From an uncultured Pseudomonadota bacterium (GTDB lineage: Bacteria; Pseudomonadota; Gammaproteobacteria; Burkholderiales; Rhodocyclaceae): a stretch of DNA of 64,000 nucleotides. The notes below the pieces were generated by a model that had not been told where the DNA came from, did no database searches, and worked only from the letters and a program-made list of their open reading frames with translations. The stretch spans positions 62,001-126,000 of the forward strand of contig CAJBDJ010000066.1 in the NCBI GenBank assembly GCA_903951825.1. The letters are read 5' to 3'. Position 1 is the stretch's first letter. The number at the start of each line of letters is the position of its first letter. The translations under genes were made by a program, and so were the position numbers. Positions 1-64,000 of this stretch are shown here, one piece after another.

Positions 1-434
1 CCCGCTGACTCAAACAGAGCGCGATGGTTTTCCCAGGAAGGATCACTGATATAAACCTTGGCATTGGGTGTCAGGCGTTTGAGGTAATCAGCGCCAATTT
101 TCAGGGCGCCTGTCCCGCCGAGCGCCTGGGCAGTGATTACTTGCCCGTTGCTGATGAGGGCAGAGTCTTTGCCCAGAAGCAAGTTTTGCACTGCCTGATT
201 GTAGGCGGGCGCCCCCTCGATGGGTTGGTAGCCACGCGGCAGCGCAGCCTTGACGCGGGCATCTTCGGCCGCTTTTACCGCCGACAGGAGCGGAATTTTG
301 CCGTTGTCGTCAAAATAAACGCCAACGCCGAGATTGACCTTGGTGCTGCGGGTGTCGGCATTAAAAGATTCATTGAGGCCGAGAATCGGGTCACGCGGGG
401 CCAGTTCTACCGCAGCAAAGATCGACGAGGACAT
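1..434 (-). CDS. Aspartate/aromatic amino acid aminotransferase, N-terminal part
   Basis: The first 144 codons of a class I PLP-dependent aminotransferase, running off the left edge. The N-terminus reads MSSSIFAAVELAPRDPILG and is followed by NLGVGVYFDDNGKIPLL and GYQPIEGAPAYNQAVQNLL, the signature start of the AspC/TyrB family. These enzymes transfer the amino group between aspartate or aromatic amino acids and 2-oxoglutarate in the cytoplasm. The ATG at 434-432 has a GGAG Shine-Dalgarno motif 7 bases upstream. It is divergent from uvrB across 74 bases. The PLP lysine lies outside the window, so aspartate or aromatic preference cannot be decided. Confidence 0.92.
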   Translation of the reverse strand, partial: MSSSIFAAVELAPRDPILGLNESFNADTRSTKVNLGVGVYFDDNGKIPLLSAVKAAEDARVKAALPRGYQPIEGAPAYNQAVQNLLLGKDSALISNGQVITAQALGGTGALKIGADYLKRLTPNAKVYISDPSWENHRALFESA

Positions 435-508
435 AAAGACTCCATGAAATAATAAGAACAATGTTCGGACAGCAACCCTGCTGAACGCAAAAAGCGAAGA
501 ATTTTAGC

Positions 509-2581
509 ATGACAAAAACTTCACCCAATACGCCGGTAGTCTGCTTTGAGGGGAGTCCTTACCGACTTCATCAGCCATTTTTGCCGGCGGGCGATCAGCC
601 GGAGGCCATCCGACAACTGGTTGAGGGGATTGATGATGGCTTGTCGTTTCAGACCTTGTTGGGTGTGACCGGCTCCGGCAAAACCTATACCATGGCCAAC
701 GTGATTGCCCGCACCGGCCGTCCGGCGTTGATACTGGCGCCGAACAAGACCCTGGCCGCGCAGTTGTACTCGGAATTTCGGGAGTTTTTTCCGGAAAATG
801 CGGTCGAGTATTTCGTCTCTTATTACGACTATTACCAGCCTGAAGCTTACGTCCCGTCGCGTGACCTGTTCATCGAAAAGGACAGTTCGATCAACGACCA
901 TATCGAACAGATGCGACTGTCTGCCACCAAAAGCCTGATTGAGCGGCGTGACGTGGTGATTGTGGCCACTGTTTCTTGTATTTACGGCATTGGTGATCGT
1001 GACGAATATCACAACATGATCCTGACTATGCGCGTCGGCGACTGTTTGGATCAACGAACGATCGTCAAACGGCTCATCGAGATGCAATATGAGCGCAACG
1101 ATATCGATTTCCATCGCGGCACCTTTCGCGTTCGCGGTGACGTAATTGATATATTCCCGGCGGAGCATGCTGAACATGCCATTCGCGTTTCATTGTTTGA
1201 CGACGAGGTTGAAGGACTGCAGTTTTTTGACCCGCTCACCGGACACCTGTTGCAAAAAGCCCTGCGTTTCACCGTTTTCCCTGCCTCGCACTACGTCACG
1301 CCGCGCGACACGGTGGTCAGGGCTATTGAGGCAATCAAGACTGAACTTCGCGAACGTATCGACCACTTCAACGCCCATAACAAATTGGTCGAGGCGCAGC
1401 GGATTGAGCAAAGAACACGTTTTGATCTTGAATTGCTGGATCAGATCGGTTTTTGCAAAGGCATCGAAAATTACTCGCGGCATTTTTCCGGACGTCAAGC
1501 CGGCGAACCGCCGCCGACCCTGATCGATTACCTGGCTACCGATGCGCTCATGTTCATTGATGAATCCCATGTGACGATTGGTCAGGTGGGGGGGATGTAC
1601 AAAGGTGACCGCTCACGCAAGGAAAATCTAGTTGATTACGGCTTTCGCCTGCCGTCGGCGCTCGACAACCGACCGCTACAGTTCAACGAATTCGAGGCCT
1701 TGATGCGGCAAACCATTTTTGTCTCGGCAACACCGGCGGACTACGAAAACACCCACGCTGGTCAAGTAGTCGAACAACTGGTCAGACCCACCGGCCTCGT
1801 TGACCCCGAAGTGCTTGTCAAGCCGGCATCGACCCAGGTTGATGATTTGCTATCCCAGATAAAAATACGAGTTGAGCTTGGCGAGCGGGTGCTCGTCACG
1901 ACACTGACCAAGCGCATGTCGGAAGACTTGACGGATTTCCTGGCAGATAACGGGATTCGCGTACGCTACCTGCATTCGGACATTGATACGGTGGAGCGGG
2001 TCGAAATCATCCGCGATTTAAGACTGGGTGAATTTGACGTTCTGGTCGGCATCAATTTGTTGCGCGAAGGATTGGATATCCCCGAAGTTTCCCTCGTCGC
2101 CATTCTTGACGCCGACAAGGAAGGTTTTTTGCGTTCGGAACGCTCCCTGATCCAGACCATGGGGCGCGCCGCCCGCCACCTCCACGGCACGGCAATTCTC
2201 TATGCTGATAAAATCACGCAGTCGATGCAGCGCGCCATGGCTGAAACCGAGCGCCGGCGCGAAAAACAAACCGGCTTCAATGCCGAAAACGGCATTACGC
2301 CGCGTGGGGTGTCGAAGCGGATCAAAGACATTATCGATGGTGTCTATGACACTGAGTCAGTGCAAACTGAACTCAAAGCGGCACAGCAACAAGCGGTTTA
2401 TGAAGCAATGGACGAGAAGTCGGTCGCAAAGGAAATCAAGCGGCTGGAGAAGCAAATGCTGGAATGTGCTAAAAATCTGGAATTCGAAAAGGCGGCAGCG
2501 GCCCGCGATGACTTGTTCAGGTTGAAGGAACGGGTTTTCGGTGCGGCATCACATGACCGGGAGGGAGACAATACACCATGA
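509..2581 (+). CDS. uvrB: Excinuclease ABC subunit B (UvrB)
   Basis: UvrB is the damage-verification helicase of nucleotide excision repair. It is loaded by UvrA and then recruits UvrC. The 690-residue length is normal. Visible parts are Walker A GVTGSGKT at 52-59, the [12 protein letters not shown] beta-hairpin that clamps DNA, the DEAD-like box DESH at 351-354, helicase motif [11 protein letters not shown], and a C-terminal UVR motif ([18 protein letters not shown], then the [11 protein letters not shown] segment) that contacts UvrC. The stop overlaps the ATG of the phosphatase gene (ATGA), implying coupling. No CTGT-N8-ACAG LexA box is evident in the short upstream gap, so SOS control is not supported by the sequence. 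Confidence 0.99.
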
Positions 2582-3075
2582 GCTATCGTATCCTTTTAGT
2601 CTGTATGGGCAATATTTGCCGATCGCCAACTGCTGAAGGCGTACTCAAGGCGTTTATTGAGCGCAATCAACTGAGCGATCTCGTGGAAATCGACTCTGCC
2701 GGCACGCATGGCTACCATGTCGGTGAAGCACCCGACGGTCGAACTCAACGCGCTGCCGCCGTCCGGGGCTTTGATTTGTCTCAATTGCGCGCCCGCAAAG
2801 TTGCACGTCAGGATCTTGATTACTTTGATCTGATTCTGGCAATGGACAAAACCAACCTGGATAACCTGCAACGAATCGCTTCGCCCGACCAGAAAAACAA
2901 GCTGAAGCTCTTCATGGGCTATTCGAAAAACTACGATGACGATGAAGTGCCTGACCCCTACTACGGCCTTGGGTATGGCTTTGATCTGGTTCTCGACATG
3001 GTTGAAGATGCCTCGCAAGGCTTGATTGACGATTTGAAATCCAGATTGAAGCGAACTGCCAATGAGGGGTTGTAA
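2578..3075 (+). CDS. Low-molecular-weight protein-tyrosine phosphatase
   Basis: A cytoplasmic phosphatase of the LMW-PTP family, 165 residues. The P-loop [14 protein letters not shown] gives catalytic Cys9 and Arg15, and the general-acid loop DPYYG has Asp126. The family dephosphorylates phosphotyrosine on bacterial tyrosine kinases or host proteins. In many proteobacteria it sits with exopolysaccharide genes, but here it is coupled to uvrB by an ATGA overlap and no kinase is nearby, so the substrate is unknown. It is the last core gene before the accessory island. Confidence 0.95.
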
Positions 3076-3292
3076 GCCTGAACCGCCGAATTTTCCGTCG
3101 CTGTTTGTCAGGTTGGAGCGCTGCAGCGAATGCGTCTCGAAATTCTCGGGGGATAGCTTGCCCATTCTTCGGCGGTGATGCAGACGGTCATCAAGCGCCT
3201 CCGGTCAGGCGCTTGCGAGCGTCAAATGCCCGACCGGCTCGGCCGCCGGCCGCACCTTGATCTCGACCGACACGGGAAACAAGTGTTTCCGG
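3076..3292. other. Gap at the left border of the island, possible gene remnants
   Basis: No complete gene is supported here. On the minus strand a short reading frame ending near 3208 reads FPVSVEIKVRPAAEPVG and so on, and is followed directly by a second frame starting MTVCITAEEW. Both look coding in style but are very short and unassigned; they may be ends of genes lost when the island formed. The eight-base arms CCGCCGAA (about 3082) and TTCGGCGG (about 3167) are inverted but about 85 bases apart, and no T-run follows, so no terminator is called. Confidence 0.3.
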
Positions 3293-3619
3293 TCACTTGG
3301 CGATGCCCAAGAACACGGCCAAGCAACGCTCTACCTCCACCAGTGCATCCGCGTCGATGCGTCCGAAGGCTGGCCCTACCTTGTTGCGCTTCACCGTCAT
3401 CGCCTTGTCCACCATGACTTGTGAGGGCTTTTGCATGCCGTTCTCGGCAGCCGGCTGAATTGTGACGCGCAACAATGGTGCGGAAACAAGCGTGCTGGTG
3501 ATGGGTAGAACCGTTGCGCTCGCGTGCTCGCTGAACTGATTGGCTTGAATTACCAAGGCGGGGCGCGGTTTGCCGAAGTCGCCTTGCATGGCGATGGTCA
3601 CAAGATCGCCGCGCGTCAT
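3293..3619 (-). CDS. MazF/PemK family endoribonuclease toxin
   Basis: A 108-residue type II toxin. It begins MTRGDLVTIAMQGDFGKPRPALVIQ, the typical SH3-like MazF start with the conserved RGD and KPRPALV segments, then PLLRVTIQPAAENG and KPSQVMVDKAMTVKRNKVG, ending AFGRIDADALVEVERCLAVFLGI. MazF enzymes cut single-stranded mRNA at short sites and stop growth until neutralised. The start overlaps the stop of the upstream antitoxin gene (ATGA), the usual antitoxin-first order. No truncation is seen, so the module may be functional. Confidence 0.9.
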   Translation of the reverse strand: MTRGDLVTIAMQGDFGKPRPALVIQANQFSEHASATVLPITSTLVSAPLLRVTIQPAAENGMQKPSQVMVDKAMTVKRNKVGPAFGRIDADALVEVERCLAVFLGIAK

Positions 3620-3840
3620 TCCGTCCAGCCGTCCACATCTGCCAATGCTTCATCCATGAACTGCTGCATGGCCGTATCGGCGCGATCAGCCTGGGCCACG
3701 AGCAGGCATTGACGGCGGCATTCCTCCGCGAAGTCCGGGCGGCGTGTATCCGGTACCCAGATTTGTACCAGGCGAAGTCCTGCCATGCGCAGCGCGTCGC
3801 GGTGCTTTTGAACGCGTGCGTTAACGTGTGTGCTTCCCAT
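3616..3840 (-). CDS. DUF3018-type antitoxin (MazE-like partner)
   Basis: A 74-residue protein that resembles the DUF3018 antitoxin family commonly found in front of MazF genes. It starts MGSTHVNARVQKHRDALRMAGLR, a basic DNA-binding-like N-terminus, followed by LVQIWVPDTRRPDF and a charged C-terminal tail that would wrap the toxin. The ATG at 3840 has a GGGG Shine-Dalgarno motif five bases upstream. It is the first gene of the pair and has a promoter with repeated 11-base elements just upstream, which fits autorepression by the complex. Confidence 0.82.
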   Translation of the reverse strand: MGSTHVNARVQKHRDALRMAGLRLVQIWVPDTRRPDFAEECRRQCLLVAQADRADTAMQQFMDEALADVDGWTE

Positions 3841-3855
3841 ATGAGCCCCTGTAAA

Positions 3856-3896
3856 GTTACATGCAACACTATGCGCGACAACTACGTTACATGCAA
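3856..3896. repeat. Two 11-base direct repeats, candidate operator
   Basis: GTTACATGCAA occurs exactly at 3856-3866 and again at 3886-3896, a 30-base period or about three helical turns. One copy forms the -35 side of the putative promoter and the other lies between the -10 and the antitoxin start. This is the arrangement expected of an operator bound cooperatively by an antitoxin complex. Binding is inferred, not shown. Confidence 0.55.
3868..3896 (-). promoter_or_regulatory. Putative promoter of the MazEF-like module
   Basis: On the minus strand TTGCAT (3896-3891) and CATAGT (3873-3868) are separated by 17 bases, a plausible sigma-70 promoter about 28 bases before the antitoxin start. Only four bases match in each hexamer, so the call depends mainly on position and spacing. 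Confidence 0.45.
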
Positions 3897-3924
3897 TAGT
3901 GGCGGAATTTTCTGGGGCTCCGGC

Positions 3925-4040
3925 TTAGAACCCCAAGCAATGGAAGACAAACACCGCTGTCGCAAACTTGACCGTGTAGACCGTCTGCTACGTGGCGCCG
4001 GCATCGTTTTCGACGACCTCCAGCATGTAGGGGGGGGGGG
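3925..4040 (-). pseudogene. Remnant of a HigB/RelE-like (phage Gp49-like, DUF891) toxin
   Basis: Read on the minus strand, 4026-3925 gives MLEVVENDAGAT, a TAG stop, then QTVYTVKFATAVFVFHCLGF and a stop. This is the central signature of the phage-derived Gp49-like toxin family (LEVVE-D-G-TYRAVYTVKFA--VFVLHCFQKK). The normal arginine codon region holds the stop, the C-terminal QKKSKRGIATPKPD part is missing, and an 11-base G run (4030-4040) interrupts the upstream side. About one third of the gene remains and no antitoxin partner is visible. It is clearly dead. Confidence 0.72.
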
Positions 4041-4127
4041 CGTGGACAGAGTGCGTCGTCCTGACGACACCGGTCACCTATCGCTAAATGATGAAAAACC
4101 AGTCTTTAGCGACATGACAAATGCCCC

Positions 4128-4156
4128 TTGTGGCGATGCATTCACAACACTAAAAT
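4128..4156 (+). promoter_or_regulatory. Putative promoter of the FitAB/VapBC-like module
   Basis: TTGTGG (4128-4133) and TAAAAT (4151-4156) are spaced by 17 bases, about 35 bases before the antitoxin ATG. The -10 matches five of six bases; the -35 matches only the conserved TTG. Confidence 0.45.
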
Positions 4157-4160
4157 GACT

Positions 4161-4181
4161 TCATTGAATACAATTCCATGA
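4161..4181. promoter_or_regulatory. Palindromic candidate operator of the FitAB/VapBC-like module
   Basis: Arms TCATTGAAT and ATTCCATGA flank a central ACA and match at eight of nine positions. The site lies just after the -10 element and overlaps the ribosome-binding region of the antitoxin. Ribbon-helix-helix antitoxins of the FitA type bind inverted repeats in their own promoter, so this is the likely autoregulatory site. Confidence 0.55.
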
Positions 4182-4190
4182 GGTGATGTT

Positions 4191-4445
4191 ATGGCAATGC
4201 TGACAGTACGCAATTTACCCGACGAAGTACATCGCGCCCTACGGATTCGCGCTGCGCAACACGGGCAAAGCACCGAGGCCGAAGTCCGCGAGATTCTGGC
4301 GATTGCAGTCAAGCCAGAGACGCGCGTTCGCCTGGGCGAAGCCTTGGTGGCGTTGGGTCGCAAGATCGGCCTGACGAACGGGGATTTCGAGGTCTTCGTC
4401 CAGGTGCGAGACAAGACGCCAGCCGAGCCGCTGAGGTTTGAATGA
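4191..4445 (+). CDS. FitA-like ribbon-helix-helix antitoxin
   Basis: An 84-residue antitoxin. MAMLTVRNLPDEVHRALRIRAA is a standard Arc/FitA ribbon-helix-helix: a short strand (LTVRNLP), then HRALRIRAAQHGQSTEAEVREIL. The rest is the toxin-binding tail. The complex would bind its own promoter through the ribbon. AGGTG precedes the ATG. The stop overlaps the toxin ATG, which couples translation and keeps the antitoxin in excess. Confidence 0.9.
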   Translation: MAMLTVRNLPDEVHRALRIRAAQHGQSTEAEVREILAIAVKPETRVRLGEALVALGRKIGLTNGDFEVFVQVRDKTPAEPLRFE

Positions 4446-4858
4446 TTGTCCTCGATACCAACGTCGTTTCCGAGGCGATGAAGCCTGAGCCGCACAAGGC
4501 CGTGCGCGCCTGGCTGAACGATCAAGCCTCCGAAACGCTGTACCTGTCTAGCGTGACGCTGGCCGAGTTGCTGTTCGGCATCGCCGCACTCCCGGCAGGC
4601 AGGCGTAAGGACATGCTGGCACAGATACTTGACGGGCTGATGGGGCTGTTCAGGGATCGGGTGCTGCCATTTGACACCGATGCCGCGCGGCGCTATGCCG
4701 AGTTGGCCGTGATGGCAAAAGCCAGCGGGCGAGGATTTCCGACACCTGACGGCTACATTGCCGCGATTGCGGCCTCGCGGGGTTTCATCGTGGCCTCACG
4801 CGACACTGCACCCTATGAGGCGGTCGGCGTATCCGTCATCAACCCGTGGGAAGTGTGA
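4442..4858 (+). CDS. FitB/VapC-like PIN-domain ribonuclease toxin
   Basis: A 138-residue PIN nuclease. The acidic metal-binding residues are in place: MIVLDTNVVSE (Asp5), the TLAELLFGIAALPAGRR segment with the conserved Glu, and PTPDGYIAAIAASRGFIVASRDTAPYEAVGVSVINPWEV with the two C-terminal acids. The C-terminal motif is typical of the FitB subgroup. Such toxins cut RNA, often tRNA, with Mg2+. The protein is full length, and with the antitoxin next to it the pair is probably intact. The next reading frame starts immediately after its stop. Confidence 0.92.
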   Translation: MIVLDTNVVSEAMKPEPHKAVRAWLNDQASETLYLSSVTLAELLFGIAALPAGRRKDMLAQILDGLMGLFRDRVLPFDTDAARRYAELAVMAKASGRGFPTPDGYIAAIAASRGFIVASRDTAPYEAVGVSVINPWEV

Positions 4859-7800
4859 GTGATGTATAAAAATTGCGAACTCAGTATCCGTGGGGCGTCT
4901 CAAGGTCGAATAGCTTGGTGTGGCTGTGGCACCCAACTCTTGCGAATTCACCGCGCCCCACTCACGCGCCTGGTTGCCGGCCAGTTTGCCCAATTACAGG
5001 CAACGGCCGACTGGGCCGACGCGCAGGGGGTGGCGATTACCGACGACGGGCGCGGCGGGCGCACCCCGTTCAACCTCACCGCCACCCAGGACAGCAATCG
5101 CTACCTGGTCGCCAACATCAACAGCACCGACCGTGGGCTGTCGACCCTGGTGCTGACACGCGATGCCAACGGCCGGGTGACCGACGCCCGGATGACGGCG
5201 ATCCCGATGAATCAGCCCGACAGCGCCATCCGCATCGACCGCCTCAACATCCAGCGCACCCAGAGCGCCGTCCTCGTCACCGTCGACGGGGTCGAGTACG
5301 CGATCGTCGGCGACGACGCGATTGCCTACAACGACGCCTATTACCGGGCGATGTACGAAGCGCCGATGTTCGTCTTCACCTCGCCCTTTGCGCCGCCCAC
5401 CGCCGTCGGCGGCAGCGCCAGCGCCAAGAAGGTCAATGTCGGTGGCAAGCTGGGCATCGTCAAAGACCCCTTCGGCCAAGCCGAATACCTCGGCGCCACC
5501 TTGCCGCTCGACGGCTACGGGATCATCAACCTGGCGCTCTCGGAAGACGGCTCGGTGCTGATCGGCCAGCTCAAGGGCGGCTACAGCGGCAACATGAACT
5601 CGCCCAACTACTTCATTCAACTCCCCAACCAGGTGCACGCCTGGGACGTCGGCGCCCTGATCGCCGCCGCCCTCGCGCAAGCCCCGCAGACGCGTCTCTC
5701 CCAGCACATCCGCCTGCCGGAGGGCGCCGAACAACTGATCTCGCCGCGCTCCGATAACCCCAACGACATCGGCAGCGGGCGGCCGATTGGGACGTTCTTT
5801 GATCCGGATCCGGTGGCCATCGACATGGTCGTGCGGATGGGCGACGTGATTGAAATCGATACCCGCAGCGACGACTTCAAGCGCCTGATTGCGCATTCCT
5901 TGCTCAAACTGCCGCCGCCCGACAGTCAGTTGCCGGCCGACAAGAACGCCATTGCGGCGAAAGCGACGGAGATCGCACAATTGATGGCGGCGATTTCGGT
6001 TGCCGGACTTCCCCTGGAAAATGACGACGTCCGCAATCTCTCTCAAAACAAAGAACGCGGCATCACCCTGCTGACCAACCCAGACCACAGCCTGTTGACC
6101 CGCGACGCCAGCGGAACCAACATCGGCCGCTTCTTCGCGCTGGCCAACCTGAGCGACCAGGATCGTCGCGACGCAGATGGCAAGATCATTGAAGCCGACA
6201 TCAAAAAGCTGCGGGCCGGGCTGGCGCTGGGGGACAAATGGGGCACCGTTCGCCTCAATTACACGCTGAGCAGGCCGCTCGCCGGGCAAAAGGCGGGTGA
6301 CAATGTCGTGACCTTGAAGATCACGGCCAAAGACTACGCCAGCGTCGCCAACCCCTTCGTAGGCGACCGGCCGCTCGATAACCCGGGGTACTCCACAATC
6401 GAGTTTGTTGGAACGAAAGGCGTCGCCGACCCAGTGAACGCCGCGCGTGTCGAACAGCGGTTGAAATACCTGGGGTACGGCCTGTCGTCCATGACCCACG
6501 AAGAAATTGTGGTCGATGGAGCGATCAAACCCAATGAGCAAAAGGTACTCAGCCAGTTTGCCCAGATCGTTGCCGGTCAAACCACCTATTCTGCGAGCTA
6601 CCAATTTCCGGCCATCACCGGCGACAGCAGCAACAGCGTATTCACCTGGCTCAACGCCTACAACGCGCCGCACTGGATGGATTTCAGTTCGGCCTTGAAG
6701 GGCAAAGGCGCCCTCGCTGCCGGCTGGGTCAACCAGGTTGAGGCCGGCAAGAGCACCCAAGGCACGAGCTGGATTTACGACCTGATGGTGGCAACACAAG
6801 CCCAGACCACGGCCAACCGTCGTGTTGCCGAGGAAGCCCGGCTGCAGTTCAAGGGCGCCGGGGAATTGGGTGTCATGCTCAATCTCGGGATCAACGAGAG
6901 ATACGTCTCGAAAACCAATCAGGACAGGGTGTCCGGCAAGGATGTCGTTCTCGGCTTGACGACCGATACGCCCCCCGCCGTGATTAGCGAAGCCGGCCAG
7001 GCGGCTTACCGGAACAAGCAGTGGAATGCCGCCAATGCCCAGGCCTTGGCCGGGTTGCTGGGAAATCCGAGCCTGGACAAGGCGGCCAACCCGACGAACC
7101 AGCAAGGCGACGCGCTCAAGGATTTCCTGGCTATCTACAGCGCCATGCTCAATGACAACCAGAGCGGCAACGGGATCGGCTGGGACGATATCCAGATCGC
7201 CAGCGCCGGCGACAAGGCGAAGATCAAGGAGGCTCTGTTTGGTAAGGGAGACCCGACCAGTGGCGGGTTGATTGATGCAAAGAACATCCTGCTCGGCGGC
7301 ACGGCAGCACCGTTGGGATCAATGATGACGGCGGAGTCGTTGGCGGCGTTTATGAATCCGGACGGTAAGACCAAGGGGGTGGATTACGCCGCCTGGGTCA
7401 AGCCGTTGCAGAAGGCCATGGCTGAGTTTGGCATCAATACGCCGCAACGTATCGCGGCTTACCTGGCGCAGGTGAAGCAGGAAACAGGTGGCTTAGCAAG
7501 TATGACGGAGAGGATCGGGCCGTATCGCGTCAGAGTACTGATCGACACGTTCAGCGGAATGTTTGGCGGAAAACAACTAACGCGCGAACAGCGTTTCAGC
7601 AATCTTCAGATTTTTATGAAAGATGTACTTGGGTTGACCGTCTTGGAAGGCAAGAAATTGTCTGACCCTGGGGTTGAAGAGTACAAACCTAGTGAAGCTG
7701 TTTGGGATACGGTCAAGGACAAATTCGCCGATTACTATTTATCCGAAGACAAAGGCACTAAAGGTATTCCGAAAGGCAATGGGAAAGCTGTAGACAAGAT

Positions 7801-9661
7801 TGCACATAACTGGATCGGGCGCGGTTTCCTGCACGTGACCCATTTTGTCAACTATGCCGAGTTTTTCTACGACATATCCGAGAAATTTCCTGGTCTGATT
7901 CCCGAGCTTCAAGGGCAAACAAAGGCGCAGATTGAACTGACATTGAAGAGCAATCCGTCTCTCACGAACCGCATCTCAGAGAATAGCGAGCAGGGTAGGA
8001 AACTTGCGGCATTGGCTGGAGCATGGTTCTGGAGCGCTCACGGAAGTCTCAACGACAAGGCGTCGACGATTACATGGGGTAGCGATGTGGTGCCAGATTC
8101 GCAAGAATCGGAATTCAACAAAATCTCATTGGTCATCAACCAAGGAGATGCCTTCCCCAGTCGCTGGGAAAACTACCAGAAAAATGTCGCAGCACTATTG
8201 AAGAAAGGCGGCAATCCCGACGAGAGCCTACGTGCGGCCTTGGCGCGTGTAGGGATCGCGACAACCGGTCGACAGGACTACCAACAGGGCTTTGGGCTTA
8301 TATTCGCGCCGCGTCAGGTCGTTGAAATCGCTAAAAGACCGGCACAATTGCTGGCGGCGGGCGAGGGGTTGAGCGAAACCCCGGACGGGCCGGACTTGAC
8401 CGTAGAGCAGGAAGCGCAGCTATGGGCACAAGCGGAACCGCTGTTTGATCAACTGAAACAATCCTCCGAGGAGAAAATAATGTGGGTTCCCGATCCAGGA
8501 ACGGGCGCTGGCTGGCTGACCGGCGCCGTTATCGCAATCTCCGCTGTCTCGCCCGCACAGGCGGCTGATAACTATGTCTACGGTGTTTGTCAGACTGCAA
8601 AGCAATCATCTGGCGCGGAAATCAATCCGATTTATGCTGGGGGCAGCTACCTATTTAATTATCACGGCAATGATCCGCGCTATAAAGAAAAGCTCGACAG
8701 TAGCCAGTTTTTCTCCGGCGCAAAAATCACGCTCATCAAAGCTCCCAATCACGGCAAACTAGTTCTTGAGGAAGGTCAGTGGTCTGGCAAGGCGGATTAT
8801 CACTACATGCCAGATGCCGGCTACTTCGGCAAAGACCGCTTCGTGATGCAGGTGGAAAAGAATGGCGTCAAGGTGCGCATTCAGTACCTGATATGGGCCA
8901 TTGAGGACAGCGAGCCAGAAATCGGTATTTGCAACCCCGAGCGCTGGAAAATTTCCTCCCCCTCCGACACCCCCAGCCTCGCCAACGTACTCACCGCCGC
9001 CACCCAAAACCTCACCTTCGCCGATTTGAATGGCAGCGAACTAGGCCAAACCCTCGGCACCGGCCCCACCGCCCAAATCACCTTGGACAATAACGCCGCC
9101 GGCCACGGCTGGTACATCGACTACACCCCCTACCTCAACGACGAGTACCTGCCGACCAGCAACCCGCTCGAATGGATTGCCCGCCCGGGCAGCGAAGCCG
9201 CCGGCAAGATGGATTTGCTCAGCGTGCTGCTGCACGAAGTCGGCCACGCCCTCGGTCTGAACCACAGCGCCGATCCCCATGCCCTGATGTCCACCACCTT
9301 GCCGCCCGGCGTGCGTCGTCTGCCCAGCGCGGCCGAACTCAGCCTGATGGCCGAACTCCTCGCCGTGGCCAAGGAAACCGGCACCGCTTCGTCCGTCCCC
9401 TACGACCCCTTCAGCCCGCCAGCGCCGTCCTTCGCCATCCTCGGCATGGACGCAATTCGACATCGCCGCCCAGCCCAGCCTGAGCAACCCGGCATTCACC
9501 GATGGCGCCGGCTGGTCCACCACCGGCGACCTGCGTTTCAACGCCGGCACCGCCACCCTCCAGGAAAGCGCCAGCACCCAAACCCGCCTCAACCAGACCT
9601 TCGTCCTCGGCGCCAACGACCGCTTCTTGTCCTTCACGCTCTCTGGCATCGCGCTGGATGA
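4859..9661 (+). CDS. Giant exported protein fragment with lysozyme-like and matrixin-like parts
   Basis: A 1600-codon open frame that looks like the middle and rear of a much larger surface or secreted protein. The first 35 or so residues (GTG start, directly behind the toxin stop) have no export signal and look like fused junk. Homology-like sequence starts near LTRLVAGQFAQLQATADWADAQG. About residues 822-1005 resemble a GH19/lysozyme-like fold (MAEFGINTPQRIAAYLAQV-QETGGL and later IGRGFLHVTHFVNYAEF). About 1288-1340 look like a cadherin-type Ig repeat (YHYMPDAGYFGKDRF). A metzincin zinc site HEVGHALGLNH lies at 1459-1469 with the Met-turn Met1477. From about residue 1530 the frame turns into arginine/proline-rich nonsense. 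Substrates are unknown, and whether it is expressed or exported is doubtful. Confidence 0.6.
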   Translation: MMYKNCELSIRGASQGRIAWCGCGTQLLRIHRAPLTRLVAGQFAQLQATADWADAQGVAITDDGRGGRTPFNLTATQDSNRYLVANINSTDRGLSTLVLTRDANGRVTDARMTAIPMNQPDSAIRIDRLNIQRTQSAVLVTVDGVEYAIVGDDAIAYNDAYYRAMYEAPMFVFTSPFAPPTAVGGSASAKKVNVGGKLGIVKDPFGQAEYLGATLPLDGYGIINLALSEDGSVLIGQLKGGYSGNMNSPNYFIQLPNQVHAWDVGALIAAALAQAPQTRLSQHIRLPEGAEQLISPRSDNPNDIGSGRPIGTFFDPDPVAIDMVVRMGDVIEIDTRSDDFKRLIAHSLLKLPPPDSQLPADKNAIAAKATEIAQLMAAISVAGLPLENDDVRNLSQNKERGITLLTNPDHSLLTRDASGTNIGRFFALANLSDQDRRDADGKIIEADIKKLRAGLALGDKWGTVRLNYTLSRPLAGQKAGDNVVTLKITAKDYASVANPFVGDRPLDNPGYSTIEFVGTKGVADPVNAARVEQRLKYLGYGLSSMTHEEIVVDGAIKPNEQKVLSQFAQIVAGQTTYSASYQFPAITGDSSNSVFTWLNAYNAPHWMDFSSALKGKGALAAGWVNQVEAGKSTQGTSWIYDLMVATQAQTTANRRVAEEARLQFKGAGELGVMLNLGINERYVSKTNQDRVSGKDVVLGLTTDTPPAVISEAGQAAYRNKQWNAANAQALAGLLGNPSLDKAANPTNQQGDALKDFLAIYSAMLNDNQSGNGIGWDDIQIASAGDKAKIKEALFGKGDPTSGGLIDAKNILLGGTAAPLGSMMTAESLAAFMNPDGKTKGVDYAAWVKPLQKAMAEFGINTPQRIAAYLAQVKQETGGLASMTERIGPYRVRVLIDTFSGMFGGKQLTREQRFSNLQIFMKDVLGLTVLEGKKLSDPGVEEYKPSEAVWDTVKDKFADYYLSEDKGTKGIPKGNGKAVDKIAHNWIGRGFLHVTHFVNYAEFFYDISEKFPGLIPELQGQTKAQIELTLKSNPSLTNRISENSEQGRKLAALAGAWFWSAHGSLNDKASTITWGSDVVPDSQESEFNKISLVINQGDAFPSRWENYQKNVAALLKKGGNPDESLRAALARVGIATTGRQDYQQGFGLIFAPRQVVEIAKRPAQLLAAGEGLSETPDGPDLTVEQEAQLWAQAEPLFDQLKQSSEEKIMWVPDPGTGAGWLTGAVIAISAVSPAQAADNYVYGVCQTAKQSSGAEINPIYAGGSYLFNYHGNDPRYKEKLDSSQFFSGAKITLIKAPNHGKLVLEEGQWSGKADYHYMPDAGYFGKDRFVMQVEKNGVKVRIQYLIWAIEDSEPEIGICNPERWKISSPSDTPSLANVLTAATQNLTFADLNGSELGQTLGTGPTAQITLDNNAAGHGWYIDYTPYLNDEYLPTSNPLEWIARPGSEAAGKMDLLSVLLHEVGHALGLNHSADPHALMSTTLPPGVRRLPSAAELSLMAELLAVAKETGTASSVPYDPFSPPAPSFAILGMDAIRHRRPAQPEQPGIHRWRRLVHHRRPAFQRRHRHPPGKRQHPNPPQPDLRPRRQRPLLVLHALWHRAG
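8480..9661 (+). other. Possible internal start with a leader-like segment
   Basis: Within the giant frame an ATG at 8480 is preceded by GAGGAG at a good Shine-Dalgarno distance. The residues that follow (WVPDPGTGAGWLTGAVIAISAVSPAQAADNY, written in two parts: a hydrophobic stretch GAVIAISAVSPAQA, then ADNYVYG) resemble a signal peptide with an AQA cleavage site. The usual basic n-region is missing. This could mark an originally separate exported protein carrying the cadherin-like and protease parts, or be chance. Confidence 0.3.
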
Positions 9662-9692
9662 TATGAACAACGCCCCGGATGACGACCAACGG
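9447..9692 (+). pseudogene. Frameshifted tail of the giant protein, cut off before recJ
   Basis: From 9447 the third frame continues the protein sensibly: WTQFDIAAQPSLSNPAF, then DGAGWSTTGDLRFNAG, TRLNQTFVLGANDRFLSFTL and SGIALDDMNNAPDD. This is the jelly-roll-like segment normally seen in giant matrixin-containing proteins. A shift therefore occurred between about 9424 and 9447, and the sequence stops abruptly at about 9690, where recJ begins on the other strand. The gene is thus broken at its end twice: by a frameshift and by loss of all distal sequence. Confidence 0.65.
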
Positions 9693-9710
9693 AAGTCCCC
9701 GTGGGGCTTC
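9692..9710. other. Hairpin at the recJ end and island border
   Basis: Arms GAAGTCCCC and GGGGCTTC can pair with one bulged T around a two-base loop. The structure overlaps the recJ stop and coincides with the point where the giant-protein sequence ends. No T-run follows on either strand, so it is not a convincing intrinsic terminator. Confidence 0.35.
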
Positions 9711-11409
9711 ACTCCAGATATTCAACCATCAACTGCGGGCTTTCAACGCCCATGTATTCGTTGATCGCCAGGCGGAAGGCGGCGCGGGTGGTGTTGCCGG
9801 GTTGCGTGCTGAAGTTGAACTGGATCGCTTCGATGCGCGTATTGCCCTTGCGCAGTTTGAGTTTGAGGTGCTTTTCCTTGAGGACACGTTGTTGCTCGAC
9901 TTCAAACTCATCGAGAAAGAGCGGCGCGGGGAAGCCCTGGCCCCAGACTTCGTTTTCCAGCAAGCGGGCGGTGGCCAGCGAGATGTAGCCGCCTTCGAGG
10001 GGGCCGTCGGTTTCTAGTGTGCGGGTGAGGTCGGCGGGGGCGATCAGTTCGCCGGCGACGGTGGCAAAGAGGGTGCGAAAGCGCTCAAAATTTTCGCTTT
10101 GCAGGGTGACGCCGGCGGCCATGGCGTGGCCGCCGAAGCGGATCAGCAAATCGGGTGCGCGTTTGGCAACGAGGTCGAGCGCGTCGCGCAGGTGAAGTCC
10201 GGGGATCGAGCGGCCGGAGCCTTTGATGATGCCGCCTTCGCCGAGGGCAAAGGCAAACACCGGGCGATGCAGTTTTTCCTTGATCCGCGAGGCGAGGATG
10301 CCGACGACGCCTTCATGCCAGCTGGCGTCAAAGAGGGCGATGCCGGCGGCGGGGTCGGCGGTGCTGAGTGCGTCGAGCAGGAGCAGGGCTTGTTCCTGCA
10401 TTCCGGATTCGATTTCGCGGCGGGCGCGGTTGAGGCTGTCGAGTTCCTGGGCGATTTGCAGGGCGCGTGCCGGGTTGTCGGTAATCAGGCATTCGACGCC
10501 CAGGCGCATGTCGGCGAGGCGGCCGGCGGCGTTAAGGCGCGGGGCGATGAGAAAGCCGAGGTCGAAGGCCGAGGCTTTTTTGGGGTCGCGGCTGGCGGCC
10601 TTGAAGAGGGCGGCAATGCCGGTTTGCAGGCGACCGGAGCGCATTCGCTTCAAGCCCTGGCTGACGAGAATGCGGTTGTTGCGGTCGAGTTTGACGACGT
10701 CGGCGACGGTGCCGAGGGCGACGAGATCGAGCAGGTCGGCAAAATTGGGTTCGGGTTGGCTGGCGAAGAAGCCGCGTTCTCGCAATTCGGCGCGCAGGGC
10801 GAGCATGACGTAGAACATGACGCCAACGCCGGCGATACATTTGGAGGGAAAGGCGCAGCCCGGCTGGTTGGGGTTGACGATGCAGTCGGCGGCGGGCAGC
10901 GATTCCGGCGTTGATCCGGCCGGCAGATGGTGGTCGGTAATCAGCGTCGCGATACCCAGTTGATTGGCGCGGGCAACGCCTTCGAGGCTGGCGATGCCGT
11001 TGTCGACGGTGATGATCAGGTCGGGCGATTGCTGCGCGGCAAGGTCGACGATTTCCGGCGACAGGCCGTAGCCGAGCTTGAAGCGGTCAGGCAGCAAAAA
11101 ATCGACCTGGGCGCCGAGCGCCGTCAGGGCGCGCATGCCGACAGCGGTGGCGGTGGCACCGTCGCAGTCGTAATCGCCGATGATCAGGAGCCGGGCATCG
11201 GCTTCGATGGCGTCGGCGAGCAAGGTCGCGGCGGCGGCGGCGTTGGTCAGCGCCGCCGGCGGGATCAGCGATTTGAGCTCGTAATCGAGTTCGGCCTTGT
11301 CGGTGACGCCGCGTGCCGCGTAAAGGCGTGCCAATAAAGGGTGCAGACCCTGTTGCTCAAGCTGCCAGGCGATGCGCGGCGGAATTTTGCGGGCGGTCAG
11401 TTCGGTCAT
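9709..11409 (-). CDS. recJ: Single-stranded-DNA exonuclease RecJ
   Basis: RecJ degrades single-stranded DNA 5' to 3' in recombination and mismatch repair. The 566-residue length is normal. The DHH-family motifs are present: GDYDCDGATAT (acids at 79-83), DNG at 136-138, TDHHLPAG with DHH at 159-161, then NAAGRL and the DHHA1 segment GGHAMAAG. The metal-binding acids are intact. The start overlaps the stop of the upstream gene (ATGA). It points toward the island, and the giant-protein remnant stops right at its 3' end. Confidence 0.98.
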   Translation of the reverse strand: MTELTARKIPPRIAWQLEQQGLHPLLARLYAARGVTDKAELDYELKSLIPPAALTNAAAAATLLADAIEADARLLIIGDYDCDGATATAVGMRALTALGAQVDFLLPDRFKLGYGLSPEIVDLAAQQSPDLIITVDNGIASLEGVARANQLGIATLITDHHLPAGSTPESLPAADCIVNPNQPGCAFPSKCIAGVGVMFYVMLALRAELRERGFFASQPEPNFADLLDLVALGTVADVVKLDRNNRILVSQGLKRMRSGRLQTGIAALFKAASRDPKKASAFDLGFLIAPRLNAAGRLADMRLGVECLITDNPARALQIAQELDSLNRARREIESGMQEQALLLLDALSTADPAAGIALFDASWHEGVVGILASRIKEKLHRPVFAFALGEGGIIKGSGRSIPGLHLRDALDLVAKRAPDLLIRFGGHAMAAGVTLQSENFERFRTLFATVAGELIAPADLTRTLETDGPLEGGYISLATARLLENEVWGQGFPAPLFLDEFEVEQQRVLKEKHLKLKLRKGNTRIEAIQFNFSTQPGNTTRAAFRLAINEYMGVESPQLMVEYLE

Positions 11410-12437
11410 GGCGTCGGGCTTTCGGCGAGATTCCTGGCGGTTACTTGAAGCGGGAGAGGGCGCTTCCAGAATTTCCAGCGCTCGCCAGCGGTCAGTGTGT
11501 AGTGCAGTTCGCCATAAACACAGGGGGCGATCAGGTTAATGCGGTCTATCCGCCTTCCGAGCGCATTTTTAAGCGGGATAAACCAGTCATTGTCCATCCG
11601 GGCAAAGTCGCTGCGCCAGTGTTCGCTGTTTTCGCCGAGAACGGCAGGCAGGAGTTGATCGAGGACGAGCAGCGGGGCTTTTTCACCGCAGGCAAGCAGG
11701 GCGTCGAGATTAGCCGGCGGCGTCAGTAGTCGAATGGCGGCGGTCTCGGCGAGGCCGGCTGCCAGCGGGTGGTCGGAGAGCAGCGCCGAGCCGGGCGGAG
11801 ATCGAAGGTTTTGATCGAGCTCGCCGCCACCCCACAACCACAGGCTGTTGACCGCCGGCTTGCCGGCAGCTTCGCGTTGCTGATTGATCGGGTGGCCGTG
11901 CATGAACATCTGGATTTCGTTTAGCCGGCGGGTGAGGGGGAGGGCGCTGCTGCCCAGTTCGCCATCGACACGGCGGCCGGCGACGGCGGAAAGCGGCTGG
12001 CTGCGGTGCTCAAGCGCTACTTTCAGACGCAAATACCAGCGTTGCGGGTGGGCGACGTGGAATTCGCCGAGATCGGCAAATTCGCTGTTGAGCGCGGCGG
12101 CTAGCGCCTGCGCTTCGCTGATCTCGATATCAAAGGCGCTGGCGTCGGCGAGGATGATGCGCTCCTGATGAAAGCGCAGGTGCACCGGGTCGGCGCATAG
12201 CCAATGGCCTGCGCGGGCGGCCTGCCGATCTTCGCCGAGGAGACGCAGGGCGCCGAACGGGGCGTTGTCAAAGCCGAATAATTTGCCCAGCGCGGTTTCA
12301 AACGGCAGACGCCGATGGCGCTCAAGGCGGGCATGAGCCAGCAGCCACTCAAGGCCGGGGGCGGCTAGTTTGCCCAGCGTGAATGAGTCGCCGGGTTCCG
12401 GCCAGATCAGTTCAGGAACAAGCAGGGTGAGATGCAC
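11406..12437 (-). CDS. Uncharacterised RpfE-like/COG4255 protein
   Basis: A 343-residue protein with a GTG start, resembling the conserved proteobacterial family sometimes labelled regulatory protein RpfE or, loosely, phosphoglycerate mutase. Visible segments are ALGKLFGFDNAPFGALRLLGE, LCADPVHLRFHQERIIL, and NEIQMFMHGHPINQQREAAGKPAVNSLWLWGGG, which is its most characteristic motif. It has no signal peptide or membrane segment, and no mutase catalytic motif is visible, so an enzyme role should not be assumed. It is translationally coupled to recJ, which is usual for the family. Confidence 0.8.
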   Translation of the reverse strand: MHLTLLVPELIWPEPGDSFTLGKLAAPGLEWLLAHARLERHRRLPFETALGKLFGFDNAPFGALRLLGEDRQAARAGHWLCADPVHLRFHQERIILADASAFDIEISEAQALAAALNSEFADLGEFHVAHPQRWYLRLKVALEHRSQPLSAVAGRRVDGELGSSALPLTRRLNEIQMFMHGHPINQQREAAGKPAVNSLWLWGGGELDQNLRSPPGSALLSDHPLAAGLAETAAIRLLTPPANLDALLACGEKAPLLVLDQLLPAVLGENSEHWRSDFARMDNDWFIPLKNALGRRIDRINLIAPCVYGELHYTLTAGERWKFWKRPLPLQVTARNLAESPTP

Positions 12438-12507
12438 GGGGAGATCGACAGGCAGGGGAAGGGCGCGAGTCTATCATCGACGGCGACGGCGCTGCTTGCC
12501 GCCCGGG

Positions 12508-13347
12508 TCAGGGCGCTTTCATGAAGGCTGGCAGCGGCGTCGGGGCAACGTCGGTTGGCGCCTGGCGCGCCGAAAACTCTCGTATGCGGGCAATCCGCTG
12601 CTCGCTATCGGGGTGAGTGCTGAGCAGGGTTGGGCTGTCGAATCCCGAGCGCTGCTGCGTGACCTTCTCGAAAAAGGCAGCAGCGTCGCCGACATGGCCG
12701 TAGACCGCCAGCACTGCCGGCAGGGCAGCAGCATCGGCGGCTTCTTCCTGGCTGCGGCTGAAGGAGAGAATGGGGAGCATACCGATACTGCCCAACCCTT
12801 GCTGCAAGGCGCCATCACCGACGCCGGCGAAGCTGGCGAGGGCGAGCATGACGGTGAAGCCGCGCCCGAGGGCGACCAGCGGGTCGCGGTGACGGATATG
12901 GGCGATTTCATGGGCAAGAATCATGGCCAGCGCATTTTCGCTGGGCAGGGTGGCGATCAATCCCTCGAAGACGACTATGTGGCCGCCCAGCGTGGCCATC
13001 GCGTTAACCGTTTGACCCGGCGAGTAATGCACGGTGATCGGCATGTTCGGCGGCAGTTGCATGGCACCGGCCAGACGCTCGGCCAGATTTTGCAGATAAT
13101 CCTGGCGCTGCCGCGCAATGGCTGATTCAGGCGGCTGCGGCAACCAGCGGCCGAGGCTGGCCGCCAGCGCCTGTTCGTTGGCGAACGGGATGTGTCGGGC
13201 AAGCTGGCCGGCGAGCAGCGAGAGCACCAGCACCGTAACGATAAGCAGCGTGCTGATGCCGGCAACGAGGAGGATGAAATCCTTGAGCGGATGCGTCGGG
13301 CTGACGTTGATCCCTTCGGGAATCAGCGGATTCTCATAGTCAGCCAT
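12508..13347 (-). CDS. Membrane-anchored M48 family metalloprotease
   Basis: A 279-residue zinc protease when started at the ATG at 13347 (MADYENPLIPEG); the longer frame upstream is arginine-rich and overlaps the preceding gene. One membrane segment is at about 23-47. The zinc site HEIAH is at 146-150 (LAHEIAHIRHRDP), and the third ligand comes from the SQEEAADAAAL segment. M48 proteins such as HtpX and BepA handle envelope protein quality control. This shorter version lacks TPR repeats. It is the last gene of a three-gene cluster with two YbjQ-type genes, starting four bases after the previous stop. Confidence 0.88.
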   Translation of the reverse strand: MADYENPLIPEGINVSPTHPLKDFILLVAGISTLLIVTVLVLSLLAGQLARHIPFANEQALAASLGRWLPQPPESAIARQRQDYLQNLAERLAGAMQLPPNMPITVHYSPGQTVNAMATLGGHIVVFEGLIATLPSENALAMILAHEIAHIRHRDPLVALGRGFTVMLALASFAGVGDGALQQGLGSIGMLPILSFSRSQEEAADAAALPAVLAVYGHVGDAAAFFEKVTQQRSGFDSPTLLSTHPDSEQRIARIREFSARQAPTDVAPTPLPAFMKAP

Positions 13348-13351
13348 TATT

Positions 13352-13795
13352 TCAGCGCGGCTTGACGGCCGTTCCGTAGGCAAGAACTTCAACCGCGCCG
13401 ATGCTCTGTTGCGCCCCCTTGTAGATCGAGGCGGTTTCCAGGCGGGTGTTCCAGACGCTCTGGGCACCGCCGCGCCGCGCTTCTTCCTTCATGCGCAGGA
13501 TGGCCTCGCGGCGGGCGCGTTCGAGCAGGGATTCGTAGGCGCTGACGCGACCGCCGACCAGGCTGCGCAGTCCGGCAACGAAGCGCTTGAAGAAATCGAC
13601 CGAAATGACGACGCTGCCGCAGACCAGGCTGCCGTCAAGTTGCTCGGCGTCGGGAATGCGGCGCTCGGAGAAAACCAAAATATCGCGCAGTTGCTTTTCG
13701 CGTTCGATGATCGAACGGAAATGGCGTTTTTCGGCGCGTTGACCGAAGACGTAGCCAAGCAGCAGAAAAATCAGGAAAAGTATCAGGTCGTACAT
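13352..13795 (-). CDS. Membrane-anchored YbjQ-type (heavy-metal-binding-like) protein
   Basis: The start chosen is ATG 13795 (MYDLILFLIFLLLGYVFGQRAEKRH), which gives 147 residues and one N-terminal membrane helix. After a charged linker, the C-terminal domain (VDFFKRFVAGLRSLVGGRVSAYE, RARREAILRMKEEA, AVEVLAYGTAV) matches the UPF0145/YbjQ fold also encoded by the preceding gene. The family forms pentameric beta-barrels of unknown role. The upstream extension in the longer frame overlaps the neighbour and looks non-coding. Confidence 0.82.
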   Translation of the reverse strand: MYDLILFLIFLLLGYVFGQRAEKRHFRSIIEREKQLRDILVFSERRIPDAEQLDGSLVCGSVVISVDFFKRFVAGLRSLVGGRVSAYESLLERARREAILRMKEEARRGGAQSVWNTRLETASIYKGAQQSIGAVEVLAYGTAVKPR

Positions 13796-13799
13796 GGTG

Positions 13800-14114
13800 T
13801 CACTCGACAACGACGGCGGTACCGTAGGCGTATAACTCGGCGGCACCGGCGGCGACCGATGAGGTCGAGAAGCGCACATTGACAATCGCGTTGGCACCGA
13901 CCGAGCGGGCTTGATCGATCATCCGCTGCACGGCTTCCTCACGCGATTCGGTGAGCAATTCGGTGTAGCCGGTGAGTTCGCCGCCGAAAATGTTTTTCAG
14001 CCCGGCCATCAGGTCGCGGCCGGCGTGCTTCGAGCGCACGGTGTTGCCGCTGACGAGACCGAGGTGTTTGACGATGGTTTGGCCGGGTACGGTTTCAATA
14101 TTAGTGACGATCAT
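13800..14114 (-). CDS. YbjQ/UPF0145 family protein
   Basis: A small soluble protein of 104 residues from ATG 14114 (MIVTNIETVPGQTIVKHLGLVSGNTVRSKHAGRD, quoted in part). It carries the whole UPF0145 domain: GLVSGNTV, GRDLMAGLKNIFGGELTGYTELL, AVQRMIDQARSVGANAIVNVRF, and the terminal ELYAYGTAVVVE. AGGA lies about a dozen bases before the ATG. It heads the three-gene cluster with a membrane-bound paralogue and an M48 protease, which suggests a shared envelope function, but no biochemical role is established. Confidence 0.9.
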   Translation of the reverse strand: MIVTNIETVPGQTIVKHLGLVSGNTVRSKHAGRDLMAGLKNIFGGELTGYTELLTESREEAVQRMIDQARSVGANAIVNVRFSTSSVAAGAAELYAYGTAVVVE

Positions 14115-14199
14115 TGCGAAAAATTCCTGTGCAGGTTGATGAGCGTGCTTCTTCCGAGGGCATGTACCATAGCAGCTTTGCTGTATCACCGGAATCCAG

Positions 14200-15447
14200 A
14201 TGTCCCTGCCTTACGAATTACTGATCGGCTTGCGTTACACGCGAGCCAAGCGCCGCAATCACTTTATCTCCTTCATTTCATTGATTTCCATGCTCGGCAT
14301 CGGCCTCGGGGTGGCGGCGCTGATTGTCGTGCTGTCGGTAATGAATGGCTTTCAGAAGGAGTTGCGCACGCGCATTCTGGGCGTCGCATCGCACATCCAG
14401 ATTTCCGGTATCAATGGCGAGCTGAGCGATTGGCCGACGATTGCGGCCGAGGCCAGGCGCCACCCCGCCGTGCGCGAAACGGCGCCCTATGTGCAGTCGC
14501 AGGCGATGTTCTCGGTCGACGGCAGCGTCAAGGGCGCCCTGGTGCGCGGCATCGTCCCGGATTTGGAAGATCGCGTGGCCGATTTTCGCAAAACGATCAA
14601 GAGCGGCAGCCTTGACGATTTGCGCGAGGGTGAATTCGGGGTCGTTCTGGGCGCCGATCTGGCGCGTTCGCTGCGCGTCTTTACCGGCGACAAAGTCACA
14701 CTGATCGCCCCGCAAGGGACAGTGACGCCGGCCGGCGTCTTGCCGCGCCTGAAATCCTTCAAGGTGGTCGGCATTTTCGAGGTCGGCATGTATGAGTACG
14801 ACAGCGGTTTGGCGCTGATCCACCTGGCCGACGCGCAAAAGCTCTACCAGATGGAAGATCGCGTCAGCGGCGTTCGTCTCAAGGTTGACGATCTCTTCAT
14901 GGCGCCGCGCGTGGCGCGCGAAATGGCCGGCATGATCAACGCCGACGCCTACATCAGCGACTGGACGAAGAGCCATGCCAATTTCTTCCGCGCCGTGCAG
15001 ATCGAAAAGACGATGATGTTCATCATCCTCTCGCTGATCGTCGCGGTGGCCGCCTTCAATCTGGTGTCGACGCTGGTCATGGCGGTCACCGACAAGCAGG
15101 CCGATATTGCCATCCTGCGCACGTTGGGCGCGCGGCCGTTGTCGATCATGGGCATTTTTGTCATTCAGGGGGCGCTGGTCGGCTTCATCGGCCTCGGCCT
15201 GGGCATTGTCGGCGGCGTGACGCTGGCGCTCAATATCGATGTCGTCGTGCCTTTCATCCAGAACGTTTTCGGCGTGCAGTTTTTGTCGAAAGAGGTTTAT
15301 TACATCTCCGATCTGCCTTCCGATCTGCAAATCGCCGATGTCTGGGGAGTCACGGCGATTTCTTTTGTTCTCGCCTTGCTGGCGACGATTTATCCGAGTT
15401 GGCGCGCCTCGCGCGTCAATCCGGCGGAGGCGCTGCGCTATGAGTGA
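14200..15447 (+). CDS. lolC: Lipoprotein-releasing ABC transporter permease LolC/LolE
   Basis: The inner-membrane permease that extracts mature lipoproteins and hands them to LolA. It has 415 residues. The N-terminal [25 protein letters not shown] and first helix [22 protein letters not shown] are typical of the family. A large periplasmic domain follows, then three C-terminal helices ([19 protein letters not shown] onwards, containing the DI-ILRTLGA loop that contacts the ATPase). Only one permease gene is present beside lolD, so it probably works as a homodimer, unlike the LolC-LolE heterodimer of enterics. It overlaps lolD by eight bases. Confidence 0.95.
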
Positions 15448-16156
15448 GCCGATTCTTGCGGCCAGTGATCTGGGTAAGGCTTTTCGCGGCGGTGGGCTTG
15501 ACGTCAATGTCCTGAAGTCGATCAATCTGACGATTCGCGCTGGCGAAACGCTGGCGATTGTCGGCGCCTCTGGCTCCGGCAAAAGCACCTTGCTGCATTT
15601 GCTGGGGGGGCTGGACACGCCAAGCAGCGGTTCAGTCAGATTGCTGGGGCGCGATTTTTCGGCGCTCAACGAGGTTGAGCGTGGCGATTGGCGCAACCGG
15701 CATTTGGGCTTTGTTTACCAGTTTCATCATTTGCTGGCCGAGTTTTCTGCCCTGGAAAACGTCGCCATGCCGCTACTGATTCGCCGAATGCCGCGTGCCG
15801 CCGCCTTCGCCAAGGCAGAAAAAACCCTGCACGCGGTCGGTCTTGGGCAGCGCATCGCCCATCGACCGGGCGAATTGTCCGGCGGCGAGCGCCAGCGGGC
15901 GGCGATTGCCCGTGCCTTGGTCAGCGAGCCCTCCTGCCTGCTGGCCGATGAGCCGACCGGCAATCTCGACCGGCATACGGCGCATGTTGTTTTTGATCTG
16001 CTAATTGCCCGCGTCCGCGAGCAAAACGCCAGTCTCGTCATGGTGACCCACGATCCGCAACTGGCCGACCGCGCTGATTGCGTGTTGCACTTGAACGACG
16101 GTTCGCTGGTGGCGGCCGGGCAGGGGAGCGGCGAAGCTCAGTCATTCCCGGGCTGA
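15440..16156 (+). CDS. lolD: Lipoprotein-releasing ABC transporter ATPase LolD
   Basis: The 238-residue ATPase powering lipoprotein release. The ATG at 15440 lies inside the end of lolC; the longer frame upstream is the lolC shadow. Motifs are Walker [10 protein letters not shown], the Q-loop [22 protein letters not shown] with the LolD-typical FHHLL, signature LSGGERQR, Walker [13 protein letters not shown] and the switch VTHD. The LolD-type Q-loop separates it from MacB and FtsE ATPases. It is coupled to the permease gene. Confidence 0.97.
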
Positions 16157-16166
16157 ATTCCGCTCT

Positions 16167-16703
16167 TCAGCTGCGCTTGAGCCGGCGCCGGCGCCAGGCG
16201 CGCAGCAGAACAATGCGCCAGACAAGCAGGGTCAGCAGATAGCCAAGAGCCGCCAAAGCGACGGCGAGAACAACGAGGCCGATGGCCAGTGGTTGCGCGG
16301 CAGCGAGCATCCAGCCTTGCATGGCCGTCGTCCACCCGACAAAGCTCGTCGGATCAAAGGCCGGCGGGGCGACGAAGCTGCTGCTGTCGCCGCTGATCAG
16401 GCGGCCGATCTGGTAGGCCACGACGTAAAGCGGGACGATGGTCAGGGGGTTGGTATAGAGCGTGACGAAGAGGGCGAGCGGCAGGTTGACGCGAAAAACC
16501 AGGGCGCAGAGCGCCGCGCCGATCATTTGCAGCGGCCCCGGAATGAGGCCGCAAAACATCCCGGCGGCGACGGCGCCGGCCGCCGAACGACGGTTGAGAT
16601 GCCACAGGCGCGGGTGCAGCAGGGTCGATGCAAACGGGCGCAGCCACCGGTTGGCGTGGATGCTGTGGTGATCGGGCAGGTATTTTTTCAGTCGCTGACG
16701 CAT
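16167..16703 (-). CDS. DUF2062 membrane protein
   Basis: A 178-residue integral membrane protein. The N-terminus (MRQRLKKYLPDHHSIHANRWLR, then LLHPRLWHLNRRSAAGAVAAGMFCGLIPGP) and the LFVTLYTNPLTIVPLY motif are diagnostic of DUF2062, which has about four membrane helices. Function is unknown. In betaproteobacteria it is often next to lolCD or comEC, as here. It is divergent from comEC with almost no gap, so the two promoters must overlap the coding starts. Confidence 0.92.
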   Translation of the reverse strand: MRQRLKKYLPDHHSIHANRWLRPFASTLLHPRLWHLNRRSAAGAVAAGMFCGLIPGPLQMIGAALCALVFRVNLPLALFVTLYTNPLTIVPLYVVAYQIGRLISGDSSSFVAPPAFDPTSFVGWTTAMQGWMLAAAQPLAIGLVVLAVALAALGYLLTLLVWRIVLLRAWRRRRLKRS

Positions 16704-16722
16704 GGTTGGCTATTATTGCAGG

Positions 16723-19041
16723 ATGCGTCTCAACATTCTCGCTTTCGCCGCCGGCGCCCTCTTGCTGCAAATCCAGGCGGCATTGCCCGATGCGGCGGGC
16801 ATTGTCGCGGTCGCCCTGTTGCTGCTGCTCCCGGCGTTGTTCTGGACGGGGCGGGTGGCACGTCTGGCGGCTTTGCTCGCCTGCCTGCTGCTCGGCTTCG
16901 GTTATGCCGCCTGGCGTGCCGAGATCCGGCTGGCGGAAGCATTGCCGACCGCCTGGGAGGGGCGGGATATCGAAATGATCGGTGTCGTCGCCAGTTTGCC
17001 GCAGGATTTCAGCCACGGCACACGCTTTGAATTTGCCGTTGAATCGCCGCTCACCGCCGACGCCGTCGTCCCGCAGCGCATCATGCTTTCCTGGTATCAG
17101 GGGCGCTCTGCCGAAGGCGCCGCCGAGCGGCGGCTGATTCGTCCCGGCGAGCGCTGGCGGCTGACGGTTCGGCTCAAGCGTCCGCACGGCAACGCCAACC
17201 CGCAGGGGTTTGACTACGAGGCCTGGTTGCTCGAAAGAAATATTCGCGCCACCGGCTATGTCCGCGCCGATCCGCCGCAATTGCTCGAGGCGCTGGTCTG
17301 GTCGCCGGCTTATCTCCTTGAACGGCTACGCTACCGGATGCGCGAACGGCTCAATTCGGTGTTGCCGCCCGAACAATATCCTTACACCGGGATTCTGGTC
17401 GCGCTGGCGATTGGTGACCAAAAATCGGTGAATGGCGATTTGTGGACGATCTTCAACCGGACATCGGTGACCCATCTCTTTTCCGTCTCGGGGACGCACA
17501 TCACCATGCTGGCGGCCCTCATCGGTGGGCTGGTCGGCTGGGGATGGCGGCGCCTGCCGGCGCTGGCGACGCGTTTGCCGGCACAGCGGGCGGCTTTGTT
17601 CGCCGGCTGTCTGACGGCCTTCGTTTATGTTTTTCTCGCCGGTTTTGGCGTACCCGCCCAGCGCACTCTGTACATGCTGCTGGTCACCGCCCTGGCGCTG
17701 AGCAGCGGGCGGATTCTGGCGCCCAGCCGAATTTTGACGCTGGCCTTGCTGGTCGTCTTGCTGATCGACCCTTGGGCCGTCCTCGCCGCCGGATTCTGGC
17801 TGTCGTTCGCTGCCGTTGGCGCCCTGCTCTATGTCGCTTCCGGCCTGGCCGGCGAGAGCCGCGGCTGGCGCGAGCGCTTGCGGGCTTGGGGTGTTCTGCA
17901 ATGGACAGCGAGTTTGGCCTCGCTGCCGGTGTTACTGCTCATCTTTCAGCAGTTTTCCCTGGTTTCCCCTTTGGCCAATGCCCTGGCGATTCCCGTCATC
18001 AGCTTGCTGGTGGCGCCGCTGGCGCTGCTCGCGGCATTCCTTCCGTGGTGGCCGATTCTCTGGCTGGCGCATACGATTCTCGCCGGTTTGATGGGCTTTC
18101 TCGGTTGGTGCGCCACCTGGCCGCTGTGGCAAACGCCGGCAGCCCTCCTTTGGGCGGCGCTTGCGGCGGCGGCCGGAATTTCCCTGATTTTGCTGCCGCG
18201 CGGCATGGCCGGGCGTTCATTGGGGGGGCTTCTGCTTTTGCCCCTGATCTTCTGGCCGGCGCAACGCCCGCCGCCGGGCAGCGCCGAGGTGACTGTGCTC
18301 GATGTCGGGCAAGGGCTGGCGACCGTGGTGCAAACGGCGAATCACACCCTGGTTTATGATCCCGGCCCGCTCTACAGCCCGGAATCGGATGCCGGGCAGC
18401 GGGTCGTCGTTCCGTATTTGCGCTCGCTCGGGGTCAATCACCTCGACATGTTGATGGTGACCCATCGCGACAGCGACCATGCCGGCGGCCTGGCATCGCT
18501 GACTTCGGCGATGACGGTCGCCGAAGTTCGCTCCTCGTTGCCCGAACTCGCCGGCTCGCGCTGCCTGCGCGGTCAGCGCTGGCGTTGGGACGGTGTCAAC
18601 TTCGAGGTGCTGCATCCAGCGGCCGAGGCGTATCAGTCGGCGTCGAAAAGCAATCACCTTTCCTGCGTCGTGATGCTGGAAGCCGGCGGTCGTCGCATGT
18701 TGCTGACCTCCGACATTGAAGCCGAGGATGAAGCCGAACTGCTCGCCAACTATCCCGGACAATTGGCCGCCGATGTCCTGCTGGTGCCGCACCACGGATC
18801 GCGGACTTCATCGACGGCGGCTTTCATTGGCGCCGTCGCTGCGGCAGAGGCGGTGATTCCTGTCGGCTATCGCAGCCGTTTCGGGCATCCCAAGGGCGAG
18901 GTGCTGGCGCGTTACGAAAGTGCCGGCGCCCACCTCTGGCGCACCGATCATCATGGCGCCATCAGCCTGAGGCTGGGTGCCGACTATCGCTCACCGACGG
19001 CCTGGCGCCAGCAGCGCACGCGCTATTGGCAGGGCCGGTGA
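16723..19041 (+). CDS. comEC: DNA uptake channel protein ComEC/Rec2
   Basis: ComEC forms the inner-membrane channel for single-stranded DNA during natural transformation. The chosen ATG 16723 (MRLNILAF) gives 772 residues; an ATG at 16702 overlaps the divergent gene. The order is N-terminal helices, an OB-like soluble domain (to about 160), the competence domain (FNRTSVTHLFSVSGTHITMLAAL) with many helices, and a C-terminal metallo-beta-lactamase domain (LDVGQGLATVV, MVTHRDSDHAGG, LLVPHHGSRTSS). The zinc-ligand motifs are present, so the nuclease-like domain may be active. Pilus motor pilU is also in the window, consistent with competence. Confidence 0.96.
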   Translation: MRLNILAFAAGALLLQIQAALPDAAGIVAVALLLLLPALFWTGRVARLAALLACLLLGFGYAAWRAEIRLAEALPTAWEGRDIEMIGVVASLPQDFSHGTRFEFAVESPLTADAVVPQRIMLSWYQGRSAEGAAERRLIRPGERWRLTVRLKRPHGNANPQGFDYEAWLLERNIRATGYVRADPPQLLEALVWSPAYLLERLRYRMRERLNSVLPPEQYPYTGILVALAIGDQKSVNGDLWTIFNRTSVTHLFSVSGTHITMLAALIGGLVGWGWRRLPALATRLPAQRAALFAGCLTAFVYVFLAGFGVPAQRTLYMLLVTALALSSGRILAPSRILTLALLVVLLIDPWAVLAAGFWLSFAAVGALLYVASGLAGESRGWRERLRAWGVLQWTASLASLPVLLLIFQQFSLVSPLANALAIPVISLLVAPLALLAAFLPWWPILWLAHTILAGLMGFLGWCATWPLWQTPAALLWAALAAAAGISLILLPRGMAGRSLGGLLLLPLIFWPAQRPPPGSAEVTVLDVGQGLATVVQTANHTLVYDPGPLYSPESDAGQRVVVPYLRSLGVNHLDMLMVTHRDSDHAGGLASLTSAMTVAEVRSSLPELAGSRCLRGQRWRWDGVNFEVLHPAAEAYQSASKSNHLSCVVMLEAGGRRMLLTSDIEAEDEAELLANYPGQLAADVLLVPHHGSRTSSTAAFIGAVAAAEAVIPVGYRSRFGHPKGEVLARYESAGAHLWRTDHHGAISLRLGADYRSPTAWRQQRTRYWQGR

Positions 19042-19071
19042 TAAAGTGCAAAACGAGGAGCGAAACCCATC

Positions 19072-19920
19072 ATGAGAGAAAATGCTGTGAATTGCATCAG
19101 TCCATCCGGGCTGCATCGAATGGCTTACGTCGAGTGGGGCGCGGTCGATAATCCACACGTTTTACTCTGCGTTCACGGCTTGACCCGCAACGGGCGCGAT
19201 TTTGACCGGCTCGCCGAATCGCTGTCGCTGCATTACCGGGTGATTTGCCCGGATGTTGTCGGGCGCGGCCGCAGTGCGCAATTGCGTGACCCGGCGGCGT
19301 ATGGCCTGGCGCAATACGTGGCCGACATGGTCACCCTGATTGCCCGTCTCAATGTCAGCAGCGTGCACTGGCTGGGGACGTCGATGGGCGGCCTGATCGG
19401 CATGGCGCTCGCCGCGCTCGACGGCTCGCCGATCAGCAAGCTGCTGCTCAACGATGTCGGGCCGGTGATTACGCTGGAATCCTTGCGGCGTATCGCAACT
19501 TACGTGGGAGCCGATCCGGCCTGGGCGAGTTTTGAGCAGGCGCTGGATTACGTCAAGCGGGTCAGTGCGCCCTTCGGTTCGCTCAATCAAGCCGACTGGC
19601 TGCATCTGACCGAGCATAGCGTGCGGCAAGACGCCGACGGGCAATGGCGTTTTCGCTACGATCCGGCGATTGCTGCGCCGTTCAAGGCCAGCTTCGTTGA
19701 TCGGGATATCGACCTCTGGCCGCTTTATGAGCGAATCAGTTGTCCGACACTGGTGCTGCGCGGCGCGCACTCCGATTTGTTGACGCCTGACACCTGGCGG
19801 GAGATGGGGCGCCGCGGCCCATGCGCCGAACTGGCCGAAATCCCCGGCGTCGGTCATGCGCCGATGTTCCTCGACGCGGCGCAGATTTCCTTGGCACGCG
19901 ACTTTTTTCTGGCGCCATGA
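19072..19920 (+). CDS. Alpha/beta hydrolase
   Basis: A 282-residue cytoplasmic alpha/beta hydrolase. The oxyanion segment is CVHGLTRNGRDFDRLAESL, the nucleophile elbow is GTSMGG with Ser104, and the late motifs are LVLRGAHSDLLTP (acid) and PGVGHAPMF (His). DVVGRGRS is the conserved strand-4 loop. The substrate cannot be told; such proteins are often esterases or C-C hydrolases. The second hydrolase gene overlaps its stop by ATGA, so the two are co-translated. Confidence 0.88.
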   Translation: MRENAVNCISPSGLHRMAYVEWGAVDNPHVLLCVHGLTRNGRDFDRLAESLSLHYRVICPDVVGRGRSAQLRDPAAYGLAQYVADMVTLIARLNVSSVHWLGTSMGGLIGMALAALDGSPISKLLLNDVGPVITLESLRRIATYVGADPAWASFEQALDYVKRVSAPFGSLNQADWLHLTEHSVRQDADGQWRFRYDPAIAAPFKASFVDRDIDLWPLYERISCPTLVLRGAHSDLLTPDTWREMGRRGPCAELAEIPGVGHAPMFLDAAQISLARDFFLAP

Positions 19921-20690
19921 AGCATCTTGTCGTTGACGGTTTGCGCCTTGAGTATCGCGACATTGCGGCCGGCAACAGCGAGCGTCCGGTTTTGCTGCTC
20001 CTCCATGAAGGCTTGGGTTGCGTGGCGATGTGGCGGCATTTCCCTGAAAAACTGGCGGCTTGCACCGGTTGCCGCGTGCTGGTCTGGTCGCGCGCCGGCT
20101 ACGGCGGCTCCGACCCGTATCACGAAGCGCGAACGCCGAACTACATGCACCGCGAAGCAGAGGCAGCGCTGCCGGCGCTGATCGCCGCCCTTAATATCGA
20201 GCGCCCGCTGCTGGTCGGTCATAGCGACGGAGCGAGCATTGCGCTGATGTTTGCCGCGACGTATCCCGCTCAAACCTGCGGTGTGGTGGCGATGGCGCCG
20301 CACGAGTTTGTCGAGGCCGAAACGCTGGCCGGCATTCTGGCCGCCAAAACGGCGTGGGCGACTAGCGACTGGCCGCAGAAACTCGCCCGTTATCACCGCG
20401 ATGCCGCCCGCGTTTTCAGCGACTGGAGCGATACCTGGCTGGCGCCGGCGTTTCGCGACTGGAACATCGAGTCCTGCCTGCCGGCGATCCGCTGCCCCGT
20501 GCTGGCGATTCAGGGCGTCGACGACGAGTACGCCACCCTGCGCCAGATCGAGGTGATTGCCGCCCGTGCGGCGGATGTTCAATTGCTCAAACTGGCTCAC
20601 TGCGGCCACTCGCCGCAGCGCGATCAGGAGGCAGCGGTGCTGGCGGCGATTGCCGCCTTTGTCGCGCGGCTCAGTGGGTCTTGCCGGTAA
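19917..20690 (+). CDS. Alpha/beta hydrolase, second of a pair
   Basis: A 257-residue hydrolase from ATG 19917 (MKHLVVDGLRLEYRD). It has the LLLHEGLGCVAMWRHFPEKLA oxyanion loop, WSRAGYGGSDP, nucleophile elbow GHSDGA with Ser103, the acid in IQGVDDEYATL and the histidine in LAHCGHSPQRD. The loop sequence HEGLGC resembles a subgroup with unknown substrates. It is coupled to the first hydrolase. Its last 67 bases overlap the 3' end of mtfA on the other strand. Confidence 0.88.
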   Translation: MKHLVVDGLRLEYRDIAAGNSERPVLLLLHEGLGCVAMWRHFPEKLAACTGCRVLVWSRAGYGGSDPYHEARTPNYMHREAEAALPALIAALNIERPLLVGHSDGASIALMFAATYPAQTCGVVAMAPHEFVEAETLAGILAAKTAWATSDWPQKLARYHRDAARVFSDWSDTWLAPAFRDWNIESCLPAIRCPVLAIQGVDDEYATLRQIEVIAARAADVQLLKLAHCGHSPQRDQEAAVLAAIAAFVARLSGSCR

Positions 20691-21409
20691 TAGGCTTTGA
20701 GCAGGGCGTAGAGCGCCGGGTATTGGCGATCGACGAGTGCCGGCAACTCGAAAAATGCTTCCGACAGAACGGCAAAAAATTCGGCCGGATGTTCGCTGGC
20801 GTAAGGGTCGATGCCCGTCTCTTCAGCGTTTTCGACGCGCCGGCAGAAATCTTCGTAAGCCGCTGAAAAAACGGGTAACCACGCCTCCTCGCGACAATCC
20901 GGGTGGAGCGCCGGCATACCGTCGGCCGCACCGTTGAGCATGTCCAGCTTGTGGGCGAATTCGTGAATGACGACGTTGTAGCCACTGCCGGCCATCTGCG
21001 CATCGCACCAGGAAACAATCAGCGGGCCGCCTTCCCAGGCTTCACCGGAAAGCGCCTCGTCGTAGGTATGGACGACGCCGCTCTCATCTTCAATTTCGCG
21101 TGTCACCACAAATTCGTCGGGATAGACGATGATGCCAACCCAGTCGCGATAAGCCTTGAGGCCGAGATTGAGAATCGGCAGACAGCCCTGGGCGGCTATC
21201 GAAACACAGATGTCGTCGCTCAGTTCCAGTCCGCCGGCTGCCGTGAACTCCTTGCTGGCAAGAAATTCCTCCGCCAAATTTTTGAGGGCGTTTGCCTCGG
21301 CGAGCGGGAGAGCGGCCAAAAATGGCAGGCGGGCGATGATCTTCGCCCACAGCACGGGGTCAATGGCGGTTTTGGGCGGCTTCCTGAAGCGGGCGAAGAG
21401 CCCAATCAT
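20624..21409 (-). CDS. mtfA: MtfA-type zinc peptidase
   Basis: A 261-residue member of the MtfA family. E. coli MtfA is an aminopeptidase that binds the glucose repressor Mlc. The zinc site HEFAHKLD and downstream ligand region EHPAEFFAVLSEAFFE are intact, as is the N-terminal LPFLAALPLAEANALKNLAEEFLASKEF. No Mlc or phosphotransferase gene is nearby, so the target is uncertain. The start overlaps the EamA gene stop by ATGA. The 3' end overlaps the convergent hydrolase gene by 67 bases. Confidence 0.94.
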   Translation of the reverse strand: MIGLFARFRKPPKTAIDPVLWAKIIARLPFLAALPLAEANALKNLAEEFLASKEFTAAGGLELSDDICVSIAAQGCLPILNLGLKAYRDWVGIIVYPDEFVVTREIEDESGVVHTYDEALSGEAWEGGPLIVSWCDAQMAGSGYNVVIHEFAHKLDMLNGAADGMPALHPDCREEAWLPVFSAAYEDFCRRVENAEETGIDPYASEHPAEFFAVLSEAFFELPALVDRQYPALYALLKAYYRQDPLSRATKAAIAASTAAS

Positions 21410-22302
21410 CTTTTCATCGTCAGCCAGATGCCGGTAAAAATCAGGCCGATACCGAGGTAGTGATACCAGAGGGGAATTTCACCGAGAAAGATGGCCGAGA
21501 GCAGCGTCCCGAACACCGGCATCAGGTGAATGAAGAGGCTGGCCTTGCTGGCGCCGACTTCGCCGACCCCCCGGTTGTAGAAGATGTATCCGAGAAAACT
21601 GGGAAAAATGCCGACGTAAGCCAGGGCGGCGAGCGAACCCAGATGCACGTTGATATGTCGCCCTTGCGCCAGCTCCCAAAGATAAGCCGGCGTCAGGGCG
21701 GCAAGGCCGACAGCGGTCATCGCCGCCAGCATCAGCATCGGATGGACGCCCGCCGGGCGCCAGGCGAGACCGACCGTATAAATCGCCCAGACGAGAACGG
21801 CGCCAAGCATCCAGATGTCGCCGAGATTCAGATTGAGATGCGCCAGCACCTGCGGATCGCCACGCGCGACGATGGTCAGCGCCCCGAGCAGCGAAATGAT
21901 CACGCCCAAACCTTCGATCCGCCGCAGACGCTTACCCAAAAAAGCCCAGGAAATGGCAATCGTCACCACCGGAATGAAGGAGTTGAGCAAGACGGCGTTG
22001 GTCGCCGAGGTGGTTTGCAAGGCGATGTAGGCGAAGGTGTTGTAACCACCCACCCCGAGTACGCCGAGAATCATCACCGGGCGCCAGGCCGCCTTGAGCA
22101 GCGGCCATTGCGTTTTGAAATGGGGCAGCGCCAGAGGCAGAATCAGGGTCAGGGCAATCGCCCAGCGCCAGAAGGTCAGCGCCAGCGGCGGCACGTCGGC
22201 ACGAATGCCGCGGCCGAGTACCATGTTGCCTGACCAGAAGAGGACGGTGAGGGTCAACAAGAGGTAGGGATTGGTGAATAACGAACGTAATTTTAAGTTC
22301 AT
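21406..22302 (-). CDS. EamA/DMT family transporter
   Basis: A 298-residue inner-membrane protein with about ten hydrophobic segments and two EamA repeats. The first starts LLTLTVLFWSGNMVLGRGI and the second at DIWMLGAVLVWAIYTVGLAWRP. The segments PPLALTFWRWAIALTLILPLA and FIPVVTIAISWAFLGKRL are typical of drug/metabolite exporters. The transported compound cannot be predicted. It is coupled to mtfA downstream and divergent from relA. Confidence 0.92.
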   Translation of the reverse strand: MNLKLRSLFTNPYLLLTLTVLFWSGNMVLGRGIRADVPPLALTFWRWAIALTLILPLALPHFKTQWPLLKAAWRPVMILGVLGVGGYNTFAYIALQTTSATNAVLLNSFIPVVTIAISWAFLGKRLRRIEGLGVIISLLGALTIVARGDPQVLAHLNLNLGDIWMLGAVLVWAIYTVGLAWRPAGVHPMLMLAAMTAVGLAALTPAYLWELAQGRHINVHLGSLAALAYVGIFPSFLGYIFYNRGVGEVGASKASLFIHLMPVFGTLLSAIFLGEIPLWYHYLGIGLIFTGIWLTMKR

Positions 22303-22580
22303 GGGCAGATTATGCCGCAGACCGCGACAATCCTCCTGCCCGGCTGCCTCCGGCTCACCGAGCGACGGCCGGCAGCCGGTATAATCCGCGACGCCTCAGT
22401 TAGCATCCCTTGATTGCTGTGTACGCCGCGCCGAGCGAGGCCATTCAGCATAATCGGGCGGTTGCCGATACCTGCCTCCGTTCATTCCTTCGACCAGCCC
22501 AGAACAGTGCTGAGTAGCCGCGCAGTGGGTGTGGCGAAGGCTTGGGTGATGAGCAACTGACTTTTTCAGGATATTCAGTC
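22303..22580 (+). other. relA leader region
   Basis: A 278-base gap with no convincing gene. A perfect TATAAT lies at 22380-22385, giving a leader of roughly 190 bases before relA, but no good -35 hexamer sits 16-18 bases upstream. The leader is long enough for structure or a small RNA; I could not recognise any known RNA family or leader peptide in it. Confidence 0.4.
22380..22385 (+). promoter_or_regulatory. Candidate -10 element for relA
   Basis: Consensus TATAAT on the strand and side expected for relA, followed by a GC-rich discriminator (CCGCG), which is typical of promoters under stringent control. The absence of a clear -35 weakens the call. Confidence 0.4.
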
Positions 22581-24803
22581 ATGGTTTCCGTCGTTCATTC
22601 TGTCGCTGCTCAAAGCGATTTCGATCAGTTCTTTACAACGCTCTCCAGCGGACTGCTGCCTGCCGACAACCTGCGCCTGCGGGCGGCGGTCGAATACGCC
22701 TGGGGGGTCTATGGCGACAAGACGCTGAGCAGTGGCGAAGGGGTCTGGTCGCATGGGCTGGGAATGGCGATCATTCTTGCTGGTCTCAAGCTGGATGTCG
22801 ATACGCGCATGGCTGCACTGTTTTTTGCCATTCCGGCCTATGTTGAGAATGGCACGGCGTGCATCGAGACGGTTTTCGGCAAGCCGGCTGCGCATCTGGT
22901 ACAGGGCATGACGCGCCTCAATCGCCTGCGCCCGATCACCCGCGGTTTTGCTGCGGCCAATGTTGAAGCCGGCGAGGTCAGCACCGCCGAGATGAAGACG
23001 CAGATTGAAGTGCTGCGCAAGATGCTGCTGGCGATGGTCGAGGATGTGCGTGTGGTTTTGCTGCGTCTCGCCAGCCGCACGCAAACCCTGCGTTTTTGCG
23101 CCGGCCAGCCCGGTGATTTGCGCGAACAGCTTGCCCGCGAGACGCTCGATCTCTATTCACCGCTGGCCAACCGGCTGGGCGTCTGGGATCTGAAATGGGA
23201 GCTTGAGGATTTGTCGTTCCGCTTCCTGCATCCCGAGACCTACAAAAAAATCGCCCGAATGCTTGACGAGAAGCGCATCGAACGCGAGCAATTTATTGTT
23301 GATGCGGTGAGCAAAGTGCGCGAGGAGTTGGCTGCCGTCGGGGTCACCGACGTTGAGGTTTACGGGCGACCGAAACATATTTACAGCATCTGGAACAAGA
23401 TGCAGAAGAAGGGCGTCGAGTTTTCCGAAGTGTTCGACATTCGGGCTTTACGCATCATCGTTGGTGACCTGAAAGACTGCTACGCCGCACTCGGCATCGT
23501 CCATAACCTGTGGTCGCCGATTGCCAAGGAGTTTGACGATTACATCTCGAATCCCAAAGGCAATTATTACCGCTCCTTGCATACGGCAGTGCGTTGCGCC
23601 GACGGGCGCAGCCTGGAAATCCAGATTCGCACCCGGGAAATGCATAAACACGCCGAGCTCGGCGTCGCCGCCCATTGGCGTTACAAGGAAGGCAGCAAGC
23701 GCAGCAGCGAAGACGATTACGATGAAAAAATCGCCTGGCTGCGCCAGCTCCTGACCTGGAAGGACGAGGTCGCCGACAGTTCCGACTGGGTCAGCCATTA
23801 CAAGCAGGCGGCGCTTGACGAGACGCTGTACGTGATCACGCCACAAGGCAAGGTGGTTGATTTGCCGCAGGGAGCGACGCCGGTCGATTTTGCCTACCGC
23901 GTCCATACCGATCTCGGCCACCGCTGTCGCGGCGCCCGGGTCAACGGCCAGCTGGTGCCGCTCAACACGCCGCTGGAGACCGGCCAGCAGGTCGAAATCA
24001 TCACCGCCAAACAGGGCGGGCCCTCGCGTGACTGGCTCAATCTGACGCTCAATTTCATTCACACCAAGAGCGCGCGGATCAAGGTGCGCGCCTGGTTTGC
24101 CAATCTGGCATTGGAAGAAACGCTGGCCGAGGGACGAGCGATTGTCGCCCGGGAGTTGCAGCGCCTCGGGCAAAGCAGCACCAATATCGACGATCTCGCC
24201 CACAAGTTCGGCTTCTTGAAGGCGGATGATCTCTACATTGCAGCAGCGCGCGGCGAGCTGAATCTGCGCCAGTTTCAGTCTGCTGTGCGCGGCGGAGATC
24301 TACTCGCCGAAACGCGCTTGCCGGATGCGGTGCAGACTCGACCCAGCCGGCCGGTCGAGGGCAATCAGGGCATTCTGATCGTTGGCGTAGACAAATTGCT
24401 GACGCAGTTGGCGCGCTGCTGCAAGCCGGCGCCGCCCGATGCCATTCAGGGCTTCATTACCCGTGGCAAGGGAATTTCGGTGCATCGTGCCGATTGCTCC
24501 AATTTCACCCACCTGGCGGCCTTGCACCCCGAGCGGGTGATCGAAACCGGTTGGGGCGTTGAAACAAGCGGCGTATTTGCCACCGATATCGTCGTTGATG
24601 CGCACGACCGCCAAGGGTTGTTGCGCGACATTTCAGAAATTTTCACGCGCGAAAAACTCAACGTGATTGGCGTCAATACACAGTCGAAGCAAGGCAAGGC
24701 GCACATGAGCTTTACCGTTGAAATCACCCAGTTGTCGCAACTGCAGCGGACGCTGACGCTGATCCACGAAATCGAAGGCGTCGTCGGCGTGCGTCGCGCC
24801 TGA
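22581..24803 (+). CDS. relA: GTP pyrophosphokinase RelA
   Basis: The ribosome-associated (p)ppGpp synthetase of the stringent response, 740 residues from ATG 22581 (AGGA ten bases upstream); the longer frame adds 13 unlikely residues. The N-terminal hydrolase domain is degenerate: the HD pair of SpoT is replaced by ALFFAIPAYVE at 79-89. The synthetase part is intact (GRPKHIYSIWNKMQ, FDIRALRIIV, NPKGNYYRSLHTAV). Then come the TGS domain (VITPQGKVVDLPQGATPVDFAY), the zinc-finger-like region with CCKPAPPD, and a C-terminal ACT domain. This makes it a monofunctional RelA, so a separate SpoT is expected elsewhere. Confidence 0.97.
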   Translation: MVSVVHSVAAQSDFDQFFTTLSSGLLPADNLRLRAAVEYAWGVYGDKTLSSGEGVWSHGLGMAIILAGLKLDVDTRMAALFFAIPAYVENGTACIETVFGKPAAHLVQGMTRLNRLRPITRGFAAANVEAGEVSTAEMKTQIEVLRKMLLAMVEDVRVVLLRLASRTQTLRFCAGQPGDLREQLARETLDLYSPLANRLGVWDLKWELEDLSFRFLHPETYKKIARMLDEKRIEREQFIVDAVSKVREELAAVGVTDVEVYGRPKHIYSIWNKMQKKGVEFSEVFDIRALRIIVGDLKDCYAALGIVHNLWSPIAKEFDDYISNPKGNYYRSLHTAVRCADGRSLEIQIRTREMHKHAELGVAAHWRYKEGSKRSSEDDYDEKIAWLRQLLTWKDEVADSSDWVSHYKQAALDETLYVITPQGKVVDLPQGATPVDFAYRVHTDLGHRCRGARVNGQLVPLNTPLETGQQVEIITAKQGGPSRDWLNLTLNFIHTKSARIKVRAWFANLALEETLAEGRAIVARELQRLGQSSTNIDDLAHKFGFLKADDLYIAAARGELNLRQFQSAVRGGDLLAETRLPDAVQTRPSRPVEGNQGILIVGVDKLLTQLARCCKPAPPDAIQGFITRGKGISVHRADCSNFTHLAALHPERVIETGWGVETSGVFATDIVVDAHDRQGLLRDISEIFTREKLNVIGVNTQSKQGKAHMSFTVEITQLSQLQRTLTLIHEIEGVVGVRRA

Positions 24804-24821
24804 CCACCGGAAACCCACGCG

Positions 24822-26165
24822 ATGACAATTTTTGCTGAACTCGGCCTCGGTGAGCCGCTACTTCTCCGCCTTGAACAGCTGGCTTATGCGACGCCGACCC
24901 CGGTTCAGGTGCAAGCCATTCCGGCGGTGCTGGCCGGCCGTGACGTGATGGCCGCTGCCCAGACTGGCACCGGCAAGACAGCCGCTTTCGCCTTGCCGCT
25001 CCTGCAGCGATTGAGCAGCGAAATGGCAGGAGCGGGGGGGGCGGGGGGGGCGGTAAATGCCAATTGCGTACGTGTTCTGGTTCTCGTGCCTACCCGCGAA
25101 CTGGCCGAGCAAGTGCATCACAGCTTTCGCGATTACGGCGAAAATTTGTCCCTGAGCACTTACGCAGCCTATGGCGGCGTCAGCATCAACCCGCAGATGA
25201 TGAAGCTGCGAAAAGGCGTCGATGTGCTGGTCGCCACCCCCGGCCGCCTGCTCGACCTGCACCGGCAAAATGCGCTGAAATTCAGCCAGGTGCAAACCCT
25301 CGTCCTCGACGAGGCCGACCGTATGCTCGATCTCGGTTTCGCGCATGAACTCAACGCGGTTTTCGCCGCCTTGCCCAAGCGTCGCCAAACCCTGCTCTTT
25401 TCGGCCACCTTTTCTGACGAGATTCGGGCGCTGGCCGGCAAACGGCTCGACAATCCGCTGCGTATCGACGCCAGCCCGCGCAATTCGACGGTCAAGCAGA
25501 TCCGGCAGTGGGTGATTCCGGTCGATAAAAAGCGCAAGACGGAACTCTTTTGTCACTTGTTGAAAGTCAATCGCTGGGGGCAGGTGCTGGTTTTCGTCAA
25601 AACCCGCAAAGGCGTCGAGCAACTGGTGCAAACGCTGCACGGCAAAAAAATCAGCGCCGATTCAATTCACGGCGACAAGCCGCAAGCCAGTCGCCTGCAG
25701 GCGCTTGAGAGTTTCAAGGCGGGCGAAGCGAAGATTCTGGTGGCCACCGATGTTGCGGCGCGTGGCCTGGATATCGACGATCTGCCGCTGGTCGTCAATT
25801 TTGATCTGCCGATTGTCGCTGAAGACTACATCCATCGTATCGGCCGCACCGGACGTGCCGGCGCTGAAGGCGAGGCCATTTCACTGGTCTGCGCCGACGA
25901 GGTCGACATGCTCGCGGCCATCGAAGCGCTGACCCGGCAGACGCTGGTGCGCGAGGAGGAGCCGGATTTCGTCCCGGAACATCGCGTGCCGATGACCAAC
26001 GGTGCCGGGCTGGTCATTAAAAAGCCGAAAAAGCCCAAAGTCCCGAAGTCGTCGCGTAACGCCGCCAGGGGCGTGCCGGGCAACTGGGTAGGTTTTGCTG
26101 CCCCGGCCGTCAAAACGGGGCGCCCGCCGCGTAAAAAGCCGACGGCACGGCGAACACCCGGATGA
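24822..26165 (+). CDS. rhlE: DEAD-box RNA helicase, RhlE type
   Basis: A 447-residue ATP-dependent RNA helicase. The Q motif is ATPTPVQVQAIP, Walker A is AAQTGTGKT at 45-53, motif Ia is PTRELAEQV, the DEAD box is VLDEADRMLDLGF, motif III is SAT, and motif VI is HRIGRTGRAG. The short basic tail (KKPKKPKVPKSSRNAARG onwards, then RPPRKKPTARR) fits RhlE. Between motifs I and Ia is an unusual glycine stretch (residues 70-76) encoded by two runs of eight G. Helicases of this type act in ribosome assembly and mRNA decay. Confidence 0.94.
   Translation: MTIFAELGLGEPLLLRLEQLAYATPTPVQVQAIPAVLAGRDVMAAAQTGTGKTAAFALPLLQRLSSEMAGAGGAGGAVNANCVRVLVLVPTRELAEQVHHSFRDYGENLSLSTYAAYGGVSINPQMMKLRKGVDVLVATPGRLLDLHRQNALKFSQVQTLVLDEADRMLDLGFAHELNAVFAALPKRRQTLLFSATFSDEIRALAGKRLDNPLRIDASPRNSTVKQIRQWVIPVDKKRKTELFCHLLKVNRWGQVLVFVKTRKGVEQLVQTLHGKKISADSIHGDKPQASRLQALESFKAGEAKILVATDVAARGLDIDDLPLVVNFDLPIVAEDYIHRIGRTGRAGAEGEAISLVCADEVDMLAAIEALTRQTLVREEEPDFVPEHRVPMTNGAGLVIKKPKKPKVPKSSRNAARGVPGNWVGFAAPAVKTGRPPRKKPTARRTPG
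25034..25052 (+). repeat. Two runs of eight G inside the helicase gene
   Basis: G at 25034-25041, one C, G at 25043-25050, then CGG. The runs encode part of a glycine/alanine linker (AGGAGGA). Long G tracts are prone to slippage, and a one-base change would truncate the helicase shortly after Walker A. Confidence 0.9.
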
Positions 26166-26192
26166 GTCCCGGCTGGGTGGCGCAGCAGTGCG

Positions 26193-28274
26193 CTAGACGC
26201 CGCCCAGCGTCGCCATCAATTCGCCTTGCGCGTTGTGCTGCTTGGCGCGTGGTGAGCGGCGGCGTTGGTAGACGCCGTGACTGTTCATGTCCCAACCTTG
26301 CTGATTGTCGGCCAGATAGAACTTGAGCCCCTCAGTGATGACCCGCTTTTTGAGCTTGGGGTCGAGGATGGGAAAAGCCAGTTCGATACGTTTGAAAAAG
26401 TTGCGATCCATCCAGTCGGCGCTCGATAAATAGACGTTTTCCTTGCCCTCGGCGTAAAAATAAAAGATCCGGTGGTGTTCCAGGAAGCGACCGATGATCG
26501 AGCGCACGCGGATGTTGTCCGACAAGCCGGGAACGCCGGGGCGCAGCGCACAGACGCCGCGTACGATGAGGTCGATGGAAACGCCGGCCTGCGAGGCTTC
26601 GTAAAGCGCATTGATGACTTCGGGCTCCAGCAGGGAATTCATTTTGGCGACGATCAGCCCTTTGCCGCCCGCCTTGGCCGTCGCCGCTTCCGCCTGAATC
26701 CCGGCGATGACGTTGGGCTGCAGGGTGAAGGGCGCCTGCCAGAGGTGCTTCAGGGTGCGTGCCTTGCCGAGGCCGGTCAGTTGCTTGAAAACTTCGCTGA
26801 CGTCGTGGGTGATTTCTTCATTGCCGGTCAGCAACCCGAAATCGGAATACAGGCGGGCGGTACGCGGGTGGTAGTTGCCGGTGCCGAGATGGGCGTAACG
26901 AACGAGGCCGGACTCCTCGCGGCGGACAATGAGCAGCGCCTTGGCGTGCGTTTTATAGCCGACGACGCCATAAACGACATGGGCGCCGACTTCTTCGAGC
27001 TTGGTCGCCCAGCTGATGTTGGCCTCTTCGTCGAAGCGCGCCATCAACTCGACGACGACGGTGACTTCCTTGCCGCTCTGGGCGGCGCGAATCAGCGAGG
27101 CCATCAGCACCGAGTCGGTGCCGGTGCGGTAGACCGTCATTTTGATGGCGACCACCTGCGGGTCGTTGGCGGCCTGGTTGAGCAGTTCGATGACCGGCGC
27201 AAATGATTGATAGGGATGGTGAAGGAGAATGTCGTTGCGGCGGATGCTGTCGAAAATGTTCATCCCCTTGCCGACGGCCTTGGGCAGGCCGGGAACGAAG
27301 GCGGAAAACTTCATGTCCGGGCGGTCGACCCAGTCCGGCACCTGCATCAGGCGCACCAGATTGACCGGGCCATTGACCCGGTAGAGATCGGCGGCGGTCA
27401 GCGCGAACTGGGCGAGCAGAAAATCGGTCATCGACTGCGAACAGTTGTTGGCGACTTCAAGGCGCACCGCATCGCCAAAATGGCGATGCGGCAGTTCGCC
27501 CTGCAATTTGGTACGCAGGTTGGTGACTTCTTCTTCGTCGACAAAAAGATCAGAGTTGCGCGTCGCGCGGAACTGGTAGCAACCGAGTACCGTCATGCCG
27601 GTGAACAACTCGCCGACGAACTCGTGCAGGATCGACGACAAGAAAACGAAACCGTAGGCGCAGCCGGCAAGTTCTTCCGGCAGTTTGATGACCCGTGGCA
27701 GAACGCGCGGTGCCTGCACAATGGCGGCGTCGGAGCTGCGCCCGAAGGCATCCTTGCCTTCCAGTTCGACGGCAAAGTTGAGGCTTTTGTTGAGCACCTT
27801 GGGAAAGGGATGCGACGGGTCGAGACCGATCGGCGTCAACACCGGCACCATCTCGCGGATGAAATAGTCGCGGATCCACTCGCGCTGCGCTTCGTTCCAT
27901 TTCGAGCGGCGCAGGAAGCGGACGCCCTCGGCCTCCAGCGCCGGCAGGATGACTTCGTTCAAGTGCTGATACTGCTCGGTGACAATCGCCCGCGCTTCGC
28001 TGGCGACCTGACGGAAGGCTTCGCGTGCCGTCATGCCGTCGTTGCTGATCGTCTGCGCCTTGGCTTTGACCTGTTCCTTGATGCCGGCCATGCGCACTTC
28101 AAAAAACTCATCGAGGTTGCTGGAAACGATGCACAGAAAGCGCAGGCGCTCAAGCAGCGGGACGCGCTCATCGGTGGCCTGGGCGAGAACGCGGCGATTA
28201 AAAGCCAGCAGGCCGATTTCGCGGTTCAGGTAATTTTGGGTCGGGAATTGGGCTGGGGTACTTGGACGAATCAT
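26193..28274 (-). CDS. ppk1: Polyphosphate kinase 1
   Basis: Ppk1 polymerises the gamma-phosphate of ATP into inorganic polyphosphate at the membrane. The ATG at 28274 (MIRPSTPAQF) follows a GGAG motif; a GTG four codons earlier is possible. The length of 693 residues is normal. The N-domain shows NREIGLLAFNRRVLAQA and CIVSSNLDEFFEVRMAG. The catalytic His is in YAHLGTGNYHPRTARLYSDFGLLT, and the second conserved segment is HHRIFYFYAEGKENVYLSSADWMDRN. A Pho box lies about 57 bases upstream. No ppx is adjacent. Confidence 0.98.
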   Translation of the reverse strand: MIRPSTPAQFPTQNYLNREIGLLAFNRRVLAQATDERVPLLERLRFLCIVSSNLDEFFEVRMAGIKEQVKAKAQTISNDGMTAREAFRQVASEARAIVTEQYQHLNEVILPALEAEGVRFLRRSKWNEAQREWIRDYFIREMVPVLTPIGLDPSHPFPKVLNKSLNFAVELEGKDAFGRSSDAAIVQAPRVLPRVIKLPEELAGCAYGFVFLSSILHEFVGELFTGMTVLGCYQFRATRNSDLFVDEEEVTNLRTKLQGELPHRHFGDAVRLEVANNCSQSMTDFLLAQFALTAADLYRVNGPVNLVRLMQVPDWVDRPDMKFSAFVPGLPKAVGKGMNIFDSIRRNDILLHHPYQSFAPVIELLNQAANDPQVVAIKMTVYRTGTDSVLMASLIRAAQSGKEVTVVVELMARFDEEANISWATKLEEVGAHVVYGVVGYKTHAKALLIVRREESGLVRYAHLGTGNYHPRTARLYSDFGLLTGNEEITHDVSEVFKQLTGLGKARTLKHLWQAPFTLQPNVIAGIQAEAATAKAGGKGLIVAKMNSLLEPEVINALYEASQAGVSIDLIVRGVCALRPGVPGLSDNIRVRSIIGRFLEHHRIFYFYAEGKENVYLSSADWMDRNFFKRIELAFPILDPKLKKRVITEGLKFYLADNQQGWDMNSHGVYQRRRSPRAKQHNAQGELMATLGGV

Positions 28275-28330
28275 TTCGCTCTCCACATTTTTCTTGAAGT
28301 ATATGCTTCAGGTTGGCCATTTTGTTGCGC

Positions 28331-28352
28331 GAAGATGACCGCAAGATGACGG
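28331..28352 (-). promoter_or_regulatory. Pho box upstream of ppk1
   Basis: On the minus strand CCGTCATCTTG is followed directly by CGGTCATCTTC: two 11-base direct repeats, each with a core one base off CTGTCAT. The 11-base period and core are the hallmark of PhoB binding, and the site points at ppk1. Polyphosphate synthesis under phosphate control is known in several bacteria; here it is inferred from the motif. Confidence 0.65.
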
Positions 28353-28441
28353 TTGACGGCCGGTGTATATTCTTTCTTCAGTGCTGCCGGCGGTGCCGCA
28401 GCAACTCCATGACGCCCTCGAATCCGAATGAAAAGCCGCCC

Positions 28442-29659
28442 ATGTTGCGAACCCTGAATCGCCCCGAAATCTGGATCACCACCCTCGCCGCCGCTGGTAT
28501 TTTGGCGTTGACCATGGGCGCCCGTCAGTCGCTCGGTTTGTTCATTGCGCCGATCAATGAGGGGACGGGTTTGAGTGTCGTGACGATCAGCCTGGCGCTG
28601 GCGATCGGGCAGTTTTTCTGGGGCGCCGTACAGCCCGTTGCCGGCGCCGTGGCCGATCGTTACGGCCCGCGTCCGGTACTGATCGGCGGGGTCTTGATCA
28701 TGGCGCTCGGGAGCGCGATTGCACCTTTCGTCGGCAGCGGCTTTGGCTTGATCGTCGCACTCGGTCTGCTCTCGGCGATTGGCTCCGGATCGGCCAGTTT
28801 TTCAGTGCTGATCGGCGCGGCGGCGGCACGCCTGCCAATGACATCGCGGGCAGCGGCGTCTGGCCTCATTAATGCCGGCGGATCATTCGGCCAGTTTGTT
28901 TTTGCGCCACTGGTGCAAAAACTGATTCAGGTTTTTGGCTGGATGGGGGCGATGTGGGGAAGCGCCTTGTTGATCCTTTCGGCACTTCCCTTGATTGCGA
29001 CGCTGACCCGGCAAGAAATTCAGCCGGTCAAGCATGTCGACGATGGCGGATTGAAGCAGGCGATAACGACGGCGCTGAAAAACCCCAGCTATCTGCTGCT
29101 CCACGCCGGGTTTTTTACCTGCGGATTCCATATTGCCTTTTTGGTCACTCATCTACCCGGCGAGGTCAATTTGTGCGGCTTGCCGCCGGCGGTAGCCAGT
29201 TGGTCGCTGGCGATTATCGGTCTGGCCAATATCGCCGGCAGCATTTATGCCGGCCACGCGATTTCGATTTATCGCAGCAAATATGTCCTGGCCGCGATGT
29301 ACGGTTCGCGCGCCGTGCTGGTTGCCCTCTACCTGATGGCACCGCGCACTGAACTGACTTTTTACCTTTTTGCCGCCGGACTCGGCTTTACCTGGCTGGC
29401 AACGGTGCCGCCGACGGCCGCGCTGGTCGGTAAATTGTTCGGCGTTCGTTACCTTGCCACCTTGTTTGGCCTGACCCTGCTGACGCATCAAATCGGCGGC
29501 TTTCTCGGTGCTTATCTCGGTGGCCTGGCACTTGTCCGGTTCGGCGATTTCGGCTGGATGTGGTACGCCGACATCGCTCTGGCGACCCTCGCTGCGCTAC
29601 TCAACCTGCCGATCAAGGAAGCCGCAATAGAACGCAGGCCGCTACTCGCTACACCTTGA
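28442..29659 (+). CDS. MFS transporter
   Basis: A major facilitator with 12 predicted helices, about 405 residues from ATG 28442 (MLRTLNRPEIWITTLAAAGILA). An ATG at 28409 is an alternative; neither has a clear ribosome site. The ARQSLGLFIAPINEGTGLSVVTISLALAIGQFFWG start and the loop DRYGPRPVLIGG fit the OFA/monocarboxylate-like branch (COG2807/2223 style). The substrate is unknown, most likely an organic anion. The 3' end overlaps the convergent methyltransferase gene by 11 bases. Confidence 0.88.
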   Translation: MLRTLNRPEIWITTLAAAGILALTMGARQSLGLFIAPINEGTGLSVVTISLALAIGQFFWGAVQPVAGAVADRYGPRPVLIGGVLIMALGSAIAPFVGSGFGLIVALGLLSAIGSGSASFSVLIGAAAARLPMTSRAAASGLINAGGSFGQFVFAPLVQKLIQVFGWMGAMWGSALLILSALPLIATLTRQEIQPVKHVDDGGLKQAITTALKNPSYLLLHAGFFTCGFHIAFLVTHLPGEVNLCGLPPAVASWSLAIIGLANIAGSIYAGHAISIYRSKYVLAAMYGSRAVLVALYLMAPRTELTFYLFAAGLGFTWLATVPPTAALVGKLFGVRYLATLFGLTLLTHQIGGFLGAYLGGLALVRFGDFGWMWYADIALATLAALLNLPIKEAAIERRPLLATP

Positions 29660-30665
29660 GCCGGGCGATTTTCAGCGGCGGCTGACCATCCGGGCTGGGA
29701 AAATCTGCCTCCGGCGTGATCCACTCCAGATCGTCAATCGTTCGGCCGTTTTTGCGGGCGCAGCGCTGGAGCTGGTCGCCCCAGACGTCGCGCGAGATCT
29801 GGGCGGCGTTGTTGCTGCAAATCAGCGTGCCGCCTTGGGCAGTGCATAGCAAGGCCGGTTTCATCAGCGCTGCGTAGTCGTTGACGATATCGACCACGCC
29901 AAAAGGGCTTTTGGCATAGCGCGGCGGATCAAGAAAAACCACGTCAAAAGCCCGTTGATCGAGTTTGGGAAAATCCGGCATGGATTTGCGGCGCACTACC
30001 TTCGGCTGCCCGATGCCGGCCAGTTGGCGCATGGCGGCAAAGGCGTCGCTATGCACATAACGCAAGCGAATCGGCAGATCGTTGAGACGTGCATTTTCCT
30101 TGCCGACTGCGAGGCTGGACTCGGCAAAGTCGACATTCACGACATACGCCGCGCCGGCCTTGGCGGCCGCGACACCGACGCCGCAGGTGTAGGCAAAGAG
30201 ATTGAGCAAGGACTTGCCGGCAACCTCCTGCATGAGGCGACGGCGAGCGGCACGCAGATCAAGAAACAGCCACGGATCCTGCCCGCCGTGGCGGCCTTGA
30301 ACCAGATAGCGGACACCGATTTCGCTGAATTCGCGCTGAATCTGCGCAGCGGCCAGTTCATCCGGCGGCAGCGGATTGCCAATCCGCGAATTTGTCTGAC
30401 TGCGGTCGTTGTACACGGCAGTCAGTCCGGGAATTTCCGCCGCGTAGAAATCGCTGATGGTTTGCCGCTCGCCGGCGCTCAGTCCTTGATGAAAACTCTG
30501 GATCAGCAACAGGTCGTTGTAGCGGTCAATTGTCAAACCGGGGCAGTTTTCGGCGCTCCCGTGAAACAGCCGGTAAGCATTGGTTTGTTCGGCTGCGAGT
30601 TGGGCGAGCAGGGGGCGGCGGCGCTCGAAGGCGGCGGCGAGCAGGGAGGGTAGGGGGGATGACAT
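29649..30665 (-). CDS. Class I SAM-dependent rRNA methyltransferase, RlmI-like
   Basis: A 338-residue methyltransferase. The order is an N-terminal region with AYRLFHGSAENCPGLTIDRYNDLLLIQ (a PUA/EEHEE-like segment of the RlmI family), a SAM-binding core with LLNLFAYTCGVGVAAAKAGA, VNVDFAESSLAVGKENARLN, and the catalytic-loop motif VFLDPPRYAKSPFG. RlmI and the RlmK part of RlmKL methylate 23S rRNA bases. This one is shorter than E. coli RlmI at the N-terminus, so the exact target base is open. Confidence 0.86.
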   Translation of the reverse strand: MSSPLPSLLAAAFERRRPLLAQLAAEQTNAYRLFHGSAENCPGLTIDRYNDLLLIQSFHQGLSAGERQTISDFYAAEIPGLTAVYNDRSQTNSRIGNPLPPDELAAAQIQREFSEIGVRYLVQGRHGGQDPWLFLDLRAARRRLMQEVAGKSLLNLFAYTCGVGVAAAKAGAAYVVNVDFAESSLAVGKENARLNDLPIRLRYVHSDAFAAMRQLAGIGQPKVVRRKSMPDFPKLDQRAFDVVFLDPPRYAKSPFGVVDIVNDYAALMKPALLCTAQGGTLICSNNAAQISRDVWGDQLQRCARKNGRTIDDLEWITPEADFPSPDGQPPLKIARLKV

Positions 30666-30698
30666 GGTGGCCTCGGGTACAGCGACGGGCTGCGCATT

Positions 30699-30917
30699 CT
30701 ACGGGCTATCGGCTGCCGCGACCACTGACCATATCCGCCAGTGGCCGCAGGCCGATCGCGCGCGGCGCTCCGAGTTGTCCCAGGCGCCGCCGATACACAG
30801 CCCGCTCGTCAGTTCGCCGGCAACGCCAACGGTAGCGGGTATTTCGCCGACCTGGCGCGGCCCGCTCCAGCGCTCGCAGGAGGCGCACCGTTTGGCGGCA
30901 ATCGGCTGGTTCAGCAA
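30699..30917 (-). CDS. Small conserved cysteine-rich protein
   Basis: A 72-residue protein with the pattern CASCERW-GPRQVGE at the front and GLCIGGAWDNSERRARSACGHW near the end. The four cysteines (CxxC plus two spaced Cys) suggest a zinc or metal site. Start is probably TTG at 30917, overlapping the rhodanese stop by seven bases, which implies coupling. No annotated family comes to mind, and short length limits confidence, but the compact Cys pattern and position downstream in an operon favour a real gene. Confidence 0.6.
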   Translation of the reverse strand: MLNQPIAAKRCASCERWSGPRQVGEIPATVGVAGELTSGLCIGGAWDNSERRARSACGHWRIWSVVAAADSP

Positions 30918-31354
30918 GTTTTGTCGGCGCGGCAGGCGCTCAGGATCGGCGTTGCCTGAACCACCGGGCGCTGCTCCTTGAGCCAGCGGTTGATGCCGTA
31001 TTTGACGTTATAAACCGTGCGATAGCCGGCCTGCTGTGTCAGGAAGTTGCTCACCGCCAGGGTTCGATTGCCGCTGCGGCAGATAACAATCACCGGCTGT
31101 CCGGCGTCGGCCAAGGGAGTGACCTTGGCGAGCCAGGCTGGCGCATTGTGTTTGCCGTTTTCATCAAAAAAAGTCAGTAATTTGCTGCCCTCAATCACGC
31201 CGGTCTGCTCCCACTCCGGTTGGGTGCGTATGTCGATCAGCGGTACGCCACGCTTGATCAGCGCCTCCAGTTCGGCGGTTTCAATGTGAATCACTTCGGC
31301 GGAGGCGCTGAGCGCCAGCAGTATCAGGGAAAGCGAGGCAAGAAGTCGGCGCAC
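30911..31354 (-). CDS. Exported rhodanese-like sulfurtransferase
   Basis: A 147-residue protein starting at GTG 31354 with GGAG six bases before it. A signal peptide (MRRLLASLSLILLALSASA, cut after residue 19) sends it to the periplasm. The single rhodanese domain has IDIRTQPEWEQTGVIEGS and the active-site loop VICRSGNRTLAVSNFL with the persulfide cysteine. The C-terminal tail adds two more cysteines (SACRADKTC). Its sulfur donor and partner are unknown. Confidence 0.9.
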   Translation of the reverse strand: MRRLLASLSLILLALSASAEVIHIETAELEALIKRGVPLIDIRTQPEWEQTGVIEGSKLLTFFDENGKHNAPAWLAKVTPLADAGQPVIVICRSGNRTLAVSNFLTQQAGYRTVYNVKYGINRWLKEQRPVVQATPILSACRADKTC

Positions 31355-31382
31355 GGATCACTCCATCAATAAGCAAACACTG

Positions 31383-31388
31383 ATTATA
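31383..31388 (-). promoter_or_regulatory. Candidate -10 element for the rhodanese gene
   Basis: A perfect TATAAT on the minus strand, about 28 bases before the GTG start. The -35 position (GAAGCC) is poor, so the promoter may need an activator. Confidence 0.4.
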
Positions 31389-31469
31389 GTCTCGGCGCCC
31401 GAATCGGCTTCCGGCCGTATCGGCCACATTGGCGGCGTGGGATAATGACGATTTTCGACAGGTCAGCTC

Positions 31470-32006
31470 ATGGCGCTCAAAGCGACAATTTTCAAGGCGG
31501 ATCTTCAGGTCGCCGATCTCGACCGTTCGCATTTTGCCGACTATGCCCTGACTATCGCACGTCACCCCTCGGAAACCGATGAGCGGATGATGATCCGCCT
31601 GCTCGCCTTTGCCATGTATGCCGGCTCCGACCTGGCCTTTGGCAAGGGCGTTTCGAGCGATGACGAGGCCGCCCTCTGGGAAATCGACCCCGGCGGCGTC
31701 ATTCGTCGGTGGATCGAGGTCGGTCTGCCCGATGAAACACGCCTACGCAAGGCGTGCGGACGCGCCGACCGGGTGGTCTTGCTGGCTTACGGAGCGCGCA
31801 CGGTCGATGCCTGGTGGCGGCAGAGTGCGCCCAACCTCAAGCGCTTTGACAATCTTGAGGTATTGCAGATTTCCGGCGAGGAAAGCCTGGCATTGAGCAA
31901 ACTGGCCGCGCGCAAGATGAAGCTCTCGTGCACGATACAAGAGGGAACCATTTATTTTGAGGGCGTCGAATTGCACCCACAGCCGCTCTCGCCAGCTACC
32001 GTCTAG
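31470..32006 (+). CDS. yaeQ: YaeQ family protein
   Basis: A 178-residue protein matching YaeQ along its whole length: MALKATIFKADLQVADLDR at the start, the acidic segments HPSETDERMMIRLLAFAMYA and EPALW-like EAALWEIDPGG, the LPDETRLRKACGRAD stretch, and the final LSCTIQEGTIYF. YaeQ has a PD-(D/E)XK nuclease-like fold. Its function is not established, although a role in transcription-elongation complementation was once proposed for RfaH mutants. It stands alone, convergent with the aminopeptidase gene. Confidence 0.93.
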   Translation: MALKATIFKADLQVADLDRSHFADYALTIARHPSETDERMMIRLLAFAMYAGSDLAFGKGVSSDDEAALWEIDPGGVIRRWIEVGLPDETRLRKACGRADRVVLLAYGARTVDAWWRQSAPNLKRFDNLEVLQISGEESLALSKLAARKMKLSCTIQEGTIYFEGVELHPQPLSPATV

Positions 32007-32063
32007 CGAGCGGCGGCCGGCGCGCTGATCCGGCGGCGCTCAATGCGACAAGCCGCCAAAACT

Positions 32064-33398
32064 TCAAGTCCGGAAGGCGCTGCCGAGGGCGCTGATCATG
32101 TAGCGGTGATCGAGCACGCCGGCGCTTTCGCGAATGCTGTGCATCGCCCACATCGGCGTGCCGACATCGACGCTGGCGATACCGAGGCGCGCCGCGACAA
32201 TCGGTCCGATGGTGCTGCCGCAGCCGAGATCGCTGCGGTGCGCGTATTGCTGGCAAGGAACGCCGGCCTCGGCGCAAATCGCCATGAAGCGCGCGGCGGT
32301 TTCGGCGCTGGTGCTGTAGCGCTGATTGGCATTGCTTTTGATCACCGGGCCGCCATTGACCATGACCCGGTGGCCGGGCTCGTAAGCCGCCGGAAAGTTC
32401 GGGTGCCAGGCGTGAGCCATGTCGGCACTGATGAAAAAACTCCGCGCCAACATGCGGCGCTGATCTTCGCCATCGAGCCCGACAGCGGCCGCAAGGCGCC
32501 CGATGACATCGGCCAGAAAACTGCCACCGGCTCCGGCCGCGCTCTCGCTACCGACTTCTTCATGATCGAAAAAAGCGCAAAGACAGGTCGCCGACGGCGC
32601 CTTGATGGTCAGCAAGGCGCTCAACGCAGCGTGACAAGAGGCGAGATTGTCGAGTTGGCGATGGGCGATGAACTCCCGGTCGACGCCCCAGAAAGTACCT
32701 TTTTGCGTATCGCAGGCGCACAGATCCCACGTCAGCAAGGCTTCCGGGTCAAGCGCCAGACGCTTGGCCAGCAAGTCGCGAAAGCGCTGGTCGGCCTTGC
32801 CATCCTTATCCGCCACGCCGAACAGCAGCGGAAGTTCGGTTTGCTTGTTGAATTTCAGTCCACCTTCGTTGACCTCGCGATTCATGTGAATGGCCAGGTT
32901 GGGCAGGCGTAGCAGCGGCTCTTCAAAATGTACCAGGTGGGTTGCATAGCCGTCTCCGCTACGCACATTGACGCGCCCGGCAAGGCCGAGATCGCGGTCG
33001 GCAAAAGTCGCCAGTAGCGGCCCGCCGTACACCTCGACGCCAAGGCGGAAGATGCCTTGTACTTCCTCCGCCGGCCGCGGCTTGAGGCGCAGGCCGGGCG
33101 AGTCGGTATGGGCGCCGACAATGCGCAGACCGGTCTCGGCGGCGTTTTGAGCCCCCATCACAAAAGCGATAATCGACGCGCCGCCGCGAACTACGTAATA
33201 GCTTCCCCCGGCGCGCAAATTCCAGCGTTCCGCTTCGCTCAGACGAACAAAACCCGCTGCCTGCAACAGCTCCTCGCAACGCGCAACGGCATGCCAGGGG
33301 CTCGGGCTAAAATCAATAAAATCAATAAGTTCCTGGGCGCAGACGTGGCTGTCAGTCATTGGCAGCCGGCTCCCGCTGCGGGTTTGCGTCAACTCCAT
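32064..33398 (-). CDS. M18 family aminopeptidase
   Basis: A zinc aminopeptidase of 444 residues from ATG 33398, which has a strong AAGGAG seven bases upstream; a shorter start at 33359 (MTDSHVCAQELIDFI) would match the usual family start. Motifs are DFIDFSPSPWHAV, VGAHTDSPGLRLKPRP with the first metal ligands, FFDHEEVGSESAAGAGGSFL, and MAHAWHPNFPAAYEPGHRVMVNGGPVIK. The family releases N-terminal, often acidic or large hydrophobic, residues in the cytoplasm. It lies 86 bases after parE on the same strand. Confidence 0.95.
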   Translation of the reverse strand: MELTQTRSGSRLPMTDSHVCAQELIDFIDFSPSPWHAVARCEELLQAAGFVRLSEAERWNLRAGGSYYVVRGGASIIAFVMGAQNAAETGLRIVGAHTDSPGLRLKPRPAEEVQGIFRLGVEVYGGPLLATFADRDLGLAGRVNVRSGDGYATHLVHFEEPLLRLPNLAIHMNREVNEGGLKFNKQTELPLLFGVADKDGKADQRFRDLLAKRLALDPEALLTWDLCACDTQKGTFWGVDREFIAHRQLDNLASCHAALSALLTIKAPSATCLCAFFDHEEVGSESAAGAGGSFLADVIGRLAAAVGLDGEDQRRMLARSFFISADMAHAWHPNFPAAYEPGHRVMVNGGPVIKSNANQRYSTSAETAARFMAICAEAGVPCQQYAHRSDLGCGSTIGPIVAARLGIASVDVGTPMWAMHSIRESAGVLDHRYMISALGSAFRT

Positions 33399-33484
33399 TT
33401 TCAATCTCCTTCGGGAATTCAAAGCTTGCTTGGACAGGCCGGGCTGCAAGCGCGGCCGTTACATCGCCAGGCGGCAGGCAATCT

Positions 33485-35446
33485 TCAGACATCGGCTTCG
33501 ACCAGGCCGCCGTCGCGCTCCATCCAGGCGCGGCGGCCGGCGGCTTCGCCTTTGCCCATGAGCAGCGTGAAAGTGGCGGTCATTTCCTTGATCGTTTGCC
33601 GGTTCGCCTGAAAGGGCACGAGGCGGCGGGTATCCGGGCATAGCGTCGTTTCCCAGAGCTGATCCGGATTCATTTCGCCCAGACCCTTGAAGCGGGAAAC
33701 GGTGATTTTGTGCTCGGAAACGCCCTCGTCGCGCAGCTTGAGCAGTGCTTGTTCTTTTTCGTCTTCATCGAGACAGTAAATCTTGCGTGACTGGCCGCGC
33801 GCTTCGACGTCAACGCGAAAGAGCGGCGGTTGGGCAACATGGATGTGCCCGCGCTCAACCAGCGCCGGGAAGTGCTTGAGAAAGAGAGTAAACAGCAATA
33901 CCTGAATATGGCTGCCGTCGACATCGGCATCGGACATGACGATGATCCGTCCGTAGCGCAGGCCGCTGAGATCAACGCTGTCGATTTGCTCGATAGCGTG
34001 CGGGTCAACACCAATGGCCACCGAAATATCGTGCACTTCGTTATTTTTGAACAACTGGTCGCGGTCGACTTCCCAAGTGTTCAGCACCTTGCCACGCAGC
34101 GGCAGCACGGCCTGAGTTTCCTTGTCGCGCCCTTGTTTGGCGGAACCGCCTGCGGAGTCTCCCTCGACCAGGAATACTTCGTTGCGCGCCAGGTCATCCG
34201 ATTCGCAGTCGGTCAGTTTGCCGGGCAGGGTGGCGATTCCCGAAAATTTTTTCTTTTCGACCTTGTGTGTCGATTTCATGCGGTTCTGCGCCGCCTTGAC
34301 CGCCAGTTCGGCGATTTTCCGGCCGACATCAGGGTGGCCGTTGAGCCAGAGTTCAAAGGGGTCGCGCAGCATTTGCGAGACCAGCTTGTAGGCGTCGCGG
34401 CTGGTCAGCTTTTCCTTGGTCTGTCCCTGAAATTGCGGATCGAGTACCTTGGCCGAGAGCAGGTAAGTCAGGCGGCCGCAGACGTCTTCCTGCGCCAGTT
34501 TGACCTTGGCCGGCAGGATGGCGTGATGCTCGGCAAAGGTTTTGATCGCCTCGAAAACACCCGCCTTGAGGCCGGCTTCATGCGTTCCGCCGTCCAGTGT
34601 CGGAATCAAATTGACGTAACTTTCCGGCTTGCCGCCGCCTTCCTCAAACCAGGCCAGCGCCCAGGTGGCGCCTTCGCCGACAGCGAAGCCATTGGCCGTC
34701 TGGACGTATTTTTCACCGACATAGATCGGCGCTACCGGCGTGCCGACCATCATTTCGTTCAGATAATCGGCCATGCCGTTCTCGTAACACCATGACTTTT
34801 TGCTGATTTGACCGGACCCGTCGGCGATTTCCAGGTCGACCGTCACATTCGGCATCAGTACCGCTTTCGAGCGCAACAGATGTTCGAGATGGGCGAGATT
34901 GATCTTCGGTGAATCGAAATATTTCGGGTCTGGCTGGATGCGTACTGTCGTCCCGGTATTGCGCTGGCCGCAGTCACCGACCCGACTCAGCGGCTCGGTG
35001 ACGAAACCGGCAGCAAAAGCAATGTGGTAGATGCCGCCGCCGCGCCTGATATCAACCTCGAGGCGGGTCGCCAGGGCGTTGGTCACCGAGACGCCGACGC
35101 CATGCAGGCCGCCCGAGAAGCGGTAGGCGTTGCCGGCGTCTTTTTTGTTGAACTTGCCGCCGGCGTGCAATTTGCAAAAAACCAGCTCAACCGCCGGGCG
35201 ACCTTCTTCCGGATGGATTTCAACCGGAATGCCGCGGCCGTTGTCGCTGACTTCAATGACGCCGTCGGCGCGAACCAGGACGCCGATCTTCCGGGCGTAT
35301 CCGGCCAGCGCTTCGTCGGCGGCGTTGTCGATGACTTCCTGAATGATGTGAGTCGGGCAGGTTGTCCGGGTATACATGCCCGGTCGTTCCTTGACCGGTT
35401 CAAGATCTTTGAGGACGCGAATGGAGGAGGCGGAGTAATCAGACAT
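33485..35446 (-). CDS. parE: DNA topoisomerase IV subunit B
   Basis: ParE is the ATPase half of topoisomerase IV, which decatenates daughter chromosomes. Its 653 residues carry the GHKL ATP site (EVIDNAADEALAGYA, VSDNGRGIPV, GGLHGVGVSVTNAL), the transducer region, and the TOPRIM domain (LVEGDSAGGSAKQGRD, VMSDADVDGSHI). The lack of the extra GyrB insertion and the ParE-style start (MSDYSASSIRVLKDLEPVKERPGMYT) identify ParE. parC is not in the window; the next gene on this strand is the aminopeptidase. Confidence 0.96.
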   Translation of the reverse strand: MSDYSASSIRVLKDLEPVKERPGMYTRTTCPTHIIQEVIDNAADEALAGYARKIGVLVRADGVIEVSDNGRGIPVEIHPEEGRPAVELVFCKLHAGGKFNKKDAGNAYRFSGGLHGVGVSVTNALATRLEVDIRRGGGIYHIAFAAGFVTEPLSRVGDCGQRNTGTTVRIQPDPKYFDSPKINLAHLEHLLRSKAVLMPNVTVDLEIADGSGQISKKSWCYENGMADYLNEMMVGTPVAPIYVGEKYVQTANGFAVGEGATWALAWFEEGGGKPESYVNLIPTLDGGTHEAGLKAGVFEAIKTFAEHHAILPAKVKLAQEDVCGRLTYLLSAKVLDPQFQGQTKEKLTSRDAYKLVSQMLRDPFELWLNGHPDVGRKIAELAVKAAQNRMKSTHKVEKKKFSGIATLPGKLTDCESDDLARNEVFLVEGDSAGGSAKQGRDKETQAVLPLRGKVLNTWEVDRDQLFKNNEVHDISVAIGVDPHAIEQIDSVDLSGLRYGRIIVMSDADVDGSHIQVLLFTLFLKHFPALVERGHIHVAQPPLFRVDVEARGQSRKIYCLDEDEKEQALLKLRDEGVSEHKITVSRFKGLGEMNPDQLWETTLCPDTRRLVPFQANRQTIKEMTATFTLLMGKGEAAGRRAWMERDGGLVEADV

Positions 35447-35638
35447 GGGGTTCGAAAATACAGTAATTTTGGCGATAGGCCGGGGCGGGCAGCGATTTTA
35501 GCGCCTTAGCAGCCGGTTTTTGGTTTTTGTCCTGGCGGGCCAATCGGCAATTGCCGGGAATTAAACGGCCTGGAAGATAACGGAGGCCAGGCTTTCTTCT
35601 CTAAAATTGCGTCTTTATCTCAAACGGGAATGCTAACC

Positions 35639-36571
35639 ATGGCCGGAGCCAGCCTGCTTGCCCTGCTCGACGACATCGCCTCGGTACTCGATGATGTTGC
35701 CTTGATGACCAAAGTTGCGGCCAAAAAGACAGCCGGGGTCTTGGGTGACGATCTGGCACTCAATGCCCAGCAAGTTGCCGGGGTGCGTGCCGAGCGCGAA
35801 TTGCCGGTGGTTTGGGCGGTAGCCGTGGGGTCGCTGAAAAACAAGCTGATTCTGGTGCCGGCGGCGCTGGCGATCAGCGCATTCATTCCGTGGGCGGTGA
35901 CTCCGTTGTTGATGATGGGCGGCCTTTACCTGTGTTTTGAGGGGGTCGAAAAGCTGGCGCACAAGTTTTTGCACAGCCCAGAGGAAGATGCCGCCAGACA
36001 TGCCGCGGAGGTTGCCGCCATTGCCGATACAACGGTCGATATGGCGGTGTTTGAGGCGGACAAGATCAAGGGAGCCATCCGTACCGATTTCGTGCTTTCG
36101 GCGGAAATCATCGTCATTGCCCTGGGGACGGTTGCCGACCAGCCTTTCGTCTCGCAGCTTGCCGTCCTCGGCGGCATTGGTTTGATCATGACGCTGGGGG
36201 TTTATGGAATTGTCGCCGGCATCGTCAAAATGGACGACGCCGGCTTGTACCTGATACAGACAAGCAGCGCGCCGGCGCGCGTGCTTGGCAAAGGCTTGCT
36301 GGCTGCCGCGCCAAAACTGATGAAGTCGCTGGCCGTGATCGGCACGGCGGCCATGTTCATGGTCGGCGGCGGCATACTGACGCATGGCATTCCGTTCGTC
36401 CATCACGCCATCGCTCAAGGTGCTGAAGTTGCCGGAGCGGTGGCGGGCGTCGGCGTTGTCCTCAAGGCATTGACACCGGTTGTTGCCGACGCCTTGTTCG
36501 GGATGTTGTGCGGTGCGCTGGCGCTGCTTGGCTTTAAAGCCTTGTCCTTCGGCCGGTCGCCGCCGTCATGA
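35639..36571 (+). CDS. DUF808 membrane protein (YedI family)
   Basis: A 310-residue protein beginning MAGASLLALLDDIASVLDDVALMTKVAAKKTAG, the invariant start of DUF808/YedI, so ATG 35639 is used rather than the ATG three codons earlier. Several membrane helices follow: LILVPAALAISAFIPWAVTPLLMMGGLYLCFEG, IVIALGTVAD, LIMTLGVYGIVAGIV, and two at the C-terminus. The conserved block GDDLALNAQQVAGVRAERELPVVWAVA is also intact. Function is unknown. It stands alone between parE and the phasin gene. Confidence 0.93.
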   Translation: MAGASLLALLDDIASVLDDVALMTKVAAKKTAGVLGDDLALNAQQVAGVRAERELPVVWAVAVGSLKNKLILVPAALAISAFIPWAVTPLLMMGGLYLCFEGVEKLAHKFLHSPEEDAARHAAEVAAIADTTVDMAVFEADKIKGAIRTDFVLSAEIIVIALGTVADQPFVSQLAVLGGIGLIMTLGVYGIVAGIVKMDDAGLYLIQTSSAPARVLGKGLLAAAPKLMKSLAVIGTAAMFMVGGGILTHGIPFVHHAIAQGAEVAGAVAGVGVVLKALTPVVADALFGMLCGALALLGFKALSFGRSPPS

Positions 36572-36632
36572 GCGTCAGCCAAGATAAATTTTCAGGCCTG
36601 AAAAATAATTTGGTGCGCCGCAACAAAAAGAG

Positions 36633-36661
36633 TTGACATTGGATCTCCGGTGCGGAAAAAT
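36633..36661 (+). promoter_or_regulatory. Putative sigma-70 promoter of the phasin gene
   Basis: A consensus TTGACA at 36633-36638 and AAAAAT at 36656-36661, spaced by 17 bases, with transcription expected about 60 bases before the phasin ATG. The perfect -35 fits a highly expressed granule protein. Confidence 0.6.
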
Positions 36662-36726
36662 GAAGTCATGTTGCAGCGCAGCAAATGATTTCAAACTTGA
36701 TTCAACCAACCTTCAGGAGAACCACC

Positions 36727-37260
36727 ATGAACAAGCCCCAGGATTTCGCCAAAGCCGGTATCGATTCCATTTCCTTCTTCGGTAACACCGCAATTGACGG
36801 TATCGAGCGTATCGCCGCCCTCAATCTGAGCGCCGCCCGTTCTTTCGTTGAAGCCAGCTTCGCCAACCTGTCGTCGGTGATGGGCGCCAAGGATATGCAG
36901 TCGTTCGTCAGCCTGCAGAAAGAACTGGCCGCGCCGACGATTGAACAAGGCATGGCGTATTCACGCAACGTCTACGCTATCGCCAGCGAAACCAAAGAGA
37001 AGATGGCCAAGGAAGTTGAAACCCAGGTTGCAACGGCTAAAGCCAGCGTTGAAGGTCTGGTCGAAAAGACCCTGGCTGCCGCTCCGGCTGGATCCGAGGC
37101 CGCTGTGGCTGCCGTCAAGTCGGCCATCAGCGCCGCCAACGAAGCTTACGAAGGTTTGAACAAGGCGGCCAAGCAAGCGACTGAAGTTGCCCAGGCCAGC
37201 GTTGTGGCTACCGTTCAAGCTGCCAAGGCTGCCGCACCGAAAGCCAAAAAAGCCGCTTAA
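36727..37260 (+). CDS. Phasin family protein
   Basis: A 177-residue protein from ATG 36727 (MNKPQDFAKAGIDSISFFG), with AGGAG upstream. The helical phasin domain contains ALNLSAARSFVEASFANL and AKDMQSFVSLQKELAAPTIEQGMAYSRNVYAIASETKEKM. It ends in an Ala/Lys-rich tail (AAPKAKKAA). Phasins coat polyhydroxyalkanoate granules and limit their size, which implies PHA storage in this organism. No PHA synthase is in the window. The gene has its own promoter and terminator. Confidence 0.95.
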   Translation: MNKPQDFAKAGIDSISFFGNTAIDGIERIAALNLSAARSFVEASFANLSSVMGAKDMQSFVSLQKELAAPTIEQGMAYSRNVYAIASETKEKMAKEVETQVATAKASVEGLVEKTLAAAPAGSEAAVAAVKSAISAANEAYEGLNKAAKQATEVAQASVVATVQAAKAAAPKAKKAA

Positions 37261-37280
37261 GCGCTTAACCGGCGAACAGC

Positions 37281-37310
37281 AAAAAGCCAGCGCGAGTCGC
37301 TGGTTTTTTT
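37281..37310. terminator. Bidirectional intrinsic terminator between phasin and prmB
   Basis: CCAGCG (37287-37292) and CGCTGG (37298-37303) form a six-pair stem with a five-base loop, followed by seven T on the plus strand. Five A precede the stem, giving a T-run for the minus strand as well. It can serve both convergent genes. Confidence 0.85.
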
Positions 37311-37329
37311 GCGCTTGAATTTGTGAAAA

Positions 37330-40555
<3,226 letters not shown>

Positions 40556-40584
40556 CGCGAGCCTTTTGGGTCTTGCTGCGTTGG

Positions 40585-41403
40585 TTAGGCGCGCAGCAGT
40601 TCGTTGATGCTGGTCTTGGCGCGGGTTTGCGCGTCAACTTTTTTGACGATGATGGCGGCGTAGAGACTGTAAGCACCGTTGGCCTTGGGCAAGGTGCCGC
40701 TGATCACGACCGATCCCGGCGGCACGCGGCCGTAGGTTATCTCGCCGGTTTCGCGGTCGTACAGCGGGGTGCTCTGGCCGATGTAGACGCCCATTGAAAG
40801 CACCGAGTTCTCGCCGACGATGACGCCTTCGACGACCTCCGAGCGGGCGCCGATGAAGCAGTTGTCTTCGATGATCGTCGGGTTGGCCTGCAGCGGCTCA
40901 AGCACGCCGCCAATGCCGACGCCACCGGAAAGATGGACGTTTTTGCCGATTTGCGCGCAGGAACCCACCGTCACCCAGGCATCAACCATCGTTCCCTCAT
41001 CGACATACCCGCCGATATTGACGAAAGAGGGCATCAGGACGGCGTTTCTCGCAATGAAGGAGCCCTGGCGGGCGATGGCGCCGGGTACGACGCGGAAGCC
41101 GCCGGCCTGAAACTGCGCTTCACTCCAGCCCTCGAACTTGGTGTCGACCTTGTCGTAATAACGAATATCGCCCGCTTCTTGAATGCGGTTGTCGCGCACG
41201 CGAAAAGACAGAAGTACGGCTTTTTTGATCCATTGGTGCGTCACCCAGTCACCGTTGATTTTTTCGGCAACGCGCAATTTTCCGGCATCCAGTTCGCCGA
41301 TGATGGTGTTGATGGCGGCAACGGTATCCGGCGCAGACTGCGGGGAAAGTTCGCTGCGGCGCTCCCACAGCGCGTCAATGGTGTTTTCTAGCGGATGGCT
41401 CAT
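40585..41403 (-). CDS. dapD: Tetrahydrodipicolinate N-succinyltransferase
   Basis: DapD succinylates tetrahydrodipicolinate using succinyl-CoA. It has 272 residues from ATG 41403, preceded by GGAG; an ATG four codons earlier is less likely. The left-handed beta-helix hexapeptide repeats run from about [25 protein letters not shown] through [39 protein letters not shown] and [29 protein letters not shown]. It lies 14 bases after dapC in the succinylase branch cluster. Confidence 0.97.
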
Positions 41404-41417
41404 GCGGGTCTCCAAAA

Positions 41418-42608
41418 TTAAAGTTGTCGGGCGAACTGTTGAATGCGTGCGGCCGCCTCAAGGCACTCCTCCAGCGAGGCAACGAGGGCGATACGGATGA
41501 AATTCCGGCCGGGATTGACGCCGCCCGTCTCGCGGGCAAGAAAGCTGCCGGGCAAAACGACGACATTATAGTGTTCGAGCAGACCCCGAGCGAATTCGCC
41601 ATCGGCAATCGGCGTTTTCGCCCATAGGTAAAAGCCGGCGTCGGGCATCGCGGTGTCGAGCACGGCGCTGATCATTGGCGTGCATGCGGCAAACTTGGCG
41701 CGATACTGATTGCGGTTGTCGAGCACATGCGCTTCATCGTTCCAGGCGGCGATCGATGCCGTTTGCACCGGTGGCGCCATGGCGCAGCCGTGGTAGGTGC
41801 GATAGAGCAGGAAATCCTTGAGAATCCGCGCGTCGCCGGCAACGAAGCCGGAACGCATGCCGGGTACGTTGGAGCGCTTCGAGAGGCTGGAAAACATCAC
41901 CAGGCGTTCATTCGAGCGACCGAGCAGCCGCGCTGCCTGAAGCCCGCCAATCGGCGGATTGGCTTCGTCGAAATAGATTTCTGAATAACATTCGTCGGAG
42001 GCAATGATGAAGCCGTATTTGTCCGACAGCGCAAACAGCGTTTTCCAGTCATCGAGCGAAAAAACCTTGCCGGTCGGGTTGCCCGGCGAGCAAACGTAAA
42101 ACAGTTGAACGCGCGACCACGCCTCTTCAGAAAGGCTGGTGTAGTCGAATGCAAAAGCGTTGTCCGGCAGATTGTTCAGAAAACGCGGCTCGGCGCCGGC
42201 CAGATAGGCGGCACCTTCATAAATCTGATAGAAGGGATTCGGGCTGACAACCAGCGGACGATGGCCGCGATGCGGATCAATGACTGCCTGGGCAAAGGAA
42301 AAAAGCGCCTCGCGCGAACCATTGACCGGAACAATTTCGGTCTCGGCGTCCAGCGTTAGGCCGTAGCGGCGCTCGCACCAGCGGGCGATTGCCTGACGCA
42401 GCGCCGGCACCCCGGCGGTCGTCGGATAATTAGCCAATCCGGCGAGACCCGCGGCCAGCGCTTCCTTGATGAACGCCGGCGTCGGGTGTTGCGGCTCACC
42501 GATCGAGAGCTTGATTTCCTTGAATTGCGGGTTGGGCGTGACACCGGCAAACAGGGCGCGAAGTTTTTCAAAAGGGTAGGGCTGGAGCTGGGCGAGATGC
42601 GGGTTCAC
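41418..42608 (-). CDS. dapC: Succinyldiaminopimelate aminotransferase
   Basis: A 396-residue class I/II PLP aminotransferase that converts N-succinyl-2-amino-6-ketopimelate to succinyl-diaminopimelate. Start is GTG 42608 ([19 protein letters not shown]). Motifs are [58 protein letters not shown] and the PLP-lysine segment [17 protein letters not shown]. Position next to dapD identifies it as DapC rather than another aminotransferase. No clear ribosome site is visible. Confidence 0.94.
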
Positions 42609-42856
42609 GTCGGCGTCGAATGAGATGTAAAAAACAGGATTATCCCTGAAAACCGGCGTCCTGCCTCGTGAACCGGTGCTTGATCCGGCTTATTGGCGGG
42701 GCGCGAATGGTTCGTCCTGGCCGCGCCATTGGCAATCAACTCCCTCGCCCTGAGCGCCGTCCAGAATGCCGCGCTGGCGCAAGCCACCACTTAAATTCGC
42801 GCTCAAGCGTCGGTTTCTGCGAAAATACAGACCCTTTTTGTTGCCTCCGGATTGCC

Positions 42857-43978
42857 ATGCCTCCCCATCCCGCCATTGCCACTACCACTGAAATTGTTGC
42901 CGAGCTCAAGGCCGGCCGCATGGTCATTCTGGTTGATGAAGAAGACCGTGAGAACGAGGGCGACCTGGTCATGGCCACCGAGCACATTACCGCCGATGCC
43001 GTCAATTTCATGGCGCGTTATGGCCGCGGATTGATCTGCCTGACACTGACCGAAGCGCGTTGCAAAAAACTCGGCCTGGTGCAAATGGCGCCCAACAATC
43101 GAACTCAGTACGGAACGGCTTTCACCGTCTCGATCGAAGCGGCGGAAGGCGTCACCACCGGCATTTCGGCGGCTGACCGGGCGTTGACGATGCAAGTTGC
43201 GGTGGCCAAGAACAGTACTGCTGACGACATCGTTCAGCCTGGTCACGTCTTCCCGATCACCGCCCGCGCCGGCGGCGTCCTGGTTCGCGCCGGGCACACC
43301 GAGGCCGGTTGCGATCTCGCCGGCATGGCCGGTCTTGAGCCGTCTTCGGTCATCTGCGAAATTATGAATGATGACGGGACGATGGCACGTTTGCCGGAAC
43401 TGATGGAATTCGCCCGTGAACATCAACTCAAGATAGGCACCATCGCCGACCTCATTCACTACCGCGCCGCTTCCGAAACCCTGGTCGAGCGTGTCAGCAG
43501 CAAAGTCGTCGCCACCGCCCATGGCGATTTCGATCTCCACGCTTTTGTCGACCGGGCCAGCGGTGCGACCCACCTGGTGCTGGTCAAGGGACAGATTCCG
43601 GCCGACGAAGAAACGCTGGTTCGGGTGCACGAGCCGCTTTCGGTGCTCGATTTTCTTGATCCCGGCAGCAAGCAGCAGTCGTTTTCGATTGATCAGGCGC
43701 AGGCGGCGTTGGCGCAAAAAGGCCATGGCGTGATTGTTCTCATGCATCGGCCGGAAGACGGTGACGCCTTGCTTGCCCGCCTTCGCGGCCAACCTGAGGC
43801 GAAGTCGCCGCGCCCCGTGAATAAATGGGATCCGCGTACCTATGGCATCGGCGCACAAATTCTGCGCGATTTGGGCGTCAGGAAGATGCGCCTTCTCTCC
43901 AGCCCGCGAAAAATGCCCTCGATGACCGGCTTTGGCCTCGAAGTCACCGGTTTTGTTACCTCTCCTGCCGAGCTCTGA
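42857..43978 (+). CDS. ribBA: DHBP synthase with degenerate GTP cyclohydrolase II-like domain (RibBX type)
   Basis: A 373-residue riboflavin enzyme from ATG 42857 (MPPHPAIATTTEIVAELKAG); the longer frame upstream is not conserved. The N-terminal RibB domain is intact: LVDEEDRENEGDLVMATEHIT, YGTAFTVSIEAAEGVTTGISAADRA, HVFPITARAGGVLVRAGHTEAGCDLA. It makes dihydroxybutanone phosphate from ribulose 5-phosphate. The C-terminal part has the RibA outline but lacks the zinc cysteines of the normal GDVFGSLRCDCGPQL-type loop (here VRVHEPLSVLDFLDPGSKQQ). It is probably not a GTP cyclohydrolase. No FMN riboswitch motif is seen upstream. Confidence 0.93.
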   Translation: MPPHPAIATTTEIVAELKAGRMVILVDEEDRENEGDLVMATEHITADAVNFMARYGRGLICLTLTEARCKKLGLVQMAPNNRTQYGTAFTVSIEAAEGVTTGISAADRALTMQVAVAKNSTADDIVQPGHVFPITARAGGVLVRAGHTEAGCDLAGMAGLEPSSVICEIMNDDGTMARLPELMEFAREHQLKIGTIADLIHYRAASETLVERVSSKVVATAHGDFDLHAFVDRASGATHLVLVKGQIPADEETLVRVHEPLSVLDFLDPGSKQQSFSIDQAQAALAQKGHGVIVLMHRPEDGDALLARLRGQPEAKSPRPVNKWDPRTYGIGAQILRDLGVRKMRLLSSPRKMPSMTGFGLEVTGFVTSPAEL

Positions 43979-43981
43979 ATC

Positions 43982-44455
43982 ATGTCCCGCTTTGAAAATA
44001 TCTTTGAATACGATCGCAACCTCAACGCTGCCGGTTTGCGTATCGGCCTTGTGATGAGTCGCTTCAATCTGCCGGTTTGCGAAGGCCTGCTCTCCGCCTG
44101 TGTCGCCGAACTGAAGCGCCTGGGTGTGGCCGACAGCGACATGAGCATCGCCAACGTACCCGGTGCGCTGGAAATCCCACTGGTCTTGCAAACGATGGCG
44201 CAAAGCGGCGCTTTCGATGCGCTGATTGCCCTCGGCGCGGTGATTCGCGGAGAAACCTATCATTTTGAAGTAGTTTCCAACGACGCCTGCCGTGCCCTCA
44301 TGGACGTCCAGCTCGATACCGGCATTCCTGTCGCCAATGGCATCCTGACCTGCGAGAACGATGAACAAGCCGAGGTTCGGATGCAGCCGAAAGGCGTCGA
44401 TTGCGCCCAGGTTGCCGTCGAAATGGCCAATTTGCAGAAAGCCCTGACGCAATGA
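43982..44455 (+). CDS. ribH: 6,7-dimethyl-8-ribityllumazine synthase
   Basis: RibH condenses the pyrimidine precursor with dihydroxybutanone phosphate to give lumazine, the substrate of riboflavin synthase. It has 157 residues. Conserved blocks are [57 protein letters not shown] and [17 protein letters not shown]. It starts four bases after ribBA and overlaps nusB by ATGA. ribD and ribE are not in the window. Confidence 0.98.
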
Positions 44456-44937
44456 CTACTTTTTTCAGCGACACCAGCCACCCGGACGAACCCAAGCCAG
44501 CGCCGAAATCAGCCCGCCGCCGGGCGCGCGAGTTTGTCCTTCAGGGGCTCTATCAGTGGCGCGTCGGTGGTGCCGATGAGGCCGCCATCGAAGCGCACTT
44601 GCCGGAAATGGAGGGCTTCGTCAAAGCTGACCGCGATTTTTTCGTCGGCACTCTGCGCGGTGTCATCGCTCAAAGCGAGAAACTTATCGCGCACATTAGC
44701 GCTCACATCGACCGTCCCTTTGCCGAGCTTTCGCCGATCGAAGCCTGCGTTTTGTTGCAAGGGGTGTTCGAACTGATCAACCACCCCGAAACCCCCTACC
44801 GCGTCATCATCAATGAAAGTATCGAGCTGGCCAAATCCTTCGGCGGCACCGATGGTCACAAATACGTGAATGGCGTTCTCGATAAAGTCGCCGCCGTGGT
44901 TCGTCCCGAGTTTGTCTCACGCAGCAAGGGACGCTGA
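44452..44937 (+). CDS. nusB: Transcription antitermination factor NusB
   Basis: NusB binds boxA RNA with NusE (S10) and supports rRNA antitermination. The 161-residue all-helical protein starts at ATG 44452, overlapping ribH. Typical segments are [20 protein letters not shown], the middle [13 protein letters not shown], and the end [46 protein letters not shown]. Its stop shares an A with the thiL start (TGATG). ribH-nusB-thiL is a standard betaproteobacterial order. Confidence 0.98.
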
Positions 44938-45905
44938 TGGGCGCCGAGTTTTCGCTGATCGACCGATACTTTGCGCGGCCGACGCCGTCCGCTGTTCTCG
45001 GTCCCGGCGACGATTGCGCCTTGCTGGCGCCGACGCCCGGAATGCAACTCGCCATCACCACCGACATGCTGGTTGCCGGCACGCATTTCTTCGCCGATAC
45101 CGACCCGCTGAATCTGGGCTGGAAGACGCTTGCGGTCAATCTCTCCGACCTTGCCGCGATGGGTGCCAGGCCACGTTGGGCGACGCTGGCCGGCGCCCTG
45201 CCGGCGGTCGACACCGACTGGATCGACAAGTTTGCTACGGGTCTTTTTGACTGTGCCGACGAATACGGGGTTGAACTCATCGGCGGCGACACCACGCGCG
45301 GCCCGCTCAATTTGTGTGTCACGGCGATCGGCGAAGTCGCTCCGGGGCAGGCCTTGCGCCGCGATGGTGCCAAAGACGGCGACCTGATCTATGTTTCCGG
45401 CCGCCCCGGCTTGGCCGGACTTGGCCTCGCCCAACTACAGGGCAAAGTCGTCCTGCCTGACCCCTGGAACCGTCTGTCGCGGGTCGCCCTCGAAAAGCCC
45501 CGGCCGCGCCTGGCCCTCGGGCAACGGCTGCTCGGCATAGCCAGCGCGGCGATTGATGTTTCCGATGGTTTGCTGGCCGATCTCGGCCATCTTGCCAGGC
45601 GCTCGGGACTGGCGGCAGCCGTCCGGCTGGTGCAGCTTCCGCATTTGCCAAAGGGCGCCAGTCACGACAGCATCCCGCGTGCGCTGGCACTCGATTGTCA
45701 GCTCGCCGGCGGTGACGATTACGAGCTTTGCTTCACCGTGCCGCCGGCACTCAATCTTCAATTGGCGGCGATTGCCGCCGAACTTGAATTGCCGCTCTGG
45801 TGCATCGGGGAAATGGGTGCGGGAAAAGCAGGGGAGGTCACGGTGTTCGATCCGGATGGACAGGCAATTTCATTCGATCATCGCGGATACGAGCACTTTG
45901 CCTGA
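44937..45905 (+). CDS. thiL: Thiamine-monophosphate kinase
   Basis: ThiL phosphorylates thiamine monophosphate to the active diphosphate. It has 322 residues in the PurM-like ATP-grasping fold. Motifs: VLGPGDDCALL, TTDMLVAGTHF, KTLAVNLSDLAAMGARP, GGDTTRGPLNLCVTAIGE, AAIDVSDGLLADLGHLA, and GGDDYELCFTVPP. The start is the ATG sharing a base with the nusB stop. Its end overlaps pgpA. All Mg2+ and ATP acid clusters are present. Confidence 0.98.
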   Translation: MGAEFSLIDRYFARPTPSAVLGPGDDCALLAPTPGMQLAITTDMLVAGTHFFADTDPLNLGWKTLAVNLSDLAAMGARPRWATLAGALPAVDTDWIDKFATGLFDCADEYGVELIGGDTTRGPLNLCVTAIGEVAPGQALRRDGAKDGDLIYVSGRPGLAGLGLAQLQGKVVLPDPWNRLSRVALEKPRPRLALGQRLLGIASAAIDVSDGLLADLGHLARRSGLAAAVRLVQLPHLPKGASHDSIPRALALDCQLAGGDDYELCFTVPPALNLQLAAIAAELELPLWCIGEMGAGKAGEVTVFDPDGQAISFDHRGYEHFA

Positions 45906-46395
45906 AGCAAAAAAAACCGCCCTGGGCTGGAAATTTCTTTTCGCCCATCCTGCCCATTTCATCGCCTGCGGCTGTGGCAGCGGCCTGACGCGCCGGGCGC
46001 CCGGCACCTTCGGCACCCTCTTTGCGTGGGTGACCTTTGGCTTCTTCAGGCCGCATGTCACTGATTTCGAGTTGATTCAGCTATTGATCGCGGCATACAT
46101 GCTCGGCATCTGGGCAATCAACATAGCCGGAAAAACACTCGGCGACCCTGATCACGGAAGCTTCGTCTGGGATGAAATCGTCCCTTTCTGGCTAGTTCTC
46201 TTGATGACGCCGGCAACTTTTACCTGGCAACTGACGGCTTTCGCCTTGTTCCGTTTTTTCGACATCACCAAACCCCAGCCGGCGCGCTATTTTGACCAGC
46301 ATGTCAAAAACGGCTTTGGCGTCATGGCCGACGACCTCGTCGCCGCCGGCTACAGCTTGCTCGCTTTGGCGTTATTGAAGTTTTTATTGGGTTGA
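45856..46395 (+). CDS. pgpA: Phosphatidylglycerophosphatase A
   Basis: PgpA dephosphorylates phosphatidylglycerophosphate to phosphatidylglycerol at the inner membrane. It has 179 residues from ATG 45856, which overlaps thiL by 50 bases; a TTG at 45898 would overlap by eight and give the more usual length, so the start is uncertain. Conserved segments: HFIACGCGSGLTRRAPGTFGTLFAW, HGSFVWDEIVPFWLVL, RFFDITKPQPARYFD and VMADDLVAAGYS with the catalytic acids. It is the last gene of the rib-nusB-thiL run. Confidence 0.93.
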   Translation: MDRQFHSIIADTSTLPEAKKTALGWKFLFAHPAHFIACGCGSGLTRRAPGTFGTLFAWVTFGFFRPHVTDFELIQLLIAAYMLGIWAINIAGKTLGDPDHGSFVWDEIVPFWLVLLMTPATFTWQLTAFALFRFFDITKPQPARYFDQHVKNGFGVMADDLVAAGYSLLALALLKFLLG

Positions 46396-46451
46396 TTTGG
46401 CAAGATCAGTATTGGCGGCTGCGTAGAGCGCCACTGTGGAGAATTTTTGAA

Positions 46452-46481
46452 TTGGCTTTTAATACGCATAATTTATATTAT
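46452..46481 (+). promoter_or_regulatory. Putative promoter of gpmI
   Basis: TTGGCT (46452-46457) and TATTAT (46476-46481) are separated by 18 bases within the AT-rich stretch. The -10 matches five of six bases and the -35 four of six. The leader would be about 150 bases. Confidence 0.45.
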
Positions 46482-46482
46482 G
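46467..46482. promoter_or_regulatory. Perfect palindrome overlapping the gpmI -10
   Basis: CATAAT and ATTATG arms surround a central TTAT. The site covers the proposed -10 hexamer, so a protein bound here would block transcription. No known regulator consensus is clearly matched. Confidence 0.4.
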
Positions 46483-46637
46483 TAAAATAAACTATCAAAG
46501 CATGGGGCGGCAAGCTAAAGTTCAAGATATCCCGATTTTTCCTGCTACCGCCATTCTGCGATCCCGATCCTTGACTCCCCGTAGATCGTCATCAATACTT
46601 GCCCACCCTTTACCTGCCTTCGCTGAAAAGACAAGCC

Positions 46638-48281
46638 ATGCTGAAAAAATTATCCGGGTTCGCCGGCATTTCCGGGCCGATTGTCACCATCGTCATGGAT
46701 GGCTACGGGTTGTCGAAAACGGCGCTCGGCAACGCCATCGCCGCTGCCAACAAGCCAACGCTCGACCGCTTATTTGCAGAGTATTCCCATATCAGCTTGC
46801 GCGCGCATGGCACCGCGGTTGGTATGCCCTCCGATGAGGATATGGGGAATTCCGAAGTTGGTCATAATGCCATCGGCGCCGGTCAGGTTTATAGCCAGGG
46901 GGCGGCGTTGGTGGCTGATGCGATTGCCAGCGGTGCGATCTGGAGCGGTGACGCCTGGCGGGAAATTGTTGCCGGCAGCAAGGCCGGACGCGGCGTTTTG
47001 CACCTGATCGGTCTGTTTTCCGATGGCAACGTGCATAGCCATATTGACCATCTCAAAGCCATGCTGATGCGCGCCAAGGTGGACGGCGTCAAGGTTGTGC
47101 GTATCCACGCCCTGCTTGATGGTCGCGATGTTCCGGAAACCAGCGCCCTTGATTATCTACTGCCTTTTGAAGCCTTTTTGAGTGACATCCGCAGCGGCGA
47201 TTTTGATGCGCAAATTGCTTCCGGCGGCGGTCGCCAGAACATCACGATGGATCGTTACGACGCTAACTGGAGCATGGTCGACAAGGGTTGGCAAACCCAC
47301 GTGCTTGGCCGCGGCCCGCAGTTTGCCAGCGCCTCGGCTGCGGTCAGCGCGCTACGCGAGCAATTCCCCAAAACCATCGACCAGGATTTTCCGCCCTTCG
47401 TCATTGCCGCCGCTGGCGAGCCGATTGGCACGATTGAAGACGGTGACGCGGTCGTTTTCTTCAACTTTCGTGGGGACCGCGCCATTGAAATAACGCGCGC
47501 TTTTGAAGAAGCCGCTTTTGACAAGTTCGAACGTGTTCGCTTTCCGCGTGTCACTTATGCCGGAATGCTGCAATACGATGGTGACCTGCAATTGCCCAAG
47601 CGCTTTCTGGTTGCTCCGCCGGCGATCAGGAACACCATGGGTGAATGGTTTTCGCGAGCGGGCATCACTCAGTTTGCCTGTTCTGAAACGCAAAAATTCG
47701 GCCACGTCACCTATTTCTGGAACGGCAATCGCTCGGGCAAGTTTGACGGCGAGACGTATCAGGAGGTGGCGAGTGATGTTGTGCCATTTGAGCAACGCCC
47801 GTGGATGAAGGCCGCTGAAATCGCCGATGCGATGATCGCCGCCTTGCAAAGCGGGCAATACAAGACCTTGCGCTGCAATTTTGCCAATGGCGACATGGTT
47901 GGCCACACGGGAAATTTTCGTGCTGCAACGATGGCAATCGAGGCGCTTGACCTAGCATTGGGCAGAATTTTGCCGGTCATTGACGCGCTGGGTGGTGTGG
48001 CGTTGATTACCGCCGATCACGGCAATGCCGATGAAATGTTCGAAATCGACAAGAAAACCAAACAGCCGGCAGTGAACAAGGATGGCTCGTTCAAGGCAAA
48101 AACTGCCCACACCTTGAACCCGGTGCCGCTGATTCTTTACGACAACGTATCGGCCGGCAGGCTCTCACTGAATCAAACTGCAGCCGCCGGCTTATCGAAT
48201 ATTGCCGCCACCATTGCTAATCTGCTGGGCTACGAAAAGCACGAGAGCTGGCATGAGAGCCTGCTTAAGATCAGGGCGTAA
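46638..48281 (+). CDS. gpmI: Cofactor-independent phosphoglycerate mutase, plant-type
   Basis: GpmI interconverts 3- and 2-phosphoglycerate using Mn2+ and a phosphoserine. It has 547 residues from ATG 46638 (MLKKLSGFAG). Metal and catalytic motifs: VMDGYGLS, SDEDMGNSEVGHNAIGAG with the catalytic Ser, GRDVPETSA, FNFRGDRAIEI, NGDMVGHTGNF and ITADHGNADEM. The segment ASGGGRQNITMDRYDANWSMVDKGW resembles plant and trypanosomatid enzymes rather than the E. coli-type GRYYAMDRD loop. It stands alone behind an AT-rich promoter region. Confidence 0.95.
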   Translation: MLKKLSGFAGISGPIVTIVMDGYGLSKTALGNAIAAANKPTLDRLFAEYSHISLRAHGTAVGMPSDEDMGNSEVGHNAIGAGQVYSQGAALVADAIASGAIWSGDAWREIVAGSKAGRGVLHLIGLFSDGNVHSHIDHLKAMLMRAKVDGVKVVRIHALLDGRDVPETSALDYLLPFEAFLSDIRSGDFDAQIASGGGRQNITMDRYDANWSMVDKGWQTHVLGRGPQFASASAAVSALREQFPKTIDQDFPPFVIAAAGEPIGTIEDGDAVVFFNFRGDRAIEITRAFEEAAFDKFERVRFPRVTYAGMLQYDGDLQLPKRFLVAPPAIRNTMGEWFSRAGITQFACSETQKFGHVTYFWNGNRSGKFDGETYQEVASDVVPFEQRPWMKAAEIADAMIAALQSGQYKTLRCNFANGDMVGHTGNFRAATMAIEALDLALGRILPVIDALGGVALITADHGNADEMFEIDKKTKQPAVNKDGSFKAKTAHTLNPVPLILYDNVSAGRLSLNQTAAAGLSNIAATIANLLGYEKHESWHESLLKIRA

Positions 48282-48293
48282 GATCCCCTGCCC

Positions 48294-48323
48294 TTGCCAG
48301 CCGGCTCAATACCCAGCTGGCAA
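48294..48323. terminator. Possible hairpin after gpmI
   Basis: TTGCCAGC and GCTGGCAA form an eight-pair stem with a 14-base loop between the convergent gpmI and iscX genes. There is no T-run, so termination is uncertain. Confidence 0.35.
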
Positions 48324-48376
48324 ATATTCTGGGGTAGTCTGACAGACTTGTCGGCGAGTGCCGAAAATCATGGCTG

Positions 48377-48571
48377 TCAGGAAACTTCCTCAATCCACGC
48401 CTGCTGAATCGCCTCAAGTATTTTCTCGCCACAATGCTTGGGGTCATCACTAAAGCCGGGCAGAGCCATGACCCAGTTGCGCAAATCGACAAAGTTGATC
48501 TTCAGCGGGTCGCTGTCCGGGTAGGTTTCGCTCAACTCGATGGAGATATCGTTGATGTCTGTCCATTTCAT
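48377..48571 (-). CDS. iscX: Fe-S assembly protein IscX
   Basis: A 64-residue acidic protein ([23 protein letters not shown], then FVDLRNWVMALPGF-DDP-HCGEKILEAIQQAWIEE), full length for IscX. It binds IscS and ferrous iron and tunes the rate of cluster assembly. The true start is ATG 48571, overlapping fdx by four bases; the much longer open frame upstream is the fdx shadow. It is the last gene of the isc operon. Confidence 0.96.
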   Translation of the reverse strand: MKWTDINDISIELSETYPDSDPLKINFVDLRNWVMALPGFSDDPKHCGEKILEAIQQAWIEEVS

Positions 48572-48912
48572 TTGCGGTGCCCCTCCTTCGCCATGTTGAT
48601 GCTGTATTTGGGAATTTCGACAACCAGGGGCGTTGACCCTACTAGCGCCTGACAGCCAAGCCGTGAATTCGGCTCCAGACCCCAGGCTTTGTCGAGGAGA
48701 TCTTCCTCGATTTCCTCGGCGGCATCGAGTGAAGTAAAACCTTCGCGAACAATGACGTGGCAGGTGGTGCAGGCACAGGACATTTCGCAGGCATGATCGA
48801 GTTCGATCCCGTTGGCGAGGAGGTTTTCGCAAATCGACTTGCCCTCCTCCGCCTCGATCACTGCGCCCTCGGGACAATTCTCGACGTGCGGCAAAACGAT
48901 CAATTGAGTCAT
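48568..48912 (-). CDS. fdx: [2Fe-2S] ferredoxin of the Isc system
   Basis: A 114-residue adrenodoxin-type ferredoxin. The cluster cysteines are Cys42, Cys48 and Cys51 ([15 protein letters not shown]) and the fourth in RLGCQALVG. It supplies electrons for cluster assembly on IscU. It overlaps hscA by ATGA upstream and iscX downstream, so it is co-translated. Confidence 0.97.
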
Positions 48913-50789
48913 GCTTCTTCTCCCATTTTTATGTCGCTGACCTTGCGGCCGGACAACACTTTTTTGATACTTTGATCCATCCGGCGATGAGCGAACTCCT
49001 GCGTTTCAAAACCCAGGTCATCCATCACCAGGTTGATCTGGCGGCGGTTGGTTCCGCCCATGGCTTCGGTCAGACGCGCCATCGTCGCCCTGATTTTTTC
49101 GGTTTCAGCGGCGCTCAACAAGTGGGCGTCTTCCTTCATTGCCGCCTCGGTCGCCTCGATCATGCGCTGCGCTTCGACGACGGCTTCCTTGAGCGCCCGC
49201 TGCAGCGCATCATCCTTGGCGTACGTCATTGAATCCTTGAGCATGTCGGCAATTTCATCGTCGGAGAGACCGTAAGAGGGTTTGACGACAACGCTGGCTT
49301 CGATTCCGCTGGTTTGCTCACGAGCCGACACCGACAGCAGGCCATCGGCATCAACCTGAAAAGTCACGCGGATGCGCGCCGCGCCGGCGACCATCGGCGG
49401 AATCCCGCGTAACTCGAAGCGCGCCAGAGAGCGGCATGCGCTGACCAGTTCGCGTTCGCCCTGAACCACGTGAATCGCCATCGCCGTTTGACCATCCTTG
49501 AAGGTCGTAAACTCCTGGGCGCGGGCAGTGGGAATGGTCGAATTTCGCGGAATCACCTTCTCCGACAAGCCGCCCATCGTTTCAAGGCCCAGCGACAGCG
49601 GAATCACGTCGAGCAGCAGCCAGTCTTCCTTGCCGGTTTTGTTGCCGACCAGCAAATTGGCCTGCGTTGCCGCACCCAAGGCGACAACCTTGTCCGGATC
49701 GAGATTGGTCAATGGTTCCTGACGGAAAAAATCGCCCACTGCTTTTTGCACCTGCGGCATCCGTGTTGCTCCGCCGACCATCACCACGCCCTTGATGTCC
49801 TCGGCGCGCAAGCCGGCATCACGCAGCGCTTTCTTGACCGGTTGCATGGTCTTCGAGATCAGCGTCTGGGCGATCTCGGAAAAAGTGGATACATCAAGCT
49901 TGAGGTCGACCAGTTCGCCGGTTGACAGGCGCACCGTGATCGGCGCCTGCGGATTTTTGCTCAGGAATTCTTTGGCTTCACGGCAACGCATCATCAACAA
50001 ACGTCCGTCTTCCGGCGACAGCGGCTGCAATTTGCCCTGTTCAATGACCCAGCAGAATATCCGGTGATCAAAGTCATCTCCCCCGAGCGCTGAATTTCCA
50101 CCGGTTGCCATGACCTCAAAAATACCCTTGGTCAGTTTCAGGATGGAAATATCGAAAGTGCCGCCCCCCAGGTCATAGACCGCATAGACTCCCTCGGCGG
50201 CGTTATCCAGACCATAGGCGATAGCGGCGGCAGTCGGCTCGTTGAGCAGGCGCAGCACATTGAGCCCGGCCAGGCGTGCCGCATCCTTGGTGGCTTGGCG
50301 CTGCGCATCGTCAAAATAAGCCGGAACGGTAATCACGGCACCCACCAATTCGCCGGCAAGCGCGGCTTCGGCGCGCTGCTTGAGGGTTTTTAGAATATCT
50401 GCCGAGACTTCAACCGGGCTTTTTGTTCCGCCTGCTGTCTTGAACTTGACCATGCCGGGTGCCGCGACAAAGTCGTAAGGCATCGATTCAACATGGGAAA
50501 TATCGTTGATTCCGCGCCCCATGAAGCGCTTGACGGAGACAATCGTGTTTTTCGGGTCGACCGCCTGCCTGGCTTGCGCTTCGTAACCGACTTCGGTCGT
50601 ATTGTCGGCCAGGTAACGCACGATGGAAGGCAGCAAAGGCCGTCCCTGCTCGTCGCTCAGGCATTGCGCAATCCCGCTGCGAACCGTGGCGACGAGCGAA
50701 TTGGTGGTTCCGAGGTCGATACCGATGGCGAGCTTGTGCTCGTGGGGAACCGCCGATTCACCCGGCTCGGCAATTTGAAACAAGGCCAT
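48909..50789 (-). CDS. hscA: Fe-S assembly chaperone HscA
   Basis: A Hsp70 paralogue that, with HscB, helps transfer clusters from IscU. It has 626 residues. The ATPase domain shows [31 protein letters not shown] and [16 protein letters not shown]. The substrate-binding part starts after the [23 protein letters not shown] linker, and the shorter helical lid is typical of HscA rather than DnaK. It sits directly behind hscB. Confidence 0.97.
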
Positions 50790-50791
50790 TT

Positions 50792-51316
50792 TCAGTCTTC
50801 CAGCGACGCCAGGGCATCGTCGATTTCATTGAACAATTTTTCGAGAAACATCAGGCGACGCACACAATCCGTCGCCTGCGCATGATCATTTTCGTCGAAC
50901 AAACGGGCGAGCTCGACGAAGCGCTCGTCAATATCACCCTGCAAACGGTGATGCAGTCGCTCAAGCTCGTGATGGTCGCCGGCGCTACGCGCCTCGATCA
51001 CGGCTTCACGCCACGTCATCTGCTCGATCAGGAAAGCGGCGGGCATGGCCGTGTTGTTTTCAGCCTGAATGTCATGACCCGCCAGATGCAACAGATATCT
51101 GGCTCGCGCAAGCGGCTTTTTCAGCGTCAGATAAGCTTCATTGGCATGGGTCGCCCATTGCATCGACAGCCGCCGTTCGGCATCGCTGCCATTGGCGAAA
51201 CGATCCGGGTGAACCTTTGCCTGAATGTGGCGGTAGCGCGCATCGAGGTCACCCGAGTCGAGCCTGAAACCGGGACTCAGCCCGAAAAGTGAAAAATGAT
51301 CGGCGCGAAAATTCAT
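50792..51316 (-). CDS. hscB: Fe-S assembly co-chaperone HscB
   Basis: A 174-residue J-protein. The N-terminal J domain has [13 protein letters not shown] and the HPD motif at 36-38 ([10 protein letters not shown]), which stimulates HscA. The C-terminal helical domain that holds IscU contains [17 protein letters not shown]. The start shares a base with the iscA stop (TGATG), and hscA follows after two bases. Confidence 0.96.
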
Positions 51317-51639
51317 CAGACGTTGAACGATTCACCGCAGCCACATTGATCCTTGACGTTCGGATTGTTGAACTTGAAGCCTTCGCTCAAGCCCTCGCGG
51401 GCGAAATCAAGTTCCATCCCGTCAAGATACGGCAGGCTCTTGGCGTCGACAAAAACCTTGACGCCATTACTCTCGAAAACCAGATCCTCGTCGCTGATTT
51501 CATCGACGAACTCCAGTTTGTAAGCCATTCCCGAGCAGCCGGTGGTGCGCACCCCGAGGCGCAGCCCGACACCCTTGCCGCGCTTGGTCAGGTAATTGGC
51601 AACGTGTTTGGCTGCCTTTTCGCTCAAGGTGACGCCCAT
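51316..51639 (-). CDS. iscA: Fe-S cluster carrier IscA
   Basis: A 107-residue A-type carrier from ATG 51639 ([17 protein letters not shown]). The three ligand cysteines are Cys35 (TTGCSGMAY), Cys99 and Cys101 (DQCGCGESF). A GGGGAA ribosome site lies just upstream, inside the end of iscU. It accepts clusters from IscU or iron and delivers them to target proteins. Confidence 0.97.
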
Positions 51640-51640
51640 T

Positions 51641-52024
51641 TTATTCCCCGTGTTTTTTCTTGTAATCGGCGACGGCTGCCTTGATCGCATCCTCAGCCAG
51701 AATCGAGCAATGGATTTTAACCGGCGGCAGCGCGAGCTCTTCGGCGATTTCCGTATTTTTGATCGCCAAGGCCTGGTCGACCGTCTTGCCCTTGACCCAC
51801 TCGGTCACCAGCGATGAAGAAGCAATCGCCGAACCGCAGCCGTAGGTTTTGAACTTGGCGTCCTCGATCACCCCGGCCTTGCTGACCTTGATTTGCAGCT
51901 TCATCACATCGCCACAGGCGGGGGCGCCGACCATGCCGGTGCCGACCCCGTCATCATCCTTGCCAAAGGAGCCGACGTTACGTGGATTCTCATAATGATC
52001 AATGACTTTGACGCTATAGCTCAT
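51641..52024 (-). CDS. iscU: Fe-S cluster scaffold IscU
   Basis: A 127-residue scaffold on which clusters are built. Ligands Cys37 ([11 protein letters not shown], with Asp39), Cys63 ([13 protein letters not shown]) and Cys106 ([12 protein letters not shown]) are all present, as is the LPPVK sequence recognised by HscA. It follows iscS by 21 bases. Confidence 0.99.
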
Positions 52025-52045
52025 GTAAATTCTCCTTTAATTTCT

Positions 52046-53257
52046 TTAGTGTGCAGCCCATTGGACGGTGCTGAGATCAACCCCGTCCTGAACCATTTCC
52101 CAGAGTGGCGAGAGTTCGCGCAACTTGCCGACCTTCTTGTTAAGCAGTTCGATGGCGTAGTCGATTTCTTCTTCGGTGGTAAAGCGGCCAATGCTGAAAC
52201 GAATCGAACTATGCGCCAGCTCGTCATCACGCCCGAGGGCGCGCAGTACGTAAGACGGCTCAAGACTGGCCGAAGTACAGGCCGAACCGGATGAAACCGC
52301 GAGATCCTTGATCGCCATGATCATCGATTCGCCCTCGACATAAGCGAAACTGATGTTCAGGTTGTGCGCCACGCGATGCGTCATGTCGCCATTGATATAA
52401 GTGTGCTCCATGCCCTTCAGTCCGTTGAGCAAGCGATCACGCAAGGCGGCGATGCGGAGGTTTTCGCTGGCCATTTCTTCTCTGGCCAGACGGAAGCATT
52501 CGCCCATGCCGACAATCTGGTGCGTTGCCAGCGTGCCCGAACGGAAACCGCGCTCGTGGCCGCCGCCATGCATTTGCGCCTCAAGGCGAATGCGCGGCTT
52601 GCGGCGGACATAAAGCGCGCCGATGCCTTTCGGGCCGTAAGTCTTGTGAGCGCAAAAACTCATCAGATCGACCTTGAGCTTGCCGAGATCAATCTCGACC
52701 TTGCCCGTCGCTTGAGCCGCATCGACATGAAAAATGATGCCCTTGGCACGGCAGATTTCGCCCAGTTCGGCAATCGGCTGAATGACGCCGACTTCGTTAT
52801 TGACGAACATCACCGAGGCCAGCACGGTATCCGGACGAATCGCCGCCTTGAATGCCTCGATATCGACCAGCCCGTTTTCCTGAACCCCCAGGTAAGTCGC
52901 CTCGAAACCCTGGCGTTCAAGTTCGCGAACGGTATCGAGAACGGCCTTGTGTTCGGTCATGACGGTGATGATGTGCTTGCCTTTGCTGGCCGCATAAAAA
53001 TTGGCCGCCCCCTTGATCGCCAGATTATTCGACTCGGTGGCTCCCGAAGTCCAGACGATTTCCTTGGGATCGGCATTGACCAGCGCCGCCACCTGCTCGC
53101 GGGCTTCTTCGACCGCCGTATCGGTGACCCAGCCGAAGCTGTGCGAACGCGAGGCCGGGTTGCCGAAATGCTCACACAGGTAAGGGATCATCTTTTGCGC
53201 AACGCGCGGATCGACCGGTGTCGTTGCCGAGTAATCAAGGTAGATGGGGAGTTTCAT
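52046..53257 (-). CDS. iscS: Cysteine desulfurase IscS
   Basis: IscS takes sulfur from cysteine as a persulfide and passes it to IscU. It has 403 residues. The PLP lysine is Lys205 ([12 protein letters not shown]) and the catalytic loop cysteine is Cys327 ([10 protein letters not shown]). The start [19 protein letters not shown] and the C-terminal [21 protein letters not shown], which contacts IscU, are typical. It lies directly before iscU. Confidence 0.99.
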
Positions 53258-53296
53258 CGTTGCTCTCGCTTTTATGTCAAATGGTCAAAAATCAAA

Positions 53297-54454
53297 TCAG
53301 GCAGCCAGCGCTGCCAAACCGCGCAGGCTGACCAGGGTCGCCCGCAAGGCATGGATAAATTCGTCGATCTGCGCCACCGTGTTGCCGCGCCCGACACTGA
53401 CCCGGATCGCCCCGCGTGCCATCTCGGCGTCAACGCCCATCGCCCGCAAGACATGGGAAGGTTCGGGATTGGCGCTCGAACAGGCGGCGCCACTGGCGAC
53501 GGCAAATCCGGCGCGATCAAGTTTGCCAACCAACGTCTCGCCATCGACATCGGCAAAAGCAAAAAAACTGGTATTCGCCAGACGCGGCGCATCGGCACTA
53601 AAAATTTGCCCGCCCAATTCGACAACACCAGCTTCAAGACGCACTTTCAACATTCCGGATAACGACTGTTGTTCGGCAAGCCGGGACACGGCAAGTTCCG
53701 CGGCGACACCGAAACCAACGATTGCCGCCACATTTTCGGTGCCTGAGCGCAAACCCCGCTCCTGCCCGCCACCGGCAACCTGCGCTTGCAGTTCAAGCCG
53801 CTTGTCGAGCACCAGGGCGGCAACGCCTTGCGGCCCCTGGGCTTTGTGCGCCGACAAGGTCATCGCGTGAAGGCCGGCGCGGTTCAATGCACGAAAATCT
53901 ATGGGCAACTTGCCCAAACCCTGCACGGCATCGCTGTGAAACCAGGTGGCGGAAGCCCGCGCCAAGTCGGCCAGCGCGGGAATATCCTGAATGACCCCGG
54001 TTTCGTTGTTGGCCAGCATCAGCGAAACCAAGCGCGGCTTTGCGGCGATGACTGCCTCAAAATGCGGCCGATCAATCTGCCCCGCTGCATCGACCGCGAT
54101 CTCAAGCACCTGCCAGCCCTGCCTTGCCAGTTGGGCTGCCGGCTTGAGCACACAAGGATGTTCGATGGCACTAACGGCGAGGCAGGCCGGCCGACTGCCG
54201 GCGGTGACCCCTTTAATCAACAAATTATTGGCCTCGCTACCGTTACTGGTAAACACCACTTCAGTCGGGTGCGCGTTGACGGCTGCCGCCACTTGCTGAC
54301 GCGCCTCGTCAATCGCCCGCCGCGCTGCCCGGCCGTATTCGTGACGACTTGACGCATTGCCAAAGCGACTTTCCAGCCAGGGCAACATTGCCGCCAGCAC
54401 CGCCGGATCAAGCGGTGTCGTGGCATTGTGATCAAGGTAAACGGGTTGGAACAC
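53297..54454 (-). CDS. Second cysteine desulfurase (NifS/IscS-like)
   Basis: A 385-residue PLP enzyme of the same family as IscS. It begins MFQPVYLDHNATTPLDPAV, with Lys204 (SAHKAQGPQG) as the PLP lysine and Cys325 (SGAACSSANPEPSHVL) in the active loop, so it looks active. Compared with IscS it lacks the C-terminal IscU-docking tail and has a different loop context, closer to NifS or group II-like enzymes. It lies between iscR and iscS with short gaps on each side and must be part of the operon. Its sulfur acceptor is not clear. Confidence 0.9.
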   Translation of the reverse strand: MFQPVYLDHNATTPLDPAVLAAMLPWLESRFGNASSRHEYGRAARRAIDEARQQVAAAVNAHPTEVVFTSNGSEANNLLIKGVTAGSRPACLAVSAIEHPCVLKPAAQLARQGWQVLEIAVDAAGQIDRPHFEAVIAAKPRLVSLMLANNETGVIQDIPALADLARASATWFHSDAVQGLGKLPIDFRALNRAGLHAMTLSAHKAQGPQGVAALVLDKRLELQAQVAGGGQERGLRSGTENVAAIVGFGVAAELAVSRLAEQQSLSGMLKVRLEAGVVELGGQIFSADAPRLANTSFFAFADVDGETLVGKLDRAGFAVASGAACSSANPEPSHVLRAMGVDAEMARGAIRVSVGRGNTVAQIDEFIHALRATLVSLRGLAALAA

Positions 54455-54462
54455 GCGAGACC

Positions 54463-54960
54463 TCAGGCGACTGCCTTTTCCCGAACGGCACGCGATTTGG
54501 GCGCGCTGACCGTATGTTTTTTAAGTTCAACCCTGGCCGCAATTGCCGCGCGCTTTTTAACTTGCGCCTCGACCAGATCGGCAAGCGTTACTGAACTGAG
54601 ATAGTCGTACATCTTGTGGTTAAGCGTTGTCCATAGATCGTGCGTCATGCAGCGATGCTCGTCGTGGCAATTCTCGCGGCCGCCGCACTGCGTTGCATCC
54701 AGCGTCTCGTCAACAGCACGAATGATCTCTGCCACCGATACCTGCGCCAACGGCCGCGCAATCGTGTACCCGCCGCCGGGGCCGCGCACGCTATCGACCA
54801 GTTTGTAGCGACGCAACTTGCCGAACAATTGCTCAAGATAAGAGAGCGAAATCTTTTGCCGTTCGCTGATACCAGCCAGCGCAACCGGCCCATTGTCGCC
54901 GCGCATGGCCAAATCCATCATCGCGGTAACGGCAAATCTTCCTTTAGTGGTGAGTCGCAT
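54463..54960 (-). CDS. iscR: Fe-S cluster-sensing repressor IscR
   Basis: A 165-residue Rrf2-family regulator. MRLTTKGRFAVTAMMDLA and the helix-turn-helix ISERQKISLSYLEQLFGKLRR plus the wing SVRGPGGGYTIARP bind DNA. The cluster ligands are Cys92, Cys98 and Cys104 (QCGGRENCHDEHRCMTHDLW), with His107. It represses the isc operon when it holds a [2Fe-2S] cluster. Two type 1 sites are visible in its own promoter. The C-terminal Lys/Ala tail is a bit longer than usual. Confidence 0.97.
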   Translation of the reverse strand: MRLTTKGRFAVTAMMDLAMRGDNGPVALAGISERQKISLSYLEQLFGKLRRYKLVDSVRGPGGGYTIARPLAQVSVAEIIRAVDETLDATQCGGRENCHDEHRCMTHDLWTTLNHKMYDYLSSVTLADLVEAQVKKRAAIAARVELKKHTVSAPKSRAVREKAVA

Positions 54961-54976
54961 CCTTGACCTCTCTCCA

Positions 54977-55001
54977 ATAACCTAGCGTTATGGTCAACTA
55001 T
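54977..55001 (-). promoter_or_regulatory. IscR type 1 binding site, promoter-proximal
   Basis: Read on the minus strand it begins ATAGTTGACC and matches about 19 of 25 positions of the E. coli type 1 consensus. It contains the -10 region of the iscR promoter, so bound IscR would block polymerase. Confidence 0.65.
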
Positions 55002-55026
55002 ATACAATCCAGACGAAATTAGTCAA
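54997..55026 (-). promoter_or_regulatory. Promoter of the isc operon
   Basis: On the minus strand TTGACT (55026-55021) and TATAGT (55002-54997) are spaced by 18 bases; the overlapping TATATA gives a 16-base alternative. Both hexamers match consensus at five of six bases. The -35 lies inside one IscR site and the -10 inside the other. Confidence 0.65.
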
Positions 55027-55030
55027 CTAT
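55006..55030 (-). promoter_or_regulatory. IscR type 1 binding site, promoter-distal
   Basis: On the minus strand the site begins ATAGTTGACTAATTT and matches about 21 of 25 positions of the type 1 IscR consensus. It spans the -35 hexamer and overlaps the cysE stop codon. Confidence 0.72.
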
Positions 55031-55774
55031 TTTGCTCAGGTACTTCGGATCGAAGTCGTCCGCCGCCCGGACTTCGCTATCGCACTTGACGCCCTGCTCC
55101 TCAAGTTCGCGCAGCAAACTGCTCAATCGGCGGTCGGTTTCGGCGGCATGATCGAGCAAGCCATGAATCGCCTTGGCCAGCGGGTCGTCCTGATCGCGAC
55201 CGACGGCGTAGGCAGAAAACCCCAGTTTTTCCGCTTGCGCTTCACGCTCCCTGCTTTGCGGCGAGTTATCGAGAATCCGCGCCGGATTGCCAACCGCCGT
55301 CGCCCCGGCCGGCAGAGGTTTGGTCACCACCGCATTGGAGCCGACCTTGGCGCCGGCAGAAATGGTAATCGGGCCCAACACCTTGGCACCGGCACCAATC
55401 ACCACGCCGTCTTCAAGGGTGGGATGCCGCCGCCCCTTGTTCAATGAAGTGCCGCCCAGGGTAACCCCGTGATAAAGCGTGACATCGTCGCCGATGACGG
55501 CCGTTTCGCCGATCACCACACCCATCCCATGATCGATGAAAAAACGCCGGCCGATAGTTGCCCCCGGATGAATTTCGATACCGGTCAAAAAACGTGCAAT
55601 GTGAGCGGTAAATCGCGCCAGCCAACGCAAGCGGTGAGACCAGAGCCAGTGGGCAATGCGATGCATAAACAAGGCGTGAATGCCAGGATAGCAAGTGATG
55701 ATCTCCCACGACGAACGTGCCGCCGGATCGCGGTCAAAGACCGCACGAATATCCTCGCGCAAGTTGCGGAACAT
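55019..55774 (-). CDS. cysE: Serine O-acetyltransferase
   Basis: CysE makes O-acetylserine, the first step of cysteine synthesis. It has 251 residues. The N-terminal helical domain ([24 protein letters not shown]) is followed by hexapeptide repeats: [87 protein letters not shown]. The catalytic His/Asp of the DHGMG loop are intact. The tail past residue 200 is longer than in the short CysE type. Placement before iscR links cysteine supply to sulfur use, though a separate promoter drives the isc genes. Confidence 0.96.
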
Positions 55775-55806
55775 GGCACCCGTTCTCCCTGTAAATAGCG
55801 GAGCCG

Positions 55807-55835
55807 ATTGTAAAATACTCGACTGAATTTGTCAG
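55807..55835 (-). promoter_or_regulatory. Putative promoter of cysE
   Basis: On the minus strand CTGACA (55835-55830), 17 bases, then TACAAT (55812-55807). Each hexamer matches five of six consensus bases, and the ribosome site AGGGAG lies just before the ATG at 55774. This is one of the best promoters in the window. Confidence 0.7.
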
Positions 55836-55937
55836 CTATTCTGGTTGCGCCGGATGGGTGGATTACTCGACCACAAGGGCTCCTTTGATGAGAGTCTTTG
55901 AGCAGACCCGAGAAGCCCCCGCCATGAGCCCGCCGCG

Positions 55938-55959
55938 AAAAATCTGGTTGGCCAGATTT
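55938..55959 (-). terminator. Likely terminator of the giant repeat gene
   Basis: AAATCTGG and CCAGATTT form an eight-pair stem around a four-base loop. On the minus strand the stem runs straight into T bases, giving five T in a row. It lies about 100 bases after the stop at 56057 and before the cysE promoter. Confidence 0.6.
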
Positions 55960-55998
55960 CACGCCATCTTGACTGCCTGACTGCCGCTTAGCCGGAGC

Positions 55999-56037
55999 GT
56001 GACAGCGATTTCATGATGCCGCGAAATCACCGGTCAC
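55999..56037. other. Imperfect hairpin downstream of the giant gene
   Basis: GTGAC with GATTTC on one side and GAAATC with GTCAC on the other form a two-part stem with a small internal loop. No T-run follows. It may add to termination or protect the message end. Confidence 0.3.
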
Positions 56038-56056
56038 GTTCCGAAAAGTGGGCAAG

Positions 56057-59000
56057 CTACAGCGAATTTGCAGCTATGAATACACTATCAAGTCGGTAGA
56101 ACTGCCTTGTAACCCCCTGATCAATATCTACGCTTAACGCGTCAGGCGCAGAACCATGAGTCGGCATCGACGCCATCGCCCGTATCAAATGCTCAATATC
56201 ACAATTGAAAGAGAGGTTTGGCTGGTCGAAGCTTGGGGTCACAGAGAAAACGACATGCTCAAGTTGCAGATAATCAAGATTGGCTTGAGTCGCGTTTAGG
56301 GAGATGGGCTTATGTTCGTTATCAAGCACCCGGTAGACAAACTCTTGATCAGCCTGCGAATCAGTAGCCAAAGCCCTGGAGGGCATCGTCGTAATCCTGA
56401 ATTCGCCATTATCAACTGCGCACCAATACTCAGACAGCAAACTATCCAGTAGAACGACCATCGGAGTAGTGTTGCGGTTATAAACATCATTTACTTGAGT
56501 AAAACTCTGATAACCACCAACGTGCAACAAAAGCCCTTTGCCGTAAGCATTAATAACATGAGTCCCATTACCCGTATAAGCATTAATACCTTCAACTGCC
56601 GCATCAACCCCCAACGAGACTAGATCACTCTCACCTGCCAACTTAACAGTGGCTCTGGCATGATCGTACAACATGATATTGTTTACCGAGCCCGCTGATG
56701 TTTCAATGATCGGATGAGAATTCGCCCCAAAAACGTGGATTTCATTCCGCCCCCCGCCATCGGTAGAAGATGACAAATAAACATTCTTGCTGTTGTTAAA
56801 TTTAACGGAATTTATACCCGAACCGAGAATGATATTCATGCGATCGGTAAATTCGGTGCTATTGGCGACGTTGGCAATATCGGTGATCTCAAAAACATCA
56901 CCGAAATCAGTTCCTCTAATGTTCTGGAAGTTTTTAAAAATACCCTTCTCGGAGACTGCAGATCCATTCAAGAGACTATAGTCAGAGTAGTCTGTGGGTT
57001 TCGAAATGTCGAAATGTAAACCAGATCCAGACAGATTGAACAAAATAGAGTTGTAATCAAAGCCGCCGTCAAGCTCACCACCATCAATTATAGAATCTCG
57101 CGGCGGCAAACTTTCGGGCAAGTTATCAATACCAATAGCCATATAAACCGAGTTTCCGCCATTAGCCATGGAAATTGACAAAACAGATGACTCCGCGATT
57201 ATCTGACCGAGCCCACCAGACATGATGATAGTGTCACGCCCTATCGAATGAAACGTTTGATTCGCCTTAGACCCAAAGACATAATTGTCACCTTCGCCGC
57301 CATAAACACGGCAATTTTCAAAATTATCCAGGTTTATTTGGAAATTAACACTGGTTTGAAAAACGACTGTATTGGATAACGCTGCTTTATTACCAAAAAT
57401 AAGCAAGGAAGACACCGCACCCAGATGACTTTGGGATTCGAATGCGATGTCTGAAATATATACAACATTAACACCGCGCCCGGTAATCAAGCGTCCCTGC
57501 CCCACGTGTGCAAAAATCATGAAATTATTATCAAAGGAAGCGAGGCCGACGACAAAATCAGGCGACCGACCCCAGTCCAATACAATAACAGCCCAGTCGG
57601 ATTTTGAGGTCGTACCCCATGTGGAAACACTGAAATTTAATGCCACTGGCTGCAGAGCAGTACCGAGCTGATGAACTGTATTAACGGCAGCTACATTGGA
57701 GTCTGAAAAAATGGTGTAACGGGACAAAAAATTCCGATCCAGGGAAGATCCACGCTGCATTCTCTCAGAATCGGGTTCAACCCCAAGCAATCCATCCAAC
57801 AAATCACTGGTCGTGACAAAAGACAAATAACTCAGGCTAACAAAATTTATGCCTACTTTACCCTTTAAATAACGCAACGCAGCAGACATTTCTGCCCACA
57901 CCGTAACCGTATTGCTACCTCCTGAAACTTCTTCAAAGTCAACATCCTCAGTGGGGTTAAATTTTGAGTCATTGTGAGTTTTATTTACCCCAGGTAAAAG
58001 CAAAGTCGGATCTGTGATAGCGCGATTTATCTCTTGAGTAAAATTACTCCCAACAGTGCTGTTCAATGCATTTGATGCGTTAAGTTTTCCATAATGATAT
58101 TCAGCATATTCCCTTATAAGACTCTCTTGCAATGTCGAATTATTTACTGTTTGTTGCGCAATATCATTTAATTTAGACTTATATTTACTCTCTCCAACGA
58201 TCGGGATTGCGAACCAAAAACTATTCCATCCAATATTATCTACGATTTCAGCTAATGCAGTTTGCCCATGATATCTTAGGTCATTTGCTTTGTTGCTTAA
58301 AGAAGAACCAGACATTCCCCAGCAGGTTGATTTTAGCGCGCCAGCCCCGAGAAAGAGACCCAAGGCACCATACATGGCATACTTGGCATGCCTACCTGAG
58401 CGGGACAGATAAGACAATGCATATCCAGCAAGCATTACAATTTCCGCCCCCGAGGCAGCAGCATGCTCGGTTAAATGCGTTCTAGAAGCCAATGAGAGGG
58501 TCATCGCTATAGTACTCACAGTCCCGCCCACAACACCGATTGCCCAAGAGACCGCTGTCACGTAAGCGTAGTGTTTCTTTTTGTTTGCCCTATACTCAGC
58601 CGCAGCAGGAGATTCAACTGCACCAGAAGGCAGAAATCTTAAGAACATTGGCCCGGCATCAGCGTATAAAAGCCCGGACATCGAGACCGATTGACTTATA
58701 CCGTTGAAGGCAAGAGCAAATCTTTCCACTAGAGAAAGATTGGGAGTAATCACGGCATAGACAACCTTTTTAATTCCAGATAGTATTCCCATGACGTCAG
58801 AAATTACGAACATCATACCGGGGGGCGCTTCACGTGTATTCCAGCCTCGAGCGGTATTTATAGCGTCATTAATATCGCTCGCCGATGCTAGGGAGCTTAC
58901 CGAAATATAACTAAGTATTGAGGCCGGCGTGGGCGGTGTATACGGCAAGGGCGGCGCGTCCGGCAGGTCAGTAAAATGATTTCTAGCAGATGCTAGGTAT

Positions 59001-62000
59001 AATGCCGTATCGCCATTAAACGCCGCCCCCGCCTGTTCTATATTACTTAACTCAATTGGTCCACCAACCAAATCAACCAAATCAACCGGCGGTGTAGGTG
59101 GAATAACAGGAATTTGCCGATTATTTATTGAGTTCAAAAGAATCCTAAATAGCGCAATACCAGCAAATGTTGATTGATAAGCTCTAAATGGGCCGCACAT
59201 CCTGAATGTCAAAGCCGTTAACAGACTCATTATTTTTGCTTTTTTATCGTACATATCATAAACATCCACCGCTGTGCCAAACACCCAGTTTGAAGGCACT
59301 TGTAGCGCCGAAGCGCTGTATTCAAATGCATCAAATTGCCGTGTGGGATCATTATCTCTCCAGGCAGCCTCTATTGCAGGAATTGCGAATACGGACCCCA
59401 AGCCTCTAACCCATTGAAGTTTGTGCAGATAAGAATCAAGCGCTGCACCCGTAATTATTTCTGTGTTAAGGTAGCGATAGTAATTAGTCAAAATTGACCT
59501 AAGGGGTGTTACACCGATATATAGCGCACGGGCACCAACGATTGTATAAGCAGGTCGCGAGGCAATGATCGTTGATAACTCTTCATTTACACCAAACCAC
59601 GAACTCACGCTACGCGTAAGGTTACCAAAACCACTCGCATTAACCATATTTTCAGGTTGCGTGCTGTATGCCATAGCTGCATTATGGTAGTCAGTTTTAA
59701 TTCTTGAAAAAGCTTCCTTGTTAATATAACCCTGCTGTATATAACTTAAACTTAAGAAAGATGCAGGAGAAATCTTGGCAAGTTGTTCATAAGTCAGCGC
59801 TTGCAAATCTTCTTTACGCATAGACTTGAATGACATCGGGTTCAAATATCGAAAAGTCTGTGGCAATATCCTTGTAACCGTGTAGCTACTGAGTGAATCA
59901 TATCCTCGTGTCTCGAGAACATAAAAAAACGGCAATTTCCTGAGTGAACTTCTTTGATCAACGCTTAAGCTATTGAATTGCGCTGGGGTGAGATTTTCAC
60001 ATTGAGTATCTGTCAAATATTGAAGGGTATCCTTCGTCAGATTTCTAAATATTTCAGGGTTTAGATTAATAAAATTATCGATTAACATCGATTGTAGTCT
60101 GGAGGGGTGTTTATTGAGGTACTCGGCAGTGATGTCTGAAAACCTTATCACTGTCACGTTTCCACCAGACACGCTATCTATCTCCATTAACCTTCGGTGT
60201 CCATCGAGCACAATCTGGCTATTTGTATTCCTTTCCAATAAAACGGCCAACTGACTCTCTGAAAAATATGAAAAGTCAATCGCGTTGACTTGTCCAGTTG
60301 CCAAGGTGCGCAACTGTGCTGCCGTGATTTTTGCCACTTGCTCCCGCCCTAGTTCAGAAAGAATCGCTGCGGAAAATTTAGTCCCGAATATGGATGAATC
60401 AATTGACGCAATTGCATCCGGATTCAAACTTGATAACTGGGAGTCTGTTAAAGCCGATGCAACCGTTTCCCCGGCGCTTGCCCCATGGAACGAATAGCCC
60501 ATCTGCGTCGCTGTCAGTCCGGCAGCATTGAGCTTGGCGATCTTGGCTCTTGTGAGGAGACTGAAGCTCGGCAAAAGTGAAACCTGTGGTGCGCGGATAG
60601 CCGCCAACTGGTCGTCTGACCAGGAATGTATGAAAGCAGTGTGCAACAAGGAGAACTGGTGGTTACTGAGCTGGCTGATGATGGTATCCGGTGCCAATGC
60701 TCCCTTTTGGGCGGATGTCAGGATGTCAAAAACCAGTTGGCCTGAATCATCAATATAGTCAAGCTGATCTCTGGTCAGGCGCGACCCATCGATTTTCTGT
60801 ACTTTCGCGGTGCTCAGACGGGAGAAGTCCGCCTCGCTGAGTTGTGCGACCGTGCTCGCTTTCAGCGCCGCAAAATCGTTTGCCGACAGCAGGTCAATCA
60901 CTGGCCGCTCTGTTCCCGCATCGTTAACTAAATACTGGAGCTGGAGCCAGGAGAGTTTTGACTTGAGGAGCGAGGTTATATTGGCGGTGCTGATGGCGCG
61001 GATCTGGGTTGCCGTGAGCCCATCCACGGCATCGGCGCTCAGGTTGGTAAGTAGTTTCGTTGTCAGTTGACTGGTCTGTAACAAACCGACGCTGCGTGCC
61101 GAGAGTTTGGCCATCTGAGCCGCGGTCATCGTATCGATCTCAGCCGTTGTCAGCGACTGGAGCGTCGCTGCAGGCAAGGCATTCAGCTGTGCATCAGTTA
61201 GCTGGTTGATCAACTTGTCGGCATCGATGGTGTAGCCGGAGGTGCGTTGCAACTGGAGATCGGCTGCGGAAAACCAACGGGTCTCCAAGTGATGTACTTG
61301 TGTAGAACTAAGCGCCTGCAGAAGCGTGGATGCGTTGCCAGTGGCCGGCGTGTAGGTGAGACTAAGCATGTAGCCCGTAAAACCGGCCGGATTGAGCTTG
61401 TGCAAACGTACTTTGGAAAGCTGATTTAGATGGGTAATGTTTAAAAATATCACGGTGTCTAGCGGCAAGTGCCAGAATTTGTGGTTGTTTTGATCAGTAT
61501 CACTCATGACAGCGAGGGCATCCCAAAGGGTGCCGCCGTCGCCGCTGATGGTCGATTCAATCTGCCAACGGCTCAGGCCGGCAAAGTTGAGGGCTTGCAC
61601 CTGACTAACACTCAACGCCGCTAATTGCGAATTGGCGCCGTGCGTCAGCGCGCCGACTTGCGCCGCACCGAGGCTGGCGCGTGCGGCATTGAGCGCAGCG
61701 TCGCTGAAGTTGGCCGGGGTGATCAGCTGGATCTGAGCGGGCGTCAGATTGCTCAAGACGCTATCCCCGCCTGAGTCGAGCTGGCTTAATTGGGCGACAG
61801 TCAGCGCTAGAACCGCAGCATCAGAAAGTCTTTGAATGAGGCGATCATTCGTCGCGGCGATTTGTTGTGGTGTGAGGCGAGAAACCACTGTCGAGGTCAG
61901 CGCGGCGATTTCATCACCGTTCAGTTGCCCTATCGTCGATAGCGGCAACACCCCCCATTGCGTAGCGTCACTTGTTTTGAGGTTGCTGAGAACTGAAACC

Positions 62001-64000
62001 CCATCCGAGCCCTTGTAGCGCAATTGCTCAATGCTCAACTGGCTGACATTCAAGGCTCGAATTTTCTCCTGGGTGAGCAGGGCAAACTGGCTGGCGTTTA
62101 AGCGTGCCACAACGTCGGCGGAGAGTGCGCCAAGCTGGGCGGTGTTGAGCTCTTCCAGCAGGGGACGTTTAACCGTTTTGCCATCGACCGTTTTGTCGGT
62201 ATTCGTCGTGTAGGCGAGTTGCTCGTAACCAAGGGTGGAACCCCCCATTGCATTGGCTCTGGCCGTGCTGAACGCACTGATCTGATTTGCCGTCAGCCCT
62301 TTGACCTGGGTGGAGGTGAGAGAGCCGAGCGGGAATGAAGGGTCGCTGACCACAGCGCTTGGCAACTGCGACAGTTGGTAGGCCGACAAGAAGGTGTAAA
62401 TCAGACTATTGGCTGTTTCGCCGCTTAGGCTGATTGCCTGCGAGAGGAAGTCGCTGCTTGTCGCCCCCCCCATATTGAGCCGCTGAAATTGAGCCTTGGT
62501 CAAACGATTGAGGAGCGCCGGTTGGCTTGCAATCAGACTCGCCACCGTTGCTGCCGACAAGTCGTCGAGTTGGTTAGTGCCCAGCGCTTGCCAGACGCTG
62601 GTGCCGCTGGTGGCGGTCGCGTAGTCCAATTGCGCGTAACTCAGGCCGGCAGCGTTGATTTTTTGCACGCGAGCAGGCGTCAGGTCTTGCAAGCGAGGCT
62701 GTCCCGCTGTTGTACTTGTCAAACTGGTGACCGTCGCTGCCGAAAGCTGAGACACCCAGTTGTCGGTTGCGCTCTCAAGCAGCGCATCCCAGACGGTTTT
62801 TTTGGCCCCGGAATTTCCCACTTTGAAAGTCGACGTTTCGAATATCAATTGAGCACTACCAACCCATCCGCTTGCTAACAAATTTCGGACGTCCGCAGCA
62901 GTCAGGTCATCAATTTCAGTGCCTTGCAGTTCTCCCACCGCTGTTTCCGACAAGTTGGCCAGCCAGGGCTTGTCGGAAACCCCAAGCAGCGCGTCCCAGA
63001 CGGTTTTTTTGGCACCTGCACTACCCGTGATGTATGTCGATGTATCGAACATCAACTGAGCCCTGCCTGCCCACCCGCTGGCTGACAAACTGGTTACTTC
63101 CGCGGCGGTCAGGTCATCAATCTCAGTGCCTTGCAGTTCTCCCACCGTCTGTGGCGACAAGGCGGCTAGCCAGGACTTAGAAATCCCAAGCAACTTAGTC
63201 CAGAGCGTGCTTCCCGTCGATGGGGCTGTCACAAGCTGCGCATAAGACCATCCACTTGCTGGCAGTAGCGAAAGCTGATTAGCGGACAACCCAGCGATCT
63301 GCTCGATAGTCAGCGCTGAAACCTGGGTAGGCGTAAACAAAAGGTGGGGTTGATTCTCGTCGATCAGGCTAATGAGCACTGCGTTACTCAGCGAGGCCAC
63401 CTGTGCCAGGCTCAAATTCTGCAGAACGAGCGTGCCCGGATTGTTGTTGAAGTCGGCCAACAACTGGGGCTTGGTCAGCCCGGTGGCATTGAGTGACTGC
63501 AATTGTGCGAGACTCAATCTCTTGATTTGCAGCGAACTCAAGACGTTTTGCACGAGCCAGGGACGCAACACACCGAGCTGAGCGGGGCTCAGGTGATCGA
63601 AGTGATCGCTGATCATTCCGATCCACTGGTCATCAGTCAAACCAGCCAGTGTTTCGGGCATCAGGTCATGCCGTTGCTCATCGGTGAGGCTCTCGAAGAG
63701 CGTGGCGGTTTGGGAAGCATTCAGGTAATTGAGTTGCTCATAGCTCAGACCCCTGGCGTCGAGCAGTTGAATTTGCTCAGTGGTCAGCGTGTTGATCTGC
63801 GCCTTGGTGAGGGCAGCGACCGTTGCCGGTTGCAGGTGGGCAATCTGGATGTTGCTCATCCCTCCTACAGAGAACAAGAACTGGTTGTCTGCGACGTTTC
63901 GCATGATCACCTGAACCGCCGTCAGGCCGGCGGTATTGAGTGCGGCAATCTGGAACGAGTTCAGCGCGCGAAGCTGAGCAAGAACCAAGGCACCGACCTG
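56057..64000 (-). CDS. Giant LTxxQ-repeat protein, N-terminus outside the window
   Basis: The last 2647 codons of a very large protein; the frame is still open at the right edge. Roughly the first 1380 visible residues are made of a short repeat of 8-10 residues, LTxxQ[IV]xxL (for example LTKAQINT-LTTEQIQLL), grouped into longer blocks with WxxL and GLSYEQL motifs. A 207-base unit is duplicated within it. After about 1380 the repeats stop. A region with several hydrophobic segments follows (VSWAIGVVGGTVSTIAMTLSLA, YAMYGALGLFLGAGALK), then a beta-rich tail with GGEGDNYVFGSKAN and other RTX-like but degenerate turns. The rear is more AT-rich than neighbouring genes. The repeat type occurs in giant surface proteins of unknown role; a toxin or adhesin is possible but unproven. 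Confidence 0.85.
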   Translation of the reverse strand, partial: QVGALVLAQLRALNSFQIAALNTAGLTAVQVIMRNVADNQFLFSVGGMSNIQIAHLQPATVAALTKAQINTLTTEQIQLLDARGLSYEQLNYLNASQTATLFESLTDEQRHDLMPETLAGLTDDQWIGMISDHFDHLSPAQLGVLRPWLVQNVLSSLQIKRLSLAQLQSLNATGLTKPQLLADFNNNPGTLVLQNLSLAQVASLSNAVLISLIDENQPHLLFTPTQVSALTIEQIAGLSANQLSLLPASGWSYAQLVTAPSTGSTLWTKLLGISKSWLAALSPQTVGELQGTEIDDLTAAEVTSLSASGWAGRAQLMFDTSTYITGSAGAKKTVWDALLGVSDKPWLANLSETAVGELQGTEIDDLTAADVRNLLASGWVGSAQLIFETSTFKVGNSGAKKTVWDALLESATDNWVSQLSAATVTSLTSTTAGQPRLQDLTPARVQKINAAGLSYAQLDYATATSGTSVWQALGTNQLDDLSAATVASLIASQPALLNRLTKAQFQRLNMGGATSSDFLSQAISLSGETANSLIYTFLSAYQLSQLPSAVVSDPSFPLGSLTSTQVKGLTANQISAFSTARANAMGGSTLGYEQLAYTTNTDKTVDGKTVKRPLLEELNTAQLGALSADVVARLNASQFALLTQEKIRALNVSQLSIEQLRYKGSDGVSVLSNLKTSDATQWGVLPLSTIGQLNGDEIAALTSTVVSRLTPQQIAATNDRLIQRLSDAAVLALTVAQLSQLDSGGDSVLSNLTPAQIQLITPANFSDAALNAARASLGAAQVGALTHGANSQLAALSVSQVQALNFAGLSRWQIESTISGDGGTLWDALAVMSDTDQNNHKFWHLPLDTVIFLNITHLNQLSKVRLHKLNPAGFTGYMLSLTYTPATGNASTLLQALSSTQVHHLETRWFSAADLQLQRTSGYTIDADKLINQLTDAQLNALPAATLQSLTTAEIDTMTAAQMAKLSARSVGLLQTSQLTTKLLTNLSADAVDGLTATQIRAISTANITSLLKSKLSWLQLQYLVNDAGTERPVIDLLSANDFAALKASTVAQLSEADFSRLSTAKVQKIDGSRLTRDQLDYIDDSGQLVFDILTSAQKGALAPDTIISQLSNHQFSLLHTAFIHSWSDDQLAAIRAPQVSLLPSFSLLTRAKIAKLNAAGLTATQMGYSFHGASAGETVASALTDSQLSSLNPDAIASIDSSIFGTKFSAAILSELGREQVAKITAAQLRTLATGQVNAIDFSYFSESQLAVLLERNTNSQIVLDGHRRLMEIDSVSGGNVTVIRFSDITAEYLNKHPSRLQSMLIDNFINLNPEIFRNLTKDTLQYLTDTQCENLTPAQFNSLSVDQRSSLRKLPFFYVLETRGYDSLSSYTVTRILPQTFRYLNPMSFKSMRKEDLQALTYEQLAKISPASFLSLSYIQQGYINKEAFSRIKTDYHNAAMAYSTQPENMVNASGFGNLTRSVSSWFGVNEELSTIIASRPAYTIVGARALYIGVTPLRSILTNYYRYLNTEIITGAALDSYLHKLQWVRGLGSVFAIPAIEAAWRDNDPTRQFDAFEYSASALQVPSNWVFGTAVDVYDMYDKKAKIMSLLTALTFRMCGPFRAYQSTFAGIALFRILLNSINNRQIPVIPPTPPVDLVDLVGGPIELSNIEQAGAAFNGDTALYLASARNHFTDLPDAPPLPYTPPTPASILSYISVSSLASASDINDAINTARGWNTREAPPGMMFVISDVMGILSGIKKVVYAVITPNLSLVERFALAFNGISQSVSMSGLLYADAGPMFLRFLPSGAVESPAAAEYRANKKKHYAYVTAVSWAIGVVGGTVSTIAMTLSLASRTHLTEHAAASGAEIVMLAGYALSYLSRSGRHAKYAMYGALGLFLGAGALKSTCWGMSGSSLSNKANDLRYHGQTALAEIVDNIGWNSFWFAIPIVGESKYKSKLNDIAQQTVNNSTLQESLIREYAEYHYGKLNASNALNSTVGSNFTQEINRAITDPTLLLPGVNKTHNDSKFNPTEDVDFEEVSGGSNTVTVWAEMSAALRYLKGKVGINFVSLSYLSFVTTSDLLDGLLGVEPDSERMQRGSSLDRNFLSRYTIFSDSNVAAVNTVHQLGTALQPVALNFSVSTWGTTSKSDWAVIVLDWGRSPDFVVGLASFDNNFMIFAHVGQGRLITGRGVNVVYISDIAFESQSHLGAVSSLLIFGNKAALSNTVVFQTSVNFQINLDNFENCRVYGGEGDNYVFGSKANQTFHSIGRDTIIMSGGLGQIIAESSVLSISMANGGNSVYMAIGIDNLPESLPPRDSIIDGGELDGGFDYNSILFNLSGSGLHFDISKPTDYSDYSLLNGSAVSEKGIFKNFQNIRGTDFGDVFEITDIANVANSTEFTDRMNIILGSGINSVKFNNSKNVYLSSSTDGGGRNEIHVFGANSHPIIETSAGSVNNIMLYDHARATVKLAGESDLVSLGVDAAVEGINAYTGNGTHVINAYGKGLLLHVGGYQSFTQVNDVYNRNTTPMVVLLDSLLSEYWCAVDNGEFRITTMPSRALATDSQADQEFVYRVLDNEHKPISLNATQANLDYLQLEHVVFSVTPSFDQPNLSFNCDIEHLIRAMASMPTHGSAPDALSVDIDQGVTRQFYRLDSVFIAANSL
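62741..63154 (-). repeat. Tandem 207-base duplication in the giant gene
   Basis: Two adjacent units with a 207-base (69-codon) period. The marker GTCAGGTCAT occurs at 62901 and 63108, and AGACGGTTTTTTT at 62791 and 62998. Both encode GELQGTEIDDLTAA followed by SGW and AKKTVWDALL. The copies are similar but not identical, so the duplication is not brand new. Confidence 0.85.

Follow-up and report, generated by a model that had tools for sequence, protein, structure and literature searches.

The right end of the window, by which we mean the whole 64,000-nucleotide stretch of DNA analysed here, holds the rear of a giant gene. With a probability of roughly 0.6, we read its product as a type-I-secreted surface or contact fibre, in which an alpha-solenoid stalk carries an orphan head and the last ~95 residues act as export signal. 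With flanking DNA added, the gene is an open reading frame of 5,639 amino acids on the minus strand (window-extended 72976 to 56057) that contains no internal stop. Its ATG lies at window-extended 72976 (L001:12976) with AAGGA a few bases upstream, and N letters are absent from both the window and L001. The part inside the window (56057-64000, minus strand, frame open at the right edge) corresponds to residues 2993-5639. In order, the protein consists of Ig-like domains, a stalk in which an 8-residue LTxxQ unit recurs over ~2,600 residues, a module that is hydrophobic in part (~770 residues) and a tail (~435 residues) (Table 1).

Table 1. Features of the giant gene inside the window, in window positions.
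Feature	Position	Strand	Basis
Stop codon	56057..56059	-	ORF call
Last 95 residues, sole tail part retained by the short copy on C72; putative signal for type I secretion	56060..56344	-	alignment
Tail, residues 5205-5639, beta-rich by eye; common to C8, C27 and C63, partly C14 and C72	56060..57364	-	profiles
Module, residues 4431-5204, hydrophobic in part, GC-poor and highly divergent from the two paralogues	57365..59686	-	profile, GC
Hydrophobic segment, residues 4839-4857	58406..58462	-	hydropathy
Hydrophobic segment, residues 4803-4831, with the highest peak in the window copy (1.66)	58484..58570	-	hydropathy
Hydrophobic segment, residues 4717-4743, matched in the alignment by hydrophobic segments on C27 and C63	58748..58828	-	hydropathy, alignment
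ALTTAQ-type repeat stalk, residues 2993-4430; stalk start at ~1850, past the right edge	59687..64000	-	PF20080, motif count, lag-8 period
Stalk block, residues 3040-3400, AlphaFold2 fold	62777..63859	-	28 of 34 listed helices 4-7 residues long

Ig-like front and repeat stalk

A first-pass annotation of the window had described a Leu/Gln repeat of more than 1300 residues and had proposed extending the contig to reach the start of the gene and adjacent secretion genes. The repeat was borne out, covering 1,438 amino acids (residues 2993-4430) within the window. Extension yielded an intact start and showed that the window holds the rear half of the gene only, but it revealed no neighbouring secretion genes. 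The 2,992 further N-terminal residues past the right edge comprise additional repeat and Big_13 Ig-like domains (189.6 bits, 11 stretches within residues 1-2992 in Pfam; within the first ~1850 residues by eye). The latter form the long tandem of bacterial Ig domains that is looked for in SiiE-type proteins. Other matches to residues 1-2992, namely OmpL47 (over the cut-off), MXAN_2561 and Ca_tandemer (both under), were read as the same Ig region. No N-terminal TPS (haemagglutination activity) domain of two-partner secretion or CdiA proteins was found in these residues by Pfam at E≤1.

PF20080 (ALTTAQ_rpt) scored 60.6 bits at residues 2997-4492 and 62.8 bits in residues 1-2992, the Pfam gathering score being 26.4. 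The motif L[TS]xxQ[IVLM]xxL occurred 17 times in residues 2993-4430, 17 times in residues 1850-2992 and never in the other three sections, versus a mean of 0.10 and a maximum of 2 in 500 shuffles of each of the two stalk parts. Autocorrelation of the residues L, I, V and M peaked at lag 8 in both stalk parts (0.29 and 0.31), and self-BLAST detected no long super-repeat in the stalk. The repeat is weaker than in relatives, with 60-63 bits over more than 1,400 amino acids here versus 200-295 bits over 500-600 amino acids in five of them. The earlier remark that such Leu/Gln repeats have no assigned function agrees with our findings, but the repeat itself is already named in Pfam. Although CAAP1 scored 37.7 bits against a Pfam cut-off of 25, its match coincides with the repeat and was taken as noise, as were ArsC/Spx, Sigma70 and similar matches to repeat sequence.

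AlphaFold2 predicted residues 3040-3400 to form a solenoid of very short helices (mean pLDDT 76.8), starting from an alignment of the protein's own stalk blocks that was poor, with overlapping rows. Because this block is predicted to fold as a short-helix solenoid, the inference of a long solenoid stalk drawn in the first-pass annotation holds. Armadillo repeats have units of ~42 residues, compared with 8 in the stalk. Compared with armadillo-type solenoids, the stalk model gave Z scores in the range of a possibly mere common arrangement, at 6-13% identity. If such a solenoid occurs in nature, its 8-residue unit would make an unusually small element from which to build rods.

Rear module and tail

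Within Pfam, NCBIfam and PADLOC, no family matched the module, CAAP1 (E 0.14) being found at the stalk end only. At E≤1, neither Pfam nor NCBIfam returned a family for residues 4493-5639, and at E≤10 Pfam returned none for the last 450 residues; phrog matches at E 0.01-0.07 were taken as noise. Paralogues in the same genome did recover the rear. The tail was found at E 1.1e-32 with a profile built solely from the other three large copies (0 of 200 shuffles matched), and the module at E 1.3e-4 with one built solely from two paralogues (0 of 200 shuffles at E≤10). Given these two values, no part of the window copy has diverged more than the module.

The rear also differs in base composition. Per 100 codons, GC was 0.47-0.65 over residues 1-4200 and 0.35-0.51 from residue 4201 on, while third-position GC was mostly 0.56-0.85 before residue 4201 (lowest 0.43) and 0.26-0.53 after it. 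Amino-acid composition alone is no explanation for this drop, since third positions fall too. The drop starts ~230 residues ahead of the repeat end. The first 56 kb of the window had a mean GC of 0.596 per kb (sd 0.034, minimum 0.526), and parts of the modules on contigs C27 and C63 are GC-poor as well. Composition thus makes it likely, though it does not prove, that the rear was imported into the family.

Several hydrophobic segments had been noted in the rear by the first-pass annotation. They are present in the module, but they are modest. Only two places reached a 19-residue Kyte-Doolittle mean of at least 1.5; they are centred at 4730 and 4815-4822 within the module, and the higher mean is 1.66. 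At 1.2, stretches 4717-4743, 4738-4757, 4803-4831 and 4839-4857 of the module were flagged together with 5188-5206 at its end; this threshold is unspecific, because the Ig and stalk parts hold ten such stretches too. The degenerate RTX-like turns suggested for the rear proved weakly supported: one GGxGxD-like match exists (GGEGDN at 5226), but an RTX array of GGxGxD nonapeptides was not detected, PF00353 being absent from the window protein at E≤1 and from the tail at E≤10. Profile matches to CyaA and haemolysin RTX chains among PDB sequences were not significant (E 0.37, 0.62 and 1.2).

Such a module could also belong to a toxin-like protein, contact-dependent or secreted, whose stalk reaches a neighbour and whose module inserts in the membrane, either as a pore or for passage of part of the tail. 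We consider this unlikely, even though a hydrophobic segment occupies an equivalent position in all three module copies, the peaks of the C63 and C27 modules are stronger (2.01 and 1.89, versus 1.66 in the window copy), and the module is GC-poor and far more diverged than the tail, as exchangeable effector modules are. The modest hydrophobicity of the window copy argues against a toxin, as do two of the strong C27 and C63 segments, which are unflagged where they align with the window copy; just one strong segment has counterparts in all three. Moreover, TcdA_TcdB_pore (PF12920), a profile with sub-cut-off matches in 2 of 14 control genomes, gave no match at E≤10 anywhere in the own genome, and no toxin family was found for the rear in Pfam, NCBIfam or PADLOC. 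Membrane insertion or attachment of the rear, as proposed earlier, is a guess.

More speculative still is the idea that the genome owns a private set of type-I-secreted delivery fibres, whose 8-residue-unit alpha-solenoid stalk presents an exchangeable, horizontally acquired, membrane-active module. If this rather doubtful reading were true, the position of the module between conserved stalk and export tail would allow one secretion system to serve many giants with different heads.

Paralogues and export route

All or part of the tail recurs at five further loci of the same genome, on contigs C8, C27 and C63 (large parts), C14 (183 amino acids at the contig end) and C72. The assembly is a draft of 75 contigs, and contig ends truncate the copies on C8, C14, C27 and C63. 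The window protein can be aligned with that of C27 over 1853-4795 (28%), tails align at 25-27%, and C63 and C27 share 41% identity over 2,412 columns. The front parts vary among the giants, since the C27 copy carries seven FG-GAP stretches and one RTX (PF00353) match before its stalk; it is the only copy with PF00353. On C72 lies a 1,778-aa frame that starts with MALPINPT and comprises a short ALTTAQ-like stretch and Ig-like repeats, followed directly by the last ~95 tail residues; the module is lacking. This fusion, like the truncations at contig ends, could partly be an assembly effect. The last ~95 residues align across all six loci, and each of the six tails has 0-1 Lys in its final 60 residues. 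Because the C72 copy keeps just the tail end, the alignment suggests that these ~95 residues are an uncleaved C-terminal export signal.

In six pairs among the C27, C63, C8 and C14 tails, dN/dS was 0.15-0.33; these values are only rough, because the four pairs with the window copy were saturated and dS was high in several of the other six (up to 2.4). They point to constraint on the paralogue tails.

Just upstream of the giant gene we observed a truncated paralogue head (MSLPINPT..., L001:13105-13929, minus strand, window-extended 73105-73929). It matches the C72 N-terminus at 43% over 113 columns, and similarity ends after ~113 residues. Near it lies an 89-aa frame (L001:14214-14483, minus strand) without Pfam match at E≤0.01, which we take to resemble the beginning of a transposase of the IS110 type.

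A repeat protein that is decaying or drifting and serves no present function, its giants being kept and reshuffled by recombination, would account for the truncated head, the short recombinant on C72 and the weaker repeats (60-63 versus 200-295 bits). We nevertheless regard decay as improbable, given that the 16.9-kb frame is intact, that AAGGA precedes its ATG and that dN/dS is below 0.35 in all six paralogue-tail pairs. A secreted biofilm-matrix or S-layer-like structural protein instead of a cell-contact fibre is similarly improbable: Ig-like, FG-GAP and helical repeats are present and would suit matrix proteins too, and there are several copies per genome, but the divergent rear module would better fit an interaction head than a lattice protein.

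For the surface or contact fibre, the C63 paralogue provides the link to an export route. It has the same stalk, module and tail and lies directly before an HlyB/HlyD/TolC-type operon, the next open frame following ~120 bp on. The HlyB protein scored 988 bits with TIGR01846 (cut-off 725.6), the HlyD protein 332 bits with TIGR01843 (cut-off 208.7) and the TolC-type protein 191 bits with Pfam OEP (cut-off 22), the last reaching 167 bits with TIGR01844, below the cut-off of 225. An operon is nearby at this one of the six loci; a second ABC and HlyD pair on C37 had no stalk or tail match in the 16.6 kb covered there. Around the window copy, no T1SS-type ABC, HlyD or OEP frames were found in C66:62001-156559 (window, L001 and L002). 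Contrary to the earlier suggestion of a secretion or modifying gene just past the right edge, the region upstream contains the truncated paralogue head, a FadL/TodX-type porin (PF03349), a 3-hydroxyacyl-CoA dehydrogenase and a thiolase. Type I secretion, also considered earlier, is thus supported indirectly by the operon beside the C63 paralogue on another contig, but not by genes beside the window copy.

We infer that the giant would leave the cell C-terminus first through an HlyB/HlyD/TolC-type type I secretion system acting in trans, with the last ~95 residues as signal. Outside the cell, the ALTTAQ repeats would form a rod-like alpha-solenoid, as predicted for one block, and the N-terminal Ig-like domains would lengthen the rod. 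Module and tail, exiting first, would become the distal head that meets its partner, which may be a surface, another cell or the membrane of that cell. The genome appears to keep several such giants with a common tail and stalk type and differing front domains, the module of the window copy being strongly diverged. With the operon-linked C63 paralogue and the naturally shortened C72 copy, export route and signal would be directly testable.

Similar gene neighbourhoods exist elsewhere. Among 19 regions around ALTTAQ genes in other genomes, 4 contained T1SS-type ABC and HlyD frames, versus 0 of 10 control regions, a difference that is not significant (one-sided Fisher 0.16). HlyD and ABC genes were adjacent to the ALTTAQ gene in G517 and G506 and within ~3-9 kb in G837 and G167. 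The 19 regions (28-40 kb each) were those whose stalk match lay on a contig of 50 kb or longer and 5 kb or more from its end, which left out 15 of 34 genomes. Controls came from round-number places in 10 of the same genomes, and one of the 10 contained a partial OEP match. Within the genus, ABC and HlyD were present in 3 of 9 regions (G028 C23, G031 and G032 at 2.93 Mb), with Pfam identity of the genes established in part; the G032 pair adjoins a 200-aa ALTTAQ frame only. The ABC, HlyD and OEP profiles were built from own-genus genes beside ALTTAQ genes, and therefore the count of 3 of 9 and the C63 operon contain their own sources. No ABC/HlyD pair was found in 15 of the 19 and 6 of the 9 regions, some of which are cut by contig ends. 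We regard these neighbourhoods as suggestive of type I export, not as proof.

Known systems and distribution of relatives

LapA-type RTX adhesins combine an Ig-like tandem with type I export. The window protein shares the tandem and, probably, the export route, but unlike these adhesins it carries no RTX array. For the window protein, the C72 copy and the truncated head alike, the first 300 residues showed no [TPA]AAG cleavage site. The own genome encodes a LapG-type peptidase (PF06035, 51.9 bits, over cut-off; G000:C26:108720-109052). With the ALTTAQ_rpt proteins of PF20080, the window protein shares the short LTxxQ unit and a score over the Pfam cut-off; unlike them, it begins with Ig-like domains and ends in an orphan module and tail.

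Giant adhesins that carry Ig tandems and leave by type I secretion are well known, among them SiiE (PMC6272769) and RTX adhesins (PMC7493085). SiiE, a non-RTX type I adhesin, resembles the window protein in its thousands of residues, its Ig tandem and the likely type I export, but the window protein has a ~2,600-residue alpha-solenoid after the Ig domains and its operon is not adjacent. While the repeat and giant Ig adhesins are already known, the combination of an Ig tandem, a giant alpha-solenoid and a tail family found in one genome is new. Literature searches for ALTTAQ, PF20080 and repeat strings returned only unrelated matches, as judged by title and abstract, and none was found on type I secretion with a giant alpha-solenoid.

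Matches to PF20080 were present in 6 of 60 genomes, the own genome among them and all six from one genus, and in Caulobacter vibrioides among 14 control genomes. With the stalk profile (E≤1e-10), matches were obtained in at least 18 of 398 genomes of the phylum and at least 18 of 297 of the family, own included in each; these are lower bounds, because no more than 2 candidates were scored for each genome. Giants of the ALTTAQ type, thousands of residues long, are present in at least 13 of 68 family genera (297 genomes). The tail profile, by comparison, matched only the own genome among 76 of the genus and 2 of 395 in the family when G238 is counted. The G238 match (E 9.3e-4) was rejected as a relative, its 2,995-aa frame giving none at E≤1e-5 with six profiles. 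Outside the own genome, the module profile had no match among 350 class genomes or 375 family genomes. Neither tblastn against plasmids (rear) nor PDB sequence searches found a relative. Tail and stalk scans of genome and viral contigs, with two narrow peptide patterns each, gave no confirmed relative, an absence that says little, given the narrow patterns and the possible omission of the own genome.

The frames of 18 relatives measure 1,325-5,692 amino acids. Six of them (G167, G203, G107, G379, G360 and G837) end in an acidic tail unlike that of the window protein; in the others, judged by motif density, the repeat runs nearly to the end, that of G600 lying mainly in the rear half. The acidic tails contain NxDG and LDxNxDG motifs, with EF-hand_5 below cut-off in G203 and G379, and are perhaps another export tail. 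At G030:C1:2552463-2577155, three ALTTAQ frames (2,609, 2,474 and 3,063 amino acids) stand in tandem with identical last 60 residues; they adjoin a ParA-like gene (by eye), and flagellin-like genes lie ~15 kb away.
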